From positions 868,001-932,000 of the forward strand of contig NZ_CP083582.1 in assembly GCF_020091585.1 (NCBI RefSeq): a stretch of DNA of 64,000 bases. The letters are read 5' to 3'. Below, one piece after another: positions 1 to 64,000 of the stretch. Numbering within the stretch: the stretch's first letter is position 1; the number at the start of each line of letters is the position of its first letter. Both the position numbers and the translations under genes were made by a program. The notes beneath the pieces were generated by a model. The model saw only the letters and a program-made list of their open reading frames with translations, did not search any database and was not told the origin of the DNA. Origin of the DNA: Kovacikia minuta CCNUW1 (GTDB lineage: Bacteria; Cyanobacteriota; Cyanobacteriia; Leptolyngbyales; Leptolyngbyaceae).

Positions 1-1082
1 TCAGCATCGGCATGCTGGTTGCCTTCCAGGGAATGATGGGCAAGTTTCTTGAGCCGGTGAATAATCTGGTCAGCCTGGCAGGCGAACTGCAAGAAATGGA
101 AGGGAACCTGGGGCGGTTGGATGATGTTTTGCGCAACAAGATTGACCCGGAAGTCGAGGAGGGAAAGATTGGATGGGAAGATGGGGAGATGGAGAGACGC
201 GGAGATGCAGAGACGCAGAGACGCGGAGAACGGGGAGACAAGGGAACTTCCCCTCTGGATTTGCTGTCTGCGCTTTCTTCCCCCGCTGCCGCTGCCGCCC
301 CCTCCCGCCCCCTCCCCCCTCCTTCTTTCCGGCTTCAGGGCTACATTGAACTGCGGAATCTGACCTTTGGCTATAACCGATCGGCTCCCCCTCTGATTGA
401 AAGCTTCAATCTGACGCTGAAACCAGGACAACGGGTTGCCCTCGTTGGAGGTAGTGGGTCGGGCAAATCAACCGTTGCCAAACTGGTGTGTGGATTGTAC
501 GAACCGTGGGATGGAGAAATTCTATTTGATGGGCGTCCGCGTCGGCAGATTCCCCGTCCGGTTTTAACCCATTCGATCGCCCTGGTTGAGCAAGACATTT
601 CCCTGTTTGCCGGAACTGTAAAAGATAATCTCACCCTGTGGGATTCGACCGTTCCCTTCAGTAATCTGGTGCGGGCTTGCAAGGATGCAGCAATTCAAGA
701 GGTCATCCTTTCCATGCCCGGAGGTTACAACGCAGATCTGGCAGAAGGCGCAACCAACCTCAGTGGTGGACAACGGCAACGATTAGAAATTGCCCGCGCA
801 TTTGTGAATAATCCTTCCATTCTGGTTATGGATGAAGCGACCAGTGCGCTGGATGCGGAAACGGAAAAAATCATTGATCAAAAGCTGCGGGAACGGGGCT
901 GCACCTGTGTGATCGTGGCGCACCGCCTGAGTACGATTCGGGATTGTGACGAAATTATTGTGTTCGATCGCGGCAAGGTGGTGCAACGCGGCACCCACGA
1001 ATCATTGCAGCGAGTAGAAGGCAAATATGCCCAATTAATTCGGAGTGAAGGGGAAGCGAAACAGGAGGAAACCCCATGCTAG
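1..1082 (+). CDS. NHLM-type peptide ABC exporter, C-terminal part (cut by window start)
   Basis: This is the C-terminal part of an ABC exporter; the reading frame is open to the window edge, so the N-terminus (a C39-type leader peptidase in this family) would lie outside. What is visible is the end of the membrane domain followed by a complete ATPase domain: Walker A GGSGSGKST around coordinate 447, signature LSGGQRQR around 760, Walker [13 protein letters not shown] and an H-loop AHRLST. The next gene overlaps by 7 bp and is the partner exporter, the usual arrangement of the two NHLM/NHLP bacteriocin-export ATPases, which cleave and secrete peptides with nitrile-hydratase-like leaders. About 60 residues between the membrane and ATPase domains (coordinates about 175-340) are low complexity and encoded by GACGCGGAGA-type repeats, an expansion not expected in the family. 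No precursor peptide gene is in the window. Confidence 0.85.
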   Translation, partial: SIGMLVAFQGMMGKFLEPVNNLVSLAGELQEMEGNLGRLDDVLRNKIDPEVEEGKIGWEDGEMERRGDAETQRRGERGDKGTSPLDLLSALSSPAAAAAPSRPLPPPSFRLQGYIELRNLTFGYNRSAPPLIESFNLTLKPGQRVALVGGSGSGKSTVAKLVCGLYEPWDGEILFDGRPRRQIPRPVLTHSIALVEQDISLFAGTVKDNLTLWDSTVPFSNLVRACKDAAIQEVILSMPGGYNADLAEGATNLSGGQRQRLEIARAFVNNPSILVMDEATSALDAETEKIIDQKLRERGCTCVIVAHRLSTIRDCDEIIVFDRGKVVQRGTHESLQRVEGKYAQLIRSEGEAKQEETPC

Positions 1083-3994
1083 ACCAAGTTCGAATTGTTA
1101 GCCTGTCCGGCGAGTACCACCACTTAAGCAGCAATGGCTCGATCGTCCTCAATGACCCCCATACCGTTTGGATTGTGAAATCAGGGGCACTGGCGTTGTT
1201 TGCCGTTCCCCTTCAGGACGGAACCCCAGAAGGCACTCGCCGCTACCTGTTTACTACCAGAGTGCAGCAGGCGATGTTCTCAACCATGAATGCAGCTGCT
1301 CCTGATCAAATTGTGGCGGTGGCGATCGAAGAAACCGAACTACTCCAGGTGTCGATCGCAGACTTCCGGGAGCATCTGGCAAACGGGTATCGGGAAGCGA
1401 TCGATTGGATTGAGGGTTGGATCGAGCAATTGGGACTGGCACTGGCTCATCTGATGCCGCCCGGAATTCCGTTTCAAGAAGATGGGGTGCGCTACTTCAC
1501 AATGGCAAGCGAGCAGATCTTTCAACCCCAGCGCCAGCTTGTCTCCTGGGTTCAGATTCAGGAAGGATTTGCCAACTGGATGGGATTTGATCAGTTGTCG
1601 CTTGCCCCTGAATCAGAAATTCTGCCCTTGAGTGCGGACATGTGGTTCCAGGCGGAAGGAACGGTGGAACTTGCCGTTTTCAACACGCTTGAAATCGATG
1701 ATCCAGAAACCTTGATGTTGGGATTATTCCAACTTCAACGCTATTTTCTGCAAGGCATTCATCTACTCGAACAACAGGAAACCAGTGCCGAATTAAACCG
1801 CTTCCAGGAACGGCAACGCCTGAACCAGCAGGTGATGGAAGAAACCCTGGGAGAACTGTCATCCCTACTGAGAACTTCCGATGCCGGGACGCAGGCTGGG
1901 GTTGCAGAAGATCCAGATAAGGCATTGTTGATCGCTGCTGGTGCCGTGGGACGGGTGTTGGGAGTCACCATTCGTCCGCCCGCCAAGTCCGAAGACCTGC
2001 AACGGGTGCAAGATCCTTTACAGGCGATCGCCCGTGCTTCCCGTCTGCGGATGCGCTCTGTTGCCTTACAGGGGCAGTGGTGGAAAAAGGACTGTGGTCC
2101 CATGCTGGCCTACACCCTGGAGGACAACCATCCGGTGGCACTGTTGCCCGTTGCCGATCGGGGCTACGAGATCTTTGACCCGATGCGGCGATCGCGGATT
2201 CCCGTCAATGCCCGCAGTGCGCCTGAGTTGACACCCACGGGTTATACCTTCTACCGTCCGTTACCCGACAAGGCGCTCAAAACCGTTGACCTGCTGAAAT
2301 TTGCGCTCCAGGGGCATCACCATGAATTGGTTGTTGTTGTTGTTGCGGGGATTGCCACCACCCTGCTGGGCATGCTGACCCCCCAGGCAACCGCCATTCT
2401 GATCGACAGTGCCATTCCCGATGCCGATCGGGGTTTGCTGCTTCAGATCGCCCTGGGATTGTTAGCAACAGCCTTTGGTAGCACCCTGTTTCAACTGGCG
2501 CAGGGATTTGCCATCATGCGCGTGGAAACCTTTGCCGATTCCACCACCCAGGCAGCCGTCTGGGATCGGTTGTTGAATCTAAAAGCATCCTTCTTCCGTC
2601 AATATGCGATTGGTGACCTCAACTCCCGCGTCAGTGCCGTTACTCAAATTCGCCAAAGACTCAGCAGCACGGTTCTCAAAAGCGTCTTTACCAGCCTGTT
2701 TTCCTTCCTGAACCTGGGGCTTTTGTTTTACTACAACACGTCTCTGGCTCTGATTGCAACCCTGGTTGCAGCGGTAAACATTGGCGTCACCCTCGTGTCG
2801 GGTATCCTCACCCTGCGTAAAGTTCGTCCGCTGCTGGAGCTTCAGGGGCAACTGTTTGGCACGATGGTGCAACTGATCAACGGCGTCACCAAACTGCGGG
2901 TTGCGGGGGCAGAAGCACGGGCTTTTGCCTTCTGGGGAAAACAATACAGCCAACAAATCAAATGGATGTTGAGTACCCAGAAAATTGAGGATACCCTGGC
3001 TGTGGTCAACAAAGTCTTACCCGCCGTCACCACCGCAATTCTGTTCTGGTTCGCCACTACCCTACTCCAGCAATCCCAGGCACAGGAAGGTGGCTTTTCA
3101 ACCGGAACGTTCCTGGCATTTAATGCGGCATTTGGCACATTCATCAGCGGCGCAACCGGACTGAGTGGCACGATCGTCTCCCTACTCAATATTGTGCCCC
3201 TATGGGAACGGGCACAGCCGATTCTGTCAGCAACACCCGAAGTCGATTCTGAGAAAGCTGATCCGGGCAGGCTGACGGGTCGGGTAGAGGTTGATCATGT
3301 CATCTTCCGCTACCGGGATGATGGTCCTTTAACCCTGGATGATGTCAGTGTCCGGGCTGAACCAGGAGAATTCATTGCCTTTGTGGGCGCTTCTGGCAGC
3401 GGTAAATCTACCCTATTCCGCTTACTGCTGGGGTTTGATGCGCCCGAATCGGGCACCATCTACTTCGATGGTCAAGACCTGGCAGGGTTGGATGTGCATG
3501 CAGTCCGTCGCCAGTTAGGAGTCGTGATGCAAAACAGCCGCCTGATGTCCGCATCCATCTTTGAAAACATTGCCAGTGGTGCCATGATCACGATGGATGA
3601 AGCCTGGGAAGCTGCCCGCATGGCTGGTTTCGCGGAAGATGTGGAATCGATGCCAATGGGGATGCATACGGTGGTGAGTGAGGGTGGCACCAACCTGTCT
3701 GGTGGGCAACGGCAACGGTTATTAATTGCCCGATCGCTGGTCTTAAAACCCAAAATTCTGTTGTTCGACGAAGCCACCAGTGCCCTGGATAATCGCACCC
3801 AGGCAATCGTTAGCCAAAGTCTGGAACGGCTCAAAGTCACCCGCATTGCGATCGCCCACCGTCTGAGTACAATTCGGAATGCCGATCGGATCTACGTCTT
3901 CCAGAGTGGTCGGGTGGTTCAGGTTGGCAACTATGACCAACTGGCAAATCAGGAAGGACTTTTCGCCCAACTGATGGCACGCCAAAAGCTGTGA
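1076..3994 (+). CDS. NHLM bacteriocin-export ABC transporter, permease/ATPase subunit
   Basis: This 972-residue half-transporter has an unusual N-terminal region of about 400 residues (a regulatory or cyclic-nucleotide-binding-like region typical of the second NHLM ATPase), then membrane helices between about residues 415 and 700, then an ATPase domain with Walker A GASGSGKST near residue 770, signature LSGGQRQR, Walker [13 protein letters not shown] and H-loop AHRLST. It lacks a C39 peptidase domain, which fits the non-peptidase partner of the pair. The start overlaps the upstream gene by 7 bp and is preceded by a strong AGGAGG (1063-1068), so the two genes are translationally coupled. The likely job is export of a ribosomally made, leader-containing peptide across the inner membrane. 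Substrate unknown. Confidence 0.88.
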   Translation: MLDQVRIVSLSGEYHHLSSNGSIVLNDPHTVWIVKSGALALFAVPLQDGTPEGTRRYLFTTRVQQAMFSTMNAAAPDQIVAVAIEETELLQVSIADFREHLANGYREAIDWIEGWIEQLGLALAHLMPPGIPFQEDGVRYFTMASEQIFQPQRQLVSWVQIQEGFANWMGFDQLSLAPESEILPLSADMWFQAEGTVELAVFNTLEIDDPETLMLGLFQLQRYFLQGIHLLEQQETSAELNRFQERQRLNQQVMEETLGELSSLLRTSDAGTQAGVAEDPDKALLIAAGAVGRVLGVTIRPPAKSEDLQRVQDPLQAIARASRLRMRSVALQGQWWKKDCGPMLAYTLEDNHPVALLPVADRGYEIFDPMRRSRIPVNARSAPELTPTGYTFYRPLPDKALKTVDLLKFALQGHHHELVVVVVAGIATTLLGMLTPQATAILIDSAIPDADRGLLLQIALGLLATAFGSTLFQLAQGFAIMRVETFADSTTQAAVWDRLLNLKASFFRQYAIGDLNSRVSAVTQIRQRLSSTVLKSVFTSLFSFLNLGLLFYYNTSLALIATLVAAVNIGVTLVSGILTLRKVRPLLELQGQLFGTMVQLINGVTKLRVAGAEARAFAFWGKQYSQQIKWMLSTQKIEDTLAVVNKVLPAVTTAILFWFATTLLQQSQAQEGGFSTGTFLAFNAAFGTFISGATGLSGTIVSLLNIVPLWERAQPILSATPEVDSEKADPGRLTGRVEVDHVIFRYRDDGPLTLDDVSVRAEPGEFIAFVGASGSGKSTLFRLLLGFDAPESGTIYFDGQDLAGLDVHAVRRQLGVVMQNSRLMSASIFENIASGAMITMDEAWEAARMAGFAEDVESMPMGMHTVVSEGGTNLSGGQRQRLLIARSLVLKPKILLFDEATSALDNRTQAIVSQSLERLKVTRIAIAHRLSTIRNADRIYVFQSGRVVQVGNYDQLANQEGLFAQLMARQKL

Positions 3995-4135
3995 ACATGG
4001 CTCAGGGGGCGGGTGTCAGGGGTCAGTCTCCGACGTGAGCCTCAGCCAAGCTAAACTACAGAGAGGGGCGATCGTGGTATAAGCGCGATCGCCTTCTTTG
4101 CTTCAGGGGATGCGAGTGCAATAGTTTCGGGGGAG

Positions 4136-5191
4136 TTACCTGGCCCAGCGGTAGCCCCTGATGACATCCCAGGCGACCTGCTGATAGATTGCGGCGTCGG
4201 CAGCAGTCAACGGACCGTTGCTCGTGACTCGCTCAGCCGGAGGTTGGGCGATCGTGGCTGCGTAAAAGAGCAACCCAACGAAGTAGGCTCCCCTGGCAGA
4301 TAGGTGTATACCATCCTTAAAGTGCGCATCGATAAACTGCTGTTGCGACATACCCAGTCGATCTCTTAAGGCGCTCAACCCTGTGCCTCCTGGGATAATA
4401 CCAACTGACTTGCCACCATTCACTTCGTCTATGCCTGCACGCGTGATCTCATTCTCAGCCAATCTTTTGCGGCACCATGCATCCCATGTGGCGGCTGTCC
4501 GGTATTTCGGATCTTGATTATTCGGCCACACCGAGTACAACCAGAGCTTCGTGTTGGGGTTATCTCTTTGAGCCGCAGCAAAAAACAACGAGCCGATTTT
4601 AACGTCACCAGGCTCAGGGATAACCTTTTGTTGATTGGTTGACGGAGCGACGTAATCTTCACTTGCAGGTTCAGTTAATTGAGCTTCTGGCTTTGGATAA
4701 GGGGATTGATAAATCGGCATGATTGTCAGGTGATCCGGCTGCATATTCCGCATCAGCAGCAAGGGAGCAGACGCTTTCCCAAAGGAGTTTTTGTAGTGCC
4801 ACAGGTAATTCAGCGCAGCCCCAGATCTACTAAACCTTCGATGCTCCACCGTAAAGCCAGCACTCCTGATAAGGGCTTCCGCTGAGTCGCCCAGCTCATC
4901 CGTGCCGCTATTGCCAATGAAGAAGATCTTGACTATACCGTTTTGGTCAACAGTAGAAGCTGGCGCACTGGGTGTTTGTTGTGGGGAGTCCGTTGCTGAC
5001 AGGGCACTTTGCACACCAACCCCTTCAGTCACGAGCGGATAAGCGTGATTGAAGGGCTGACTGGAAAGATTTCTGACCTGTACGCCAGGGGTTGCACTCC
5101 GGGGCGCAGCATACGCACTTGTGCCTAATAAACAAACGGATACCAGGAGCGCAATTAGTGTTCTGACCCCGAAAGCCTGATTCAACATCAT
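4136..5191 (-). CDS. Secreted SGNH/GDSL-like hydrolase
   Basis: This 351-residue protein begins with a signal peptide (hydrophobic stretch followed by AYAA, cleavage likely near residue 28). A block-I-like FFIGNS, with the candidate Ser nucleophile, lies near residue 92, and a C-terminal DGIHLSARG provides the Asp-x-x-His pair of block V. Together these point to an SGNH-fold esterase or acetylhydrolase acting outside the cytoplasm, possibly on polysaccharide acetyl groups; the substrate is inference. A Pro/Ser/Thr-rich linker separates the signal peptide from the fold. A second protein of the same general type is encoded at 14779-16182. The gene is convergent with the exporter genes. Confidence 0.65.
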   Translation of the reverse strand: MMLNQAFGVRTLIALLVSVCLLGTSAYAAPRSATPGVQVRNLSSQPFNHAYPLVTEGVGVQSALSATDSPQQTPSAPASTVDQNGIVKIFFIGNSGTDELGDSAEALIRSAGFTVEHRRFSRSGAALNYLWHYKNSFGKASAPLLLMRNMQPDHLTIMPIYQSPYPKPEAQLTEPASEDYVAPSTNQQKVIPEPGDVKIGSLFFAAAQRDNPNTKLWLYSVWPNNQDPKYRTAATWDAWCRKRLAENEITRAGIDEVNGGKSVGIIPGGTGLSALRDRLGMSQQQFIDAHFKDGIHLSARGAYFVGLLFYAATIAQPPAERVTSNGPLTAADAAIYQQVAWDVIRGYRWAR

Positions 5192-5523
5192 GACGCTTCA
5201 CCAATAGAAATTTACACGTAATGCCTTCTCCCCTCTCAGAAAAAGTAACGCTGGTTCGGGGCAAAACAAGCAAATCACCGCTTTCTCTCCCTAAAGTGAG
5301 TAGTTATCATTACCTCTCACCTTCACCAGATGGCACCTGAAACATCAGCCTGGGTAAGGAATTGTTGCACTTCCAGGTAAGCGCTATCTGCCATTCTAGG
5401 ATGCCAAAAAAAGCAGCCGAATGGCTCACTTCAATAGATTTTGCAACCTCATGATGGCTCTATATCGGTCACTCACCTTCTGCCCTCTGCCTCCTGCCTT
5501 CTGCCTTTCGCGATCGCTTGGAC
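5192..5523. other. Gene-free stretch with short STRR
   Basis: I see no gene here. The stretch includes a heptamer run of the CTGCCTY type at about 5477-5508 immediately before the longer heptamer array. A promoter for the minus-strand SGNH gene probably lies near 5200-5300, but no convincing boxes were found. Confidence 0.5.
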
Positions 5524-5780
5524 AATTTGACTTCTGAAGCCGACAATTGCAGCTCAGAGCTTGAAGGTTGGAGCAATTTGCTCGACATTCCGGGTTCTGA
5601 GCTTGAATTTTGGAGCAAAAAGGTCGAAGTTCCGAGTTCTGAGGTCAAAGTTCCGAGTTCTGAGGTCGGAGTTTCGAGTTCTGAGGTCGGAGTTTCAAGT
5701 CAAAAGCTCGAAGCTCCGAGTTCAAAGCTTGGAGTTCCAGGCTCAAAGGTCAATGTTTCAAGTTCTGATCTTGAAAAGCA
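5524..5780. repeat. Heptanucleotide (STRR-like) array, about 35 units
   Basis: The run can be parsed into 7-base units of the kind GTTCTGA, GTTCCGA, GGTCGGA, GTTCAAA and GCTCGAA, often in three-unit (21-base) blocks. Because 7 bases do not divide by three, all frames stay open for long and yield spurious repetitive proteins. There is no ribosome binding site and no other protein-like sequence, so I treat it as a repeat and not as a gene. Confidence 0.75.
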
Positions 5781-5859
5781 AAACTTTTGACGTAGCCGGA
5801 ACCCTCCAATCACTCTATATAGCCGATCCCAATCGTATTCTAGTCATATTAGAGACAGC

Positions 5860-6105
5860 CTATTTCTTTGCCTGGGTTGAGTTTTTCTGCATGGCGGGTA
5901 CAAGAACCTGTAAAAGGAATGCAATTGAAACCACTACACCCGCGATCGCCCCAATCACGACTGCTGTCGCCAGAATAATTTCAGTTGGACTGGTGCCGTA
6001 TTGCATCCAGGCAGAAGGAGACTCGACGGAACCAGGATTCATCGTGACCTGAACGGGCTGAGCTTTGAAAGTGGAGGAATTGGAAGTTACGAGAGCGTTG
6101 TTCAT
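5860..6105 (-). CDS. Small single-pass membrane protein
   Basis: This 81-residue protein has one strong transmembrane helix (about residues 40-66, rich in I, V, A and L) followed by a short basic tail ending in KK. I chose the inner ATG at 6105 because AAAGGA lies nine bases upstream; a longer frame to 6147 has no such site. No family is recognised. Its length, one helix and polar N-terminal half resemble small stress or photosystem-associated membrane proteins, but nothing in the context supports a specific role. Confidence 0.55.
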   Translation of the reverse strand: MNNALVTSNSSTFKAQPVQVTMNPGSVESPSAWMQYGTSPTEIILATAVVIGAIAGVVVSIAFLLQVLVPAMQKNSTQAKK

Positions 6106-6263
6106 CGGTGGAATTCCTTTGTGAATGTTGTTTGCTGATGAATCCAACTTATCTGGAGTAACCGTTTGGGTCTCCTCACGATCGTGAGTGAAGTCGTGAG
6201 TATCGTATTCAAATCCGTTAAAATCAGTAGCAAAGTAACTGCATGCTGCTTGGGATTCTTCCT

Positions 6264-8942
6264 ATGTCCAAATCTGAGGAGGTGTTTTCAGAGGCATATA
6301 ACATATGGGATTTGGAGAAGCTGTATGCAGATTTGATGAGAGCGAGTGGAAAGTCTTTATCACCAAATGCCAAGACTTTTCTTCGAGGAATTTTGTGTAG
6401 CTACAGCCCCAGAGAGATTGGAGAGAAATTGAACTATCAGGGCAAAGACCCTTCCAGCACCGTTAGGCAAACTCTGTCAAAAGAGGTTTATCCGGCAGTT
6501 GAGGCGTTACTTTCTGATCAAAAGATTGATTGGCGGCAGGTTCAGGCTCCTCGCCTGCTTGAGCGGTATAGAAAGGACACCAATTTATCTCCAACTTTTG
6601 CCATTCCCTGGAAGCAAGTTTGTGGGGATATGCTGGAGTTTCAGAAGAAAGGCTTATTGACCAGCTACCCTATCCGAGGGGCAAACAATCCATCAGTGCC
6701 ACCACGTCGAGTTCAGGATGTTTATGTTCGATTAGAGTTAGTTGAACGACAGCCAAACCATCGGGTGAAGCAAGACTTTGACCCAGAGAAATATTCTGTT
6801 AGGGAACAGGAAGAAAAGACCAGACCTGTTTCTCACAAAGAGTTCTTTGAGTCGGTATTGCAAGGTCAAAGTCCCAAAAGTAAAGGGAAACGCATTGCAA
6901 TTATCGGCGAACCGGGAGCAGGTAAGACAACACTGTTACAGGAGATCAGTGCAAAAGTTGATGGCATCCCTATCTGGATTGATTTAGCCAGCTTAAAACG
7001 AGATACCACGCTAGAAGAGTATTTACTGCACAACTGGCTCAAATCGTCGCTGAGTGTGATTCGGCAGTATGCACCAGAAGCAGTCGCCGATATACGGAAA
7101 CCTTCAGCCGAGTTGGGACAAGCATTTGCGGAACTGTTTGAACAGAATCAGGTTTGGTTGCTGCTAGACGGTGCAGATGAGATGTCAGCGGGATTAGGAC
7201 AGCCTCTAAATTGGGTTGCTCAACAGCTTCAACAAGCGGGGTGGGTTGCAAAAGCGAAAGTCGTATTAACCTCTCGCTTGAATCTATGGAGCAATTATGG
7301 CGATCGCCTGATTGAGTTCGACACCTACCGCAATCTGGACTTTGAACCCAAGCAAGTCACAGAGTTTATCGACAAATGGTTTGCACAGGAACCTGATGCC
7401 AGGGAGAAACTGAAACAGGATTTAGAGAAAAGCAGCGATCGCATCAAAAGCCTGATTCGTAATCCGCTGCGATTAACCCTGCTGTGTATCACCTGGAAAG
7501 GAGTAGGGGATAGATTACCTGAAACAAAAGCAGGACTTTACCAACGGCTAGTTCGTTCCCATTATGAGCATCAATGGAAAACAAAGCCAGAAGACTTTGC
7601 CCAATTCTCAGCGGAGGAAGCACAGGATAAGCTAAATCAATGGCTGGGAGAGCTGTCAAAGACTGCATTAGACGGTGAAGATTCTCACTTCCAGGAATCG
7701 AGGTTTCGTTTCCGAAAGAGCGCGTTAACTTACTTTGCAAAACAGTTTGAGCAAGGCTCTTATTTCTTGGAATGGGCGCTTAAATTAGAGTGGCTGCATC
7801 AAATCGGGTTACCCAATACCAATGAGGTTGATGCAGATGAACCTGTCTACGCATTCTTGCATCCCACGTTTCAGGAATACTTTGCAGCGTTGGCAATCGA
7901 TGATTGGCATTACTTCTTAAATCATGTCTCTTATAATCCAGATGAAGGGAAATATTTGATATTTCAGATTCATTGGCATGAAGTCATTTTAATTTGGTAT
8001 GGAATAAATAAGAAAACCGTATTAAAGAAAGAATTATTTAAACAGAAAGAAGAATTTCTAGATTCAATGATTAGTTTTGAAGATGGATGTAATCATTTTT
8101 ATGAGAGTCGCGCATTCTCTCTCGCTCTTAAGGCTACAGATGAGTTTAGATACAGTAAACAGCCGATGATAGATTGGATTCGAAACTCTCGAGTGGAGAA
8201 TCTATTGAAGCATGATGTCTTTCAATATAAAATACATCCTCTAACTAGTGCTTTTTCAATGAATTTTAAGAAAACCAATTATTTCTTTGAATTAATTAAA
8301 CGGTTGGGATTTGACATAGAGGAATTGAATTGCAAAGAGCTATTAGACATAGAGAAAGGCTTCTCTACTCTTGAGAGCCAAATAAAATTGTTTCTCAATT
8401 ATTTCAAGATTTCTAATTCAAATGGATGCATAAAAGAAATTAAAAATGGTTTCTATTTTAAGAAATGGCTGGATGAAGTTAAAGCTTTTGAAGGGAGAGA
8501 GCGAGGAGTACTGATTGCTCTGTTTTTGCGAGAGTATAAGAAGAACCAAAACTATTTTTCCGAGTGGCTTCTTGAAGCTATTGATGTAAGATATTCTGAA
8601 CTTTGGCTACTAGCTTGGTTGATTGGCAGAAATGTTCTTTATGAATCTGAAACTTCATCAAGAATTGTATATTCATTGTTATCAGCTATGTCCATAGAAA
8701 ATGATGAATTTACACTTATTTCTATAGCTGAAAGTTTGAAGCAAATCGAAAGTAGCAATTCAGGCTGCATAAAGATAAGCGATTTGAAACCTTTCCTTTT
8801 AGACTCAAATACTAACTCCCTTTGTAAGTCAATATGTAGTGAGCTTCTTTACTTTCGCTCTCAGGTCATAAATTATCCAGATTTTTATCGAGCATGGCAT
8901 AGTTCTTCCTCTGCTGATGCCGAGTTGCCTATAGATGATTGA
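6264..8942 (+). CDS. NACHT-domain NTPase with N-terminal helix-turn-helix-like domain
   Basis: This large STAND-type NTPase has three parts. Residues about 1-85 are helical with a possible helix-turn-helix (SPREIGEKL). Residues about 205-400 are the NACHT core, with Walker A GEPGAGKTT near residue 214 and Walker B WLLLDGADEMS near residue 300, followed by the NACHT-associated helical segment (NPLRLTLLC). The C-terminal half has no recognisable repeat and is strikingly AT-rich from about 7900 on. Bacterial NACHT proteins are known phage-defence sensors that oligomerise on ligand binding; the C-terminal half is normally the sensor. Here the neighbours are toxin-antitoxin genes, which fits a defence island. 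The start at 6264 is preferred to 6243 by position only. Effector activity is not evident: no nuclease or TIR motif is visible. Confidence 0.75.
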   Translation: MSKSEEVFSEAYNIWDLEKLYADLMRASGKSLSPNAKTFLRGILCSYSPREIGEKLNYQGKDPSSTVRQTLSKEVYPAVEALLSDQKIDWRQVQAPRLLERYRKDTNLSPTFAIPWKQVCGDMLEFQKKGLLTSYPIRGANNPSVPPRRVQDVYVRLELVERQPNHRVKQDFDPEKYSVREQEEKTRPVSHKEFFESVLQGQSPKSKGKRIAIIGEPGAGKTTLLQEISAKVDGIPIWIDLASLKRDTTLEEYLLHNWLKSSLSVIRQYAPEAVADIRKPSAELGQAFAELFEQNQVWLLLDGADEMSAGLGQPLNWVAQQLQQAGWVAKAKVVLTSRLNLWSNYGDRLIEFDTYRNLDFEPKQVTEFIDKWFAQEPDAREKLKQDLEKSSDRIKSLIRNPLRLTLLCITWKGVGDRLPETKAGLYQRLVRSHYEHQWKTKPEDFAQFSAEEAQDKLNQWLGELSKTALDGEDSHFQESRFRFRKSALTYFAKQFEQGSYFLEWALKLEWLHQIGLPNTNEVDADEPVYAFLHPTFQEYFAALAIDDWHYFLNHVSYNPDEGKYLIFQIHWHEVILIWYGINKKTVLKKELFKQKEEFLDSMISFEDGCNHFYESRAFSLALKATDEFRYSKQPMIDWIRNSRVENLLKHDVFQYKIHPLTSAFSMNFKKTNYFFELIKRLGFDIEELNCKELLDIEKGFSTLESQIKLFLNYFKISNSNGCIKEIKNGFYFKKWLDEVKAFEGRERGVLIALFLREYKKNQNYFSEWLLEAIDVRYSELWLLAWLIGRNVLYESETSSRIVYSLLSAMSIENDEFTLISIAESLKQIESSNSGCIKISDLKPFLLDSNTNSLCKSICSELLYFRSQVINYPDFYRAWHSSSSADAELPIDD

Positions 8943-8953
8943 GAGGTAAAGCC

Positions 8954-9265
8954 ATGAAAACTCAAAATATTGATATTTCTAAAGAGAAGATCGCTCACTT
9001 TTGCCAGCACTGGTACATCACCAAACTCTCCCTGTTTGGCTCCGTCCTGCGTGATGACTTTTGTGCTGATAGTGATATCGATGTGCTGGTCGAGTTTCAA
9101 TCCGGATATACACCGGGATTTCTCAAACTCCACCAGATTCAAGAGGAACTTTCAACCCTGCTGGGAAATCGGCAAATTGATCTGGTGACGCCCAAGTTTC
9201 TCAACCATCGGATTCGCGATCGCGTCCTGGCAGAAGCAGAGGTTTACTATGACTCAGAGGGATGA
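8954..9265 (+). CDS. mntA: MntA-like nucleotidyltransferase antitoxin
   Basis: This 103-residue minimal nucleotidyltransferase has the motif GSVLRDDFCADSDIDVLVEF, matching the family signature GSxxRxDxxxxSDxD. MntA antitoxins use it to AMPylate a tyrosine of the partner HEPN toxin. The ATG at 8954 follows GAGAGG with good spacing; an upstream TTG at 8939 is less likely. It starts 11 bases after the NACHT gene and overlaps the HepT-like gene by 17 bases, so the three are probably co-transcribed. Family assignment is strong; activity in this strain is inferred. Confidence 0.88.
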   Translation: MKTQNIDISKEKIAHFCQHWYITKLSLFGSVLRDDFCADSDIDVLVEFQSGYTPGFLKLHQIQEELSTLLGNRQIDLVTPKFLNHRIRDRVLAEAEVYYDSEG

Positions 9266-9611
9266 TCAGGTTTACGTTGGGCATAGGCTAGACACTGCCA
9301 ACAACGCGATCGGGTTTGTGCAGGGTTTAACCAGAGAAGACTTCGACAACAACGAACTCCTGCGTCTGTCGCTCACCCATTTGTTGCAGGTGATTGGTGA
9401 AGCAGCCCGTCGAGTCTCCCCTGATTTTCGATTAGCTTATCCTCAAATCGATTGGAAAGTGATCGTTGGAATGCGAAGCAAAGTCGTCCATGATTATTTG
9501 AACGTGGATGAAGACATTGTTTGGGACTCAGTAACAAATGAGCTACCTACCTTAATGGCAGAACTTGAGAAAATACTGAATTCCAACGATGCAAGGGAGG
9601 AAAACTTGTGA
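9249..9611 (+). CDS. hepT: HepT-like HEPN ribonuclease toxin
   Basis: This 120-residue helical HEPN/DUF86 protein carries the catalytic motif RSKVVHDY, that is R-x4-H-x-Y, with the tyrosine that MntA modifies. HepT toxins are RNases that stop growth when not AMPylated. The gene overlaps mntA by 17 bases, the canonical order being antitoxin then toxin or the reverse with tight coupling. Its stop overlaps the GTG start of the next gene (GTGA at 9608-9611). All catalytic residues of the HEPN motif are present, so it is probably functional. Confidence 0.88.
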   Translation: MTQRDDQVYVGHRLDTANNAIGFVQGLTREDFDNNELLRLSLTHLLQVIGEAARRVSPDFRLAYPQIDWKVIVGMRSKVVHDYLNVDEDIVWDSVTNELPTLMAELEKILNSNDAREENL

Positions 9612-9925
9612 GTAGTCCAATCATCACAAAAGTCATTGAAGAGATGAACGATTTACCAGATGACTTGCAACAACAGGTTCTACAATTTGTCACTAATCTT
9701 CGACAGCAACATACACAAACTTCTGGTAATGCCTGGGATGTGTTGGAATCCCTCACCGGAACCGTTGAAGCCCCTACCGATTGGTCAGCCGAACCTGATC
9801 ATTACCTCTATGGCACCCCCAAACATCTGATCATTACCTCTATAGCACACCCAAACGCCAGGAACCGAGTCATGATAGGCAATATAAAAGGCTTTTTTGC
9901 TAATGAACTGTTAAGGAGAGCGTGA
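9608..9925 (+). CDS. DUF2281-like antitoxin, C-terminus altered by 32-bp tandem duplication
   Basis: The N-terminal 60 residues resemble small cyanobacterial antitoxins (LPDDLQQQVLQFV, then DWSAEPDHYLY near the end). The GTG start follows GGAGG and overlaps the hepT stop. Positions 9795-9826 and 9827-9858 are a 32-base tandem duplication (28 of 32 bases identical). Since 32 is not a multiple of three, the original C-terminal frame is lost and replaced by about 20 unrelated residues. Read in the original frame, the second copy would give DHYLYSTPKRQ, the ending one expects. No toxin follows directly, so it is an orphan or belongs with the MntA-HepT operon. Confidence 0.6.
   Translation: MSSPIITKVIEEMNDLPDDLQQQVLQFVTNLRQQHTQTSGNAWDVLESLTGTVEAPTDWSAEPDHYLYGTPKHLIITSIAHPNARNRVMIGNIKGFFANELLRRA
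9795..9858. repeat. 32-bp tandem duplication inside coding sequence
   Basis: Two adjacent 32-base copies begin with CTGATCATTACCTCTAT (9795 and 9827) and differ at four positions. The duplication changes the reading frame of the antitoxin-like gene that contains it. Confidence 0.9.
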
Positions 9926-9926
9926 A

Positions 9927-10130
9927 ATGAATGTTAGCGTTAGAGAGCAACTACTACGAGAGATTGAGAAAACACCCGATTCTACATTGAAAGAAGTGTT
10001 AGATTTCTTGCTGTTTGTTCGATCGAGAGAACTTCACCAAGAACAGTTAGAGATCAGCCTGTTAAGCGAACCGAGTTTAGCAGAAGAGTGGTTAACCCCT
10101 GAAGAGGATGAAGCATGGCAACATTTGTAA
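9927..10130 (+). CDS. DUF2281-like antitoxin of a MazF-type pair
   Basis: This is a 67-residue acidic helical protein (REQLLREIEKTPDSTLKEVLDFLLFVRSRE, shortened here in sense to a two-helix unit; C-terminus WLTPEEDEAWQHL). Small proteins of this kind precede MazF/PemK toxins and act as antitoxins. It overlaps the toxin gene by 16 bases. AGGAG lies just upstream of the ATG. The acidic tail probably occupies the toxin's RNA-binding groove, by analogy with MazE. Confidence 0.7.
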   Translation: MNVSVREQLLREIEKTPDSTLKEVLDFLLFVRSRELHQEQLEISLLSEPSLAEEWLTPEEDEAWQHL

Positions 10131-10447
10131 AAGGTGATGTTGTCGTTGTCCCCTTTCCTTTCTCAGATTTAACCAATGCCAAAAGAAGACCTTCCCTGGT
10201 GTTAGCTGAGTTGAGTAAAAATGATCTAATCCTCTGCCTGATTACGAGCCAAGCTGCAAACGACACCTACACAACTTTGATTGAAAGTAGTGATTTTGAA
10301 ACTGGGAGCCTCAACAAAACCAGTTACGCCAAATCAAACCGAGTATTTACGGCTAACGCGCAACTAATTGCCTACAAAGCCGGAAAGCTCACTACAGATA
10401 AAACAAACGAAGTGATCGCCAAGTTAATTGCAATCCTGCAACAGTGA
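10115..10447 (+). CDS. MazF/PemK-like endoribonuclease toxin
   Basis: This 110-residue protein starts with the family hallmark GDVVVVPFPFSDL followed by KRRPSLVLA and later ITSQ and SYAKSNRVFT, which match the SH3-like MazF/PemK barrel with its conserved Arg, Ser/Thr and Pro positions. MazF toxins cut single-stranded mRNA at short motifs. The 16-base overlap with the antitoxin-like gene supports a functional pair. No disruption is seen. Confidence 0.85.
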   Translation: MATFVKGDVVVVPFPFSDLTNAKRRPSLVLAELSKNDLILCLITSQAANDTYTTLIESSDFETGSLNKTSYAKSNRVFTANAQLIAYKAGKLTTDKTNEVIAKLIAILQQ

Positions 10448-10591
10448 GGTTAGAGCTTCTGATAGATTGCGATTCCTGCGGAGAGCTGCGCGATCGCCCG
10501 CCCCTCTTTCCCTTTTCACCCCAAACCTTTGCCCTTCAAACAGCGATTTTCCCCTGTTAGAATTTGAGCAGAATCTATCATCCTCAGAATC

Positions 10592-10924
10592 ATGCAAGCC
10601 TTTGAAGCTACAGGAACGATCAATACAGCAGGACGGTTGACACTGGATCAACCATTAAAGATTCCCCATCCTGGTCGGATACGCCTGATTGTTCTGGTAG
10701 AAGAATCTGGTAGCAATCCTGCAAGCAGTCAATTAGTTCAAACTGAGACAGAAGCATCGAGCGAATCAGCAAGCAATCAACTCTCTTTCGACCCAGATGC
10801 CCAACCCATCTGGGAACTGGTTGCTGAAATTTCTGCTCAGGTTCCCGATGAAGAATGGGCAAAACTTCCCACTGACTTAGCCAGGAACTTCGACAAATAC
10901 CAGAAACAACGGAACGACGAATAA
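10592..10924 (+). CDS. Antitoxin-like protein upstream of PIN toxin
   Basis: This 110-residue protein begins with a beta-rich AbrB-like segment (TINTAGRLTLDQPLKIP) followed by an acidic linker and a C-terminal helix ending in LARNFDKYQKQ. This layout is common for antitoxins sitting directly before PIN-domain toxins in cyanobacteria. Only five bases separate it from the PIN gene. Its partner is broken, so it may be an orphan antitoxin. Family naming is tentative. Confidence 0.55.
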   Translation: MQAFEATGTINTAGRLTLDQPLKIPHPGRIRLIVLVEESGSNPASSQLVQTETEASSESASNQLSFDPDAQPIWELVAEISAQVPDEEWAKLPTDLARNFDKYQKQRNDE

Positions 10925-10929
10925 GAATC

Positions 10930-11320
10930 TTGTTTGCAGATACGGGTTATTGGGTTGCGTTAATTAATCCTCGTGATGACCTGCACAAAAAAATACAGAA
11001 ACTCTCCAAAGATATTCAACCTGCCCACATCGTCACAACCGAAATGGTTTTAGTCGAAGTGTTAAATGATTTCAGCGATCGTGGTGAATTTTTCCGCAGA
11101 GCCGCCGTTAACTTGATCGAAAAGCTGTATCAGCACTCCAACACCACAATCATTCCTCAACCCAGTATGCAATTTTAGTCTGCACTCACCCTTTACAAAC
11201 AACGACCTGACAAAGAATGGAGCCAGACTGACTGTGTTTCTTTCTATGAAACGTCAATTACATTGGGTTCTTCCGATCTTTTGGTGAAGCGTTCGAGATT
11301 AGAAATAGACGATGATTTTG
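10930..11320 (+). pseudogene. PIN-domain (VapC-like) toxin remnant
   Basis: The first 82 codons read as a PIN domain (FADTGYWVALINPRDDLHKK, with the first catalytic Asp, and ETEMVLVEVLN-like second acidic patch at TEMVLVEVL). A TAG at 11176-11178 interrupts it. The same frame then continues with SALTLYKQRPDKEWSQTDC, the normal second half including the third acidic motif, before further frame changes and loss of the end next to an ISL3 fragment. It starts with TTG. The toxin is very probably inactive. Confidence 0.75.
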
Positions 11321-11331
11321 AGAAGCACTTT

Positions 11332-11871
11332 CTAAGCGACAATGAAACGCTTACTCAGCAGTTCTAAACCAGCCCGTCCAAACATCTGCCGTTTCACCAT
11401 CTTCAATCGATTGTTGAAGCCTTCAACCATGCCATTGCTCACCTCTAAAACCATGCTGGCTCGCACCGCAGCATAATCCTCGAAAAGACTCTTTGCAAAT
11501 GCTCGAAACGTTTTGAGTTTGCTCTTGAACGCCTTCATCAACCAAGGTTCAAACCCTTCTGCTTTACGTTGGCGTAGCAATTGTGAAAACTCCTGAGCCA
11601 ACTCAACCGCTTCGTTCAAATCCGGATGTGCTGCGACCAATCGAGCTAACAAATCGACTTCTTCGGTATCTCGATGTGATTCGGATTTAACAATCAGAAA
11701 ACTAGCGCGACGTGCGGTGAAGGGTGGCAATTGTGGGTCGCTCACTTTCGCCAACCCCGAAGTCCAAAGTGCTCGCTTGGGTGGCAGGCCCTGAGCTTCT
11801 CGTAGTTGTTTGAGGTAGCGCATCAGGGTCCGCTCACTGCCGGTGTAACCTTGTTGTTGCAAGAAAACCAT
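11332..11871 (-). pseudogene. ISL3-family transposase, 5' truncated
   Basis: This 179-residue fragment corresponds to the C-terminal part of an ISL3-type transposase (SNGMVEGFNNRLKMVKRQMFGRAG is the typical ending, including the last catalytic Glu). The N-terminal half with the zinc-binding and first DDE residues is missing. Its upstream end coincides with the left end of the IS5-type element at 11874, so it was cut at that junction. The missing part is not found on the other side of the IS5 element. Confidence 0.75.
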
Positions 11872-11941
11872 TAGAGAATGTTTGTAAATATTAACCCGGC
11901 AGCTTTTGTTCCTACATATTTTGGAATTGCGCCATGATTGC

Positions 11942-12021
11942 GTAGGGTGCTGTTAGCGACAGCGTAACGCACCGAGGCGTGGGTTAGCGGTGCGTTACGG
12001 CGATGCCTAACAGCACCCTAC
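11942..12021. repeat. 80-bp imperfect palindrome within the IS5-type element
   Basis: Left arm 11942-11973 begins GTAGGGTGCTGTTAGCGA; right arm 11989-12021 ends CAGCACCCTAC. The arms can fold into a long hairpin. Palindromes with GGTGCGTTA/TAACGCACC cores are frequent dispersed repeats in cyanobacterial genomes; a related short form occurs near 48500-48536. Here one sits between the left end of the IS and its transposase gene. Confidence 0.75.
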
Positions 12022-12094
12022 AGCTCATGCTAGATCAAATATTGCCAGGTTAATAAAGATTACGAGAATAGGTTATCAATCTGGCAAAGGAGTT

Positions 12095-12496
12095 ATGAGG
12101 GAACCAGAGAAGGAGGCAGAACGGACAATGGGAAAACTCAAAACCTACGGCAGTGATTTAACCGATGCGGAATGGCAAAGGATTAAGCCTTTACTGCCTC
12201 CGGATAAACCAGTTGGAGGCTTGCGGGAAGTGGATTTACGCGAAGTGTTAGACGCGATTTTTTACCGTCAGGATAATGGGGTGAAATGGCGTAACCTACC
12301 CGCAGACTTTCCGGCGTGGCAAACCGTGGATGGATACTTTCGATTGTGGGTTCGTCTAGGGGTGTGGGAGGCAATTAATGTGACGTTAGTGGGGCAGGTG
12401 CGGCAGTTGGAAGGGCGAGCGGCAGAACCGAGTTTAGGGATCATCGATAGCCAGTCTGTGCGACTGGGAGAAAAAGGGGGAGGAAATTGGCATTGA
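12095..12496 (+). CDS. IS5-family transposase, first frame (orfA)
   Basis: This encodes the N-terminal part of an IS5-type DDE transposase: LTDAEWQRIKPLLPP, then VDAIFYRQDNGVKWRNLP-like text and the first catalytic Asp in IIDSQSV. The frame ends soon after the run AAAAAGGGGGAGG (12472-12484), where the second part continues in the +1 frame. Such elements often join the two parts by programmed frameshifting; a simple mutation is the alternative. An alternative start is the ATG at 12128, where the conserved family text begins. Confidence 0.85.
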   Translation: MREPEKEAERTMGKLKTYGSDLTDAEWQRIKPLLPPDKPVGGLREVDLREVLDAIFYRQDNGVKWRNLPADFPAWQTVDGYFRLWVRLGVWEAINVTLVGQVRQLEGRAAEPSLGIIDSQSVRLGEKGGGNWH

Positions 12497-12509
12497 CGGC
12501 TACAAAAAG

Positions 12510-12938
12510 GTGAAAGGACGCAAGCGAACGGGGGTTGTCGATGTGCTTGGTTTAATCCTCAAGTGTCACGTGGGATCTGCCCATCAAGCCGATGTCAAAG
12601 CTGCCCCTTGGGTGTTGTTTGGGGTCTTGGAGCGCTATGGGCGCTTGGCAAAGATCTTGGCAGACCAGGGCTATCAAGGGGATTTAGAGGTTGATATTGA
12701 AGCGGTGTATGGCGTGGTGTTTGAGGGGGTCAAACAGGAAGGAAAAGGGTTTTCAGTGCAACCGCAGCGATGGATCGTCGAACGCACTTGGGCCTGGTTA
12801 GAAAATGGACGTGCATTGACACGAGATTATGAACGGTTGCCAGAAAATCATGAAGGGATGGTCTATATCGCAATGATTCGGTTGATGCTGCGGCGATTAG
12901 AAAATAATCGCAGAAGGGGGAAACAAAAAACAGCTTAA
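12510..12938 (+). CDS. IS5-family transposase, second frame (orfB)
   Basis: This carries the C-terminal part of the transposase: GYKKVKGRKR (which begins upstream of the first ATG, from about 12490), the second Asp in ILADQGYQGD, and the terminal WIVERTWAWLENGRAL with the catalytic Glu and the RxxxE-like spacing. It has no ribosome binding site of its own and is probably made as a fusion with orfA. Confidence 0.82.
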   Translation: MKGRKRTGVVDVLGLILKCHVGSAHQADVKAAPWVLFGVLERYGRLAKILADQGYQGDLEVDIEAVYGVVFEGVKQEGKGFSVQPQRWIVERTWAWLENGRALTRDYERLPENHEGMVYIAMIRLMLRRLENNRRRGKQKTA

Positions 12939-12960
12939 CGCTCTTTTACAAACATTCTCT

Positions 12961-13290
12961 AAAGGTTTTTTGCTGCAGCCAATTCAAGCAAGTGACGTTG
13001 CCGATCGCCTGGTGGAACTATCGCTTGCCGCCCCTGCTGGGCACGCGACCGATATCGGTGGACCTGAAGTTTGGACAGCCGCTGATCTTGCTAGAGCCTA
13101 TTTCAATGCCATTGGGCGAACACGAAGCGTTGTAGAACTGCCAATTCCTGGCAAAGTCGCGCAGGCGTTTCGCACTGGAGCGCAACTCTGCCCCGCTCAG
13201 AAGTACGGCAATGTTGGCTGGGAGACGTTTTTGAGCCAACTCCCCCAGGAAAATCACCAGACGAGAGAAAACCTGTTACTGAATCGTTAG
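12961..13290 (+). pseudogene. SDR/NmrA-like NAD(P)-binding protein, 5' truncated
   Basis: The open frame begins exactly at the right end of the IS5-type element and encodes only the C-terminal 109 residues of an extended/atypical SDR: QPIQASDVADRLVELSL, then DIGGPEVWTAADLARAYF and the PGKVAQAFRTG tail. The Rossmann part is missing. The gene is 10 bases upstream of the amidase and was probably in the same operon before truncation. Confidence 0.7.
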
Positions 13291-13300
13291 AGGATGCCTC

Positions 13301-14768
13301 ATGAACGAGATCGTATTCAAGTCTGCTGTTGAGCTGGCGCAAATGATTCGCGATCGCCACATTTCTGCGGTCGAACTGCTAGACGCTCAACTGAAACAAA
13401 TTACTCAACACAATTCAAAACTCAACGCTATTTGTACTCTAAATGCGGAACAGGCGCGAATTAGAGCGAAGCAAGCCGACGAGGCACTGGCGAGCGGTGA
13501 GCATTGGGGTGCTTTGCATGGTGTGCCGATCACGATCAAAGACATTTTTGAAACGGCTGGACTCCGCACCACCGCAGGTTACATTCCCCTCAAAGATTAC
13601 ATTCCCGAACACGATGCGACCGTTGTTTCCAGACTGAAATCAGCGGGAGCGATCGTCCTGGGAAAAACCAACGCCGCCGAACTCGCCGCCGATTACCAGA
13701 GCATTAATTCTCTGTTTCCAAGCGTCAACAATCCCTGGAATTTAGACTACACACCTGGAGGCAGTTCTGGAGGGAGTGCCGCCGCGATCGCAGCCGGGCT
13801 TTCACCCCTCGATGTAGGCAATGATTTTGGTGGTTCCATCCGTCAACCTGCTCACTTCTGCGGTGTGTATGGCCTCAAATCTACCGATCTCCGCATTTCC
13901 ACCGCTGGCATGATTCCTGAAGTGCCTGGAATGCCGCTGTGCGTTCGACAGATGATGACGGTTGGCTGTTTTGCGCGCTCTTTAGAAGACATTCGACTGT
14001 GTTTTTCGCTCATTGCAGGGGCAGATGTTCATCGCCCCGATGTGCCTCCTGTGCCGCTAGATACCCCGTCAGGTAAGGCATTGTCCGATCTCAAGATTGC
14101 CTGGATTGATGAGTGGAGCGAAATTCCAGTCGCCTCAGATATTCGAACCGCTATGCAGAAAGCGGCTCAAACGTTGACCCATAAAGGTGCGAAGGTAAAA
14201 CGCTGGCTGCCCCCAGACTTTAACGTTTCAGGGATGTTGAACCTGTATATGCGAGTTGCAGCGTACAACAGCACGTATGCTCAACCGCGAGATCGCTACA
14301 ACATTCGGCGCAGTTTGCAGGTGATTACTCGTACTGCCACCCAGGGCGACAAGCAACTCAGACAATTAGGAGACTTCAGCCGCTTTCTTCCAGAGCTACT
14401 CAATCCAGGTTTAAAGGGATATTTTGAAACCCTCACGGAGCGCGATCGCTTCATTGCTCAGCTAGATACTGTCCTAGAACCATGGGATGTCTGGTTAATG
14501 CCAGTGGCGGCAACGGCGGCATTTACCCATCGCCCTGCCTGGAGTGCAGTTGAGGTTGATGGCAGAGCGTATCCCTATGGCGTGGGGTGCGTACACCATG
14601 CCGTTTAACGTCAGTGGGCATCCAGTTGTCATCATCCCAATTGGACAAACGCAGGAAGGATTACCGATTGGCATACAGATTGTGGGCAAGCGGTGGAGAG
14701 AGATGGAATTAATTGCGATCGCTCAACAGCTTGATTCAGTTATTGGCACATTTCGACATCCTTACTGA
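13301..14768 (+). pseudogene. Amidase (amidase-signature family), single frameshift near the 3' end
   Basis: The first 430 codons encode an amidase-signature hydrolase with all catalytic elements: Lys in GVPITIKDIF, cis-Ser in GGSSGGSAAA and nucleophile Ser in DFGGSIRQPA. The frame ends at 14608, but the +1 frame continues from about 14578 with WGAYTMPFNVSGHPVV and ends PIGIQIVGKRW... at 14768, which is the normal C-terminus. One extra base around 14575-14582 explains the break. Either the gene is inactive or the base is a sequencing error. It could hydrolyse small amides; it is unlikely to be GatA because no GatB/C neighbours are present and the sequence is more like stand-alone amidases. 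Confidence 0.8.
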
Positions 14769-14778
14769 ATGTGTTTGC

Positions 14779-16182
14779 TTATTTGAGGGTGGGTCGATAG
14801 ACTCGAATTGCTTTAATCGGTAGAGGTTGACCAGTGTTTGAAAGGATTTCGAGGGTGTGTTCCTGATTCTTTAAACCTTGGGCGATCGTTGTGATTTGTT
14901 CTAGCGCTGGATCAATGATTTTAGGTGGCGTGTAAGTATCGACAAAGTTGGGAATCACAGACCAGGTGATGGTGAAACCGTCTGTGACCCTGACATCTTT
15001 CAGGCGATCGAGCCACCAGGCAGATTGATCAATCACAACCCGTCCTGATTTAGAAACAAACGGATTGTCGGCATAGGAACCCGAACCATCTAGTCCCGTA
15101 ACGCTTCCGGCAACGGTGAAATCAAAGTCAGTGCCAGAACGAAACCGGGTAATGGTTGCGGTCCAGTCTTCCACTTGCAGTTTGGTCAGCGATCGGACAT
15201 GCAGAATTGCCCCCACTTCCCAGGGCCAGTCTTTTCCTCGCGGGGGGCGTTCGCTCCAGTCTGCTCCATACTGCCCGTTGGGGCGCGTGATGCTGTACAG
15301 TTCTGGAAACTCGGATGGGCGGCTACCGTCAATGTAAACCGTACTGGACGCTGTGTTTGCCTTGGTTTGGGCGGAAATTGCATCAATTCGGTTGCCCACA
15401 AATCGTAGGGTTAGTTTGCCATCTTCAAACGAAATATCCTTGCCCAATACAAAGGTTTTGACAGGTTCATTTTGAACAACCTGATTCGGTCGATAGACCA
15501 GGTACCGTTTCACCAACTCGGCGATCAAAAAGTTACCCTGCTTGTTCTGGTGTCCATCTGCCTGAAGCAGTTTTTCCGGTTTATACCCCTGCTCCCGCAG
15601 ATATTGCAACCAGGGACGCCGTAAATCTACCAGACCACAGGCATAGGTTGCGGCAAATTTGGGCAAAAAGGTATAGGACATCTTGTCGCTCCAATCGCTG
15701 GGACCGGAGTAGGGGTCGGTTAGCAGGAGAATATCTGCTGTTGTGGTCGATCGTGTTTTGCGGATAATTTTCTCGTAATCAATGTGCGAACCAAATACAT
15801 GAAGAATCAGCAAGTCAGGGTAGAAAGGATACAAATCATGTTCTGCTGGACCCACTAAGCACTGGGAGGCACACCCCCCAATGGCACGGTTTTTGATGAT
15901 CAAATTGGCATAGGGAAATCGGGCACGCAGATCATCGGCAACCAGGTTTGCCCATTCCATTTTGGTCAGGGATTGTCCATAGAAGAGAATGCGAACCGTA
16001 TTGCGATGGTTTGGGGTACTGGTTGCCATTAGCCCCATCGATCGCTGAATATTGCTCCCCAGGATGGATGGATCAGTGGGGGGAGGCGGTGAAGGATAGG
16101 CTTGAGCAGAAAGCGTGGTGCAGAAGAAGAGGGTGCAGATCAAACCAACCACACCAAGCCAGTATCTTCTCATTGCTACCAT
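14779..16182 (-). CDS. Secreted SGNH-like hydrolase with C-terminal beta domain
   Basis: This 467-residue protein starts with a signal peptide ending AQAY. Residues about 55-225 look like an SGNH fold: ILFYGQSLT (candidate Ser in block I), NRAIGGCAS (block II Gly), LILHVFGSH (block III) and ADGHQNKQG with the Asp-x-His pair. The remaining half has no clear family and resembles a beta-rich accessory region. Proteins of this layout are thought to act on extracellular carbohydrate esters; this is inference. It is convergent with the amidase and divergent from endonuclease V. Confidence 0.6.
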   Translation of the reverse strand: MVAMRRYWLGVVGLICTLFFCTTLSAQAYPSPPPPTDPSILGSNIQRSMGLMATSTPNHRNTVRILFYGQSLTKMEWANLVADDLRARFPYANLIIKNRAIGGCASQCLVGPAEHDLYPFYPDLLILHVFGSHIDYEKIIRKTRSTTTADILLLTDPYSGPSDWSDKMSYTFLPKFAATYACGLVDLRRPWLQYLREQGYKPEKLLQADGHQNKQGNFLIAELVKRYLVYRPNQVVQNEPVKTFVLGKDISFEDGKLTLRFVGNRIDAISAQTKANTASSTVYIDGSRPSEFPELYSITRPNGQYGADWSERPPRGKDWPWEVGAILHVRSLTKLQVEDWTATITRFRSGTDFDFTVAGSVTGLDGSGSYADNPFVSKSGRVVIDQSAWWLDRLKDVRVTDGFTITWSVIPNFVDTYTPPKIIDPALEQITTIAQGLKNQEHTLEILSNTGQPLPIKAIRVYRPTLK

Positions 16183-16284
16183 ATTCCAGTTCCCTCAAAG
16201 ACTTCACTATCTTGGCTTTTCCTGCGCCATTCAGCTAGTGCAAGGATTGTAGGCAATCTTCAAGCAAAAATAGTCAGGGCAGTT

Positions 16285-16998
16285 ATGGAAATTAAGCAAC
16301 GGCATGAGTGGCCCCAAACCGCGGAGGAGGCGATCGCCATCCAGCAAACCCTTCGCAGCGAAATTATTACCACCGATCAACTGGGAACGATTCGCTATGT
16401 TGCAGGGGTTGATGTTGGATTTGAAGCAGACGGCAGCATTACCCGTGCTGCCGTTGCCGTTCTCGGTCTGGAGGATTTGAAATTGCAGGATCGGGCGATC
16501 GCCCGCCGCCCGACCACCTTTCCCTACATCCCCGGATTCCTCTCCTTTCGGGAAGTGCCCGCTGTTCTGGATGCCCTGGGAAAACTCACTCTGACCCCCG
16601 ACCTGCTCCTCTGTGATGGCCAGGGAATTGCCCACCCCCGCAGATTTGGGATTGCTTGCCATCTGGGGCTTCTGACTAATTTACCCGCGATCGGTGTCGC
16701 CAAATCTTTGCTGGTGGGCAAGCATGCCGAAGTGCCCGATCAGCGTGGCAGTTGGGTTCCCCTGATGCACAAGCACGAAACCATCGGTGCAACCCTGCGC
16801 ACTCGTCCCGGTACCAAACCCGTCTTCATTTCCAGTGGGCACCGGATTAGCCTGGAAACCGCGATCGCCTACGTGATGCGGTGTACTACCAAATATCGGC
16901 TGCCCGAAACCACCCGAACTGCCCATCATCTGGCATCCGGTCCGGCAATCGACGCGATCGCCGAACCCCAGACCCAACAAATGAGTTTGGATCTTTAG
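16285..16998 (+). CDS. nfi: Endonuclease V (deoxyinosine 3'-endonuclease)
   Basis: This 237-residue protein matches endonuclease V: YVAGVDVGFE with the first metal-binding Asp, the PYIPGFLSFRE motif that recognises the lesion strand, LLCDGQGIAHPRRFGIACHLG with the second Asp and the HPR motif, and IGVAKSLL. It cuts DNA one nucleotide 3' of deoxyinosine in repair of deaminated adenine. I chose the ATG at 16285 because family homology starts there; the longer frame from 16102 would overlap the divergent gene's promoter and signal-peptide region. Confidence 0.93.
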   Translation: MEIKQRHEWPQTAEEAIAIQQTLRSEIITTDQLGTIRYVAGVDVGFEADGSITRAAVAVLGLEDLKLQDRAIARRPTTFPYIPGFLSFREVPAVLDALGKLTLTPDLLLCDGQGIAHPRRFGIACHLGLLTNLPAIGVAKSLLVGKHAEVPDQRGSWVPLMHKHETIGATLRTRPGTKPVFISSGHRISLETAIAYVMRCTTKYRLPETTRTAHHLASGPAIDAIAEPQTQQMSLDL

Positions 16999-17366
16999 TG
17001 GTCGGTAGTGGTCAATTGGTAGCAGGCGATCGAGGGTCGGAAATTCATTCCCTGGCATCTGTACGAGATTGGGGCGGGGCGGAGCATGCGGGCAAAAGCT
17101 GTGAAAAGGTTCCAGGCTCCAGGACCGAATGCTTCGCCCGGACAGGATCAATTGCGACGGGGTTGAATTCGCGATCCTTAAGTAAATTAAGCTTTTTGAA
17201 CAAATAATTGAGCTGCGTGAATAAATGCTGAAATAAGAATATGAGGAGTCGCTATTGCCCTAGCCCATCATAAAATCTACCGCTTCAACGGCATTCTCTT
17301 TTTAGAAAAGACGCATATACCTGGTGTTCTAAGGCTCGCGCAAACACAGCCATAGGAGGAGTTATC
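16999..17366. other. Gene-free stretch
   Basis: No credible gene was found here. Open frames on either strand lack protein-like sequence. The last 20 bases hold the strong AGGAGG of the next gene (about 17354-17360). Confidence 0.5.
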
Positions 17367-17727
17367 ATGACCAGGACCATTGTTAATCTTGTGACTCCAG
17401 TGGTCATGAGAGAAACTGAAGAGGTTTTAAGCACCTATTCAGATCACCCTTATCAACAGGCTTTTGCAAATCCCGATTTACGCCAGGAGTTGATTGCCTA
17501 TGTCCTCAGCCGTGCTCCAGGTTCCTACGTGGTTTTAGACGAAAACAATCAACTCCGACTAGAACGATTTTCCTGCTTTGCAGCCCACTTTTCTAGACAA
17601 ACAGGCAATTCGGGCATGGATTCATCAGGGAATTCATCAGATTTTTGATCGCGATTCGGAAACCATCAGCAAACATATTCCAGAAAAGGATGATCCACGG
17701 CTTGCGCCTTCCCACTGGTTTGGTTGA
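17367..17727 (+). pseudogene. Small conserved cyanobacterial-type protein, frameshifted
   Basis: The N-terminal part (TRTIVNLVTPVVMRETEEVL, then HPYQQAFANPDLRQELIAYVLSR) is followed by a break around 17570-17585. The +1 frame then continues with FLDKQAIRAWIHQGI and ends APSHWFG at 17727, giving a protein of about 119 residues. The layout resembles small cyanobacterial proteins of unknown function. AGGAGG lies eight bases before the ATG, so it should be well translated. The frame change is of the same +1 type as in other genes of this window and may be a sequence error. Confidence 0.6.
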
Positions 17728-17742
17728 GGGAAGATATGGCAG

Positions 17743-17845
17743 GTGATAGGGGTTAGGGGTTAGGGGCTACTAGGGGCTAGGGGCTAGGGTTTATGCCTTT
17801 AACTTTATCCCTCATCCTTCATCCCTCATCCTTCCTGATGTATGT
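17743..17845. repeat. Heptamer repeats GGGGTTA/GGGGCTA and CATCCCT
   Basis: A short run of GGGGTTA and GGGGCTA units is followed by CATCCCT/CATCCTT units. These are STRR-type heptamers and not telomeric sequence. The stretch lies between the small gene and its terminator. Confidence 0.7.
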
Positions 17846-17865
17846 TACTGCTGCCGAAATCCCAT

Positions 17866-17899
17866 AAAAAGCCCCCTAGCATATCACTAGAGGGTTTTT
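17866..17899. terminator. Bidirectional rho-independent-like terminator
   Basis: An AAAAGCCCCCTAG arm pairs with CTAGAGGGTTTTT across a seven-base loop. The A-run on the left and T-run on the right make it a plausible terminator for both the plus-strand gene ending at 17727 and the minus-strand gene ending at 17960. Confidence 0.75.
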
Positions 17900-17959
17900 C
17901 CGCACACAACAAAGGAGAAATCCAACAACGCCCCCGATTCAATCAAAAATCCAATGGAT

Positions 17960-18409
17960 TCAGAATGAACGGGTAACCAAAAAATCTTTTTCCCAAATAG
18001 GGCTAGAAAATGCTTCCTGGGGAACTGAAGTCAAAACCAGCTCTGGATGCTCCAGTTCTGGATAGTTTGCCAGAGTCCCATCTGGGTTGGAACTTTGCCG
18101 CCGGAAACGACGCACACCATAGAAAACGGCAATTGCGGCAGTGCCAGCGATCGCCGCGAACCCAACCCTTCCCGCCTGACGGAAATCTGCTGAACCGGAA
18201 AAATTCTGCCTGGAATTACCCATCGCTTCACCAGCCTGATCAGGTAAATCCGAGCCTTGCTTGAAACCATTGGAATTGCCCAAATTACCACCCTGCCTGA
18301 GTTCCCGTAATGGGCAAGCATGGGCTGATGCGGTTGCAACCAGAAGCCCACTGCTCAATGCGATCGCCATTAGCAACATGACCGCCAGGTAACGATGAGG
18401 TCTAGTCAT
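17960..18409 (-). CDS. Hypothetical membrane or secreted protein
   Basis: This 149-residue protein begins at the ATG at 18409 with RPHRYLAVMLLMAIALSSGLLVA followed by ASA, a signal peptide or anchor. A Gly/Asn/Gln-rich polar stretch follows, then a second hydrophobic helix (about residues 80-100, FAAIAGTAAIAVFYGV) and a basic RRFRR stop-transfer. No family is recognised. The longer frame to 18481 adds residues that look untranslated. Confidence 0.5.
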   Translation of the reverse strand: MTRPHRYLAVMLLMAIALSSGLLVATASAHACPLRELRQGGNLGNSNGFKQGSDLPDQAGEAMGNSRQNFSGSADFRQAGRVGFAAIAGTAAIAVFYGVRRFRRQSSNPDGTLANYPELEHPELVLTSVPQEAFSSPIWEKDFLVTRSF

Positions 18410-18579
18410 AGGCCTGTTTGAAAGTGAGGTTCCATTGATTATGCGTCGAGCACGGCAAGTAAACAGGCTAATAGGATACAAAAAAACAGAACATGAGTTA
18501 GAGATTCGGTGCTAGGGAAAGGATAAAGAATGAGGGATAAAGGATAAAACCTACCCTCTCCCCCCTCGCCTCTTCTGCT

Positions 18580-19221
18580 CTAGCGCTTGACGAGGCTAAT
18601 AGAAAACTCGCGTCCCACACCAGCAAAGGCAAGACTAATCCAGAGCATTGCCAGGGGTTCCAATAACCTCGCCTGGGACAGAGAACCTGCATCAACAACC
18701 TCAAACCCAATATCCTGGGCGAGGGTTGTGACGGTCTGTTTTGCTGTTGCATCGTCACCACAAATGAAAGCAGTCGCGGTTACTGAACCAAATTGGGGAT
18801 TTTCAAAGCAGTTCGCCCCAATAGTGTTGAAGGCTTTCACGACACTTGCCCCTGGTGCCCACTTCGCTACCTCTTCTGCCGCAGAGGTGGTATGCCCGAT
18901 GACCAGCCCCCTGGAAAGCCCTTCAGAATTCAGCCCCACCGGATTTGTGGTGTCGATCAGCACCTTTCCGCTCAAATCTCCAGCCGCCGCAAGCGCGTTT
19001 TGGGCAGCATCCCACGGGGTGGCCAGAATCACAATTTCTGCACCTGCCACGGCTACTGGGATAGGGTCTGCTTTTGTTTGCGCGGGAATGGAGTCAAGCA
19101 GCGATCGCACCTTCTCACTGTGTGGATCTCGGACACCAAAGGTAACCGCATGTCCTTTTGAGGCAAGAATTCGCCCCAGGCTGCCCCCCACATTTCCCGA
19201 ACCAATCACCGCAATTTTCAT
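18580..19221 (-). CDS. NADP-dependent oxidoreductase, F420-NADP reductase-like
   Basis: This 213-residue protein has an N-terminal Rossmann fold (MKIAVIGSGNVGGSLG) and the layout of NADPH-dependent F420 reductase-like proteins (IVILATPWDAA, LIDTTNP, VKAFNTIGAN, FICGDD, VDAGSL). In organisms without F420 these bind NADP and reduce small molecules, substrate unknown. The ATG at 19221 fits the conserved start. It is divergently transcribed from a LysR regulator 76 bases away, which probably controls it. Confidence 0.8.
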   Translation of the reverse strand: MKIAVIGSGNVGGSLGRILASKGHAVTFGVRDPHSEKVRSLLDSIPAQTKADPIPVAVAGAEIVILATPWDAAQNALAAAGDLSGKVLIDTTNPVGLNSEGLSRGLVIGHTTSAAEEVAKWAPGASVVKAFNTIGANCFENPQFGSVTATAFICGDDATAKQTVTTLAQDIGFEVVDAGSLSQARLLEPLAMLWISLAFAGVGREFSISLVKR

Positions 19222-19271
19222 AGGTTTTCCCCGCTGTACAACCTCTTCACTCCCTATCATCAAGAAGGTAT

Positions 19272-19297
19272 GATTATTTGTCCAATGGATTATTTGT
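19272..19297. promoter_or_regulatory. Direct repeat in the LysR/oxidoreductase intergenic region
   Basis: GATTATTTGT occurs at 19272-19281 and again at 19288-19297, a 16-base period, directly before the LysR start codon. This could be a regulator binding site for autoregulation and control of the divergent gene. No confirmed LysR box (T-N11-A with dyad) is claimed. Confidence 0.35.
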
Positions 19298-20212
19298 ATG
19301 GATGGTATTCACCACATCAATCTTGCCGCGATCGATTTGAACCTGCTGGTGGTTTTCGATGCACTCATGGCAGAACGGCAGGTCACCCGTGCTGGAGCAA
19401 GGATCGGGTTGAGTCAGCCTGCTACCAGTAATGCGCTGGCACGGCTGCGGACTTTGTTTGACGACGAGTTGTTTGTGAGAACATCAACGGGTTTGCAGCC
19501 AACCCCACGGGCGATCGTCCTGGAACCTTCCATTCGCCATGTCCTGCTTCAAGTTCAGGCAGCGCTAAAAAAAGACGCCCCCTTTGACCCCCAAACCACA
19601 GAACAGGTGTTTACCCTGGGCATGTCAGACTATGGGGAATTTGTTCTGTTGCCAAAACTGATGCAGTGGATAGAAGCAACGGCTCCCGGAATTCGGATTT
19701 TGGTTCGTTCGAGCGATCGCCAGCTTGCCCTCAAACAACTGGACAACGACGAAATTGATCTGGCTCTTGGCGTTTTCCCAGAAAAGGCATCCTGGCATCG
19801 ATCGCAGATCCTATTTCAGGAAAACTTTGTTTGTGTCTCCAGTTGCAACAATTCTCATGTACAAAATCCCATTACACTGGAAAATTACCTTGCTGCTTCC
19901 CATCTAATCGTTTCCCCCGTAGAAGATATGGTCGGAAGAGTCGATCACATCCTGGCAAAACAAAACCTGAAACGGCGCATAGTCATTTCAGTTCCCCATT
20001 TTCTGATCGCCCCCTTTGTGGTGGCAAACACAGATTTGATTGTTACCCTTGCAGAACGGGTCGCCAGAACTTACGCCACGATGCTGAACTTACAGATTCA
20101 ACCACTGCCCATTCCCGTTCCTGGATTCGCCTTTAGCCTCCTCTGGCACACCAAAAACGACCAAGATCCAGCGCATTTGTGGTTGAGGGAGGCGATCGTC
20201 GAAGTGTGCTAG
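19298..20212 (+). CDS. LysR-family transcriptional regulator
   Basis: This 304-residue protein has an N-terminal winged helix-turn-helix (LNLLVVFDALMAERQVTRAGARIGLSQPATSNALARLR, given here by its ends at residues about 13-48) and a LysR substrate-binding domain from about residue 95. The DLNLL start and SQPATSNAL recognition helix resemble the NodD/NahR branch. It probably senses an aromatic or similar small ligand and regulates the divergent NADP-dependent oxidoreductase. Intact. Confidence 0.9.
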   Translation: MDGIHHINLAAIDLNLLVVFDALMAERQVTRAGARIGLSQPATSNALARLRTLFDDELFVRTSTGLQPTPRAIVLEPSIRHVLLQVQAALKKDAPFDPQTTEQVFTLGMSDYGEFVLLPKLMQWIEATAPGIRILVRSSDRQLALKQLDNDEIDLALGVFPEKASWHRSQILFQENFVCVSSCNNSHVQNPITLENYLAASHLIVSPVEDMVGRVDHILAKQNLKRRIVISVPHFLIAPFVVANTDLIVTLAERVARTYATMLNLQIQPLPIPVPGFAFSLLWHTKNDQDPAHLWLREAIVEVC

Positions 20213-20269
20213 GCAAATCTGGAGGTGGCGGACCAAATACAGCAAAATAGTGAAACAGGAGTAAAGAAA

Positions 20270-20500
20270 CTACAGGTTCTTGCGTCCCCGAATATCATTG
20301 GTGACAAGGATGCGAAGTTCCTCCAACCCTGCGGTGAATTGCGAGATCGCTTGAGTGTTGAGGTTTTGCTGCGCTTGATTTTGAGCCTGACTTTTGGCAA
20401 CTTCAGCGAGGGTGGCTCGGATAGATGCCATTTCTTCATCGTGTCGAGCGATCGCACTTTGATGAGCCGTAACAACTTGGGTCAGTTCTTCGGTATTCAT
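20270..20500 (-). CDS. Small coiled-coil protein
   Basis: This 76-residue protein is predicted to be one long helix with heptad-like pattern and many Gln, Ala and Glu residues (LTQVVTAHQSAIARHDEEM, then SIRATLAEVAKSQAQNQAQQ). Small proteins of this type are common in cyanobacteria and have no assigned function. The gene runs toward the end of the LysR gene. Confidence 0.5.
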   Translation of the reverse strand: MNTEELTQVVTAHQSAIARHDEEMASIRATLAEVAKSQAQNQAQQNLNTQAISQFTAGLEELRILVTNDIRGRKNL

Positions 20501-20642
20501 GATTGGTTTTCCGTTTGTCTATCAAGAGAGAGCGATTTGGGGATTAAGGATAGCATAGCTCTTGCGAATTTCAATATCAGGCTCAGGCTTTGTTCCTGCT
20601 CATGACCATAAGGGTTTCTTAAGCGATGCCCTCACGCCTCCC

Positions 20643-20828
20643 CTACTGCCTACGAGTTTTCTTGAGCTGTTTCAAACGATCTCTTCTTTCCTTGCGAGGA
20701 TCATATCCCTTGGATTTATCTTGAACTGCTTTCGGATAAGAATTAATAACCAAATCATTCAATTCTGAATGCCTATACTCTACTTTATAGGGCTTTTTTT
20801 CAAGATAAGAATCATATGCCTTAGGAAG
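20643..20828 (-). pseudogene. Possible gene remnant without start codon
   Basis: On the minus strand an open frame of 61 codons between a TAG (20829-20831) and a TAG (20643-20645) reads like protein (AYDSYLEKKPYKVEYRH, then KGYDPRKERRDRLKQLKKTRRQ). It has no ATG, GTG or TTG near its beginning, so it is probably the 3' end of a decayed gene. The charged C-terminus suggests a nucleic-acid-binding protein; nothing more can be said. Confidence 0.3.
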
Positions 20829-20899
20829 CTAGAAGAAATAACCTGAACTTTTAGCGATTACGAGCTAACCTAACAGAATCCTAGTTCCTTTTTGCTGAA

Positions 20900-21287
20900 A
20901 TGCTTGATCCTGAAGTTGAAGAAACGCTTCAAGTCAAATACGAACAACTCGCACCGTATCTCAACGAAACTAGCAAACGGATATGGGCAGCTGTCGAAGC
21001 ATTGAGCCTGGGACATGGGGGAGTGACCAGTGTCTATCGTGCAACAGGGTTATCGCTGTGCTCTAATTCATGCTGGAATTCATGAATTAGAGCACAGCGC
21101 AACAGAAGCATTTGCCGTTGAGGACGATGGAGCCATATGACGCAAGGGAGGTGGACGAAAACCAGTTACCGAGAATGTCCCAACGGTGTTAGAAGACTTA
21201 GAGCAGTTGATTGCCCCTGCGACTCGTGGAGACCCGGAAAGTCCGTTACGATGGACCACCAAAAGCACCCCCCGATTAGCCCAAGAA
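20900..21287 (+). pseudogene. ISAzo13-family transposase fragment
   Basis: The start (LNETSKRIWAAVEALSLGHGG, VYRATGLS) is the N-terminus of an ISAzo13-type transposase. The match continues in the +1 frame from about 21066 (IHAGIHELEHSATEAF), passes an in-frame TGA, and goes on with GGGRKPVTE and LRWTTKSTPRLAQE before the left end of the IS4-type element at 21288. A perfect 18-base inverted repeat (21055-21072 and 21081-21098) lies at the frame change. The gene is clearly dead. Confidence 0.7.
21055..21098. repeat. Perfect 18-bp inverted repeat with 8-base loop
   Basis: GCTGTGCTCTAATTCATG is followed by eight bases and its exact reverse complement. It coincides with the frame change in the ISAzo13 fragment, which suggests a templated inverted duplication during decay. 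Confidence 0.8.
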
Positions 21288-22813
21288 CGATACCTGTCTA
21301 GGTGTTATTCAGCCAGGAGATAAAAGTTTTGCCGTTGAAACGTGGGGATGCTTGGGGTCACGGACTCGTGGAGGCGTTTTGGATTTACTTTTCCTGGGTT
21401 GCTTGAGAAATCGCTTGAGATTGACCTGGGTTGCCAACTGTTTGAGCAGCGTGGCTAACTCTGCCAGGGGCATAGTGCGGAATGGTTGCCAATACTGGGG
21501 CGGAATCGCAATCATCATGCCGCGATAGGTTCCCTGCAGCTCATCAACCATGTAAAAGTCAGACACCGTGGCGGCTATGGTTGCCACTCCGTGTACACTG
21601 GCTAAAGCCGCTTTGAGCGTTGCCAGAATGTTGTAAGTCACTAAAGCGAGAGAAAAGCTGAATAAAGCGGCTCTGGGATAGGCTAAAGTCTCAATCTCAC
21701 ACTCGAAATTCTTCGTAACCGTTAAGAATAGTCCTTCCACTTGCCAACGTTCTCGATACAACTCAAGCACAACTGTGGCACTGGCAACGGTAATCGGTAA
21801 ATTCGTGAGCACGACAATCTGGCAATCTCCATGTCGGGTTGGTTGTGATAAGCGTAAGACAATTCGTCGTAGATGCAACCACTGACCCTCAAACTCAATC
21901 TTGACCATCTGCTCAAGCACCTCCCCGGCTTCCATGACAGTGACCAATTGCAACTCGCTTAACGCTTGCCAGGGGAGATTTTGATGTTCTCGAATGACAA
22001 AGGTACTGCGCCGTCCGGCAATGCCAGTCAGCATCTCCAATGTACACATATTGCGGTCGGCAATCCACAATTGCCCTGGTGCGACCGTCGCTAACACTTG
22101 CCCAAACAATCGTCGTTCCTGGGCATGACCATCTTCACAGGGAAAGATGTCCACCGCCAAACCTAATTCTGGGTCGAGGACAACCAACGATTTCCCTGGT
22201 AAGGGAACCGCTGCTACCGAGCGCAGCACTTTCAACCGATGCTCGGTTGCTGCTAACGCATTCCCATCCAGAATCCGCACCCGATACCCTGGCAATAACG
22301 CGGCCTGTTGCCCTCCCAGGTGCTCAATCAGTTGGCTCAATTCCCCTGCCGTTTCTCGCAGCAACGCCGCACTCACTCCGATTTCTATGCCATTGAGTTT
22401 TTGATAAAAGGCCGCCCGTTCCACACTCAATTCCGTCGCTTTGGCTTTGTAGGCGGCGTTGACTGACGGATGCACCCCACACACCACCAAACTCAACACG
22501 TTCACCACCTCTGAAAACAGCAACTCCTGGGTGTACTGCACTTTGGCATAGGTTTCAAACAAGGCATCGAGCCGCTCTGCTTGAAACACATGTTCCATCA
22601 GTCCCCGCATCATCACACTGATCGGGCTTTGCTCGATGAAGGCATCAAAGATACTGGCTAACATGCTGGCACCCTCCACGCTGATGCAGACGACTTCTCA
22701 ACTCTAACCCGGTTGCGCTCAGCACTGGCAACCATCAACCACCGCAAAGGGCTTTACCAGAGACCTTCGCTAATATTTTCTCTCAATCAGGTTTAACACC
22801 TAGACAGGTATCG
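21288..22813 (-). mobile_element. Complete IS4-family insertion sequence
   Basis: The ends are 20-bp perfect inverted repeats: CGATACCTGTCTAGGTGTTA at 21288-21307 and its complement at 22794-22813. It carries one intact transposase gene on the minus strand. I could not see a target duplication next to the ends, so the flanks may have rearranged. It sits inside or at the broken edge of the ISAzo13 fragment. Confidence 0.8.
21309..22664 (-). CDS. IS4-family transposase
   Basis: This 451-residue DDE transposase shows the three catalytic positions as LDGNALA (Asp), WIADRNM (Asp) and YRERWQVEGLF (Glu, the IS4 YREK-type motif). The ATG at 22664 follows GGAGG with eight-base spacing and is preferred to the GTG at 22679. 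The gene appears intact and the element potentially active. Confidence 0.88.
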   Translation of the reverse strand: MLASIFDAFIEQSPISVMMRGLMEHVFQAERLDALFETYAKVQYTQELLFSEVVNVLSLVVCGVHPSVNAAYKAKATELSVERAAFYQKLNGIEIGVSAALLRETAGELSQLIEHLGGQQAALLPGYRVRILDGNALAATEHRLKVLRSVAAVPLPGKSLVVLDPELGLAVDIFPCEDGHAQERRLFGQVLATVAPGQLWIADRNMCTLEMLTGIAGRRSTFVIREHQNLPWQALSELQLVTVMEAGEVLEQMVKIEFEGQWLHLRRIVLRLSQPTRHGDCQIVVLTNLPITVASATVVLELYRERWQVEGLFLTVTKNFECEIETLAYPRAALFSFSLALVTYNILATLKAALASVHGVATIAATVSDFYMVDELQGTYRGMMIAIPPQYWQPFRTMPLAELATLLKQLATQVNLKRFLKQPRKSKSKTPPRVRDPKHPHVSTAKLLSPG

Positions 22814-23150
22814 CCACAGAACCCTAAAGAAACTCAGGCGGCGTGAGAGGCAGCAATGCTACTCACTATTGAGCAGAAGTCAGCAGAGGCCATAGTAGCC
22901 AAATGCTCATCGTAATGGGTGAGACACGGTGAAGGGCTGAACCTTGGAAAGCAGGGAGGAGTTGCAAAGCTCGGCAGGGCGATGAACCCGAACGGGGGAG
23001 CTATTTTGTCGGCGCTTCATTGCACAACCAGCCCTGGATATTCAGTTCTATTGAGCTGATTTGTCTAAACCTTTCTGGGGACGCGCCCCGTGCGGAGCCG
23101 CACGCGGGGTGCCGTGGGGACGGGGAGGGAAAACCTCCCTGTTACCCGAT
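22814..23150 (+). other. Probable group II intron relic (RNA part)
   Basis: Near 22870-22900 the text GAAGTCAGCAGAGGCCATAG resembles the region just before the maturase start in bacterial group II introns. The end (about 23080-23150) has GTGCGGAGCCGCACG, a domain-V-like start, then a GGGAGGGAAAACCTCCC hairpin like domain VI, and TTACCCGAT, a plausible 3' end. The reverse transcriptase gene expected between them is absent. No homology search was possible. Confidence 0.45.
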
Positions 23151-23160
23151 TCTGCCGCTG

Positions 23161-23805
23161 TCAGGATTGTCGCACACCCGCTAAGATTAGTGCGATCGCT
23201 TCCTGAGTATGCTGTTCTAACATTGCTTTACTTAAAAGTTTCTTGCCTTGCGGAAACTGCTGAATATTGCCCGCACCAACAAAATAGAACAGGCAAGTTC
23301 CCATGATATTGATTGCGGACTGAAACGGATCGAGTTGACGAAACACCCCTGCACTCATACCTTTTTCGAGAATCGCGATCAATGCAGCATCGATGCTGAC
23401 CGAATCACTGTGCTTGTAGTATTTGCCCTGATTCTGAACGGCTTCATGAAACATGATGGTTGGAAGCTTCGGATTACGAGATACACAGTCAAGTAATGCC
23501 CTCAAAAATTTTTCCAACGCAATATCAGGAGACAGATGGTCTAGCTCTAACTTCTGAAGCGTTTGTACAAGATCAGTGTGAGATCGCTGCAAAACTGCTC
23601 GGTACAAGCCTTCCTTATCTTTGAAGTAGTAGTAAATCATCGACTTCGCGACTCCGGTTTTGGCTGCGATCGCTTCTGTTCGAGCCGCTGTAAAACCATG
23701 TTGGGCGAACTCTTCCTCTGCTGCTGCCAGAATTACAGCTTGCGTCGCTTCCGCGTCTCGAACTGGCTTGACATGTTCTACTTTTTTACTTTTTGGGCGC
23801 GTCAC
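23161..23805 (-). CDS. TetR/AcrR-family transcriptional regulator
   Basis: This 214-residue protein has a TetR helix-turn-helix at residues about 25-70 (ILAAAEEEFAQHGF, TEAIAAKTGVAKSMIYYYF) and a helical ligand-binding half containing a TetR C-terminal domain layout (FFMHEAVQNQG-like text at residue 120). It is divergent from an FAD monooxygenase; paired half-sites in the intergenic region suggest it represses that gene and itself. Intact. Confidence 0.9.
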   Translation of the reverse strand: MTRPKSKKVEHVKPVRDAEATQAVILAAAEEEFAQHGFTAARTEAIAAKTGVAKSMIYYYFKDKEGLYRAVLQRSHTDLVQTLQKLELDHLSPDIALEKFLRALLDCVSRNPKLPTIMFHEAVQNQGKYYKHSDSVSIDAALIAILEKGMSAGVFRQLDPFQSAINIMGTCLFYFVGAGNIQQFPQGKKLLSKAMLEQHTQEAIALILAGVRQS

Positions 23806-23851
23806 AGTATTAAGGGTTCAAGGAATCTACGAGCCAGTATACCCCTTATCG

Positions 23852-23912
23852 ACTGAATAGTCAGTTGACAAAGCTGAAGAAATCTTGTTAGATCGAGGTC
23901 AATCAACTGACA
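23852..23912. promoter_or_regulatory. Operator and sigma-70-like promoter for the monooxygenase gene
   Basis: TTGACA (23865-23870) and TTAGAT (23888-23893) are 17 bases apart, a good promoter on the plus strand. GTCAGTTGA (23860-23868) and its complement TCAACTGAC (23903-23911) flank the two boxes, and ACTGAATAGTCAGT (23852-23865) is a smaller dyad overlapping the -35 box. These are the expected features of a TetR operator between divergent genes. Confidence 0.6.
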
Positions 23913-23934
23913 AGTCTGGCAATAAAGTGTGGTC

Positions 23935-25065
23935 ATGAACAGAATAATCATTATCGGTGGTGGAATTGGTGGTGCTGCGACCGCACTGGCTCTAAGTCGT
24001 GCTGGTTTTGAGCCTGTGGTTTATGAGCGAACCAAAGAGTTGCGAGAAGTTGGGGCAGGGATTGCACTTTGGGCAAACGCCACGCATATCTTGAACAAGT
24101 TAGGCTTATTGGAAGAAGCGAAGCAGGTTGGCTATCTCACGACAAACTATCAATTCAATTCTCAGCGCGGCAAAGAGTTGGTGAACGTAGAGATCGATGG
24201 CTTTGAGTTACCTGTTGTCGGGATTCATCGGGCTGAGTTGCATCAGCTATTGTGGCGTAATGTTCCCAGTGAGAGATTTATTTTGGGAGAAACCTTTGAG
24301 CGATTTGAACGCAAAAATAATCAAGTTCATGCCTATTTTGCTTCAGGTCTGAGCGTTGAGGGAAATGCGTTGATCGGTGCGGATGGGCTGCGATCGCGGG
24401 TACGAGCCGCAATTTTAGGGAATGAACCGCCGACGTATCGCGGGTTCAAGACTTGGCGAGGATTAACAGATTATGTTCCGGACGGATATCGTCCTGGCTA
24501 CATTCAGGAATTTTTAGGCGGTGGCAAAGGTTTTGGCTTCATGATGCTGGGCAAAGGCAAAATGTATTGGTATGCGGCAGCGACCGCGATCGAAGCTCAA
24601 CCTGATGCTGCAATGGGACGTAAGAAGGAACTTGAGACGATGTATCAAGATTGGTTTCCATTGATTTCTGAGTTGATTACGGCAACGGATGAAGCCAATA
24701 TTCTGACGACTGATCTGTACGATCGCCCTCCAACCCAACCTTGGAGCCAGCAGAATATTACGCTACTGGGTGATGCTGCTCATCCTATGCTACCGACGAT
24801 GGGACAAGGAGCCTGTACTGCTTTAGAAGATGCGTATGTCGTTGCGAAATGTCTGAAAGAACAATCTGACCCCATTGCAGCGTTTCAACAATATGAGTCT
24901 CTACGATTTCCTCGAACGAAAGCGATCGTTGAGCAGTCTTTGCAGTCTGGCAAGATGGGCGAACTGAGCAATCCCTTAGCAGTTGGACTCCGCAACACCT
25001 TTATGAAAGTAATGGGTTCAGCAATTAGCAGCAGCTTTAAATCTCTTCATGCTTACCGAGCTTAG
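23935..25065 (+). CDS. FAD-dependent monooxygenase
   Basis: This 376-residue flavoprotein of the PHBH/TetX-like fold shows the dinucleotide-binding GGGIGGAATALAL at the N-terminus, the GADGLRSRVR (DG) motif near residue 155, and GDAAHPMLPTMGQGACTALEDA, the second FAD motif, near residue 280 (quoted here by its two ends GDAAHPMLP and GACTALED). Such enzymes hydroxylate aromatic or antibiotic-like substrates with NAD(P)H. Control by the divergent TetR protein suggests a response to a toxic or aromatic compound. Substrate unknown. Confidence 0.88.
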   Translation: MNRIIIIGGGIGGAATALALSRAGFEPVVYERTKELREVGAGIALWANATHILNKLGLLEEAKQVGYLTTNYQFNSQRGKELVNVEIDGFELPVVGIHRAELHQLLWRNVPSERFILGETFERFERKNNQVHAYFASGLSVEGNALIGADGLRSRVRAAILGNEPPTYRGFKTWRGLTDYVPDGYRPGYIQEFLGGGKGFGFMMLGKGKMYWYAAATAIEAQPDAAMGRKKELETMYQDWFPLISELITATDEANILTTDLYDRPPTQPWSQQNITLLGDAAHPMLPTMGQGACTALEDAYVVAKCLKEQSDPIAAFQQYESLRFPRTKAIVEQSLQSGKMGELSNPLAVGLRNTFMKVMGSAISSSFKSLHAYRA

Positions 25066-25719
25066 CTACCCACAGATAGCCCGTCAATTACGCCCCAACC
25101 TACTAAAACGAAGCGGCAGAACTATATATTCAACGTCGGATCTGTCGTTTAATTCCTATAGCCAGGGTATTAGCCGTTAGAGTTGTCGTCTAACTCCAGG
25201 AAAAGGCATATTAGCCGTCAAACGTGCCGTCTAATACTACGGTATCCGTATATTATCGGTCTGGCTTGTCTTCCAGCAGCCAAAAATTAAGGATTTGCAC
25301 TAAATTTTTGTTGCTGTCTGATGACTGGGGTGGGTAATTGTGATGTCCATCGTTGGAATGTCCGCAGATTACATTTTGTTTGATAGCGGTAAGGATGAGG
25401 GATGAAGCCAAACCCTGCCCATCAAAGCTTTCCTGCTTCCCACTTGTCCTAACCAGTCTTCTTACTGCTTACGATCCCGCTATTCTAGGGAAATGAGCTC
25501 TGATGAAATTAGGTCTTCATGGCACGGAGTTGAATAATCAAGGCTGCCCAACTCCCCAACCTGAAAAAGTCGGGGAGCTAAATTGGTTTATTTCAGTGCC
25601 ATTCAAACCAACGCTTGTTTGCCCTATCTTGCGATCGGGCGAAATTTGGCAGTATCGGCTTAGGGCTACAGACTGAACTGATGCAACTAAATGCATGCAT
25701 GCGATCGTACTCCCATCAC
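25066..25719. other. Gene-free stretch with tandem repeats
   Basis: No gene is seen here. It contains the 41-bp tandem repeat (25127-25291). Near 25560-25575, AAAAAGTCGGGGAGCTAAATT resembles one arm of the hairpin at 38122-38155. Confidence 0.5.
25127..25291. repeat. Degenerate 41-bp tandem repeat, three to four units
   Basis: Units begin with TATT at 25127, 25168, 25209 and about 25251. They share TATT...CGT followed by GTCGTYTAAY about 18 bases from the unit start (GTCGTTTAATTCC, GTCGTCTAACTCC, GCCGTCTAATACT). The second unit has a dyad GTTAGA...TCTAAC. Conservation only in these short words suggests functional binding sites or a very old repeat. Confidence 0.6.
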
Positions 25720-27529
25720 CTAACTTGCAGTACTTTGGGTGGGTGTAAGCTGAATCACCAGAGGGTAATCCGATACGTTCAGGGCGATTTGAGTCGGTGT
25801 TGCATATTGTCCCGTGGCAGTGGTGGATTGGTTCGGCAGGTAGGTGGTTGCCTGGGCGATCGGGGTGGTCAGGTTCAATGTTACCGCCTGGCTGGTGGCA
25901 TCCTGATCGGTGCTGGGAACCTCCTGCCAGAGGACTAAATAGAAATCTCCATTGCTCTTTTGCAAGAGGGTATGTTCTACATTTTGAGTGCTGCCGCTGA
26001 GGGTGTAATCCAGAGAGCCAGGTGTAAAGGTGGCAGAGGTTTCGGAGGGATCGTTGAGCAAACTGATCAGGTTTTGGAGGGCGGTGAAGGCGGGTTTGGG
26101 GGAACCATCGGCACGGAGTAAGCCATAGTTATCTTCGCTGTTGGTGGTGTTCGATCGTTCATCAATTAGTTCATAGGAGAAGGTGCGAACAATGCCCTGG
26201 TTATAGTTTTCCAGGAATAGTCGCGGGATATATTTCCCTTGGACGGCTTCAGAAACGGAGCGATCGGAAAGAGGGACGTTGGTAAAGGTACCCGGTCTCT
26301 GTCGCAATTAGGGGGCGGGTACCAAAGGGTTGGGAACGGTTGACGATATCCTGCACCAGATTTGGATCACCGGGATTCTTCGGGTTGGCGTAGGGGTGCA
26401 GGTTGCCATAATCGACCCACTGACTTAAATCGCCGACTCGGGCGCTGGAATCGGAAAACACAAACGAAGGCCCAATCACCGCCACATCCTGCGTTGCAGG
26501 GTCGCTCTTAATCGCATTGTAGGTATCTTGGGTGAAGCTGCGCACATAAGACTCCCAGTTCTCTGCGGTTACCGTTGCCCCATTGTAGGAATAGCCATTG
26601 GGGTAAATGATATCAAACTCATTCAGGATTTCGACCGCTTCTACCGCACCGGGGAGTTTGTTTTTGATCAAGTCTGTAATCAGGTATCCGGGTGGTTTGA
26701 TGGCGTAAGCCGAAGTGGGACCAACCCCAATATTAGGGTCAATTACCAGTGTCGTCTGGATACCTTTGGATGCGAGTTGATTGATATTGCGAATCCAGGT
26801 GGGGTCGCTGCCGCCATCGCGAATATGGTGAATGCCCAACTCTTGCAACCGCTGTTCGATCAGGGAGTAGTTGCCATAGGTAGTGTCGTAGTAGCGCAAG
26901 TGGGTGTTGACGCCGATCGAGTCTACGAAAGAATAGGCAGTTCTGGCAGTTTCCCCGACGACTGATGCGGCAAAAAGTTGGCTGGCTGGAATAATTTCCT
27001 TAGTCTGGCTGGCACTAGCCCAGGACAGGGTAGAAATGGCATCCCCGCCATTTTCGTAATATTCCAGTTTGATGTCGTAGTTTTGTCCGGCTGTCAGGGT
27101 GAGGCTACCGCTATCTTCTGTGGTGGCATGGGGTGTCCAGTGATCGATCAGCAGTTCTCCGTTGACCCACAATCTAACGCCATCATTGGATGTGGTGTAG
27201 AAGGTGTAGGTTTCAGAATAGGTGGGTCGAATTTGTCCCGTCCAGCGCACCGAAAAATTATCGGATGGCAACACCCCGGCATTGGGGGAACCGGTGCCCC
27301 AATTAAAATTAACCGTTGGATCAATGCGAGTTTCTAGTAGGGTGTTGAAGTTTTTGCCTGCAAAATACTGTCCTGTTAGTCCCTGGCTAGTATCTAAAGC
27401 CGAAATACTGGAACTGCTCGTTGAGTTGAGCAAACGATTGGTTGTATATGCCGTTGTTAGATCGCTGTTCGGTGCGATCGCACCGTTACGGGTGCCAGCA
27501 TCGAGAACACAGACGTTAGAATCTACCAC
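25720..27529 (-). pseudogene. PA14-domain glycoside hydrolase, single frameshift
   Basis: Reading from 27529, residues about 50-190 form a PA14 carbohydrate-binding domain (GLTGQYFAGKNF, YTFYTTSNDGVRLWVNG). A TIM-barrel glycosidase follows (SIGVNTHLRYYDTTY, HHIRDGG, VEILNEFDI with the acid/base Glu, and IATETGY with the nucleophile Glu). The frame is lost directly after IATETGY, near 26290-26297, and continues in the other frame with FTNVPLSDRSVSEAVQGKY to 25720, a normal C-terminal beta domain. The start is a GTG and no signal peptide is evident. Standing at the end of the exopolysaccharide locus, it probably trims or degrades the polymer. Confidence 0.7.
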
Positions 27530-27570
27530 ACGATAACTCCCCAGAAACTTGGTAGTGGTTAGTAGGATGG

Positions 27571-27660
27571 ACGCAAAGTGGATGGATAGGTGGTAGGTGG
27601 TAGGTGGTAGGTGTCAGGCACCAATCACCAATCACCAATCACTAATGACATACTTTGCGT
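27571..27660. repeat. STRR run enclosed by inverted repeat
   Basis: GGTAGGT heptamers (about 27584-27615) and AATCACC units (27620-27645) lie between ACGCAAAGT (27571-27579) and ACTTTGCGT (27652-27660). The whole can form a long stem. No coding function. Confidence 0.65.
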
Positions 27661-27834
27661 TAGCCATATCAATCCGTTGAGGATCAAATAACCTATCAAA
27701 GCCGATGCTATTTAATTCTCATGCCTTACCCTGATTTGCATCGTTATCTGAAACTTGTGGCATTTCGCCCGATAAATTTGTTGAGTCTCCAGAGAAGACG
27801 TGTCTCGCGTTCAGTTTGTTATCTGCATTGAAAG

Positions 27835-28896
27835 CTATAGCCCTCGTAACTCTTGATAGACTGACAGAGTTTGTTCATGAACCCGTGCGACATGAGTCCA
27901 TGCCAAATTGTTCTGTGCTTTTGTTTTCCAAGCGTTTAACTGTTCAGGATCTTTGAGTAACTGGGCGATCGTCTCTGCCAGGGCATCCACGTTAGCGGGT
28001 GGAACCAGGACGCCAGCCCTGCCACCGTCTAATGCTTCCGGAATGCCATCAACATCGCTCGCGATGATAGCACATCCTGATTCCCTTGCTTCCGAGAGAA
28101 CTAACCCAAACGGTTCCCGGTGCGATGCCAGGACAAAAATATCGGTGGCTTGTAAATAGCGCTGGGGTTGGGGTTGGAAACCCTCAAAATGAATTCGATC
28201 AGCAACGTCTGTTTGGTTTGCCAGAGCTTCAAACTGTGCCTTATCGGGGCCATTTCCCACCAGGTATAACTGCGCTTGTGGAAAATTAGGCGCAATTTTA
28301 GCAAATGCCGCAATCAATTCAGCAATTCCTTTGCGCTGATACATCCCGGCAACCGTTGTAATGGCTGGACGCTGTAAGGCGACGACAGGTAGGGGATGGG
28401 AGGGATGCGATCGGGGGCTACCCAGCGTGCCATTCCGGATCACCCGTAACTTAGCGGATGGAATGCCTCGTTTTGCCAGAGAGTCAGCCACCGCCTGACT
28501 GACGGCGATGACCCGATCCGCCAGTCCCATTAAAACAGCGCTGCGCTGAAATTCATTATGCACCGTGGAAACTAAGCCGTAGTTTGTTCCAACCCGCAAT
28601 GTTTTTGCCAGCACTAATCCAGTCATCATATGGGCATGCACGATATCCGGCTCAACGGTGTGAATCATCTGGCGGTAGTGGTTAGCTGCTTTGAGTAAAT
28701 TTAGGGGTGTCCGTTGCTGATTCAACGGCAAGTGGTTCACCCCGTACTTTGCCAACAGGGCTTCAAATTCACCCCCCGCTGAGGCAACCGCAACGGCATG
28801 ACCTGCTTTTGCCTGTAAGCACGCTAAATCGATCGCAACATGGATGATGCCGTTTCCAAGTTCGCGGATGTCGTTGAGCAGGTGGAGAATGCGCAT
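27835..28896 (-). CDS. Family 4 glycosyltransferase
   Basis: This 353-residue GT-B enzyme has the N-terminal acceptor half (LLNDIRELGNGIIHVAIDLA, HAHMMTGLVLAK) and the donor-binding half (TVAGMYQRKGI, then YLVGNGP, FEGFQPQPQRYL and the catalytic-site REPFGLVLSEARESGCAIIASD with the conserved E-x7-E). It transfers a nucleotide-activated sugar, retaining type, on the cytoplasmic side. It is the second last gene of the minus-strand polysaccharide locus; donor unknown. Confidence 0.88.
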   Translation of the reverse strand: MRILHLLNDIRELGNGIIHVAIDLACLQAKAGHAVAVASAGGEFEALLAKYGVNHLPLNQQRTPLNLLKAANHYRQMIHTVEPDIVHAHMMTGLVLAKTLRVGTNYGLVSTVHNEFQRSAVLMGLADRVIAVSQAVADSLAKRGIPSAKLRVIRNGTLGSPRSHPSHPLPVVALQRPAITTVAGMYQRKGIAELIAAFAKIAPNFPQAQLYLVGNGPDKAQFEALANQTDVADRIHFEGFQPQPQRYLQATDIFVLASHREPFGLVLSEARESGCAIIASDVDGIPEALDGGRAGVLVPPANVDALAETIAQLLKDPEQLNAWKTKAQNNLAWTHVARVHEQTLSVYQELRGL

Positions 28897-28912
28897 GGGG
28901 GAGGAGGAGGAA

Positions 28913-28963
28913 AGTTTTGAGTTTTAAGTTTTGAGTTTTAAGTTTTGAGTTTTAGGTTTTGAG
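28913..28963. repeat. Heptamer run of the AAAACTY family
   Basis: Units of GTTTTGA and GTTTTAA alternate in the spacer between two glycosyltransferase genes. The same family occurs at 36825-36900, 42691-42735, 42836-42870 and 63340-63375 and, inside genes, at 54706-54735 and 59660-59702. Confidence 0.75.
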
Positions 28964-31900
28964 TGAGGACTGAGGACTGGGAACTAAAGGAATTTTGATC
29001 GGATGCTCTTCCCCATCTTCCCTATCCTCCTCAGCTTCTCTACGCTCCCCACCGCACACCCCACACCCCATCACCCCCAGGTATTGCTCGACCACTCGAT
29101 CGAGAAAGAAATCCTGCGCTCGCTGTTTCAGGATTGCCGCATCGATGGGCTGTTCCAGGGTGGTGGCGATCGCCTCTGCCAGGGCTGGGGCATCCCCCAC
29201 AGGAACCAGCTTGCCGTATCTGCCATTTGCCAAAATTTCGGCGGGACCGCTGTCGCAGTCGGTCGAGACCACGGGGGTTCCGGCGGCGATCGCTTCGGCG
29301 ACCACGTTGCCAAATCCCTCAAATACGGAGGAGAGCGCAAACACGGATGCCTGAGCCATATAGGCATAGGGATTTTCAGCAAATCCGGGGAGGGCAACCT
29401 CGGACTCTAAACCCAGGTCGTGGATCAGGCTCTCCAGTTTAGGACGGTCTTCGCCTTCACCCAGAATCATCAGTCGGGCAGGACGGCGCTGCCGTAACAA
29501 GGCAAAGGCTTTAATCAGGGTGAAGAAGTCCTTCTGGCTGACCAACCTTCCTACTCCCAGAATCACAGGCGGTTCTGAGGGGGCAAACCAGGGATGCGCC
29601 AGCGGCTCTGCCATCTTTGCCAAAACTTCCGGTGTCACAACCGGATTGTAGATGAGGCGAATCTTTTCGGATGGGATTCCGGTCATGCGGGATACATCTT
29701 CTGCCACCCCCCTGGAAGCTGCAATAATTTGATTCGCCTGGGGGTAAAACCAGCGCACCATCATTGGTCTGATGCGCCCGATCGTATGCGGTTGGTGATC
29801 CCGAAACTGCTGGGACAGGTTCGTTTGAACGCACATCACGGTTCGAGTGGGCACGTTTGCTAACCGCTGTGCCCAGACCGCAGCCCCAAAAATGTCCAGG
29901 GCAGACATCAGAATCGAGGGCTGCTCCTGTTGCAGATAACGCCGCAGTGCCAGGGTTTTGGACACGATGACCGGGGATTTGGCGTTTAAGTCCACAATCC
30001 GGATCGAGCTGGGTACCTGGCTCAGGTAAGCGCCCTCCGCCTGTGCCAAGACCAGATCGGTTTTAATTCCCCGGTCTGCAAATCCCTGCGCCAGATGCAA
30101 CATGGCTCGTTCTGCCCCACCTCCTTCCAGAGCGGGCAGAAAAATGGCGATCGAGGGGGGTGTGGTGAGGGGGGTGTTCATGGGTTTGTCCTTTGGGGAT
30201 GGGGTGTGGGGTGTGGGGTGTGGGGGATGGGCGCAGGCTATGTTGGCTCTTAGGGAGGTTGGCTTACTAAAAAGAGAAGCTGGCTGAGCAAATTGGGAGG
30301 CTGGCTGAGTAAAAAGGGAAGCTGGCGGAGTGAAAAGGGAAGCTGGCTCAGCAAAAAGGGAAGCTGGTTCAGCAAAAAGGGAAGCTGACCTGTACGCATA
30401 GTATCTTAGGCGTTCAATCCCCATCTCCCCCATCTCCCCCACCTCCATCTCCCCCCACCCCCCACCCCACACCCTCTGATTCAGCAGTTGATCCAGCTGT
30501 TGATGAATTGTAGTCAAATGGAAGCGCTGGCGAGCCTGGGTTTGAGCTGTGCGGGCGATCGCGATCGCTTCAGCGGGGTGATCATGGCAGTGGGCAATGA
30601 TCGCTGCCAGCGATTCTGCATCCCCTGGTGGAACAAGCCAACCGTTGACTCCAGGCTCAATGATTTCCATCACCCCTCCCCCCCTGGCGGCAATGGTGGG
30701 ACGCCCACACAGCATCGCTTCCACAATCACCCGCCCAAAGGGTTCGGGAGCCGTTGAGGTGTGAACAACGAGATCGCAGGCACCCATCAGGAACACAATA
30801 TCGGAACGAAAACCCAGGAAGCGGACTCGATTGTGCAAGCCCAACGCTGCCACCTGGGTTTGAAGCTGGTGGACATACTCCTGCTCGCCATAGAGGGCAT
30901 CGCCGACAAAGATGGCGGTCACTTTTTCGGGGCTTTTAGCCAGAGCTTCTAGCAAAATGTGTTGTCCCTTCCAGGGAGACAGGCGGCTGAAATGACCGAT
31001 CACAAATTGTCCCTCCAACCCAAGCTGCTGCCGAATCGGGTTGGCATCCGAGTATTTGGGCAGATAGTCATTGGGGTTAAACCCGTTATACACAACTGCC
31101 GTGATTTCTGAGCGTCCACCCGCCGCAATAAACGCCTGCTCAGCCGCCTGGGAAGTGGCAATCACCAATTTGGCAAAGCGATTGGCTAACGTTATGGCTA
31201 AGCGACGATTGGTGGCACTGAAGTGATCGGTTGAAAGAATATCGTGCAGGTGGTAAACCAGCGGACGGCCACTGAGCAGGCTTGCCAGTGCCCCAACGAC
31301 CAGTGCCTTTTGGGTATTGGCATAAATCAAGTCATAGCCCCGACTCAGACGAACCACCTCAGCAACCAGCGGCAGTAGTTGACCAAGACTTTGCAAACCT
31401 TGGATTAAACCGCTGTCTTTTCGAACTTGAATGGATTCCGTTGCCAACACTCGAACGGGAATTTGCTGCTGTTCCAGTTGGGTTTTGAAGGGACCATCTG
31501 TGAATAGACAGACCAGGGCACGATCGCCATAGAACTTGACAATATCGAGCAAACATAACTCCGCTCCTCCCAATGCACCACTCTGATCTAAAAACAGAAT
31601 TTTCATCGTTTGATTTGCCTGGATAACAGAACGTGAGGCAGGTTTGCTGGAAGCGGGTGTGGCAACCCATTTGTGACGCAAAAAAGTGATGAGTGGTTTT
31701 TCGACCAACGCATAGGTGAGGCAACCTGCCGCGATCGCCGTAATAATGACCAAACTTAGGGTTGGTAGGTAACCCAGGCGGCTCAATAAACCCGTCGTCA
31801 GCACGAGCTTAATTGCTGCGGATAGGTAGGGATAATGAACCAGGTAAATGGAATAGGACGCATCACCCAGGTAGGGAAGCCATCGAGGTAACCGGGGCGA

Positions 31901-32770
31901 TCGCTTTAGATTAAGAGAGACCGCCCCGATCACAATTAACATTGAGGGAATACCATATCCAATGACCTGAGCAAGCGTTGACTGATCAACCTGATTCGCT
32001 CCATAAAATGCAAATAAAACAACTCCCAGAATTAGATAGAAAAGACCTGCTTGAATTTCAAGATGCGCGATCAAATAAGCAGACAGGCAACCCAAAGCAA
32101 ATTCTAAATTATGTAAGCTGAATACGAATTGAATCAGTTGGTTGTTTTCAAACGGGAACTCAGTGATGGAGCTGAGAGATTGAATCAGGAGTGTTCCTAA
32201 AATCCAGACAGGAATCACCCATTTAGCAATGGATGGCTTCAAAAAAATCGTTAAAGCAAAAATGATGTAAAACAGAATCTCATAGCTTAAAGACCATCCC
32301 ACAGTCAAGATGGGGGGATGTGTTTGGGGAATCAGTAATAGGGATTGAAAAATGGTGAACAAATCGGTTTCATATCCCTGTCCAAAGCTGGGAACAAAGA
32401 GGTAAACCGGAATCAAGATCAGCGTGATGATCCAGTACAGAGGGTAAACCCGAATCAATCGCTTGATCATATAGGTTTTTAATCGCTGAGAGTGCCCCAT
32501 ATCAAAGCGATGTACCCAAAAGACGATGAACCCACTTAAGACAAAAAAGAAATTAACGCCAGAATCCCCAAACTGAAAAATATTCAATAGAAATGGTTGA
32601 CCTAACTTTTCCCGGCTCAGTTGGGTGACATGAAACAGCAACACCAGCAGGGCTGCAATACCACGACAAACCTGGATTAACTGCAAGTGCTGTTTGGAAG
32701 CGGCTGCCTGGGCGATCGGGTAGGGGGTGTGGGGTGTGGGGTGTGGGGTGGGGGGGAGGGCGAGTTTCAT
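28952..32770 (-). CDS. Three-module protein: acyltransferase-3 + GT4 + GT4
   Basis: One uninterrupted frame of 1272 codons holds three enzymes. Residues about 28-375 are an integral-membrane acyltransferase 3 (LIQVCRGIAALLVLLFH, FFFVLSGFIVF, IRVYPLYW, about ten helices), which acetylates or acylates sugars. Residues 389-780 are a GT4 that begins MKILFLDQSGALGGAELCLL, and 864-1240 are a second GT4 that begins after MNTPLTTPP with GGGAERAMLHLA and has the SVFEGFGNVVAEAIAAGTPVV motif. The two glycosyltransferases are joined by a repetitive linker with ASLFAEP-type heptads. AAAGGA precedes the internal ATG at 30181 and the internal ATG at 31606 is also usable, so these may be three cistrons whose spacers happen to lack stops. 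All three activities fit polysaccharide assembly. Confidence 0.8.
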   Translation of the reverse strand: MKLALPPTPHPTPHTPYPIAQAAASKQHLQLIQVCRGIAALLVLLFHVTQLSREKLGQPFLLNIFQFGDSGVNFFFVLSGFIVFWVHRFDMGHSQRLKTYMIKRLIRVYPLYWIITLILIPVYLFVPSFGQGYETDLFTIFQSLLLIPQTHPPILTVGWSLSYEILFYIIFALTIFLKPSIAKWVIPVWILGTLLIQSLSSITEFPFENNQLIQFVFSLHNLEFALGCLSAYLIAHLEIQAGLFYLILGVVLFAFYGANQVDQSTLAQVIGYGIPSMLIVIGAVSLNLKRSPRLPRWLPYLGDASYSIYLVHYPYLSAAIKLVLTTGLLSRLGYLPTLSLVIITAIAAGCLTYALVEKPLITFLRHKWVATPASSKPASRSVIQANQTMKILFLDQSGALGGAELCLLDIVKFYGDRALVCLFTDGPFKTQLEQQQIPVRVLATESIQVRKDSGLIQGLQSLGQLLPLVAEVVRLSRGYDLIYANTQKALVVGALASLLSGRPLVYHLHDILSTDHFSATNRRLAITLANRFAKLVIATSQAAEQAFIAAGGRSEITAVVYNGFNPNDYLPKYSDANPIRQQLGLEGQFVIGHFSRLSPWKGQHILLEALAKSPEKVTAIFVGDALYGEQEYVHQLQTQVAALGLHNRVRFLGFRSDIVFLMGACDLVVHTSTAPEPFGRVIVEAMLCGRPTIAARGGGVMEIIEPGVNGWLVPPGDAESLAAIIAHCHDHPAEAIAIARTAQTQARQRFHLTTIHQQLDQLLNQRVWGGGWGEMEVGEMGEMGIERLRYYAYRSASLFAEPASLFAEPASLFTPPASLFTQPASQFAQPASLFSKPTSLRANIACAHPPHPTPHTPSPKDKPMNTPLTTPPSIAIFLPALEGGGAERAMLHLAQGFADRGIKTDLVLAQAEGAYLSQVPSSIRIVDLNAKSPVIVSKTLALRRYLQQEQPSILMSALDIFGAAVWAQRLANVPTRTVMCVQTNLSQQFRDHQPHTIGRIRPMMVRWFYPQANQIIAASRGVAEDVSRMTGIPSEKIRLIYNPVVTPEVLAKMAEPLAHPWFAPSEPPVILGVGRLVSQKDFFTLIKAFALLRQRRPARLMILGEGEDRPKLESLIHDLGLESEVALPGFAENPYAYMAQASVFALSSVFEGFGNVVAEAIAAGTPVVSTDCDSGPAEILANGRYGKLVPVGDAPALAEAIATTLEQPIDAAILKQRAQDFFLDRVVEQYLGVMGCGVCGGERREAEEDREDGEEHPIKIPLVPSPQSSLKT
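30257..30388. repeat. 21-bp repeats encoding ASLFAEP heptads
   Basis: Six or so 21-base units of the type AAGCTGGCTCAGCAAAAAGG run through the linker of the three-module protein, in frame, giving (ASLF-x-x-P)n. Each unit is itself three heptamers, so the run looks like an STRR expansion that remained open. Confidence 0.8.
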
Positions 32771-32772
32771 TA

Positions 32773-32820
32773 GCGAAAAATTATGAGTTATGAGTTATAA
32801 GTTATGAGTTATGAATTAAT
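32773..32820. repeat. Heptamer run TTATGAG
   Basis: TTATGAG/TTATAAG units lie between the three-module gene and the polymerase gene. Upstream of the acyltransferase start, GGGTGTGGGGTGTGGGG-type repeats also encode its first 15 residues (PTPHPTPHTP). Confidence 0.7.
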
Positions 32821-32853
32821 GGTGAACCCTAAAGGCGATGGGGATAAGCCAAG

Positions 32854-34254
32854 TTAATTGGTTTTTTGGGTAATCTGTTGAAATTGGTAGTATCGTTGGG
32901 CTGCCATTACCATGCCTGCAAAGGACCAGAAGACAACGCCAGAAAGTGCCAGAGTCGGGTTGCCTAAGCCGATTTGGGCGAAGATTCCCAAACAAATAGC
33001 ACGAGCTGCACTGATGAAGGTATCGAACCGGGCTGCGGTTGATTGAAACATTTTGAGCAATAGCAAAATAATTCCACCCAGGTAGGGAAGCGTACCAAAC
33101 CAGCCCGGGTTAAACAGCAGGGTGAGAATTCCATTGTCATTGGCACCGAGGCTATCGCTGTCCAGTACGAACCCCAGTCCCTCACCCGGAATCTCTGCCA
33201 GTGCCTTTTCCAAAGACTCGGTGTAGCCCTCTAACCGCTGGTTGTAACTCACGTCGCTTTTGGTGTCAGACAAAGATTGCAAACGTTTAGAAATCGCCCC
33301 TGCAAAGGGTTCCATATTCACCAATGGAATCACACAGACAGACATGACCAAAATGGTGATGACTAAACGCATCTGTAACTTTGGTTTGAGGGAGGGAATA
33401 AAGGACAGGACGGCGATCGCCCAGCCCATCCATGCTGCCCGCACCAGAGACAACAAAAACGCCAGGTAGCCTGCTCCCGATGCCACAAATCGGACTGGGC
33501 TTTGGCTGGTAAACAGCAGCAGCAATCCTGCCATCATGACTGTGGCGAAGGGACCCGGCGAATTCATGGTGCTGAAGATGCGCATGCCCAACGGTTCCGG
33601 GGTGCCAAAGGCGATCGATTTACTGTTAACCAGCCAGAAGCGATCCCACTCTGGCGCAATCAGATATTGCATGGCTCCATAAATGCCCGTCACCAGCACT
33701 CCCCAAACAAAGACCCGCTGGATATTTTGACGATAAGCCGGATAATATTTCCAGTTTGCAAACAGGTGAAAGCCAAACAAAAGGGGAGCCGCCCAATTCA
33801 GCAAGGGCACCACAACGGAGGTTGGCGAATTTTTGATCAGCCCCACCAGCAGACCATAGCCAATCCCCATCATGGCAAGAATAAATGGCAACCCATCCTG
33901 GCGATAACTCCTGGGCAGATGTTTTACCAGCGTCATAAAGGTCACCATCATCACCAGGAAGGGAGCCAGCAGCACTGGACTGGGGTCTACCCATCCACTC
34001 TGAAAATCGATCAGGCGACGCACAAACGGCGTTAGAAATGCGACCCACCAGGCAAACCCCAGATACAAGATGGGATACCGTTGATACAGAAAAATCCCGA
34101 CAAAGAACGCACCCGCCGGATAAGCCAACCGTAGCAATCCCCCTGCATGTACCAGCAAACATAATGCCGAAAACATGACCAACCCAAGTATCGCTGTCCA
34201 TGCCAGCGTTGGCTGCAAGCTGAGGTGAAAGCGGCTGGGAGAGGCGGTGTGCAT
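32854..34254 (-). CDS. O-antigen ligase/polymerase (Wzy-like) membrane protein
   Basis: This 466-residue polytopic protein has about eleven helices, a large periplasmic loop between the later helices and the motif YNQRLEGYTESLEKAL typical of Wzy/WaaL-type proteins. It would polymerise or ligate lipid-linked repeat units on the periplasmic side. Position between glycosyltransferase genes of the exopolysaccharide locus supports this. Intact. Confidence 0.78.
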   Translation of the reverse strand: MHTASPSRFHLSLQPTLAWTAILGLVMFSALCLLVHAGGLLRLAYPAGAFFVGIFLYQRYPILYLGFAWWVAFLTPFVRRLIDFQSGWVDPSPVLLAPFLVMMVTFMTLVKHLPRSYRQDGLPFILAMMGIGYGLLVGLIKNSPTSVVVPLLNWAAPLLFGFHLFANWKYYPAYRQNIQRVFVWGVLVTGIYGAMQYLIAPEWDRFWLVNSKSIAFGTPEPLGMRIFSTMNSPGPFATVMMAGLLLLFTSQSPVRFVASGAGYLAFLLSLVRAAWMGWAIAVLSFIPSLKPKLQMRLVITILVMSVCVIPLVNMEPFAGAISKRLQSLSDTKSDVSYNQRLEGYTESLEKALAEIPGEGLGFVLDSDSLGANDNGILTLLFNPGWFGTLPYLGGIILLLLKMFQSTAARFDTFISAARAICLGIFAQIGLGNPTLALSGVVFWSFAGMVMAAQRYYQFQQITQKTN

Positions 34255-34766
34255 GGGGAAAGGATAAAGGATAAAGGATAAAAGAAAGGATGAAGAATGA
34301 AAGCTTTAGTTAGAGGGTGCTTTAAAGCCCTATTGCTTGTAGCAAAACGTGAAAGATCCCCCTAAATCCCCCTTAAAAAGGGGGACTTTGAGCCAATTCC
34401 CTCCCTTTTTAAGCTACCGTGTACACACAAGTCGGAAATCTGTGAACACAAGTCCTGAAACCCTTGCTCTGCCTCAACTTTGGAAATTGGCTGAAATCTC
34501 AATAATCTCGGTTTATTGAGAACCGGCAACGAGAAATCAAGGTTGTGGAGGATCAGGTTTTCGGAAAACGAATCAGCGATCGACTTGTGTGTACACCGTA
34601 GCCCTTTTTAAGGGGGGTAGGGGGGATCACTGAGTGCTTGACATCACAGACCATACCTTTTCAAACATCCTCTTAGGTTCGCTTAGAAATCTGCGCCTAG
34701 CCCCCTTGATTCCCTTGACTCCCTTTACAAGGCTGACATCGGAAAATTGACATGTCTTTTTATCCT
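34255..34766. other. Gene-free stretch with nested repeats
   Basis: No gene is visible. It holds GGATAAA heptamers near both ends, a palindromic GATCCCCCTAAATCCCCC-type repeat (about 34357-34402 with its other arm at 34602-34628), a 188-bp MITE inserted in that palindrome, and a solo IS5-like terminus (34654-34673). Confidence 0.7.
34414..34601. mobile_element. 188-bp MITE with 21-bp inverted ends and 11-bp target duplication
   Basis: The ends, CTACCGTGTACACACAAGTC... at 34414-34434 and its complement at 34581-34601, match at 20 of 21 positions. CCCTTTTTAAG is present directly on both sides (34403-34413 and 34602-34612), an 11-bp target duplication. Removing the element restores the interrupted host palindrome. 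It has no gene and must have been moved by a transposase elsewhere. Confidence 0.88.
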
Positions 34767-35594
34767 TTATCCTTCATCCTTTATCCTTTCCCGCATCTGC
34801 CAGTCGATTTCGTACAGTTTCACTTCCTTTAGAAAAATGTAGTAGCTCCACAGAACCGAGAGGGTAAAGCCCGCCATGCCCTGGCGATACATGCCGTACC
34901 AGAGATATTGCTGCACAAACTTGGCGGGAGGTTTGAGGAGAAGCCGGAACCAGTTGAAGCGATCGCCCCTCAGATGAGACTGTTGGGCATCCAGATCGGT
35001 GTATTTGTTGAACCGAATCACCAGATCACTGATATTACGAAATCCGTAATGCCAGATAATACCGGGAAGTCTAATGACGGGCGCATCTTTCACATCGGGT
35101 CCTTCATGTACCAGCACGTCCTTGATCCGAAATACAGTTTTGTTATACAGACGGGTATGGCTTTCGGGTCGGGTATCGAGCCACTTATCCCAAAAGTCTC
35201 CGATGCGGAGTGCCGAAAATGCGTTGGCTTCTAGATGGGGTTGGCACTTCCAGGCAAGCAGGGCAGTCGTTAGCTGCTGGTCTACCACTTCATCCGCATC
35301 AATGAAGAAAATCCAGTCATAAATCGCTTTTTCGGCTCCAAAGTTGCGTTGCTCGGAGTACCCACGCCAGGGATTGTGGTAAACCTGACAACCTAACTCC
35401 TGGGCAATGGTGACGGTAGCATCCTGACTGCCACCATCAATCACGACGATTTCATCGGCAAACGGCAAGCAGGAACGAATTGCATTTGTAATGCATTCTT
35501 CCTCATCTTGAGCAATGATGACAGTGGAGATTTGGCGGAGAGAAGAACCATAGCTCCGCTGTTCACCTTCCGCTAGCTGAATGGATGCGAGCAT
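34767..35594 (-). CDS. Family 2 glycosyltransferase, WaaE/KdtX-like
   Basis: This 275-residue GT-A enzyme has TVIIAQDEEECITNAIRSC, the IVVIDGGSQDAT region, RGYSEQRNFG and the metal-binding FFIDADEVV (DxD-like). The family adds sugars to lipopolysaccharide or polysaccharide acceptors, inverting type. The stop and start codons overlap with the upstream glycosyltransferase by one base, indicating coupling. Confidence 0.88.
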   Translation of the reverse strand: MLASIQLAEGEQRSYGSSLRQISTVIIAQDEEECITNAIRSCLPFADEIVVIDGGSQDATVTIAQELGCQVYHNPWRGYSEQRNFGAEKAIYDWIFFIDADEVVDQQLTTALLAWKCQPHLEANAFSALRIGDFWDKWLDTRPESHTRLYNKTVFRIKDVLVHEGPDVKDAPVIRLPGIIWHYGFRNISDLVIRFNKYTDLDAQQSHLRGDRFNWFRLLLKPPAKFVQQYLWYGMYRQGMAGFTLSVLWSYYIFLKEVKLYEIDWQMRERIKDEG

Positions 35595-36734
35595 TAGAAT
35601 GACTTCCTTAGATAACGCGCTTTTTCATACAAGGCAAGGGTGTCCTGGGCGATGCGAGACCAACTATAGCGTTGGGCAGTTGTGTAGGCGTTGCGGCGGA
35701 GTTGCTCCAGATAGGGACGATCGCCAATTAACCGCTCCACTGCCTGCACAATAGCCTCCGTATCCCGGCAGGGAATGACGATCGCATCCTGCCCATCTCG
35801 CACCATTTCCATCGGTCCCGGTGTATCCGTTGTGATGGGAGCCAAACCACAGGCCATTGCTTCAATCAGGGCTAACCCAAACCCCTCTGAAATCGTCGGG
35901 AAGAGTTTGATCTGGTGTCCTTTTAATAGGTCAGGGAGAGTTTCGTGGGTGTAATAGGGAACCACCGTGACGCGATCGCGCACCCCTGGGTCAAAATCCG
36001 CGTAAACCTTCTCTTCCGGGCAGTCTGTTCCCAACAGGCTCACGCTTACTTGGGGATAGCGAGCCAGAATGGTGTTTAATGCCGGAGTGGCATACTGCAC
36101 CCCTTTACGAACAATGTAGGTACCAATTTGGGCAATCCGTAGCGGCGCATTTTCTGGTAACGGTTCAAAGGGCAAATTCAGAAATGCTTCGGGAATGCCA
36201 TTTGGAATAACGTGCGCTTTTTGGGGGTCAACCCCCAGATGTTCAACGGCATACTCGCGATCGCGACGATTGAGCAACAACACCAGATCCGCTAACCGCA
36301 TGGAGGCTGCCGATTCCCAAAGCCGAATGCTGCCCCGGTAAAGGGGGTACTTCCAGCTAAATTGGAGATTACCCCGCTGCACCTCTTCCACATATTCCAG
36401 GTGTTCAATATGCTCCAGTCCATGACAGCGCGGCGATCATCAATGGACGGTTCCACGCTTTATGCCTGAATGCTGCCCATACCCAACCGTCTCCCGTAGA
36501 TGCATCCACCACATCTAAACCCTGCTGCTGCTCCAGGGAAGCAATCCGCGAGGCGACAAATTCTGGAAACGCAGCAACCTTGACCAATGGATGTAATGGG
36601 TTCGGTAAACTATCCAGCGAGTAATACTCAACGTTGTGCCCCAACTGTTGATATTCCTGACCCAACCGCCAGGTGACACCCGCTGCTCCCGCGTTGATAT
36701 TGAAGTTGTAGTGACAGGTAAACAGGATATTCAT
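35594..36734 (-). pseudogene. Family 4 glycosyltransferase, single frameshift
   Basis: The N-terminal third (MNILFTCHYNFNINAGAAGVT to RPLMIA) is read from 36734, and the rest continues in the next frame with HGLEHIEHLEYVEEVQRGN through HVIPNGIP, AQIGTYIVRKGVQY and SEGFGLALIEAMACGLAPI to the stop at 35594. The break lies near 36425-36435 and is explained by one extra base. Together the parts make a typical GT4 of about 380 residues. It is probably an intact gene affected by a sequence error, or a recent pseudogene. Confidence 0.8.
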
Positions 36735-36768
36735 GAATTAGATATCAGGGGTTAGGTGCCAGGGAAGG

Positions 36769-36900
36769 GATAAAGGATAAAGGATAAAAATTAATTGGCT
36801 CACTCCTCACTTTAAATTCAAAACTTAAAACTCAAAACTTGAGGTTCTCTGCATTTTGCTTTCAACTACAAATTCAAAACTTAAGACTTAAGACTCAAGG
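36769..36900. repeat. Intergenic heptamer repeats
   Basis: GGATAAA units are followed by AAAACTY-type units (AAAACTT, AAAACTC) in two blocks. The end of the second block forms the last codons of the next minus-strand glycosyltransferase gene. Confidence 0.65.
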
Positions 36901-38080
36901 CTCCCTTACTTGTCAGCGCTGGTGCAAACGGCTGATGATGGGGTTTGTCTGCAACTTCAATGAAGAGGGATTCCAGGGTGTGGAAGTTTTTTTGAGCATC
37001 AAATTTTTGCTCGACTACTTTTCGTCCCCGATCGCCCATTTGGCGTCTAAGGGTAGGGTTTTGTAGGAGGGTTTGGATGCTGTGAGCCAGCGCGACGCGA
37101 TCGCCCGGTTGGATCAATAAACCCGTTTCGCCATGACTCACCATTTCGGGAATTGCGCTAAGTTGGGTTGCGATGATAGGTAAGCCTGCCGCCATCGCTT
37201 CAATAAATACCCAACCAAAGGGTTCGGCATAGGTTGGCATGACAAACACATCGGCTTGATGGTAGAGCGCTAACCATTCAGGTGTATAGGCGCGAATGTT
37301 CGGGTAAATGTGAACTCTGGGATGGGAGCAGGCGATCGCAGCCTGGGTGACCAGATGAAGTTCCGCCTGTTCGGTGAAGTTTTCCAGAAACACAGCGAGC
37401 AAATCGGGTCCGCCTTTCCGTTCAAAATCCCCCCCCACAAACAGAATCTGGCAGGGCTGGGAAACACGGCTGGAGGGCTTTTCTACAGCTTGGATTCGAT
37501 CCAAATTTACACCGGGATAAACCACCTGCACTTTATTTGCCTCGATGTTGTAGTCCTCAATTACCGATCGCTGTGCGGCTTCCGAGAATGCCACCACACT
37601 TGCAGCCGTCTCATAAACCTTTTGTTCCAGATACAAATTTGGAGTATAGGTCCAGCGCCAGGAAGGGGTTGTTTTGAGGCGAGATGCCTGCGCTGCCGTC
37701 ATATCTAAACTGACGATCGTCGGAATAGACTTCATTAAATCTAAGGACAGAAACCCCAAAATTTGGGTATGAAAATGCAGAGCCGTATATTCGAATTGCT
37801 TTAATTTGCGGACTGCCAACCGTTTTGCTAAGTAGGCGAAGCCGAGTTGGATGCGAAACCAGTGCAAATCCAAATTTTGAGTTTGAATCCAGGGATTGGG
37901 AATCTGTAAACTGAGGAATCGGTTGATGATTCGCGCGGGTAGTTCCCGTTCTTCGTTGTACCAATAAAAATCTGTTTGACAGTTGGGTGATTGATTAAAA
38001 TAATTTCTCATTAGATCACCGTAGGTTCGGTGACCTAAATAGCCTTCGGCAATGGAAAGAACTCGGGTGGGAGTATTCAT
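36881..38080 (-). CDS. Family 4 glycosyltransferase
   Basis: This roughly 399-residue GT-B enzyme has an N-terminal acceptor half and the donor half with LFVGGDFERKGG, then YAEPFGWVFIEAMAAGLPI (the E-x7-E motif) and GETGLLIQPGD. The ATG at 38080 (MNTPTRVLSIAEG) is preferred to the start at 38089. The last ten residues (TSKGALSLKS) come from the neighbouring STRR block. It works in polysaccharide assembly; donor unknown. Confidence 0.86.
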   Translation of the reverse strand: MNTPTRVLSIAEGYLGHRTYGDLMRNYFNQSPNCQTDFYWYNEERELPARIINRFLSLQIPNPWIQTQNLDLHWFRIQLGFAYLAKRLAVRKLKQFEYTALHFHTQILGFLSLDLMKSIPTIVSLDMTAAQASRLKTTPSWRWTYTPNLYLEQKVYETAASVVAFSEAAQRSVIEDYNIEANKVQVVYPGVNLDRIQAVEKPSSRVSQPCQILFVGGDFERKGGPDLLAVFLENFTEQAELHLVTQAAIACSHPRVHIYPNIRAYTPEWLALYHQADVFVMPTYAEPFGWVFIEAMAAGLPIIATQLSAIPEMVSHGETGLLIQPGDRVALAHSIQTLLQNPTLRRQMGDRGRKVVEQKFDAQKNFHTLESLFIEVADKPHHQPFAPALTSKGALSLKS

Positions 38081-38121
38081 AGCAATCAAATTAAAAGTGA
38101 ACTTAAATAATTAGACGACCC

Positions 38122-38155
38122 AGATCCCCGACTTTTCCAAAAAAGTCGGGGATCT
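38122..38155. repeat. Perfect hairpin between two glycosyltransferase genes
   Basis: AGATCCCCGACTTTT pairs with AAAAGTCGGGGATCT (15 base pairs, four-base loop). It lies between the stop of one glycosyltransferase and the start of the next. It could be an RNA processing or attenuation element, or a dispersed palindrome. A relative lies at 39562-39594. Confidence 0.7.
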
Positions 38156-38204
38156 AAATTTGGTGTTACGCCAAAAGTCTTTAAGGTTAGTAGATCCATG
38201 ATTC

Positions 38205-39524
38205 TTAGGAGGGAATCTGAAATAATTGATCGATCGTTGAGTAAACCGCACGGTTGGAATAATGGTGTTGAAATGTTGTATCAATTCGTTGGGAAAGTAA
38301 TTGCGCCAGTTCAGGTTCGTTGAGTAAGCGGAGAATCTGATCAGCATAACGATCGGGTTCATCCGTAATCAATGCATTGATACCATCAATCAAGCTCATC
38401 CCAGAGGCTCCAGTTGTGGTTGTCACAATTGGTATCGCGTGTGCCATTGCTTCCTGTAATTTGACTTTGGTTCCAGCACCGCTCAACAGTGGACAAATCA
38501 TGATTCTCGATTTCAGATAAATTTCTGAAAGGTTGGAAACGAAGCCTAAACAAGTCATGTGAGGAGCAAGAACAGAATCAATCTGGACGGATTGGGAAAC
38601 GGTGCCCGCGATCGCAAATTTAACATCTGGTTTTTGACGAATAATTTTTGGGAAAATCTGATCCAGAAAGAACTGTAGCCCTTCAACATTGGGTCCTAAA
38701 CCAGTCCCAACAAATAGCAAATCGTACTCAAATTTCCGGTTTTGATAGGGGGGAAATTGAGTAGAATCGGCAGAACCTTCAACCAGATGGGGAACGAACC
38801 GCAGCTTTTGGGTGGGAAGTTGATCTTCCAGAATGATCATTTCCTGTTGTGAGTTGACTACGACAGCATCAAATTGATTCAGCAGCGCTACTTCCCTGGC
38901 AAAATTTGCCCCATAGTCAAACGTTCGCCCTTTCAAGGGATAGACATTCTTTCTGGCTAACCGTCCCTGGCAGGCAATATCGTGAATATCGATGATGAAC
39001 TGAGTTCTGGCAGCTTTGGATTGAACCGCTAAATGGGCATATTCCAGATAGTTGATCCAGAAATAATCGTAGGTTTGCTGAGTCAGCAGCGATCGCACAA
39101 ACCGGACATACCCTGGGGGGGTATAGTAATCGGAGTCGATCGGTAACTGTTGATTCAGAAGTGTTTGATAATAAAAACTTTGACTGCGGGAGTAAACAAA
39201 GTCCCAAAAATTGCGTTCACCCTCATAAACAAAAATTCGATCAACAAATTGGAGGATCTCTTGCTTTTTCTCCGGGGTCCAAACCGGGTTCCTGAAACCA
39301 TTATGGACGACGACATCGACACTAAAAAAGGGCTGACGATCGCGGAAATACTGTAAGGTTCCCAACAACCTGCGTTTGTCACCACCATCGGTTGGAATGG
39401 GAGGCGTATGCAGGTGCAGTAGAACTTTTTTTCGAGTTGGTTCAGGTTGGGATAGTGCCCAACGATCTAGATTGCTTGGGGAATCTAGAACAGAGTTGTT
39501 TAAGCTCCTAACTTGGTTTCCCAT
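38205..39524 (-). CDS. Family 4-type glycosyltransferase
   Basis: This 439-residue protein has a GT-B layout: a start with VLLHLHTPPIPTDGGDKRR, IIDIHDIA, then DLLFVGTGLGPNVEGLQFFL and CPLLSGAGTKVKLQEAMAHAIPIVTT in the donor half (quoted in shortened form by CPLLSG and KLQEAMAHAIPIV). It resembles glycosyltransferases of the sugar-transfer group found in exopolysaccharide loci. Intact. Confidence 0.82.
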   Translation of the reverse strand: MGNQVRSLNNSVLDSPSNLDRWALSQPEPTRKKVLLHLHTPPIPTDGGDKRRLLGTLQYFRDRQPFFSVDVVVHNGFRNPVWTPEKKQEILQFVDRIFVYEGERNFWDFVYSRSQSFYYQTLLNQQLPIDSDYYTPPGYVRFVRSLLTQQTYDYFWINYLEYAHLAVQSKAARTQFIIDIHDIACQGRLARKNVYPLKGRTFDYGANFAREVALLNQFDAVVVNSQQEMIILEDQLPTQKLRFVPHLVEGSADSTQFPPYQNRKFEYDLLFVGTGLGPNVEGLQFFLDQIFPKIIRQKPDVKFAIAGTVSQSVQIDSVLAPHMTCLGFVSNLSEIYLKSRIMICPLLSGAGTKVKLQEAMAHAIPIVTTTTGASGMSLIDGINALITDEPDRYADQILRLLNEPELAQLLSQRIDTTFQHHYSNRAVYSTIDQLFQIPS

Positions 39525-39537
39525 GTCTCAAATCACT

Positions 39538-40638
39538 TTAAACAGGTGCAATTGGCTGTTCAGATCCCCGAATTCTCAAAGAATCCGGGGATCTTGGCTT
39601 CACGAAGTCTAAACCGTACTGCTCGATCCATTGGTGGGCAATCGCTGCTTTCTCAGGCTGATAGGAATACAACCGATTGCCACTCAACCGACGCAATAGT
39701 TTTTTAACAGGATAAAGGGGGCATTGTTTCAGTGCTGGATAAAGGTTTTTTTGAATTTCAGGGATTGATTTTGATCGACGGACTTGTTTATACAGAGCAG
39801 CCGCATGTTCGTTCCGTAAATCGGATAGCATCTGGTTTCGATTAATAGGTCGTTTGAGCGGGTACATCGGTTGAGATTGAACTAAGCGATCGAGGTTGGT
39901 TTGGGCGATCGTCAATAATTTCTCAGTGACTTGAGGGGATGTGCAATCATCCGTTGCCTGCCCCTCATACACGCGCCAGGTTGCCAGCAATTCTGGTAAA
40001 TAAAGCACATCTGTGGTCAATCCCAGCCGCATCGTCCAATCATAATCTCCCACCGCTCCATAAAGACTGGTGAACCCCTTGAGCTGGTCAATCACGCTCC
40101 GGCGAAACACCAGAGCCGTGATCGTCATGTAAAGGTTGCGATAGAGGAAATGCATAAAAAATTCGCACAGACCAGAGCGAACATGGGCGGATTGATTAAC
40201 CGCTTGATACAGGTCAAAGTGGACTTGAGTAATGGTTTCTGGGGAACGGGTGATCACCCCTGCTTCATCAATCCAGGCAAATTTGAAGTGGCAGACGGCT
40301 AAATTGGGATGGGCATCCAGGGCAGCGATCGTCGTTGATGCCAGGGTGGGGAAACAGGTATCGTCGCTGGTCAGAAAATAGAAGTAATCCGTTTCCACAT
40401 GCCGCAGACATTCATTCCAATCGGCATACATTCCCTGGCGCAACCCGCGAAGCAGCAGGAAACGGCGATCGTCCGCAAATTGCTGCATGTATTCCCAGCT
40501 TCCATCGGTGGAGTAGCCATCAACGAACACACATCGCCAGTCCTGATAATCCTGAGCCAGAACACTTGCGATACAGGCTGGCAGATACCTCATTTTGTTG
40601 AGGTTGGGGATGCAAAATGTGAATCTGGAGCTACTCAT
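39538..40638 (-). CDS. Family 2 glycosyltransferase
   Basis: This 366-residue GT-A enzyme begins FTFCIPNLNKMRYLPACIASV, with CVFVDGYSTDGS and the metal-binding YFLTSDDTCFP (DD-containing DxD-like) following. The C-terminal 120 residues are basic and helical. It adds one sugar in the polysaccharide unit. The end of the gene overlaps a hairpin repeat (39562-39594), so its last codons are recent additions. Confidence 0.86.
   Translation of the reverse strand: MSSSRFTFCIPNLNKMRYLPACIASVLAQDYQDWRCVFVDGYSTDGSWEYMQQFADDRRFLLLRGLRQGMYADWNECLRHVETDYFYFLTSDDTCFPTLASTTIAALDAHPNLAVCHFKFAWIDEAGVITRSPETITQVHFDLYQAVNQSAHVRSGLCEFFMHFLYRNLYMTITALVFRRSVIDQLKGFTSLYGAVGDYDWTMRLGLTTDVLYLPELLATWRVYEGQATDDCTSPQVTEKLLTIAQTNLDRLVQSQPMYPLKRPINRNQMLSDLRNEHAAALYKQVRRSKSIPEIQKNLYPALKQCPLYPVKKLLRRLSGNRLYSYQPEKAAIAHQWIEQYGLDFVKPRSPDSLRIRGSEQPIAPV
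39562..39594. repeat. Hairpin, relative of the element at 38122
   Basis: AGATCCCCGAATTC and GAATCCGGGGATCT pair with one mismatch across a five-base loop. Here the repeat lies inside the 3' end of a glycosyltransferase gene and encodes part of its last residues. Confidence 0.65.
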
Positions 40639-40779
40639 GAAAGTTTAAGTTTTGAATTTTGAGTTTTTGAAAACAACGGTGGAGTATAGCAGTTCTAAAT
40701 GATTGGTGAACAAGCCCCTGGCTCCTGGCTCCTAACTCCTAAAATCAACGATGTTCATGACTCAAATAGTTGGCGATAT

Positions 40780-42659
40780 TCAGCTATTCCCTTCAGTTGT
40801 GGTTGTTTTTTGAACTGAATCAAATTCATGCTGCATCTGGTGATATTTCCAGAGTTTGCCACGCTGTTCCAGTAATTCGTGATAGGTTCCCTGTTCTACA
40901 ATTCGCCCCTGTTCCATGACCACAACTTTGTCTGCCCGCACGATCGTAGACAACCGATGGGCGATCGCAATTACGGTTCGACCTTCCGCCAATGTTTCCA
41001 GGGATTCCTGGATTAATCGCTCCGACACGGAATCTAAGGCACTGGTTGCCTCGTCCAGAATCAGAATTTCCGGGTTGCGCAACAGGGCACGGGCGATCGC
41101 AATTCGCTGGCGTTGCCCACCGCGAAAGCCGCACTCCCCGATCGCCCATTTGGGTATCCAGACCATCGGGCATTTCCAGAATGAATTCCAGGGCATTGGC
41201 AAGCCGGGCAACTTCCAGGATTTCGGCTTCGCTGGCATCCTCCGAACCGTAGGCAATGTTGGCACGAATGGAGGTGTTAAAAATAAAGGTATCCTGGCTG
41301 ACCACGGCAAGTCTGCGCCGAATCGAATTAATGTCAAACGCCCTTAAATCAACGCCATCCACCAAAATTCTGCCCAGGGTTGGGTCATAAAATCGGGGAA
41401 TCAAATCCACCAGGGTTGTTTTGCCTGCACCGGAAGCCCCCACGATCGCGGTCATCTCACCCCGTTTAATGGTCAGCGTGATGTTTTTGAGGATGGGTTG
41501 ATCTGCGGTGTAGCCAAAATCAACGGATTCAAAGGAAATCGCCCGTCGCAGCCCTGGAAAGGGTTGCGTACCATTGGCTTAAATAGGGTTTGTTGTCCGT
41601 CCGCAACAGTTGTTGGATGTTATCCAGGGCACCCGTAAAATTATTCAGCACTGCGACATTGCCATTCAATTCATGGATAGCGGGAACCAGGCGGAACAGG
41701 ATAAACAGGAAAGTTAACAGCGATGCGGTTTGGAGCATGCCATTTGCCACAAACACCGTCAGCGCCACAATAATCATGCTGATGAGTACGGTGGAGGCTA
41801 ACCCTTCCGCCAGGGGACGAATCAACGCCCAGCGCTTAACAGCTTTCATGGAAACATCCAGCAAATCCGAGCTGGCACGGTAGAACCGTTGGCGCTCATA
41901 GTCCTGGGTGGCAAATGCCTGGACTGTGCGAATCCCGCTAATAATTTCCATCGAGACTGAAGTAAACCGACCGCTGGCAGCCGGAATTCCAAAACTGGCT
42001 TCCCGCACCCTGGCATTCAGGTTTTTCAGCCCCGCTGCCACCAGGCTAAACAGCATCACAGAAATAATCGTGAGTTGCCAGGATATGGTGAACAGCAAAA
42101 ACAGGTAGACAATCAGGGTTAGCCCCTTGGTGACAATGTAGGAGAGTGCCCCAAATGCTGCCCGCAGGCTACCGATTTCATTGGTAAGTGTACTGACTAA
42201 TTCCCCCGATTTGGCTTTTGTAAAATAGCTCAAACTGAGGCTTTGCAGTTGCTCAAAGATGCGTCGCCGCAGACTATCAACCAGTTTGTGTTGGGTTAAT
42301 TCTGTGAAAACCTGGGACAAATAGTTGAATACTGCCCTGATCCAGGTGGAGATCAAAATTAATCCTGAGACCCGGAAAAGCCGACTGGTGGCTGACTCGT
42401 TGACACCCAGAATCCAAACATCAAACCAGTCATGTCCGGTGTGAAACGGTGCGGCATCGGGACTCACCAGACTTTGCAGGAATGTCAACAGGAAGCCGAA
42501 CCCAAACCCCTCAAATAATGCCGCTCCAAATGCAAAGGCGATCGCCCCAAATGCAATCCAGGGAAAGTATTTAAACTCCCCCAAAATGAGAGAGTAATCT
42601 CGCCAAAAGCTGGTTGCCTTCAGCGATCGACGAACGAGCTGGGGGAGTTTCAGACGCAT
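40780..42659 (-). pseudogene. HepA-like ABC exporter, two frameshifts
   Basis: Reading from 42659, residues 1-355 form the six-helix membrane domain. The frame breaks near 41575-41582 and resumes with NGTQPFPGLRRAISFESVDF and the ATPase domain (Walker A GASGAGKTT). A second break near 41130 lies inside the signature LSGGQRQR, after which Walker [13 protein letters not shown] and AHRLST follow to 40780. Joined, this is a full-length exporter of about 600 residues. The ATPase resembles lipid-linked oligosaccharide flippases such as HepA/MsbA, and no Wzx flippase is seen in the locus, so it probably performs that step. Two one-base insertions explain both breaks. Confidence 0.82.
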
Positions 42660-42690
42660 GGGTGGTTTCCAAAAAGAATAGAGAGGTTGG

Positions 42691-42870
42691 AGTTTTAAGT
42701 TTTAAGTTCTAAGTTTTGAGTTCTAAGTTTTAAGTAGGTAGGCACAAATAAACGTAGCTATGGATCGCGAAAGGCTGATTCAGCCAATTTCCAAAGGGTT
42801 GTTTAATTTTGGCTTTCTACTCAAGTTGCCTTGCTGAATTCAAAACTCAAAACTTAAAACTCAAAACTAA
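42691..42870. repeat. Two AAAACTY heptamer blocks
   Basis: The 5' block (42691-42735) reads AGTTTTA/AGTTCTA; the second (42836-42870) reads AAAACTC/AAAACTT. They lie between the HepA-like and the priming transferase gene. No gene is present between them. Confidence 0.6.
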
Positions 42871-43796
42871 TAAGCTCCATAGCCTGTCAGGACTTTTGGT
42901 ACGGTCATCAACAGGATTTTTAGATCTTGAATTAAGGACCATTGGCGCAGGTAACCCAGGTCTACCCGGTTCACCGCATCGATATCGCGCAGGTGCGATC
43001 GGGTTGTGACCTGCCAGATGCCAGTAATTCCAGGTAAGGCATTCATCCGGTGGCGCATGCTGGGATGAATGCGTACCGCGTCATACAGTGCCCAGGGACG
43101 GGGACCAACCAGGCTCATTTCCCCTCGAAATACGTTCAGCAGTTGGGGCAGTTCATCCAGGCTAAATTTTCGCATCCAGCGCCCCAGGGGGGTAATGCGA
43201 GGATCATCTTCGCATTTGTGTAGCCCAATCTGATCGCCCATGATTTGATGATGCAGTTGTTCTGCTCCCACAAACATGGTTCGGAATTTGAGAATGCGGA
43301 ATAATTTTCCCCGCTCTCCTACCCGCCACTGGGAAAACAGGATCGGACCAGGTGACTGGATTCGAATCGCAAGCGCCAGGATCAGCATGAGCGGACCAAA
43401 AATTAGCAGCAACAGGACGGCAATTAACCAGTCCACAATCCGTTTGAGCCACCAGAATAATTTGTTTCTTTTCTTCGGCAATTCGGGCGTGTTGGGAAGT
43501 TGGAGGTAAGCAGTCTTATTTACCGTGGAGCAAGCATTTGCCCAGAGTTCTAAATCCCTTTCAGCCAAATCTGGTGTCAGACTCACCCGCTGAACGGGCG
43601 ATCGCTGCAACCGTGCTACCAACCATTGCAAATTTTCTGGTTGAGGAACACACGCTCTCTCAGTCTCCGATGCAGGTTTAAGAAAAAGTTGCTGTTGCCG
43701 CCATTTCATCGTGTAGCTGGCTGCCGGGTGGCGATCGATTTCAGGAGAATTCCCTTTCTGCTCCTGCTTCAGGGTGTTGGTGGAAAGCATTGTCAT
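42867..43796 (-). CDS. Priming undecaprenyl-phosphate sugar-phosphotransferase
   Basis: This 309-residue protein has an N-terminal soluble part, a transmembrane helix near residues 115-140 ([15 protein letters not shown]) and the WcaJ/PglC-type catalytic domain with [28 protein letters not shown] and MSLVGPRP, then GITGIWQV. It transfers a sugar 1-phosphate to the lipid carrier and starts each repeat unit. It lacks the N-terminal multi-helix region of the larger PHPT enzymes. Intact. Confidence 0.9.
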
Positions 43797-43836
43797 AGTT
43801 CAATTAGAAATTTTGTAGATGCCTGAATCGGTTCAG

Positions 43837-43998
43837 ACGTTTAGGTAGGTAGTGGGTGATAGGTGGTGGGTGTCAGGTGTTAGGGGCTAGGGATCAGGGT
43901 CAAAGAAAGGATAAAGGCTGAAGGATAAAGGATAACAATCATTTCCTCACTCCTTAACTAACTCCCCTGGCACCTGACACCTAACACCTGACACCTAC
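43837..43998. repeat. STRR-rich spacer
   Basis: GGTAGGT-, GGATAAA- and CACCTGA-type heptamers follow one another. CACCTGACACCTAACACC lies directly after the stop of the kinase gene. No gene is present. Confidence 0.65.
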
Positions 43999-46170
43999 TT
44001 ACGGTTTTCGCTCATAGGCAAGGTATGGATTCGTGACGGTTTTCGATCCGTTGGCGACGACGCCAATTACATTGAGGGTTGTTAGCATGCTGGTTGCTTG
44101 CATAAATTCGGTGCGAGTCACTTGACCGATGCGCCCGACCAGCAACACTCCCCAGCAAAAAGATGCCAGTGAAACAGCATCCACAATGCCCAGGACAGGG
44201 GGAGCGTCTAGCACGACCAGATCATAGTTTTGCTCAAACATTGAAATCAGATCCTCCATGCGGCTGGAATTTAACAACCTTGCCGAGTCAGGTGGTGTAG
44301 GTCCAGCAGTCAGGACAGATACAGGGATGTCTGCATATCGATGTAGGGATTGGATGCCAGGCTGGTCAAGAATTGGCATGTTTCCTTCCAACAGGGTGGA
44401 AAGTCCCCGATCGTTGGGCAGATTGAGTTGCTTATGCAAACTGGGACGGCGCAGGTCAGCGTCAATCAGGAGAACGCGCTTGTTGGAACGGGCTGCACTA
44501 ATTGCCAGACCCAGTGCCAGGGTTGATTTTCCTTCGCCTGCCAGGGCTGAGGTAACAACCAGAGATCGCAAACCGGAAGCGATCGGTAACAGTTGAATGT
44601 TTTTGTATAACAGATCCAGTGCTTCCCGGAATGGTTGCCAGTGAAGCAAATCCATTGCGGTTGGAGTCAGCGTGTCTGATTTTTGAAAGGGAAGCTGGAG
44701 TAAGGTTGGACCGCTGGTTTGAGCCATTTCTGGCATCATTCCCAGTAGCGGCAGGGCAACCTGCTTTTTCAGTTCATCTGACGTATGAACACCGTCATCA
44801 GTTCCATCTCGAACAAAGGCAATTACTCCTCCCAGCATCAACCCGGCAACAGCAGCCAGCAAAAGGTTTTGTTTGGTCTTGGGACCAATTTTTTTGCCTT
44901 CTTTGGGTTGCTCTACCACTTGCCAGTCAAAACCACCCCGAGCAATTTCCAGGGCAAGTTCCTGGCGTGCCTTCAACAACTGCTGAAGGGTATCCCGTGT
45001 GATATTGACGTTGGGTTGTAAACGACCATATTCCGCTAACAGATTGGGGAAACGCTCTAACTGGGCTGTCAGCGATCGCTCCGTTTGGGCAAGACTTTGG
45101 GCGCGAGCACTTAACCCTTCTAAGGTATTTTGGGCATCCACCAGTTGGCTGGCAAGGGTCAAATCTGTCGTTCCCAATTGTCCTTGAGCCAGCAATGCTT
45201 CTCCCTGAGCGGCATCTGCACCCAGAACCTGAGCTAACTCCTCGCTGAGCAATTTCTGTTGACGTTGGCGCTGATCCGTCCACTGTTGCACAAAGGCAGA
45301 ACGATCCTTAAACCGAACGCGCTCCTTTTCCAGTGCCAGATCGGTTTTTTGTATTTCATTCAGCAAGTTTTGAAACCGTGCGGATTGGCTCAGCCGGGAG
45401 GCAATCAGTGCCTGTTGGGGAGAAAGCCTCAGTTGCTGCTGCAAAGCAACGTATTTCGCCTGTGTATCCCGGATTTGGGCGATCGTGGTTCGTTGCTCCT
45501 GGCGTACCTGGCTCAGGGAATCAATCAGCGCTTTCGACTGAACCTCTGGATCAACCAGGTTGCGGCTTCTACGAAATCGCTCCAGTTCATCTTCAGCCGT
45601 TTTAACCTGTTGTTCCACCCGTGGGATTTGTTCGTTAATGAACTCTAACCCCTTGGCTAATCGTTGCTTTTGCTGCTCCCGGTTGTAGTCCTGATAGACT
45701 TGTTGAATTGCCATCAAAACTTTTTGGGTTTTTACCGGATCATGATTGGTAAACAGAACCTGAATAATTTTGGTCTTTACCTTGTCCTGTTCTATCTGAG
45801 TTAGGGCAAGCGAGCTTTGAAGCTCGTCCACGTCCAGCTTTGGGTACTCTGGCTGGAGCAAGTCCACCGCTTTTTGGAGCAGCTGCGAACTCTTCATCTG
45901 GGTCAGCTGGGTGGAGTTGTCAATTTCCACATTGGCATCGGCAAAGGAAGGTTCAGTCCCCGATTCTTTTTTGCCCTGGTAGTTGGGTTCCACCAAAAGC
46001 TGCATGGAGCTTTGGTAGATTGGTCTTTGCAGCAGCGAATAGACGGCTGCGATCGTCACAACGCCAACAAAGACACCCATTACCCAAAACCGCTGCCGGA
46101 CTAAAACCGACAACAATTGCCCATAACCGGGATCTGTTTCAATTGTTCCAAATGATTGATTTTCGGTCAC
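43999..46170 (-). CDS. Wzc-like polysaccharide copolymerase with tyrosine-kinase domain
   Basis: Two membrane helices (about residues 35-55 and 435-455) bracket a periplasmic coiled coil (Wzz domain). The C-terminal domain is a BY-kinase with Walker A SALAGEGKSTLALGL near residue 540 and Walker A' VLLIDADLRRPS and Walker B LVVLDAPPVLG. It controls chain length and export together with the Wza-like protein. The C-terminal tyrosine cluster is short (only two tyrosines, in NPYLAYERKP), so regulation by autophosphorylation may be weak. The GTG at 46170 is preferred because AGGGG precedes it; another GTG is at 46194. Confidence 0.88.
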   Translation of the reverse strand: MTENQSFGTIETDPGYGQLLSVLVRQRFWVMGVFVGVVTIAAVYSLLQRPIYQSSMQLLVEPNYQGKKESGTEPSFADANVEIDNSTQLTQMKSSQLLQKAVDLLQPEYPKLDVDELQSSLALTQIEQDKVKTKIIQVLFTNHDPVKTQKVLMAIQQVYQDYNREQQKQRLAKGLEFINEQIPRVEQQVKTAEDELERFRRSRNLVDPEVQSKALIDSLSQVRQEQRTTIAQIRDTQAKYVALQQQLRLSPQQALIASRLSQSARFQNLLNEIQKTDLALEKERVRFKDRSAFVQQWTDQRQRQQKLLSEELAQVLGADAAQGEALLAQGQLGTTDLTLASQLVDAQNTLEGLSARAQSLAQTERSLTAQLERFPNLLAEYGRLQPNVNITRDTLQQLLKARQELALEIARGGFDWQVVEQPKEGKKIGPKTKQNLLLAAVAGLMLGGVIAFVRDGTDDGVHTSDELKKQVALPLLGMMPEMAQTSGPTLLQLPFQKSDTLTPTAMDLLHWQPFREALDLLYKNIQLLPIASGLRSLVVTSALAGEGKSTLALGLAISAARSNKRVLLIDADLRRPSLHKQLNLPNDRGLSTLLEGNMPILDQPGIQSLHRYADIPVSVLTAGPTPPDSARLLNSSRMEDLISMFEQNYDLVVLDAPPVLGIVDAVSLASFCWGVLLVGRIGQVTRTEFMQATSMLTTLNVIGVVANGSKTVTNPYLAYERKP

Positions 46171-46239
46171 TTGGACACCCCTATGACACGACACAAGATG
46201 CTGAATTGTAGTGCAGCAGATTATTTTGCGACCTAAATC

Positions 46240-47322
46240 TTAGTGGCACACCTCCGCCATAACCTGCTGAACTTTGTTGAAAAACGCTTCTTCCGAAAAG
46301 TGATTCAACGCATGCGCCCTGATTTTTTCGTAGTTCCAGTCGATTTCAGTCGAATCGAGAATTGCTGTCTGTAAGGCTTCTGGCGTTTGGCGTTTAAACA
46401 GAATTCCTGTTTGTTGGGGAATTTGAGTATCTAAAACGCCACCAGCCCCATAGGCAACTACTGGTGTTCCACTGGCGTTTGCTTCTACTGGAACCAGCCC
46501 GTAATCTTCCAGTGCCGCAACCACAACCGCACGACTGCGGGACATTAAATGGGTACGGGCTTCATCGCTGACGTATCCCAGAAATTGGATATTATCCAGT
46601 GCTTGCATTTCCAGTCGTTCTCGTTCTGGACCGTCCCCAATCACCAGTAGGGGCAATCCGAGCCAGTTAAATGCCTCAATGATCACATCCATCCGCTTGT
46701 AACCAATCAAGCGAGCAGATGCCAGATAAAAGTCCTCCTTTTTGGAAGAAAAGGAAAACTTACCACTGTTAATGGGGTAGTTAATCACGATCGAGGGTTT
46801 ACCGTAGACCCGTTGGATACGCTCAGCAACCACACTGGAGTTGGCGATATAGAGATCTGGTTCCTGGGCATATTTCAAATCTACCTGCCGCATCACCTGA
46901 AACACCCTTTCCAACACAGGATAGAACTTCCGGTAGCTGGAATACTGACGCAGATAGGATTCTGTGTCCCAAAGGAAGCGGGTGACATTATGGCAAAAGC
47001 AAACATGCTTGGCATCTGGACGCTTGCGAACCGATTTGGCAAAACTGCTACTGCTGCTAATAATCAGGTCGTAATCGGTTAAATCCAGCGATCGAAACAC
47101 CGGGTAATAAAAAGGAGCCAGTAACCTGAACTTTCGTGTTGCGCCTGGAATCTTTTGCAGAATGGTCGTTTGAACTTCCCGATCGCCCAGGTCGATCGTG
47201 TGCTCAGGATCATATAACGACGTGAAAATATCAGCCTCAGGATATTGCTTGCACAACAGCTCAAACACGCGCTCTGCTCCACCCTGTTGTGTCAAGTAGT
47301 CATGCACCAAAGCAACTTTCAT
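46240..47322 (-). CDS. Family 4 glycosyltransferase, WbaZ-like
   Basis: This 360-residue enzyme begins MKVALVHDYLTQQGGAERVF, with the typical mannosyl/galactosyl transferase features HVCFCHNVTRFLWD, YIANSSVVAERI and, in the donor half, YLASARLIGYKRMD and EDYGLVPVEANASGTPVVAYG (the E-x7-E). It is immediately upstream of the Wzc-like gene. Retaining GT-B; likely an early sugar addition. Intact. Confidence 0.88.
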   Translation of the reverse strand: MKVALVHDYLTQQGGAERVFELLCKQYPEADIFTSLYDPEHTIDLGDREVQTTILQKIPGATRKFRLLAPFYYPVFRSLDLTDYDLIISSSSSFAKSVRKRPDAKHVCFCHNVTRFLWDTESYLRQYSSYRKFYPVLERVFQVMRQVDLKYAQEPDLYIANSSVVAERIQRVYGKPSIVINYPINSGKFSFSSKKEDFYLASARLIGYKRMDVIIEAFNWLGLPLLVIGDGPERERLEMQALDNIQFLGYVSDEARTHLMSRSRAVVVAALEDYGLVPVEANASGTPVVAYGAGGVLDTQIPQQTGILFKRQTPEALQTAILDSTEIDWNYEKIRAHALNHFSEEAFFNKVQQVMAEVCH

Positions 47323-47498
47323 GGCTAGCTCAGATTAGAGGACAGGTTGTTCTAAAGCGAACTGATTCATAACCGAACACACGCAGGTTTATGGAAACCA
47401 TTTGCTTGTTGAAGAGGATAACACTGCTCTGCGATATCGCACGAATTTTGCGTAAGCCTCAAAAAAACTGTCATCCAGAGAACCAAAATTGTCATCAA

Positions 47499-47738
47499 TT
47501 AAGAACATTCGCTGTTTTGTAACTTACTGCGACCAGAAAAAGCCGAAAGCGTGTTTAGAATGCTTTTCCAAATCCATTCTGGTCCCATCGCAATACACTC
47601 AGGGCACACATCGCCGTGCTTATCACCTTTTTCGTCACATACAATGACACGCGCTTCTGCCAGCTCAAATTGTTGATTGCAAACAAGACAAGCGTGGTGA
47701 GCGATCGAAGAACGATTACATTCGACTTGTAGTTGCAT
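47499..47738 (-). CDS. Small CxxC (zinc-ribbon-like) protein
   Basis: This 79-residue protein has CLVCNQQF and CPEC pairs about 25 residues apart, enough to bind one zinc ion, followed by WIWKSIL. It resembles small cyanobacterial proteins of unknown function. It lies between the Wza-like and glycosyltransferase genes. Confidence 0.55.
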   Translation of the reverse strand: MQLQVECNRSSIAHHACLVCNQQFELAEARVIVCDEKGDKHGDVCPECIAMGPEWIWKSILNTLSAFSGRSKLQNSECS

Positions 47739-48623
47739 AGGGCTTACCTGAAATTACTAGGGCGGAAGGTGATTAATCGAACAAAAATGCAGTCAGGCAA
47801 TCCGATTTAAGCTTAGTACACCGATGTGTTTAACTCAACAAGGGTTCTTTACTCTGATTAATAACTAGTCGGTCATCTAAAGTCGGGAACAAACTAAACC
47901 TAAAACTCGTCAATATAGAGTTATCGTTCACTAGAAGCCCAAAACAGGGTTTGAAAGAATGTCTAAATTTAATCTAAATCCTCCATCTTTGCAAATTGAA
48001 ACGTAGCACTTGTACGGATCGTCCTAGTGAAATGTCTTACTGAGATGATCACTGCTCACACTGAACTTTACATTGTTTCATAATGAACGCTTTCAACAAT
48101 AGGAATCTGACTTTTCTGATACATCTGCCAAAAGATATATAATTTTCTAAATCGACTTCCTTGGGAATTTGAGCAGGATTGTTCCTCAGAAAAAAGGTTT
48201 AATTTTGCCTGAAAAGGTTGTAGGCAATCACCATAAATCATTCTGCTTCGCCCAATTGCCTAAAACTTAAATGTGATTTTTGAAACTAACTGGTTTCAAA
48301 ATAACTGTTGAAATTACGCTCTTTCTATTAATTAGAAAATGACCCAGTTCATAGGGTGGAACAGGAGGAAGACGCGAAGATGTGGGGAGAAAGGCAAAAG
48401 GCTAATGATTGCTGTGAGGTGATTGCATCCGTTCAAATTGTCCTGGCACAACGATCAACCTGGCACTTTTTTCATCCAATTGGGCAGTAACAACCGGATT
48501 GCGTAGCGTGCATTATGGCGTTGCCTAACGCACGGTTTGCCTTAGTTTCGGTCGCCCTATGAGGGAGTGTCCTATCTTTCGTTGTCAGGTAAATATCCTT
48601 TTGCCCGCTGCTTTCTGCTTTGT
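47739..48623. other. Gene-free stretch of about 880 bases
   Basis: No gene or RNA could be recognised. The first 500 bases are AT-rich and may hold promoters for the downstream minus-strand operon. Near 48500-48536 is a short palindromic repeat (GCGTAGCGTGC, then CCTAACGCACGG) related to the palindrome in the IS5-type element. Confidence 0.5.
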
Positions 48624-50171
48624 CTAAAGCCCCAGAATGCTGAAGATGGCAAACAAACCACCGATCGGAGATACAACCGAACCGAGCGTATCTGTAATTC
48701 CCGCTAAGGTAGAACGACCCACCACGATCGTGTCATTGTTTCGCAGAGCTGGGTTATTCGCTTCGCTGATTCCCTGGGAAAAATCAATCGGAATCGATCG
48801 CTGCGTCACGGTTCCATTCGGATTGAGCCGAATAAAGTTGACCGATCCCTTCTTCGCCCGATTGTTAAATCCACCGGCTGCCAATATTGCCTGGTTTAGG
48901 GGCGTGTTGGGCGGCACCTGTACTGCCCCTGGTCGCCCCACCTCTCCCACCACATAAACCGAGATTTTATCCGGTGCAAAGCTGGCAGAAGCCAGAGCAG
49001 TTGCGTCTTCAGGGGTTAGGTTCTGTGCCGTAGGAATGACAACCGTATCACCATCCTGCAACGGTAAGTCCTGACGCATATCTCCTGCTTGCAGCAGTTT
49101 CCAGAAATCCACATCAATTACCTGTTCAGAACCCGCTTTCGTCAAACGACGCACTTGAATTTTTCGAATATCTGCCGACTGGGTAATGCCCCCCGCAACC
49201 TGAATGGCTCTGGTTACCGTCGGAACTTGCTGCTTTACATCGTTATTCACACCAGGATTCACGCCCGTTTGAGTTTTGGGATCTTCAGTTAGAAGGTGGG
49301 GTCCCGGACGGTTGACTTCTCCCACGATCGCCACCCGCAGGGGTTTACTATTACTGGCTGCAAAACTGGTGGATGCGAGCTGCTGAGCTTCATTTAAATT
49401 CGTCGCTGTGGTTGCGGGAATGACAATGCTGTCCCCATCTCGCAACGGTAAATCCTGGCGAGAATTACCCGCCTGGATCAGCTGCCACAAATCAACGGAG
49501 ATGATTTCATCCGCACTGCCATTTCCTGGTCGTGGGCGACGCACCTGTATCCGCCGAATATCAGCAGATTGCGTTGTTCCCCCTGCAAGCTGAATGATGC
49601 GGGTGACAATGGGGACGCCCGCATTCGGATCTGATGTGGGTGAAACCGCAGGTACCGTGTAGGAACCCGGACGGCTCACCTCGCCAGAAATGGTGATGGT
49701 AACGGGACGGGCAGCCAGCAAGCTGATGGTAACCACTGGTCGGGTTAAATAAGGTTCAAATCGAGTTGAGATCGCCCTCGAAGCTTCCTTGAGCGTTTTT
49801 CCCTGCACGGGAACAGCACCAATTTCAGGTAAGTTCAAGCTGCCATCCGGCAAAACCTGATACTCGCCACTATATTCCGGCACACTAAAAATATCGATTT
49901 TGACGCGATCGCCTACCCCCAACTGATAACCCTCAGCAGCTACCTGCGGAACTGTGATCTGCGGTATTGCTGTTTGGGGGGTTGCTGGTTGAGGCGGTAC
50001 TTGGGGTGCTTGTGAGAGAGGTGCTAGTTGAGAATCCGTTGGACGAAGCGATTGAGCAACTCCTGATACGGGGAGTAAAGCTAACCCAATTGAACTGCAC
50101 AGGGGAAGTACACTGGCTAGGAAATGGGGTGTGGGGTGTGGGGTGTGGGGTGTGGGGAAGGAAATTTTCAT
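48624..50171 (-). CDS. Wza-like polysaccharide export protein with three SLBB domains
   Basis: After a signal peptide (LCSSIGLALLPVSGVAQ), the Poly_export domain (YQLGVGDRVKIDIFSVPEY, FEPYLTRPVVTI) is followed by SLBB repeats (ITISGEVSRPGSYTV, VAIVGEVNRPGPHLL and VYVVGEVGRPGAVQV). This is the outer-membrane exit channel family working with the Wzc-like protein. No lipobox was noticed. The ATG at 50171 is chosen over the TTG at 50222. The first residues (PTPHTPHPTPH) come from a GGGGTGTGGGGTGTGG repeat. Confidence 0.85.
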   Translation of the reverse strand: MKISFPTPHTPHPTPHFLASVLPLCSSIGLALLPVSGVAQSLRPTDSQLAPLSQAPQVPPQPATPQTAIPQITVPQVAAEGYQLGVGDRVKIDIFSVPEYSGEYQVLPDGSLNLPEIGAVPVQGKTLKEASRAISTRFEPYLTRPVVTISLLAARPVTITISGEVSRPGSYTVPAVSPTSDPNAGVPIVTRIIQLAGGTTQSADIRRIQVRRPRPGNGSADEIISVDLWQLIQAGNSRQDLPLRDGDSIVIPATTATNLNEAQQLASTSFAASNSKPLRVAIVGEVNRPGPHLLTEDPKTQTGVNPGVNNDVKQQVPTVTRAIQVAGGITQSADIRKIQVRRLTKAGSEQVIDVDFWKLLQAGDMRQDLPLQDGDTVVIPTAQNLTPEDATALASASFAPDKISVYVVGEVGRPGAVQVPPNTPLNQAILAAGGFNNRAKKGSVNFIRLNPNGTVTQRSIPIDFSQGISEANNPALRNNDTIVVGRSTLAGITDTLGSVVSPIGGLFAIFSILGL

Positions 50172-50222
50172 ACTTAGATCCGCGTGTGGTCGTCGATAGT
50201 TAGCTTGAAATATTCCTTTCAA

Positions 50223-50482
50223 AAATTAGCGCTGCCTTACTTCGGGCATCCCTCGCCAGTGCAAAGTAATAGAAAGCTACCCCATTAGGATAGCGACACA
50301 ATATTACTCTAGGTCAGATATGGCGATCCTATTTGGATTGTGAGAAAGGAGTTCAGTGGAATCCTTTCTCACAAAGCCCCTCAATCTCCCAATTGATTTG
50401 GGACTGCTATAGATGTGGCAGATGTGAGGAGATAGAGAGCGGGAGAAGGGAAAGCGGAAAACCCTCTGCCCACTGCTAACAC
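50223..50482. other. Short gene-free stretch
   Basis: It includes the word GGCGATCCTATTTGGATTGTG at 50320-50340, which recurs with small changes at 53634-53654. No gene is seen. Confidence 0.5.
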
Positions 50483-51301
50483 TCAAACTTGATCAGGATT
50501 GATCCCCAATTCGCGCAGTTTCTCGGCTAAGCGATCGGCTCGTTGGCGTTCCACCTCAGCCCGTTGGCGTTCCACCTCAGCCCGTTGGCGTTCCACTTCC
50601 TGACCTTCTGCTCCAGTTAGAATTACCTGCCCCTGCGAATTACACCAGCGCAGCCATAGCCGGGTCACCGCTTCCTCAAACTGTCCTTCCCACACCGTTA
50701 ACCCCAATCCTACTGTTTCTAACCAGACAGGCTGCCCCACTGCGACCACTCCTTCAGTCGGTGTGAGTTCCCGATAGCGTCCCGATGCCAAAGTCCACAC
50801 GCGCAACAGCGCCCCATTCATCTCGTTCTCCGTTTGAATTTGCCGCAATGGGTCAAATACCACATAGTAAGGAACCCCAATTTGAGCATAAATATCTTGC
50901 TTGCAGGTTTCCTTTCCCTTCTGGCGCGACTTCTGACTCAACGCCAACTCATCCCCTTCCTGATTCGAGACAATTTCAATGCAGACTTCGGGAACTTTGC
51001 CAAATTCCCAGACAAAGTAAGAGCGATCGCGCCGCGCAGAAAAATCTTCAGCCCGTTGCACACCCAGGCTCAGCATCATATCGGGGACGATCGGATCACC
51101 TTTGAGTTTGTAGAATAACCCGACATTTGCCTCGGCAACAAATGGCAGCGGCAAGGGTTTAGAACTGTAAAGAGGTTCCACCAGTAACCGTTGTTGCTGG
51201 GCAGATTGAAAATTGTCCACCGGGGTATCGTCCTCAATGACGAGATGGCTGATGTCAAGCTCAGTGACGATTTCTTCTGCATCTAGAAGGGGTTGAGTCA
51301 T
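50483..51301 (-). CDS. Uma2-family (DUF820) PD-(D/E)xK-like endonuclease
   Basis: This 272-residue protein has the Uma2 layout: VEANVGLFYK-like segment, then IVPDMMLSL with the Asp, and CIEIVSNQ with the Glu of a PD-(D/E)xK core. A C-terminal coiled coil contains three ERQRAEV heptads (21-bp repeats, 50541-50604). The family is very common in cyanobacteria and may be transposon-linked; activity is not proved. The ATG at 51301 is preferred to the TTG at 51310. Confidence 0.72.
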   Translation of the reverse strand: MTQPLLDAEEIVTELDISHLVIEDDTPVDNFQSAQQQRLLVEPLYSSKPLPLPFVAEANVGLFYKLKGDPIVPDMMLSLGVQRAEDFSARRDRSYFVWEFGKVPEVCIEIVSNQEGDELALSQKSRQKGKETCKQDIYAQIGVPYYVVFDPLRQIQTENEMNGALLRVWTLASGRYRELTPTEGVVAVGQPVWLETVGLGLTVWEGQFEEAVTRLWLRWCNSQGQVILTGAEGQEVERQRAEVERQRAEVERQRADRLAEKLRELGINPDQV

Positions 51302-51391
51302 GGTCAGCAATTAGAACCCGACAATTCATTATCCTCTAAATTTGGCTGCGGCAGGATGGGGAGAGCGGAAAGAGAATTCAGAAGTTAATAG

Positions 51392-53452
51392 TCAGAATTT
51401 TTCTAGCTTAAGACTAATCCCCCGTGCTAAATTGACCTGATGTCTCAACTCAGAAGATTTGGGGATAAATGTGACTTTGCCTGCCCCTGGAATCGAGGTT
51501 TTTGCAGTAGGGGAACCAAACCGCGTGTAAAACTCGCTGATGCAAGAAGTGGGTAGCCGATCGAGATATAGGTTAATTCCAGCAAAATCATTGAACTTAA
51601 AGAAATCGGTGAAGAACGACCACTCGTGTTGTGTGAAACAACGCTTTTGGCGATCGGGTGCAGTGTCATCGGGAAAGAATAACTTATCCCAGCCAGCTTG
51701 AAAATAAGGGGCAACCTGGGAAGGGTGCGATCGACCGAAATAATGCCCCATCACTTTCTTTTCGTGAAATCGGCTGAGGGAAGAAATGCCACTGTTGTAA
51801 AGATAGTAGGGGCAAATGTTATCTGCTCCACCTCCACTGGTAACGCAGAAGGGCCAATCAAAAACAGCTTCTCCGGGTTGCTGCTTCACATGCGCCATAT
51901 AGGCAAAGAAATCCTTGCTGAGCGGTTCTGGCTGCTGGTAAGCCGATCTTAGGGAATAGGCAGTGCCTAGCTCAACGCAGGCTAATACAACCAGAACTGT
52001 GACGATCGCTCTTTTTCCACGCAAACTGATGCCATTAAAATTAAGATGCAACGCCAGCAGGCACAGGATGGTGGGGTAGATGACGGTGCAACGCCCCACA
52101 ACCCGGTTAAAGGTGAACCAGGGAAAAAGTTTGAGCGTTGGCAGCAAAAATAATGTGGGATTGAGGTAAATTGCAACGAAAAAGATCATTGCCAGAGGCA
52201 CAAAGATTAGGGTTCGTTTACGGGTGAGCCACAAACTTGCAACAACAACGGTTAGCAAGAATAATTCTCTTAGCGTCAGGGCAACAAAAATTTTGCCTGG
52301 AATATATAGAAGACACAGCCCAAATGTGATCAAAAGTGGCACAAAAATAACAATTCGATGGCGGTTTTGCCACAGACCGATCGCTCCCAGAATCAGTAAG
52401 AACCAGCCAGCTCTACCATCGAAGAGGGTTTCTGGAGAATCATGGAACAGGGATTCAAAATTGTTTTGTCGTTGATCAGGAATCGGAAATAGTGGAAGAA
52501 ATAATCTGAGAGGATTGATCCAAAAAATTGAGATATTTGTGCCAGTCAAATCAAAACTCTTGGCTGCTCTGGCAATCTGTATGCCCAGAGGGAGGTAAAG
52601 AAAACCCACCACAAGCGATAAGCCAAGTAGTGCCAAACAGGTCTGGGGATGGAAAAGGAAATCATTTTTCCATTGTGCGATCACACGACGAAATTGCTCA
52701 GGTAAACTGAGGGGTTCTGCAAAATAGCGATGTCCTATCAGGATGATGATAAACAGAAGTGAAACGGAAAAAGACATCAAACCTAAACCAGCAATGTATC
52801 CCAAATCATGACCGAACAATAGAAACAACAGACAAGCTCTGACTAAAACTAGCCTGAGGGACACAGGTTTCTTTAAAGCAACTCTTTTGACAATTAGAAA
52901 GTCAACAATTAATCCTAAGGTGATCCAATGAATCGCAGATAAGGGGAGATGGTGCGGGTATTTATAAATGGCATAGAAATTGCCGAAAGATAATAGAAAT
53001 CCCGCCCCACCTGCCCGTGCCAATCCATAGTCCCGTTTCAATAATAAAAAGGTGCCGATGGCTGTAATCAAGACAGTGAGAAGATAGTAGATGGGTAACC
53101 AGGGTCCAACTCCAAACAATGAATAGAAAGCCGCATAAAACAGATCTTCTTCGATAGACCAGGGATTAAACACATGGTTTGTTCCATAGGGATAGAACAC
53201 CTGGTTATGAACTAAGTTCAAATGGGGAAATGGATTGAAGCTTAAGTTTTTAGCAAAGTAGAATCCCTTGTATTCCTGGATATCAACATAATCATGGTTG
53301 ACGCCTGCCTGGGAACCAAACCCGGTCATTCCAGATAGCGGACTTGAGAAATCATTGATAATTAGGGAACCCAAGGCGATCGCAATTCCAAAATAAATAA
53401 TGATATAAAGCCCTGACCACTGATCACCCCTCACAAGTGAAAATTGTTTCAT
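51392..53452 (-). CDS. Polytopic membrane protein, possibly GT-C-type glycosyltransferase
   Basis: This 686-residue protein has about twelve helices. The first periplasmic loop carries several acidic and aromatic residues (NHDYVDIQEYKGFYFAK), and the C-terminal 150 residues are soluble (DWPFCVTSGGG, CPYYLYNSG, FPDDTAPDRQKRC). This resembles GT-C enzymes or YfhO-like proteins that use lipid-linked sugars, but no signature motif is decisive. It is the most upstream gene of the polysaccharide locus. Confidence 0.5.
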   Translation of the reverse strand: MKQFSLVRGDQWSGLYIIIYFGIAIALGSLIINDFSSPLSGMTGFGSQAGVNHDYVDIQEYKGFYFAKNLSFNPFPHLNLVHNQVFYPYGTNHVFNPWSIEEDLFYAAFYSLFGVGPWLPIYYLLTVLITAIGTFLLLKRDYGLARAGGAGFLLSFGNFYAIYKYPHHLPLSAIHWITLGLIVDFLIVKRVALKKPVSLRLVLVRACLLFLLFGHDLGYIAGLGLMSFSVSLLFIIILIGHRYFAEPLSLPEQFRRVIAQWKNDFLFHPQTCLALLGLSLVVGFLYLPLGIQIARAAKSFDLTGTNISIFWINPLRLFLPLFPIPDQRQNNFESLFHDSPETLFDGRAGWFLLILGAIGLWQNRHRIVIFVPLLITFGLCLLYIPGKIFVALTLRELFLLTVVVASLWLTRKRTLIFVPLAMIFFVAIYLNPTLFLLPTLKLFPWFTFNRVVGRCTVIYPTILCLLALHLNFNGISLRGKRAIVTVLVVLACVELGTAYSLRSAYQQPEPLSKDFFAYMAHVKQQPGEAVFDWPFCVTSGGGADNICPYYLYNSGISSLSRFHEKKVMGHYFGRSHPSQVAPYFQAGWDKLFFPDDTAPDRQKRCFTQHEWSFFTDFFKFNDFAGINLYLDRLPTSCISEFYTRFGSPTAKTSIPGAGKVTFIPKSSELRHQVNLARGISLKLEKF

Positions 53453-53654
53453 GGTAGATTGTGTATTGAATTTGACAATTGTGCAAAGTTATTCATCCGT
53501 ATCAGAAGTTGGGTTCCTGACGATTACTTTGAGGTAAAGTTCCAAAGTTTTCATTACAAAATTCAGTTTCGTACTGCGCCTTTAAAGCCCGGATAACTGA
53601 AATCGCGGGTATTGTTTAATTCATAATTTTTAAGGCGATCCTATTCGAATCGTG

Positions 53655-53674
53655 AGAGGATGTTTGAAAAGGTA
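53655..53674 (+). repeat. Solo IS5-like terminus
   Basis: The 20 bases AGAGGATGTTTGAAAAGGTA recur exactly, inverted, at 34654-34673, and resemble the IS5-type ends AGAGAATGTTTGTAAA at 11873 and 12960. No transposase or partner end is found nearby, so these are relics. Confidence 0.55.
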
Positions 53675-53688
53675 ATGAAGACTCAAGT

Positions 53689-53919
53689 GTGGCTGAGATG
53701 GTAGCCGCTTCCCGTAATACCTGGTCTGTTCCTGAATGGCAACTGGTTCACATTTCAAACGGTGCGACATCCTTTAATGATCCTCGGCATAGCGATTTAA
53801 TCACTGCGATGCCCAGTTCCTACCGGAATGCGCCCTGGATTGAGGTAGAGGCAAAGCAAAAGGAGCAGGCGATCGAAAAACTACAGCTGGACTGGCTACG
53901 GGATTTACAAACAATTTAG
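53689..53919 (+). pseudogene. Gene remnant cut near an IS-like end
   Basis: The 76-codon frame reads like protein (NTWSVPEWQLVHISNG, KEQAIEKLQLDWLRDL) but has no ribosome binding site. It starts just after the solo IS-like terminus at 53655-53674. It is probably the 3' end of a gene that was cut by an insertion. No family is recognised. Confidence 0.35.
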
Positions 53920-54120
53920 AACTGCTAACACAGCTTTAGGAATGGGTAAGTTAGGCTAGTACTCTCTAAAAATTCTGCGAAGAATTGCACGGGAGCACAA
54001 ATTGCACTTGGAGTAGCCGCTTTGGCTGTCCTGAGGCAGGGCAAAATGCTGCCCTCACAAGTCTCTTGAGCCAGTTTGCGATGTACTGAACTTGTTAATG
54101 CTAAAGTTTTGGCGATTGCC

Positions 54121-55948
54121 ATGTCCCTTCCCACCCCAGACCAAACCCAGCGACACCTTCTAGCAGAGGCGTTGCAGCTTTCTCGCTATCTATTGAACTC
54201 AGGTTCAGATGGTGATCCAAAAGTGATCCAGAAGCGCCAGAAGCGCTTGCGGCAGATTCAAGATGCCCTCAAAGCCTTTGCCCATCCAATTCAACGGGAC
54301 CGATTGCCAGTGCAGCAGATCCCACTGGAAATCCGGCAGGTGTTTGTCAAATCTGCCCTGCTAGTCACGCGCTACGCTCAGATTGGAGGCACCCAATGGC
54401 AGGGTACTATTTCCTCTCCCACCTTGAGTCAGTATCAACCCGACCCCATTCCCGATCGGTTGCTTACAGCCCAGGCAATTGAGCAGTTGTGTCGGGTTTA
54501 TGCCCTACCAGAGAGTTGTAAGGTCGAATTTCGCACCCTGCTGCAAAGCGATCGATCGCCACATTGCTCAACAACAACAAATCATCGGAGCAGTGTTGGG
54601 AGAGGAGTTAGAGAAGGCAGAGGGCAGAGGGCAGGAGGCAGAAGGCAGAGGGAATACCGTAGGACACGGAGATGGGGAGACACGGGGACGCGGAGACTTC
54701 AATTCAAAATTCAAAATTCAAAATTCAAAATTCAGGGTTTCGGAACTGTTCCGCCATCTTTTTGGCAATATCCCCATTCCAGAAGCGGCGATCGATCTGG
54801 TTTTCACCGACATGCAGATCTTTTTCTGCATTGATTATCAGGATGGGCAACTGCGTGATCTGACCCTGTGGAATCAGTTGATGCCGGAAGAACAGGTGCA
54901 AGTGCGGGAATTTCTAGACTCTCTCAAGCAGTTTAACTTTGGATTATTTCAGCGGTTTCCGGTGTTTGGTCCCTGTTTGCCGCAGCGGTTAGACCACGCC
55001 TGGTGTGCCCAACTGGCTGAATCGATCGATCGACCGACAACAGATGTGATTCAATCGTTAATTCGGGCAGTTGGGATTGTGCCGACCTCAAAGGCAGAGG
55101 CATTCCTGCTGCATGATATTTGGGGGCATCACTGGCAACTCATGCTGACCCAATTTGAAAGTGACTACGCCCTACTAACAACCTGTGGGGAAGGTTTGCG
55201 GGCGGGGGAAACGGCATATACCGATGATGGCCCCCTCGCCTGTCGGGAACTATTTGAATGGGTCACAGATGCGGTCAAGCTGGATGAGGCAAAGGCACGG
55301 CAATTCTTTCATGGAGAAGTGCGACAACGCCTGGGGCTTCTGTTTACCCATCTAATTGGTGAGATGGTGGCAGATGTGGCAGAGTTTAAGTTCGTTTGGG
55401 ATTGCCCCCAGTCGGCTGATCAATTGCTGAGTTCCTCTTTATTTAAAGCAGAACCGACCAAACTAGACTTGAGCCTTGCCGATGTGGATTTTCTCTTCTT
55501 GCGGGTGCTGCAACCGTTGCTGGAGGTGCATGTGTCAGTCCTGGAAGAGGGGGAATTGGAGACAGAGCTTTTGGCTGATTGGGCAGAATTGGGATATCCC
55601 GTTGATTCTTTAGAGTTGCGGACGAGTTTAAAGCAAGCGATCGTCCATCTGTACCAGGTTTTTCTACAGGAATACAACCGCACCTATTTGCCCACAATGA
55701 TGGGTGAAATGGGCCTGTTTACCCAGATGGTCAGTAATTTGCTGTATTTGCAAAATGCCATTAACAGCCTCTATACCGATGTCACCGCCCAAACTGATTC
55801 CGGTTTGCCATTTCAGGATTTGTTGATTGTGTTCATTGGTTGCTACTGTTCCAGTGATAGTTTTGCAGAGTTTTGGGCGATCGACGATGTTTTAGCAGGC
55901 TACTTTCTCCCCTGTTGGTACCATCTGCAAGCAGTCACTACCGCTTAA
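54121..55948 (+). pseudogene. Large cyanobacterial-type protein of unknown function, single frameshift
   Basis: The N-terminal 143 codons (LPTPDQTQRHLLAEALQLS to FRTLLQS) are read from 54121. The frame breaks at 54547-54553 (CAAAGCGATCGATCGC, one extra G) and continues with IDRHIAQQQQIIGAVLGEE. The joined protein has about 608 residues, including a low-complexity insertion encoded by GAGGGCAGAGG and AATTCAA repeats (about 54610-54735). The C-terminal half is helical with the motif FLLHDIWGHHWQLML near residue 335, whose His and Asp residues could bind metal. No family is recognised. It stands before the lipid-catabolism genes, so a role there is possible. Confidence 0.6.
54610..54735. repeat. 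STRR insertions inside a coding region
   Basis: GGCAGAGG-type, GAGACACGGGGACGCGG-type and AATTCAAAATTCAA-type heptamer runs follow each other and are translated as a Gly/Arg/Glu-rich linker then FNSKFKIQNSKF. Similar linkers occur in the acyl-CoA synthetase and in the first exporter. Confidence 0.75.
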
Positions 55949-56404
55949 GAGGGATTTTGCCTGACAGCAATTCTGGCTGGGGTGAAGTACGGTCAGTGAG
56001 AATTTAAGCACAGAAAGTCAGAAGTCAGAATGATAGAAACCTTCTGGTTTCTGGTTTCTGGCTCCTGACTCCCGCAGCGAAGTTGTTTAGTCAATTGGGA
56101 ACCGCTGTATTTGCCCATTGATTGAAGCCTTCAGAATCCATCCTTTTAGCTTAAACCACCAAACGGTATAGCATTCACCCTCCTCTAGTTATACATTTCA
56201 GTTAATGGGTTCGATATAATACTAGGTAGATGTTATGGCTTCTAATCTTTGAAATCCTGAATCTGGATGCTATCCCGACTGAGTAGCGATGGTCGCGGAA
56301 CGCTTCTAAGCGTTGGAAGCTTACGCCTTTAGGCGTTTATTTCCCCTTGAAATGATTGATTCATTTTTGAGGTGTTTTGAGACCGCAACACTCTAGAACG
56401 CATA
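55949..56404. other. Gene-free stretch
   Basis: No gene is seen. CTTACGCCTTTAGGCGTTTATT at about 56318-56340 is a small hairpin with a T-rich tail, possibly a terminator for the upstream gene. Confidence 0.45.
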
Positions 56405-56419
56405 TTGGGGATACCTGTA

Positions 56420-57292
56420 ATGAAACATATTGAAGGAACCTTCAAAGGGTCGGGAGGGCTTAACCTCTACTATCAAAGCTGGCTCCCAGATAGCCGCACT
56501 CAGGCAGTGGTGGTAATGGTTCATGGGCTGGGAGGACACAGCAATTTGTTCGATCCGGCAGTGCAATACCTGGTTCCACAGGGGTATGAAATCTATGCCT
56601 TCGATTTACGGGGGCATGGACGATCGCCGGGAAGACGAGGGCATATCAACCGTTGGGCTGAATTTCGGGATGATTTGCGTGCCTTTTTGCAACAGATTCA
56701 AACCTGGCGACCGGGGTGCCCCTGCTTCCTCTGGGGGCACAGTTTGGGGGGAACGATCGCCCTGGATTACGCCCTTCGATCGCCGGATGGATTACGGGGA
56801 GTGGTAACCTCAGCTCCCGCTTTAGGGAAAATTCAAATTTCTCCCTACAAACTTGCATTGGGATGGTTGCTTTCTGGCATTTACCCCGGATTCAGCCTCA
56901 AGTTGGGGATTCGCGAAGACTTTTGCTTGCGGCTTCCTGATGTTTGTGCTGCCTATCTTCAAGACCCATTACGGCATGAGTACGGAAGTGCCCGCCTCTC
57001 TACCGAGTTCTTTGCGATCGTAGATTGGATTCACCAGCATGCAGCGGATCTCAAGATTCCACTTTTGACATTGCATGGAAGCTCCGACCAGGTTACGCTG
57101 CCGGAGGCAAGCCGGGCATTTTTTCAGCGATTGACCTTTCCCGATGCGGAATACCGCGAGTATCCAGGTAACTATCACGATTTATTAGTTGATGTGGAGT
57201 ATCGCAAGGTGTTTTTGGATCTTGAAAACTGGGTGGAGCGCCATTTAGAAAGTTCGCCTAGCTGCCAAAACCTTGGGCTTTGTTCCTCTTAA
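56420..57292 (+). CDS. Alpha/beta hydrolase, monoacylglycerol-lipase-like
   Basis: This 290-residue serine hydrolase has an oxyanion-hole HGLGGHS, nucleophile elbow GHSLGG near residue 113, catalytic Asp in HGSSDQVTLPE and His in NYHDLLVDV. The start FKGSGGLNLYYQSW and cap layout are those of monoacylglycerol lipase and lysophospholipase L2. It would release free fatty acid from monoglycerides or lysolipids. The ATG at 56420 is used. It stands upstream of genes for fatty-acid activation and beta-oxidation. Confidence 0.85.
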   Translation: MKHIEGTFKGSGGLNLYYQSWLPDSRTQAVVVMVHGLGGHSNLFDPAVQYLVPQGYEIYAFDLRGHGRSPGRRGHINRWAEFRDDLRAFLQQIQTWRPGCPCFLWGHSLGGTIALDYALRSPDGLRGVVTSAPALGKIQISPYKLALGWLLSGIYPGFSLKLGIREDFCLRLPDVCAAYLQDPLRHEYGSARLSTEFFAIVDWIHQHAADLKIPLLTLHGSSDQVTLPEASRAFFQRLTFPDAEYREYPGNYHDLLVDVEYRKVFLDLENWVERHLESSPSCQNLGLCSS

Positions 57293-57393
57293 AGGAGGTT
57301 TTAAGGGTTCTATTGCCGGTAGCACACCGTACCGACCCTCTAAAGTCTCCTTATTAGAGCGGACCAGGGCGAATTTCTGAATACTTAAAGGGG

Positions 57394-57524
57394 TGCATGT
57401 CACCTTTACGCCCTCACCCTAAATCCCTCTCCCCAAGGAGAGGGACTTTGAATCCTGCTCCCTGCTCCCTGGGGAGAAGGGTTGGGGATGAGGGCAAATC
57501 AGGAACTTGCAAAAGTGACATGCT
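57394..57524. repeat. Long imperfect inverted repeat
   Basis: GCCCTCACCCTAAATCCC (57410) pairs with GGGTTGGGGATGAGGGC (ending 57495), and the outer GCATGTCACCTTT pairs with AAAAGTGACATGC (57511-57523). This is a known type of dispersed palindrome in cyanobacteria (CCCTCACCCTAAATCCCTCTCC). Confidence 0.7.
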
Positions 57525-57874
57525 CCCTACTTCAAGGAATACCGATTTAAATGAACTTCTGGGCAAATGCGAACAATCCTAGGGGTGGGTTTTATTGAGA
57601 TGGTTGGTTTAGCTGAATCGGTACGGACTAAACCTGTCTCTACAGGCATCTGCCCTATTCTCAATTTAATTTGGTAGAACAAGCCATCGCTTTTCAAGCG
57701 TTCTCTTAGGAAGAACAGTTCATCTATCTTATTGATGATTTTTAGGTGAAGATTGTTCTGCTAACTTCGACTGAAAAATTATTTCTATTTCGTGGGTAAC
57801 TGCGAAATAAGTAGGTGAGCCTGAATAACATCTGATGGCTACCGTTGCGGTGCCCCATCAAGCCCTTAAACGGT

Positions 57875-57898
57875 AAGGGTTAGCGATCGCTAACCCTT
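57875..57898. repeat. 24-bp perfect palindrome centred on HIP1
   Basis: AAGGGTTAGC followed by its mirror complement around GCGATCGC gives a perfect 24-base dyad. It is flanked by imperfectly complementary arms (GCTACCGTTGCGG and GCTACGGTGGC). Confidence 0.75.
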
Positions 57899-58628
57899 GC
57901 TACGGTGGCTTACTTTCATGCCATCTATGGGTGAATAACAGGTGAAAGCGAAAGGAGCAAATTGATCAACGGTTTGCCCTCCCTTTCCTGTTTCATGTGT
58001 TAAGTTCTGCTGCCTGACCCAGAAAAATGAGAGCCGTTCACGTAAAGATCTCTTTATTCAAGAAATGTTATAAAACCCGGCACTCAACTTTATCAGTCAG
58101 CTACACTAAGGGAGCATAGAAAATCTCTGCTACACCACGAATTTATCTGATAAGGATAGATTGGGTTAGGAAATTCGATCTGATGAATTTCTTTTAGCGT
58201 TGGATTGTAAGACTTAACCTGATGCATCAATAAATTGATTTTCTATGTTTTTTCACTTCATAGAAGACTGATAAGCAGGGCAGTGCTTCAGTCCTAAAAA
58301 ATATAGAAACTGCCACTAACTGCTACTCAATTGAAAGGAGAGACCTCATCCTGACCAGGCATCAGCGATTAGAAGCCAACATCTCGCTGTGCCCAATTGA
58401 AGAGTAAGAATGGCTTTAAAGCCATCTTCTCAAAACATAAAAGAATCCAAAAATGGATGCCTAAAATCAGTTACTTGTGAGGAGAAACGATCGGGAAATC
58501 TTAGCAGTGGGTGAATTTAAGATCTTTGGCTGCTTCAAGAAGTTTGAGATCTGAATAATCCATTTCATTGGCATTCATGATGGGGTCTTTAAACCAATTG
58601 TCATTACCCCTTTAGCACCATTAGAAAG

Positions 58629-60821
58629 ATGTTACGGGTTGAAAATACTTATACAGCTCCCCCGAATTCTGGAGATCTAATTTTGGGGCGAACTTTACCA
58701 TTCTTGCTAGATGAAGCATGCGATCGTACTCCCAATGCCCAGGCTTTTAATCAATGGATTGATGCAAGCTGGCAACCCCTTTCCAATCAGGATTTTCGAA
58801 CTGCTGCGGAACTGGTTGCCCTGGGTTTATTAGAATTGGGGCTAGAGAGTGGCGATCGCATTGCATTGTTGATGCATAGTGATATCAGTTTCTGCATCGC
58901 TGATATGGGATCTCTATTGGCAAATTTAGTTGATGTCCCAATTGATTTAACGCAAACCCTGGAACATATTGTCTTTGTTTTACAGCACAGTGAAGCAAAG
59001 GCATTAATGATTTCTAACTTAAATTTGTTAACCCAAATTGTGCCCTATCTTCAGGATGTTCCTGAGTTGAAGCACATTATTGTTGCCGATAGCCCAGCCC
59101 CACTTCATTCGCCTTGCCCGGATGTTTCTCCTGTGCAGGTGCCGCCATTTATCCAGCTTGTTTCTTTGGATGAGGTGCGCCTCAAGGGACAGGCCCAAAT
59201 TTCAGAAACCAGACGCCAACAACTCAGGGTCGCTGTAACCCCCGATCGACTCGCAACGATCATCTATATTCCCGATGAAACAGGACAGCCCGTGGGCGTG
59301 ATGTTGACCCATGAAAACCTGTCAGCCAATGCACTTACCTCCTTTTCTGGAATTCCCAATTTGGGCCGGGGAAATCAGGAAGTGGTGCTTTCGTTTCTGC
59401 CCCTGAACCATGTGCTTGCCCGTGTCATGGTGTACGGACACATCAACTATGGACACAGCATCTACTTTTCAAATCCGAATCGGATTACGAAGCATTTCAA
59501 AGAGGTTCAACCCACTGTTTTAACCACGGTTCCACTGTTGTTAGAGAAGATTTATGCCAAGGCGTTGGAGAAGGGAGCCAGGGGACAGGGGGACAGGAGG
59601 GTAAGGGGACAGGGAGAGAAGGGGACAAGGGGACAAGGGGAAGTAAACCCATTCCCCCATTCAAAATTCAAAATTCAAAACTCAAAACTCAAAACTCAAA
59701 ACCCTCCCTTTCTTCTCTCGCCCCTGCCCCACCTGCGGTTTTCGATGCTATTCACGCTTTTGCTTCAGTTTCTTCAGTCGCTAGCGCAATGGTTTCGAGT
59801 GTCCTTTACGCACCTGGTATTTAACCTGTCACTGCAACTCGCGAAACGATATCCGATCGGTCGATCGCCCCATCTCTTCTACACCCTGTTACTAAAATTA
59901 GCGGATCGATGGGTGCTGGCAAGGCTGCGGGCTGTTTTTGGGGGACGTTTGAAGTATGTGATTTGTGGCGGAGCAGCCCTGAAAACCGAACTCGCCCAGG
60001 TATTTACGGCAGCAGAAGTGCCAATTCTACACGGTTATGGGTTAACTCAAGCCAGTGCGGTGGTCAGTTGCAATCGGGGCAGCTTCAAACGAACGGGAAC
60101 AGTGGGAGTGCCGATCGCTGGCATGGAAGTGGCGATCGCGGATGATGGGGAAATTCTCCTCCGAGGACCGTACATCACCCAGGGCTACTTCAAAAACCCC
60201 ACGGCTACTCAGGCAGCCATCAACCCTCAAGGTTGGTTTCACACAGGCGATCTGGGCGAATTTACAGACGCAGGGTTTTTGAAAATCACAGGTCTTAAGA
60301 AAGCGCTCTTCAAACTCTCGACGGGCAAATACATTGTGCCCCAAGCCATTGAAAATCGATTGAAGCAATCTGACCTGGTGCAGCAGGCGATCGTCGTCGG
60401 GTCGGAACGAAAATTTTGTGTGCTGTTGTTGATTCCCCATCTGGAAGCGCTGCACCATCACGCCCAACAAATTGGGATGGATGCCGCCGATCAGGAGTTG
60501 CTCAAACATCCCTACGTCCTGGCTTTATATCAGTCGTTAGTCAATGCTGCCAATTGTCATTTACCCTACTGGGCAACGGTAAAACGATTCCAATTATTGA
60601 TTGCCGATCTGACGATTGAAAACGGATTACTGAAACCCAGTGGACAGATCGATCGGGCGAAGGTGAATACTGTTTTTGCGACTCACATTGATGCGCTCTA
60701 TCGAGATGTGGAAACCCAAAAAGAGCGTGATGCTGAAAAAGAATCTCCCCTGTTGGACTATCCCCCATTCCCCGAATCATCTTGCCCCACCTTTGCTCAG
60801 TCCTTAGTGATTGGGCAGTAA
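58629..60821 (+). CDS. Divergent long-chain acyl-CoA synthetase (AMP-forming)
   Basis: This 730-residue protein has the ANL-superfamily layout: N-terminal domain with LADMGSLLANLVDVPI-like text, HGYGLTQASAVVSC, HTGDLGEF with the Asp that binds AMP ribose, and GLKKALFKLSTGKYIVPQAIEN (hinge and lid start; only its ends are quoted here as GLKKALFKL and PQAIEN). Important deviations: the P-loop normally TSGTTGxPKG is IPDETGQPVG, and the usual catalytic Glu of GYGLTE is Gln. A low-complexity insertion (about residues 315-375) is encoded by GGACAGG and AAATTCAAA repeats. It should activate fatty acids, but the missing residues make activity uncertain. FadD-like by context. Confidence 0.8.
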   Translation: MLRVENTYTAPPNSGDLILGRTLPFLLDEACDRTPNAQAFNQWIDASWQPLSNQDFRTAAELVALGLLELGLESGDRIALLMHSDISFCIADMGSLLANLVDVPIDLTQTLEHIVFVLQHSEAKALMISNLNLLTQIVPYLQDVPELKHIIVADSPAPLHSPCPDVSPVQVPPFIQLVSLDEVRLKGQAQISETRRQQLRVAVTPDRLATIIYIPDETGQPVGVMLTHENLSANALTSFSGIPNLGRGNQEVVLSFLPLNHVLARVMVYGHINYGHSIYFSNPNRITKHFKEVQPTVLTTVPLLLEKIYAKALEKGARGQGDRRVRGQGEKGTRGQGEVNPFPHSKFKIQNSKLKTQNPPFLLSPLPHLRFSMLFTLLLQFLQSLAQWFRVSFTHLVFNLSLQLAKRYPIGRSPHLFYTLLLKLADRWVLARLRAVFGGRLKYVICGGAALKTELAQVFTAAEVPILHGYGLTQASAVVSCNRGSFKRTGTVGVPIAGMEVAIADDGEILLRGPYITQGYFKNPTATQAAINPQGWFHTGDLGEFTDAGFLKITGLKKALFKLSTGKYIVPQAIENRLKQSDLVQQAIVVGSERKFCVLLLIPHLEALHHHAQQIGMDAADQELLKHPYVLALYQSLVNAANCHLPYWATVKRFQLLIADLTIENGLLKPSGQIDRAKVNTVFATHIDALYRDVETQKERDAEKESPLLDYPPFPESSCPTFAQSLVIGQ
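59575..59705. repeat. STRR insertion inside the acyl-CoA synthetase gene
   Basis: GGGACAGG-type runs followed by AAATTCAAAATTCAAAACTC-type heptamers. Translated, they give a Gly/Arg/Gln-rich stretch and then [13 protein letters not shown]. Confidence 0.75.
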
Positions 60822-60829
60822 TCAGGTGG

Positions 60830-60955
60830 CTGGTAGTAGGTGGTAGGTGACAGAAAAAGGATAAAAAGTTGGACATCCGTCATCTGTCATTTGCTATTTG
60901 TCATTAGACTGCCTCCCCTTCCCTACCACCTACCACCTGCCACCTACCACCTATA
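60830..60955. repeat. GGTAGGT/CTACCAC heptamers between synthetase and fadN-like gene
   Basis: GTGGCTGGTAGTAGGTGGTAGG on one side and CTACCACCTACCACCTGCC on the other form the two arms of a large imperfect hairpin. Similar blocks lie before the thiolase gene. Confidence 0.7.
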
Positions 60956-60973
60956 AAAGAGGATTAAAAAATC

Positions 60974-63314
60974 ATGCACAAACCATTCCGAACTGCCGCT
61001 GTTTTAGGTGCTGGAGTAATGGGAACCCAAATTGCTGCCCACCTCGCCAACGCAGGATTGACCGTGCATTTGTTGGATCTTCCGGCTCAAAAGGGCGACA
61101 AAAATTCTTTGGTAGAGGCTGCGTTCAAAAAAGCGCTGAAGCAATCCCCACCGATTTTTTTCACTGAAAAAACTGCCCATCGGATTACGCTTGGCAATTT
61201 TGAGCAGCATTTCGATCGGGTTGCCCATGTGGATTGGGTGATTGAAGCAATTGTGGAAAATTTGGACACCAAACAACAGTTGATGCAGCGGTTGGAAGAG
61301 ACGGTTCGGGGTGATGCCATTATTTCCACAAATACCAGTGGATTACCGATTCACGCGATCGCCCAGGGACGTTCCGAGTCATTTCGCAAACGGTTTTTAG
61401 GTACCCATTTCTTCAATCCACCCCGCTATCTCAAACTGTTAGAACTCATTCCTACACCCGATACCGATCCGCAGGTTTTAGAACGAATGCAGTGGTTTGG
61501 GAGCCTGTATTTAGGCAAAGGAATTGTGGTTGCGAAGGATACTCCCAACTTCATCGCCAACCGGATTGGCATGTATGTGACGATGTTGGGGCTGCAAGCA
61601 TGGACTGAGTGGGGCTACACCATTGAGGAGGTTGATACACTAACGGGAACGATCGTCGGTCATCCGAAGTCGGCGACGTTCCGAACCGTAGACCTGGTGG
61701 GTCTGGACACCCTCATGTATGTGGCAAAAAACCTTTATCCAGCCATTCCTGAGGACGAGAGCCGGGAGGTTTTTGGGGTTCCCGAAGTCCTCTACAAACT
61801 GGTGACTAGCGGCGCGTTGGGTGCCAAAACAGGTCAGGGATTTTACAAGAAACAAAAGGGCGAAATTCTTTCTCTCAATCTTGAAACGTTTAATTATGAA
61901 GCGGCTAAACCCCTGAATCTGGGAGAGGTTGAGGCAATTAGCAAACTGCCTGATTTGGGCGATCGGCTGAAGGCACTCTACAAGGATTCTGGTCGTGCTG
62001 GAGAATTTTTCCGTAAAACGACCTTAGATATTTTGGGTTACAGTGCCCGTCGCATTCCTGAGATTGCAGATAACCCTGCCGCGATCGATCGGGCAATGCG
62101 ATGGGGATTTGGTTGGGAATTGGGACCCTTTGAACTATGGGATTTGCTGGGATTTAAGACGGTTCTGGCGGATATGAAAGCCGCCCACATCCCAGTACCA
62201 GAATGGGTAGAAACCGTGCACCAGAATGGTGAAATGGGTTTCTACTCAGGAAACGGTAGGGGCAACCATAGGGCTGAAACGCCCTTTGCCCCTACTGTAG
62301 GTGAAATTGATCTGGCTGTTGCTCAAAGCTGAGCCGCAATACCCCATCTGGCAGAACTCCGAAGCAGCACTCCTCAATTTGGGCGATGGTGTGGTTTTGT
62401 ATGAGTTTCGCTCTAAGGGGAATACCCTCAGCCTGAAGGTGGTCGAGGGCTTTGCAAGGGTGCTGGATTTGTTGGAAACCCAAAACTTTAAGGGAATGGT
62501 GATTGGCAATAGCAGTGCCCATTTTTCGGGTGGGGCAAACCTGGCTGAAATGGGAATGATGGCGCAGACGGGTGATTTCAATGCAATTACCAATTTAATC
62601 ATTCAGTTTCAATCCCTGTTGCAGCGCATTCACTACTTCCCTAAACCGATCGTGGCTGCGGTTCAGGGACGGGCACTGGGGGGTGGATGTGAGTTAGTTA
62701 TGGCCTGTCCAAATGTGGTTGCTGCCGCAGAAACCTATATTGGTCTGGTGGAGCTGGGCGTCGGGTTGATTCCTGGTGCTGGCGGCATCATGCGCATGGT
62801 GAAACGGGTGGCTGAGCGATCGATGACCGAAACTCCCAACCTGATTCAGCCATTCCTGAGAACTACGTTTGAAACCATTGCTACCGCAAAAGTATCCAGT
62901 AGTGCCTATGAAGCCAGGGATCTGGGCTTCCTTCCACCCACGGCGCGGATCATCATGGATGGTGATCATCGGTTAGCCGTTGCTAAAGCGGAAGTGCTGC
63001 ATCTCGATCGCATCGGCTACATTCCACCTCCCGTCGGCAGTGCGGTCATGGTGCTGGGCCGTCCCGCCAGAGCCATGCTGGAACACGCCGCTTATATTTT
63101 TCAACAAGGCGGTTATGCCAGTGACTACGATCGCTACCTTGCAGGTCGTCTGGCATACGTGATGACCGGCGGCGAATTAACCGCGCCTTCCCTGGTTCAT
63201 GAAGAATATCTGCTGCAACTGGAACGGGAATCATTTATTCCCCTCCTGAGCCAACCCAAAACCCAAGAGCGGATTGCTCACATGCTCAAGATGAAGAAGC
63301 CGCTGCGGAATTGA
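60974..63314 (+). pseudogene. fadN: FadN-type 3-hydroxyacyl-CoA dehydrogenase/enoyl-CoA hydratase, frameshifted
   Basis: The first part (60974-62332) is a 3-hydroxyacyl-CoA dehydrogenase: Rossmann motif VLGAGVMGTQIAAHLANAG, STNTSGLPI, GTHFFNPPRYLKLLEL with the catalytic His, and PNFIANRIG. The second part (62301-63314) is an enoyl-CoA hydratase/isomerase (GMVIGNSSAHFSGGANL, GRALGGGCELVMAC, GLVELGVGLIPGAGG). The order and linker are those of FadN. The frame breaks near 62322 (GAAATTGATCTGGCTGTTGCTC; removing one base joins IDLAV to LKAEPQYPIW). It carries out the hydration and oxidation steps of beta-oxidation. It may be intact apart from one sequencing error, or made as two subunits. Confidence 0.82.
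62256..62295. repeat. 40-bp palindromic repeat inside fadN-like gene
   Basis: GTAGGGGCAA and TTGCCCCTAC form a 10-bp stem around an inner GGGC/GCCC stem. It lies in the linker between the dehydrogenase and hydratase domains, 27 bases before the frame change. Confidence 0.75.
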
Positions 63315-63333
63315 GGAGGGATGGGGGATGGGG

Positions 63334-63465
63334 GATGAGAGTGATGAGTTTTAAGTTTTGAGTTTTGAGTTAGGTAATGGGTGTTGGTAATGGGTAATTG
63401 ATGCGCCTCCCTTCGTCCGCTCCATCTTCCCTACCACCTACCACCTGCTACCTACCACCTATCTG
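63334..63465. repeat. Heptamers before the thiolase gene
   Basis: GTTTTGA/GTTTTAA units (63347-63375), GGTAATGGGT units and CTACCACC units (63430-63463) fill the spacer. The ribosome binding site TGGAG of the thiolase gene comes right after. Confidence 0.7.
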
Positions 63466-63476
63466 GAGAAACTAAG

Positions 63477-64000
63477 ATGAAAAACGCCTACATCGTTAGC
63501 AGTGTTCGAACAGCGGTTGGCAAAGCCCCACGGGGGACGCTTCGTAATATGCGTCCCGATGATACGGGTGCGATCGTGGTCAAGGCGGCGATCGACCGGG
63601 TAAAAGGGCTAGAGCCGGATCAAATTGATGACATCATTATGGGTTGTGCCTTCCCGGAAGCGGAACAGGGCTTTAACGTGGGACGGGTGATTGCTCAACG
63701 GGCAGGGCTGCCGGATACGGTAGCGGGTTGCACCGTCAACCGCTTCTGTGCGTCTGGACTTCAGACGATCGCCATGGCAACCCAGGCAATTATGACTGGA
63801 CAGGCGGAGGTGATCGTGGCGGGAGGAGCGGAATCCATGAGTTTGATTCCGATGGGAGGGCATGTGCTGTCTCCCAATCCAGACCTGATTGCAGAAACAC
63901 CCAAAGCCTACTGCACGATGGGGTTGACTGCGGAAAATGTGGCGCAACAATACCAGGTTTCCCGCGAGGATCAGGATGCATTTGCGTTGCGATCTCACCA
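63477..64000 (+). CDS. fadA: FadA-type acetyl-CoA acyltransferase (thiolase), cut by window end
   Basis: The 174 codons visible encode the N-terminal part of a thiolase: MKNAYIVSSVRTAVGKAPRG, FNVGRVIAQRAGLP and the nucleophile Cys in TVNRFCASGLQTIA, followed by VIVAGGAESMSLIPM. It cleaves 3-ketoacyl-CoA, the last step of beta-oxidation. The ATG at 63477 has GGAG ten bases upstream. The frame is open to the window end. It directly follows the FadN-like gene, the same order as in bacterial fadNA operons. Confidence 0.9.
   Translation, partial: MKNAYIVSSVRTAVGKAPRGTLRNMRPDDTGAIVVKAAIDRVKGLEPDQIDDIIMGCAFPEAEQGFNVGRVIAQRAGLPDTVAGCTVNRFCASGLQTIAMATQAIMTGQAEVIVAGGAESMSLIPMGGHVLSPNPDLIAETPKAYCTMGLTAENVAQQYQVSREDQDAFALRSH

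What the first reader, a model, noticed from the sequence alone, without database searches (positions are those of the whole stretch)
28952..32770. Acyltransferase and two glycosyltransferases in one open frame
Three complete enzymes lie in 1272 uninterrupted codons. The two spacers have usable internal starts (31606; 30181 with AAAGGA). The second spacer is a heptamer-derived run of ASLFAEP-like units. Either this is a real trifunctional enzyme or the repeats closed the gaps between separate cistrons. A membrane acyltransferase carrying two GT4 domains on its C-terminus is not a domain architecture I know.
Basis: partly seen in the sequence, partly recalled or inferred. Interest (0 to 1): 0.6.

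Follow-up and report, generated by a model that had tools for sequence, protein, structure and literature searches.

The report
Cyanobacterial acyltransferase fused to HepE-like glycosyltransferase
In one branch of cyanobacteria a membrane enzyme that decorates sugars with acyl groups has become permanently joined to a sugar-adding enzyme, while the third enzyme in the same open frame is normally a separate gene that repeat DNA has run together with the other two in this genome.

Summary
The 1272-codon open frame is real (window 28952-32770, minus strand). Its two junctions have different histories. Junction 1 (acyltransferase-3 to first GT4, near 31606) is a genuine gene fusion. All eight species that carry it are in frame and stop-free, although the linker has eight different lengths, all multiples of three. 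The fused copies form one group in both the acyltransferase and the GT4 tree. Unfused relatives have the same two genes as neighbours, in five species overlapping by ATGA. The first GT4 is close to HepE (Alr3699), a glucosyltransferase of the heterocyst envelope polysaccharide. Junction 2 (30475-30182) is a spacer filled with 21-bp and 7-bp repeats. In relatives it usually contains stops or a frame shift, it does not look like coding sequence, and the second GT4 keeps its own ATG with AAAGGA. It is open in this genome and, independently, in three others. If the assembly is right, a 140-kDa three-enzyme chain should still be made here, but it is not a conserved design. The locus lies in a Wzy-type exopolysaccharide cluster. 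An acyltransferase-3 carrying a cytoplasmic GT4 is not in the AT3 papers I consulted. I rate it a new variant of a known kind.

The parts
28952..32770 (-). Whole open frame, 1272 aa, predicted 139.6 kDa
32699..32770 (-). Repeat-derived N-terminal extension (residues 1-24), containing a CCCCACA heptamer run at 32723-32755
   Evidence: conserved homology to relatives starts at residue 20-25
31718..32677 (-). Acyltransferase-3 domain (PF01757), residues 32-351; R36-X10-H47 and R104-L-I-R107 motifs, invariant in the 6 aligned fused species
31607..31666 (-). Junction 1 linker between acyltransferase and first GT4 (residues 369-388); in frame and stop-free in all 8 species that carry the fusion
30476..31606 (-). 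First GT4 (GTA), HepE/Alr3699-like, residues 389-765; EX7E motif at residues 676-684; ATG at 31606 with only AGG 11 nt upstream
30182..30475 (-). Junction 2 spacer: G-rich heptamers (30451-30474), 21-bp array (30269-30387), CCCCACA heptamers (30200-30225); non-coding-like codon score
30189..30194 (-). AAAGGA Shine-Dalgarno-like site 7 nt before the ATG at 30181
29063..30181 (-). Second GT4 (GTB), residues 864-1236; EX7E motif at residues 1151-1159; its ATG lies at or near the place where many relatives start this gene
28952..29062 (-). Repeat-derived C-terminal extension (residues 1237-1272) and TAA stop
32854..34254 (-). Upstream neighbour: Wzy_C/O-antigen-ligase-like membrane protein (score below Pfam's curated cut-off)
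27835..28896 (-). Downstream neighbour: third GT4, syntenic in relatives

Best explanation
One ancestral gene fusion joined an AT3 membrane acyltransferase to the HepE-like GT4 that follows it in a Wzy-type exopolysaccharide cluster. The product is a bifunctional protein. Its AT3 domain (about 10 TM segments) would pass an acyl group, probably acetyl from acetyl-CoA, across the membrane onto the glycan. Its GT4 domain hangs from the cytoplasmic C-terminus and would add a sugar, probably glucose, to the lipid-linked repeat unit on the inner face. Tethering would hold the GT at the membrane and couple sugar addition with acylation. The second GT4 (GTB) is a separate cistron in most relatives. 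In this genome repeat expansion in the spacer removed the stop, so ribosomes should run on into GTB and make a 140-kDa chain, while the ATG at 30181 can also give free GTB (44 kDa). Shown: the open frame, the domains, the catalytic motifs, the history of both junctions and the synteny. Inferred: topology, substrates, coupling and the actual products.
For: Junction 1: in frame and stop-free in 8 of 8 species, with linkers of 21, 27, 30, 33, 36, 39, 42 and 75 nt, all multiples of 3; at least seven length changes all in phase has probability about 5e-4. Two species lack the ATG at the GT4 start. Fused copies are one side of a branch in both trees (SH-aLRT 94 for GTA, 93 for AT). Of 27 genomes with an AT match in a sample of 390 of the class, 20 have it as a separate frame and only the window's genus and g4 are fused. 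Unfused relatives carry AT and GTA as neighbours: ATGA overlap in G051 (with AAGGAGG) and four f13 species, close in f25. Junction 2: spacer lengths in the same 8 species are not in phase (mod 3: 0,2,1,0,0,0,2,0); 16 of 20 GTA-GTB spacers have a stop or shift. The open state needs 4 separate changes on the GTB tree. The spacer's codon score is -0.09 against +0.26 to +0.33 for the domains. GTB keeps ATG and AAAGGA. Function: GTA matches Alr3699/HepE at E 1e-156; AT3 motifs are invariant; cluster synteny.
Against: No protein data. The AT donor, acceptor and topology were not tested; the AlphaFold model is poor in the AT domain (mean pLDDT 61). Three neighbouring genes are frameshifted in this window relative to relatives, so the assembly may contain indels, and the homopolymer-rich spacer could be wrong. 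Four open junction-2 spacers against 0.83 expected is a mild excess (Poisson P about 0.01), which could mean the longer fusion is sometimes favoured. G003 has another in-frame ATG 14 codons upstream of the GTA start, so the missing ATG there does not by itself exclude an internal start.
Confidence: 0.75

Rival explanations
1. Real and selected trifunctional enzyme: AT3, HepE-like GT4 and GTB work as one chain, with the repeat array as a flexible linker.
For: No in-frame stop from 32770 to 28952. The three-enzyme frame is also open in S. frigidus (1268 codons) and G063 (994 codons to the contig edge), and GTA-GTB is open in G025; 4 open against 0.83 expected. Repeat-rich DNA is kept open inside another enzyme of this genome, the acyl-CoA synthetase at 58629-60821.
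Against: The open state arose independently, linkers are not homologous, closely related species have stops or shifts, the spacer scores as non-coding, and GTB retains its start and SD.
Confidence: 0.2
2. Three separate cistrons at both junctions: the open frame is accidental and all three proteins start at their own ATGs.
For: ATGs exist at 31606 and 30181. The AT and GTA genes are separate in other cyanobacteria.
Against: Junction 1 is in phase in 8 of 8 species with 8 linker lengths; no good SD at 31606; the ATG is missing in L007 (G003) and L006 (G028). With no stop, ribosomes cannot end after AT.
Confidence: 0.05
3. Sequencing or assembly error created or preserved the open frame at junction 2; the true sequence has a shift or stop in the homopolymer-rich spacer.
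For: Three nearby genes (25720-27529, 35594-36734, 40826-42659) are split by frameshifts that relatives lack. The spacer is rich in G and T runs.
Against: The frame is continuous over 1272 codons with no sign of shift in any domain. S. frigidus and G063 show the same open state in independent assemblies. The split genes may instead be decaying.
Confidence: 0.2

Closest known systems
Acyltransferase-3 (PF01757), AT3-only proteins such as Oac and WbaK
   Same: PF01757 match, R-X10-H and RXXR motifs, about 10 hydrophobic segments, location in a polysaccharide cluster.
   Different: Carries a GT4 domain on its C-terminus. The AT3 papers consulted (PMC9558356, PMC7448272, PMC9833829) describe AT3-only, AT3-SGNH, alanine racemase and eukaryotic fusions; the passages I read do not mention GT4.
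AT3-SGNH fusions (OatA, OafA, OafB)
   Same: AT3 with a C-terminal enzymatic partner for polysaccharide modification.
   Different: No SGNH domain and no hydrophobic segment that would serve as an 11th TM helix, so the partner is expected in the cytoplasm rather than outside.
HepE / Alr3699 glucosyltransferase (PDB 4xso)
   Same: GTA matches over its full length, E 1e-156, EX7E motif.
   Different: Alr3699 is a free protein, downstream of HepB in Anabaena (PMC2211374). Here it is fused to AT3 in a Wzy-type cluster. The window's GTB is not HepB: the gene upstream of the closest HepE homologues matches GTB at about 24% or not at all.
Unfused AT + hepE-like gene pairs in other cyanobacteria (G051, f13, f25)
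   Same: Same two genes side by side in the same order, often ATGA-overlapping.
   Different: Separate stop and start; the window's clade has one frame.

Membership tests
Acyltransferase-3 (PF01757) | Profile match above the curated cut-off | tested here: met
   95.7 bits against a cut-off of 31, residues 32-351
Acyltransferase-3 (PF01757) | R-X10-H in TMH1 and RXXR motif (essential in OafA, PMC7448272) | tested here: met
   R36/H47 and R104/R107, invariant in 6 of 6 aligned species
Acyltransferase-3 (PF01757) | Ten TM helices, both ends cytoplasmic | tested here: inconclusive
   Hydropathy gives 9-11 segments and none in the junction 1 linker; the AlphaFold model is weak in this domain
Acyltransferase-3 (PF01757) | Acyl transfer to a glycan | not testable with these tools
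   needs a biochemical assay
AT3-SGNH fusion | SGNH domain and 11th TM helix | tested here: not met
   No SGNH family among Pfam hits; no hydrophobic segment between the AT domain and the GT4 domain
HepE / Alr3699-like GT4 | Full-length homology to Alr3699, GT4 domains, EX7E motif | tested here: met
HepE / Alr3699-like GT4 | UDP-glucose specificity and role in heterocyst envelope | not testable with these tools
   Function is taken from the Alr3699/HepE literature; the window's genome was not shown to make heterocysts
HepB (for GTB) | Orthology to the GT gene upstream of hepE | tested here: not met
   At most about 24% identity between GTB and the gene upstream of the closest HepE homologues (f32 genomes)

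The most novel reading that the evidence does not exclude
A membrane-anchored assembly-line enzyme: a single chain adds two successive sugars to the lipid-linked repeat unit on the cytoplasmic side and acylates it across the membrane. The repeat spacer works as an evolvable linker, and the GT4-GT4 junction has been opened repeatedly because keeping the two transferases together is useful.
Probability: 0.2. Interest if true: 0.6.

Novelty: new variant of a known kind. Interest (0 to 1): 0.42.

Why it matters
AT3 acyltransferases move acyl groups across membranes, but how they meet their glycan acceptor is an open question for AT3-only members (PMC9558356). A natural, conserved fusion to the glycosyltransferase of the same pathway suggests which sugar is the acceptor and at what stage it is acylated, and gives a testable handle. 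The second junction shows how repeat expansion in cyanobacterial spacers can merge neighbouring genes, which can mislead genome annotation into reporting fusion enzymes.

Tried and rejected
GTB as a HepB orthologue: rejected. The 21-bp array as a dispersed mobile repeat: rejected, it is found only here in the genome and other matches equal the control. Open frames of 791-1244 aa reported by the genome search for genomes such as G008, G010, G019, G079 and G092: not trusted as fusions, because my own stop-to-stop reading showed separate frames in those genomes (G061 was not checked). AlphaFold model of AT-GTA: mean pLDDT 61, too weak for topology or a fold search. Solved-structure relatives of the AT domain: none. 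Papers on AT3-GT fusions: none found in the held library.

Full report
THE OBSERVATION. The open frame 28952..32770 (minus strand) has 1272 codons, as reported. Pfam gives Acyl_transf_3 at residues 32-351 and two complete GT4 enzymes. I call them AT, GTA (389-765) and GTB (864-1236). Three stretches lie outside the domains and are repeat-derived: the N-terminus (1-24), the spacer 766-863, and the C-terminus (1237-1272).

JUNCTION 1 IS A GENUINE FUSION. The AT-GTA junction was read in the window and seven other species: G028, Tildeniella nuda (G032), Stenomitos rutilans (G019), S. frigidus (G062), a Centralia MAG (G064), Lyngbya sp. HA4199 (G003) and G063. At least seven length changes all in phase has a chance of about (1/3)^7, or 5e-4. 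G003 and G028 have no ATG at the GTA start. All seven held species of genus g4 and the window's species carry the fusion, and the fused copies form one side of a branch in both the GTA tree (SH-aLRT 94) and the AT tree (93). Among 390 genomes of the class, 27 have an AT match at E 1e-35 and only the window's genus and g4 have it fused.

WHERE THE FUSION CAME FROM. In G051 the AT gene ends ...EAQR* with AAGGAGG and an ATGA overlap into GTA; four f13 species also have ATGA overlaps; in f25 the two genes are neighbours with a short gap. Fusion therefore joined two genes that already lay side by side, in some lineages overlapping.

JUNCTION 2 IS A SPACER THAT HAS LOST ITS STOP. The GTA-GTB spacers of 20 genomes were compared. 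Sixteen have a stop or frame shift. In the eight species with the AT-GTA fusion, spacer lengths are not held in phase (mod 3: 0,2,1,0,0,0,2,0). Four are open (window, S. frigidus, G063, G025), with unrelated linkers, and need four changes on the GTB tree. Chance predicts 0.83, so there is a mild excess (Poisson P about 0.01). The window's spacer scores -0.09 on a codon model where the domains score +0.26 to +0.33, and GTB keeps an ATG with AAAGGA at 7 nt. The 21-bp array occurs nowhere else in the genome beyond the control level. Heptamer arrays are scattered over the window: of 14 runs, 8 lie outside called ORFs, 3 in this ORF and 3 in other ORFs. Heptanucleotide repeats are reported as the commonest class of such repeats in most genomes rich in them, cyanobacteria included (PMC4679880).

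WHAT IS PROBABLY MADE. With no in-frame stop, ribosomes that translate AT-GTA must continue into GTB, so a chain of about 140 kDa is expected here if the assembly is correct; GTB of 44 kDa may also be made from its own start (inference). Repeat-rich DNA is tolerated inside a coding frame in this genome: the acyl-CoA synthetase at 58629-60821 carries a stretch of roughly 70 residues, including a heptamer array, inside its AMP-binding domain that relatives lack. Against trusting the frame, three genes of the same cluster are split by frameshifts absent in relatives: indel errors or decay.

FUNCTION. GTA matches Alr3699/HepE (PDB 4xso) over its whole length at E 1e-156. HepE is a glucosyltransferase of the heterocyst envelope polysaccharide (Wang et al. 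2016, by its title as cited in PMC12052932). AT has the R-X10-H and RXXR motifs essential in OafA (PMC7448272), invariant in six aligned species. Hydropathy gives about ten segments and none in the linker; Oac has both termini in the cytoplasm (PMC9833829), which would put the GT with its nucleotide sugars. The cluster is an exopolysaccharide locus: SLBB export protein, Wzz-like kinase, sugar transferase, ABC exporter, many GTs and a Wzy_C-like protein directly upstream. Order is conserved in relatives: GT2, Wzy-like, [AT-GTA], GTB, GT4, PA14 protein; G008, G010 and G025 lack AT at the same place. So AT looks like an optional decoration step (inference). GTB is not HepB.

VERDICT. Junction 1: a conserved architecture (AT3 with a HepE-like GT4, expected in the cytoplasm) that the AT3 papers consulted do not mention in the passages read; whether domain databases already list it could not be checked. 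Junction 2: most likely incidental. Overall a new variant of a known kind.

Noticed in passing
window 58629-60821 (+), insert about residues 317-391: Acyl-CoA synthetase (AMP-binding) with a roughly 70-residue repeat-rich in-frame stretch (heptamer array at 59659-59704) inside its domain; relatives' matches skip it.
   Followed up: partly
window 35594-36391 and 36405-36734 (-): GT4 gene split by a single-base frameshift; one frame in G025 and G010.
   Followed up: partly
window 25720-26307 and 26249-27529 (-): PA14-domain protein split by a frameshift; one frame in Tildeniella.
   Followed up: partly
window 40826-41455 and 41529-42659 (-): ABC exporter split into membrane and ATPase parts; one frame in G010.
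   Followed up: partly
window 48624-50222 (-): SLBB/polysaccharide export protein whose predicted start region contains a CCCCACA heptamer array (50124-50158); the start may be misplaced.
   Followed up: no
L039 6022-7065 and 10545-11630: Anabaena subtropica has AT and GTB homologues near each other with no GTA match between them.
   Followed up: no
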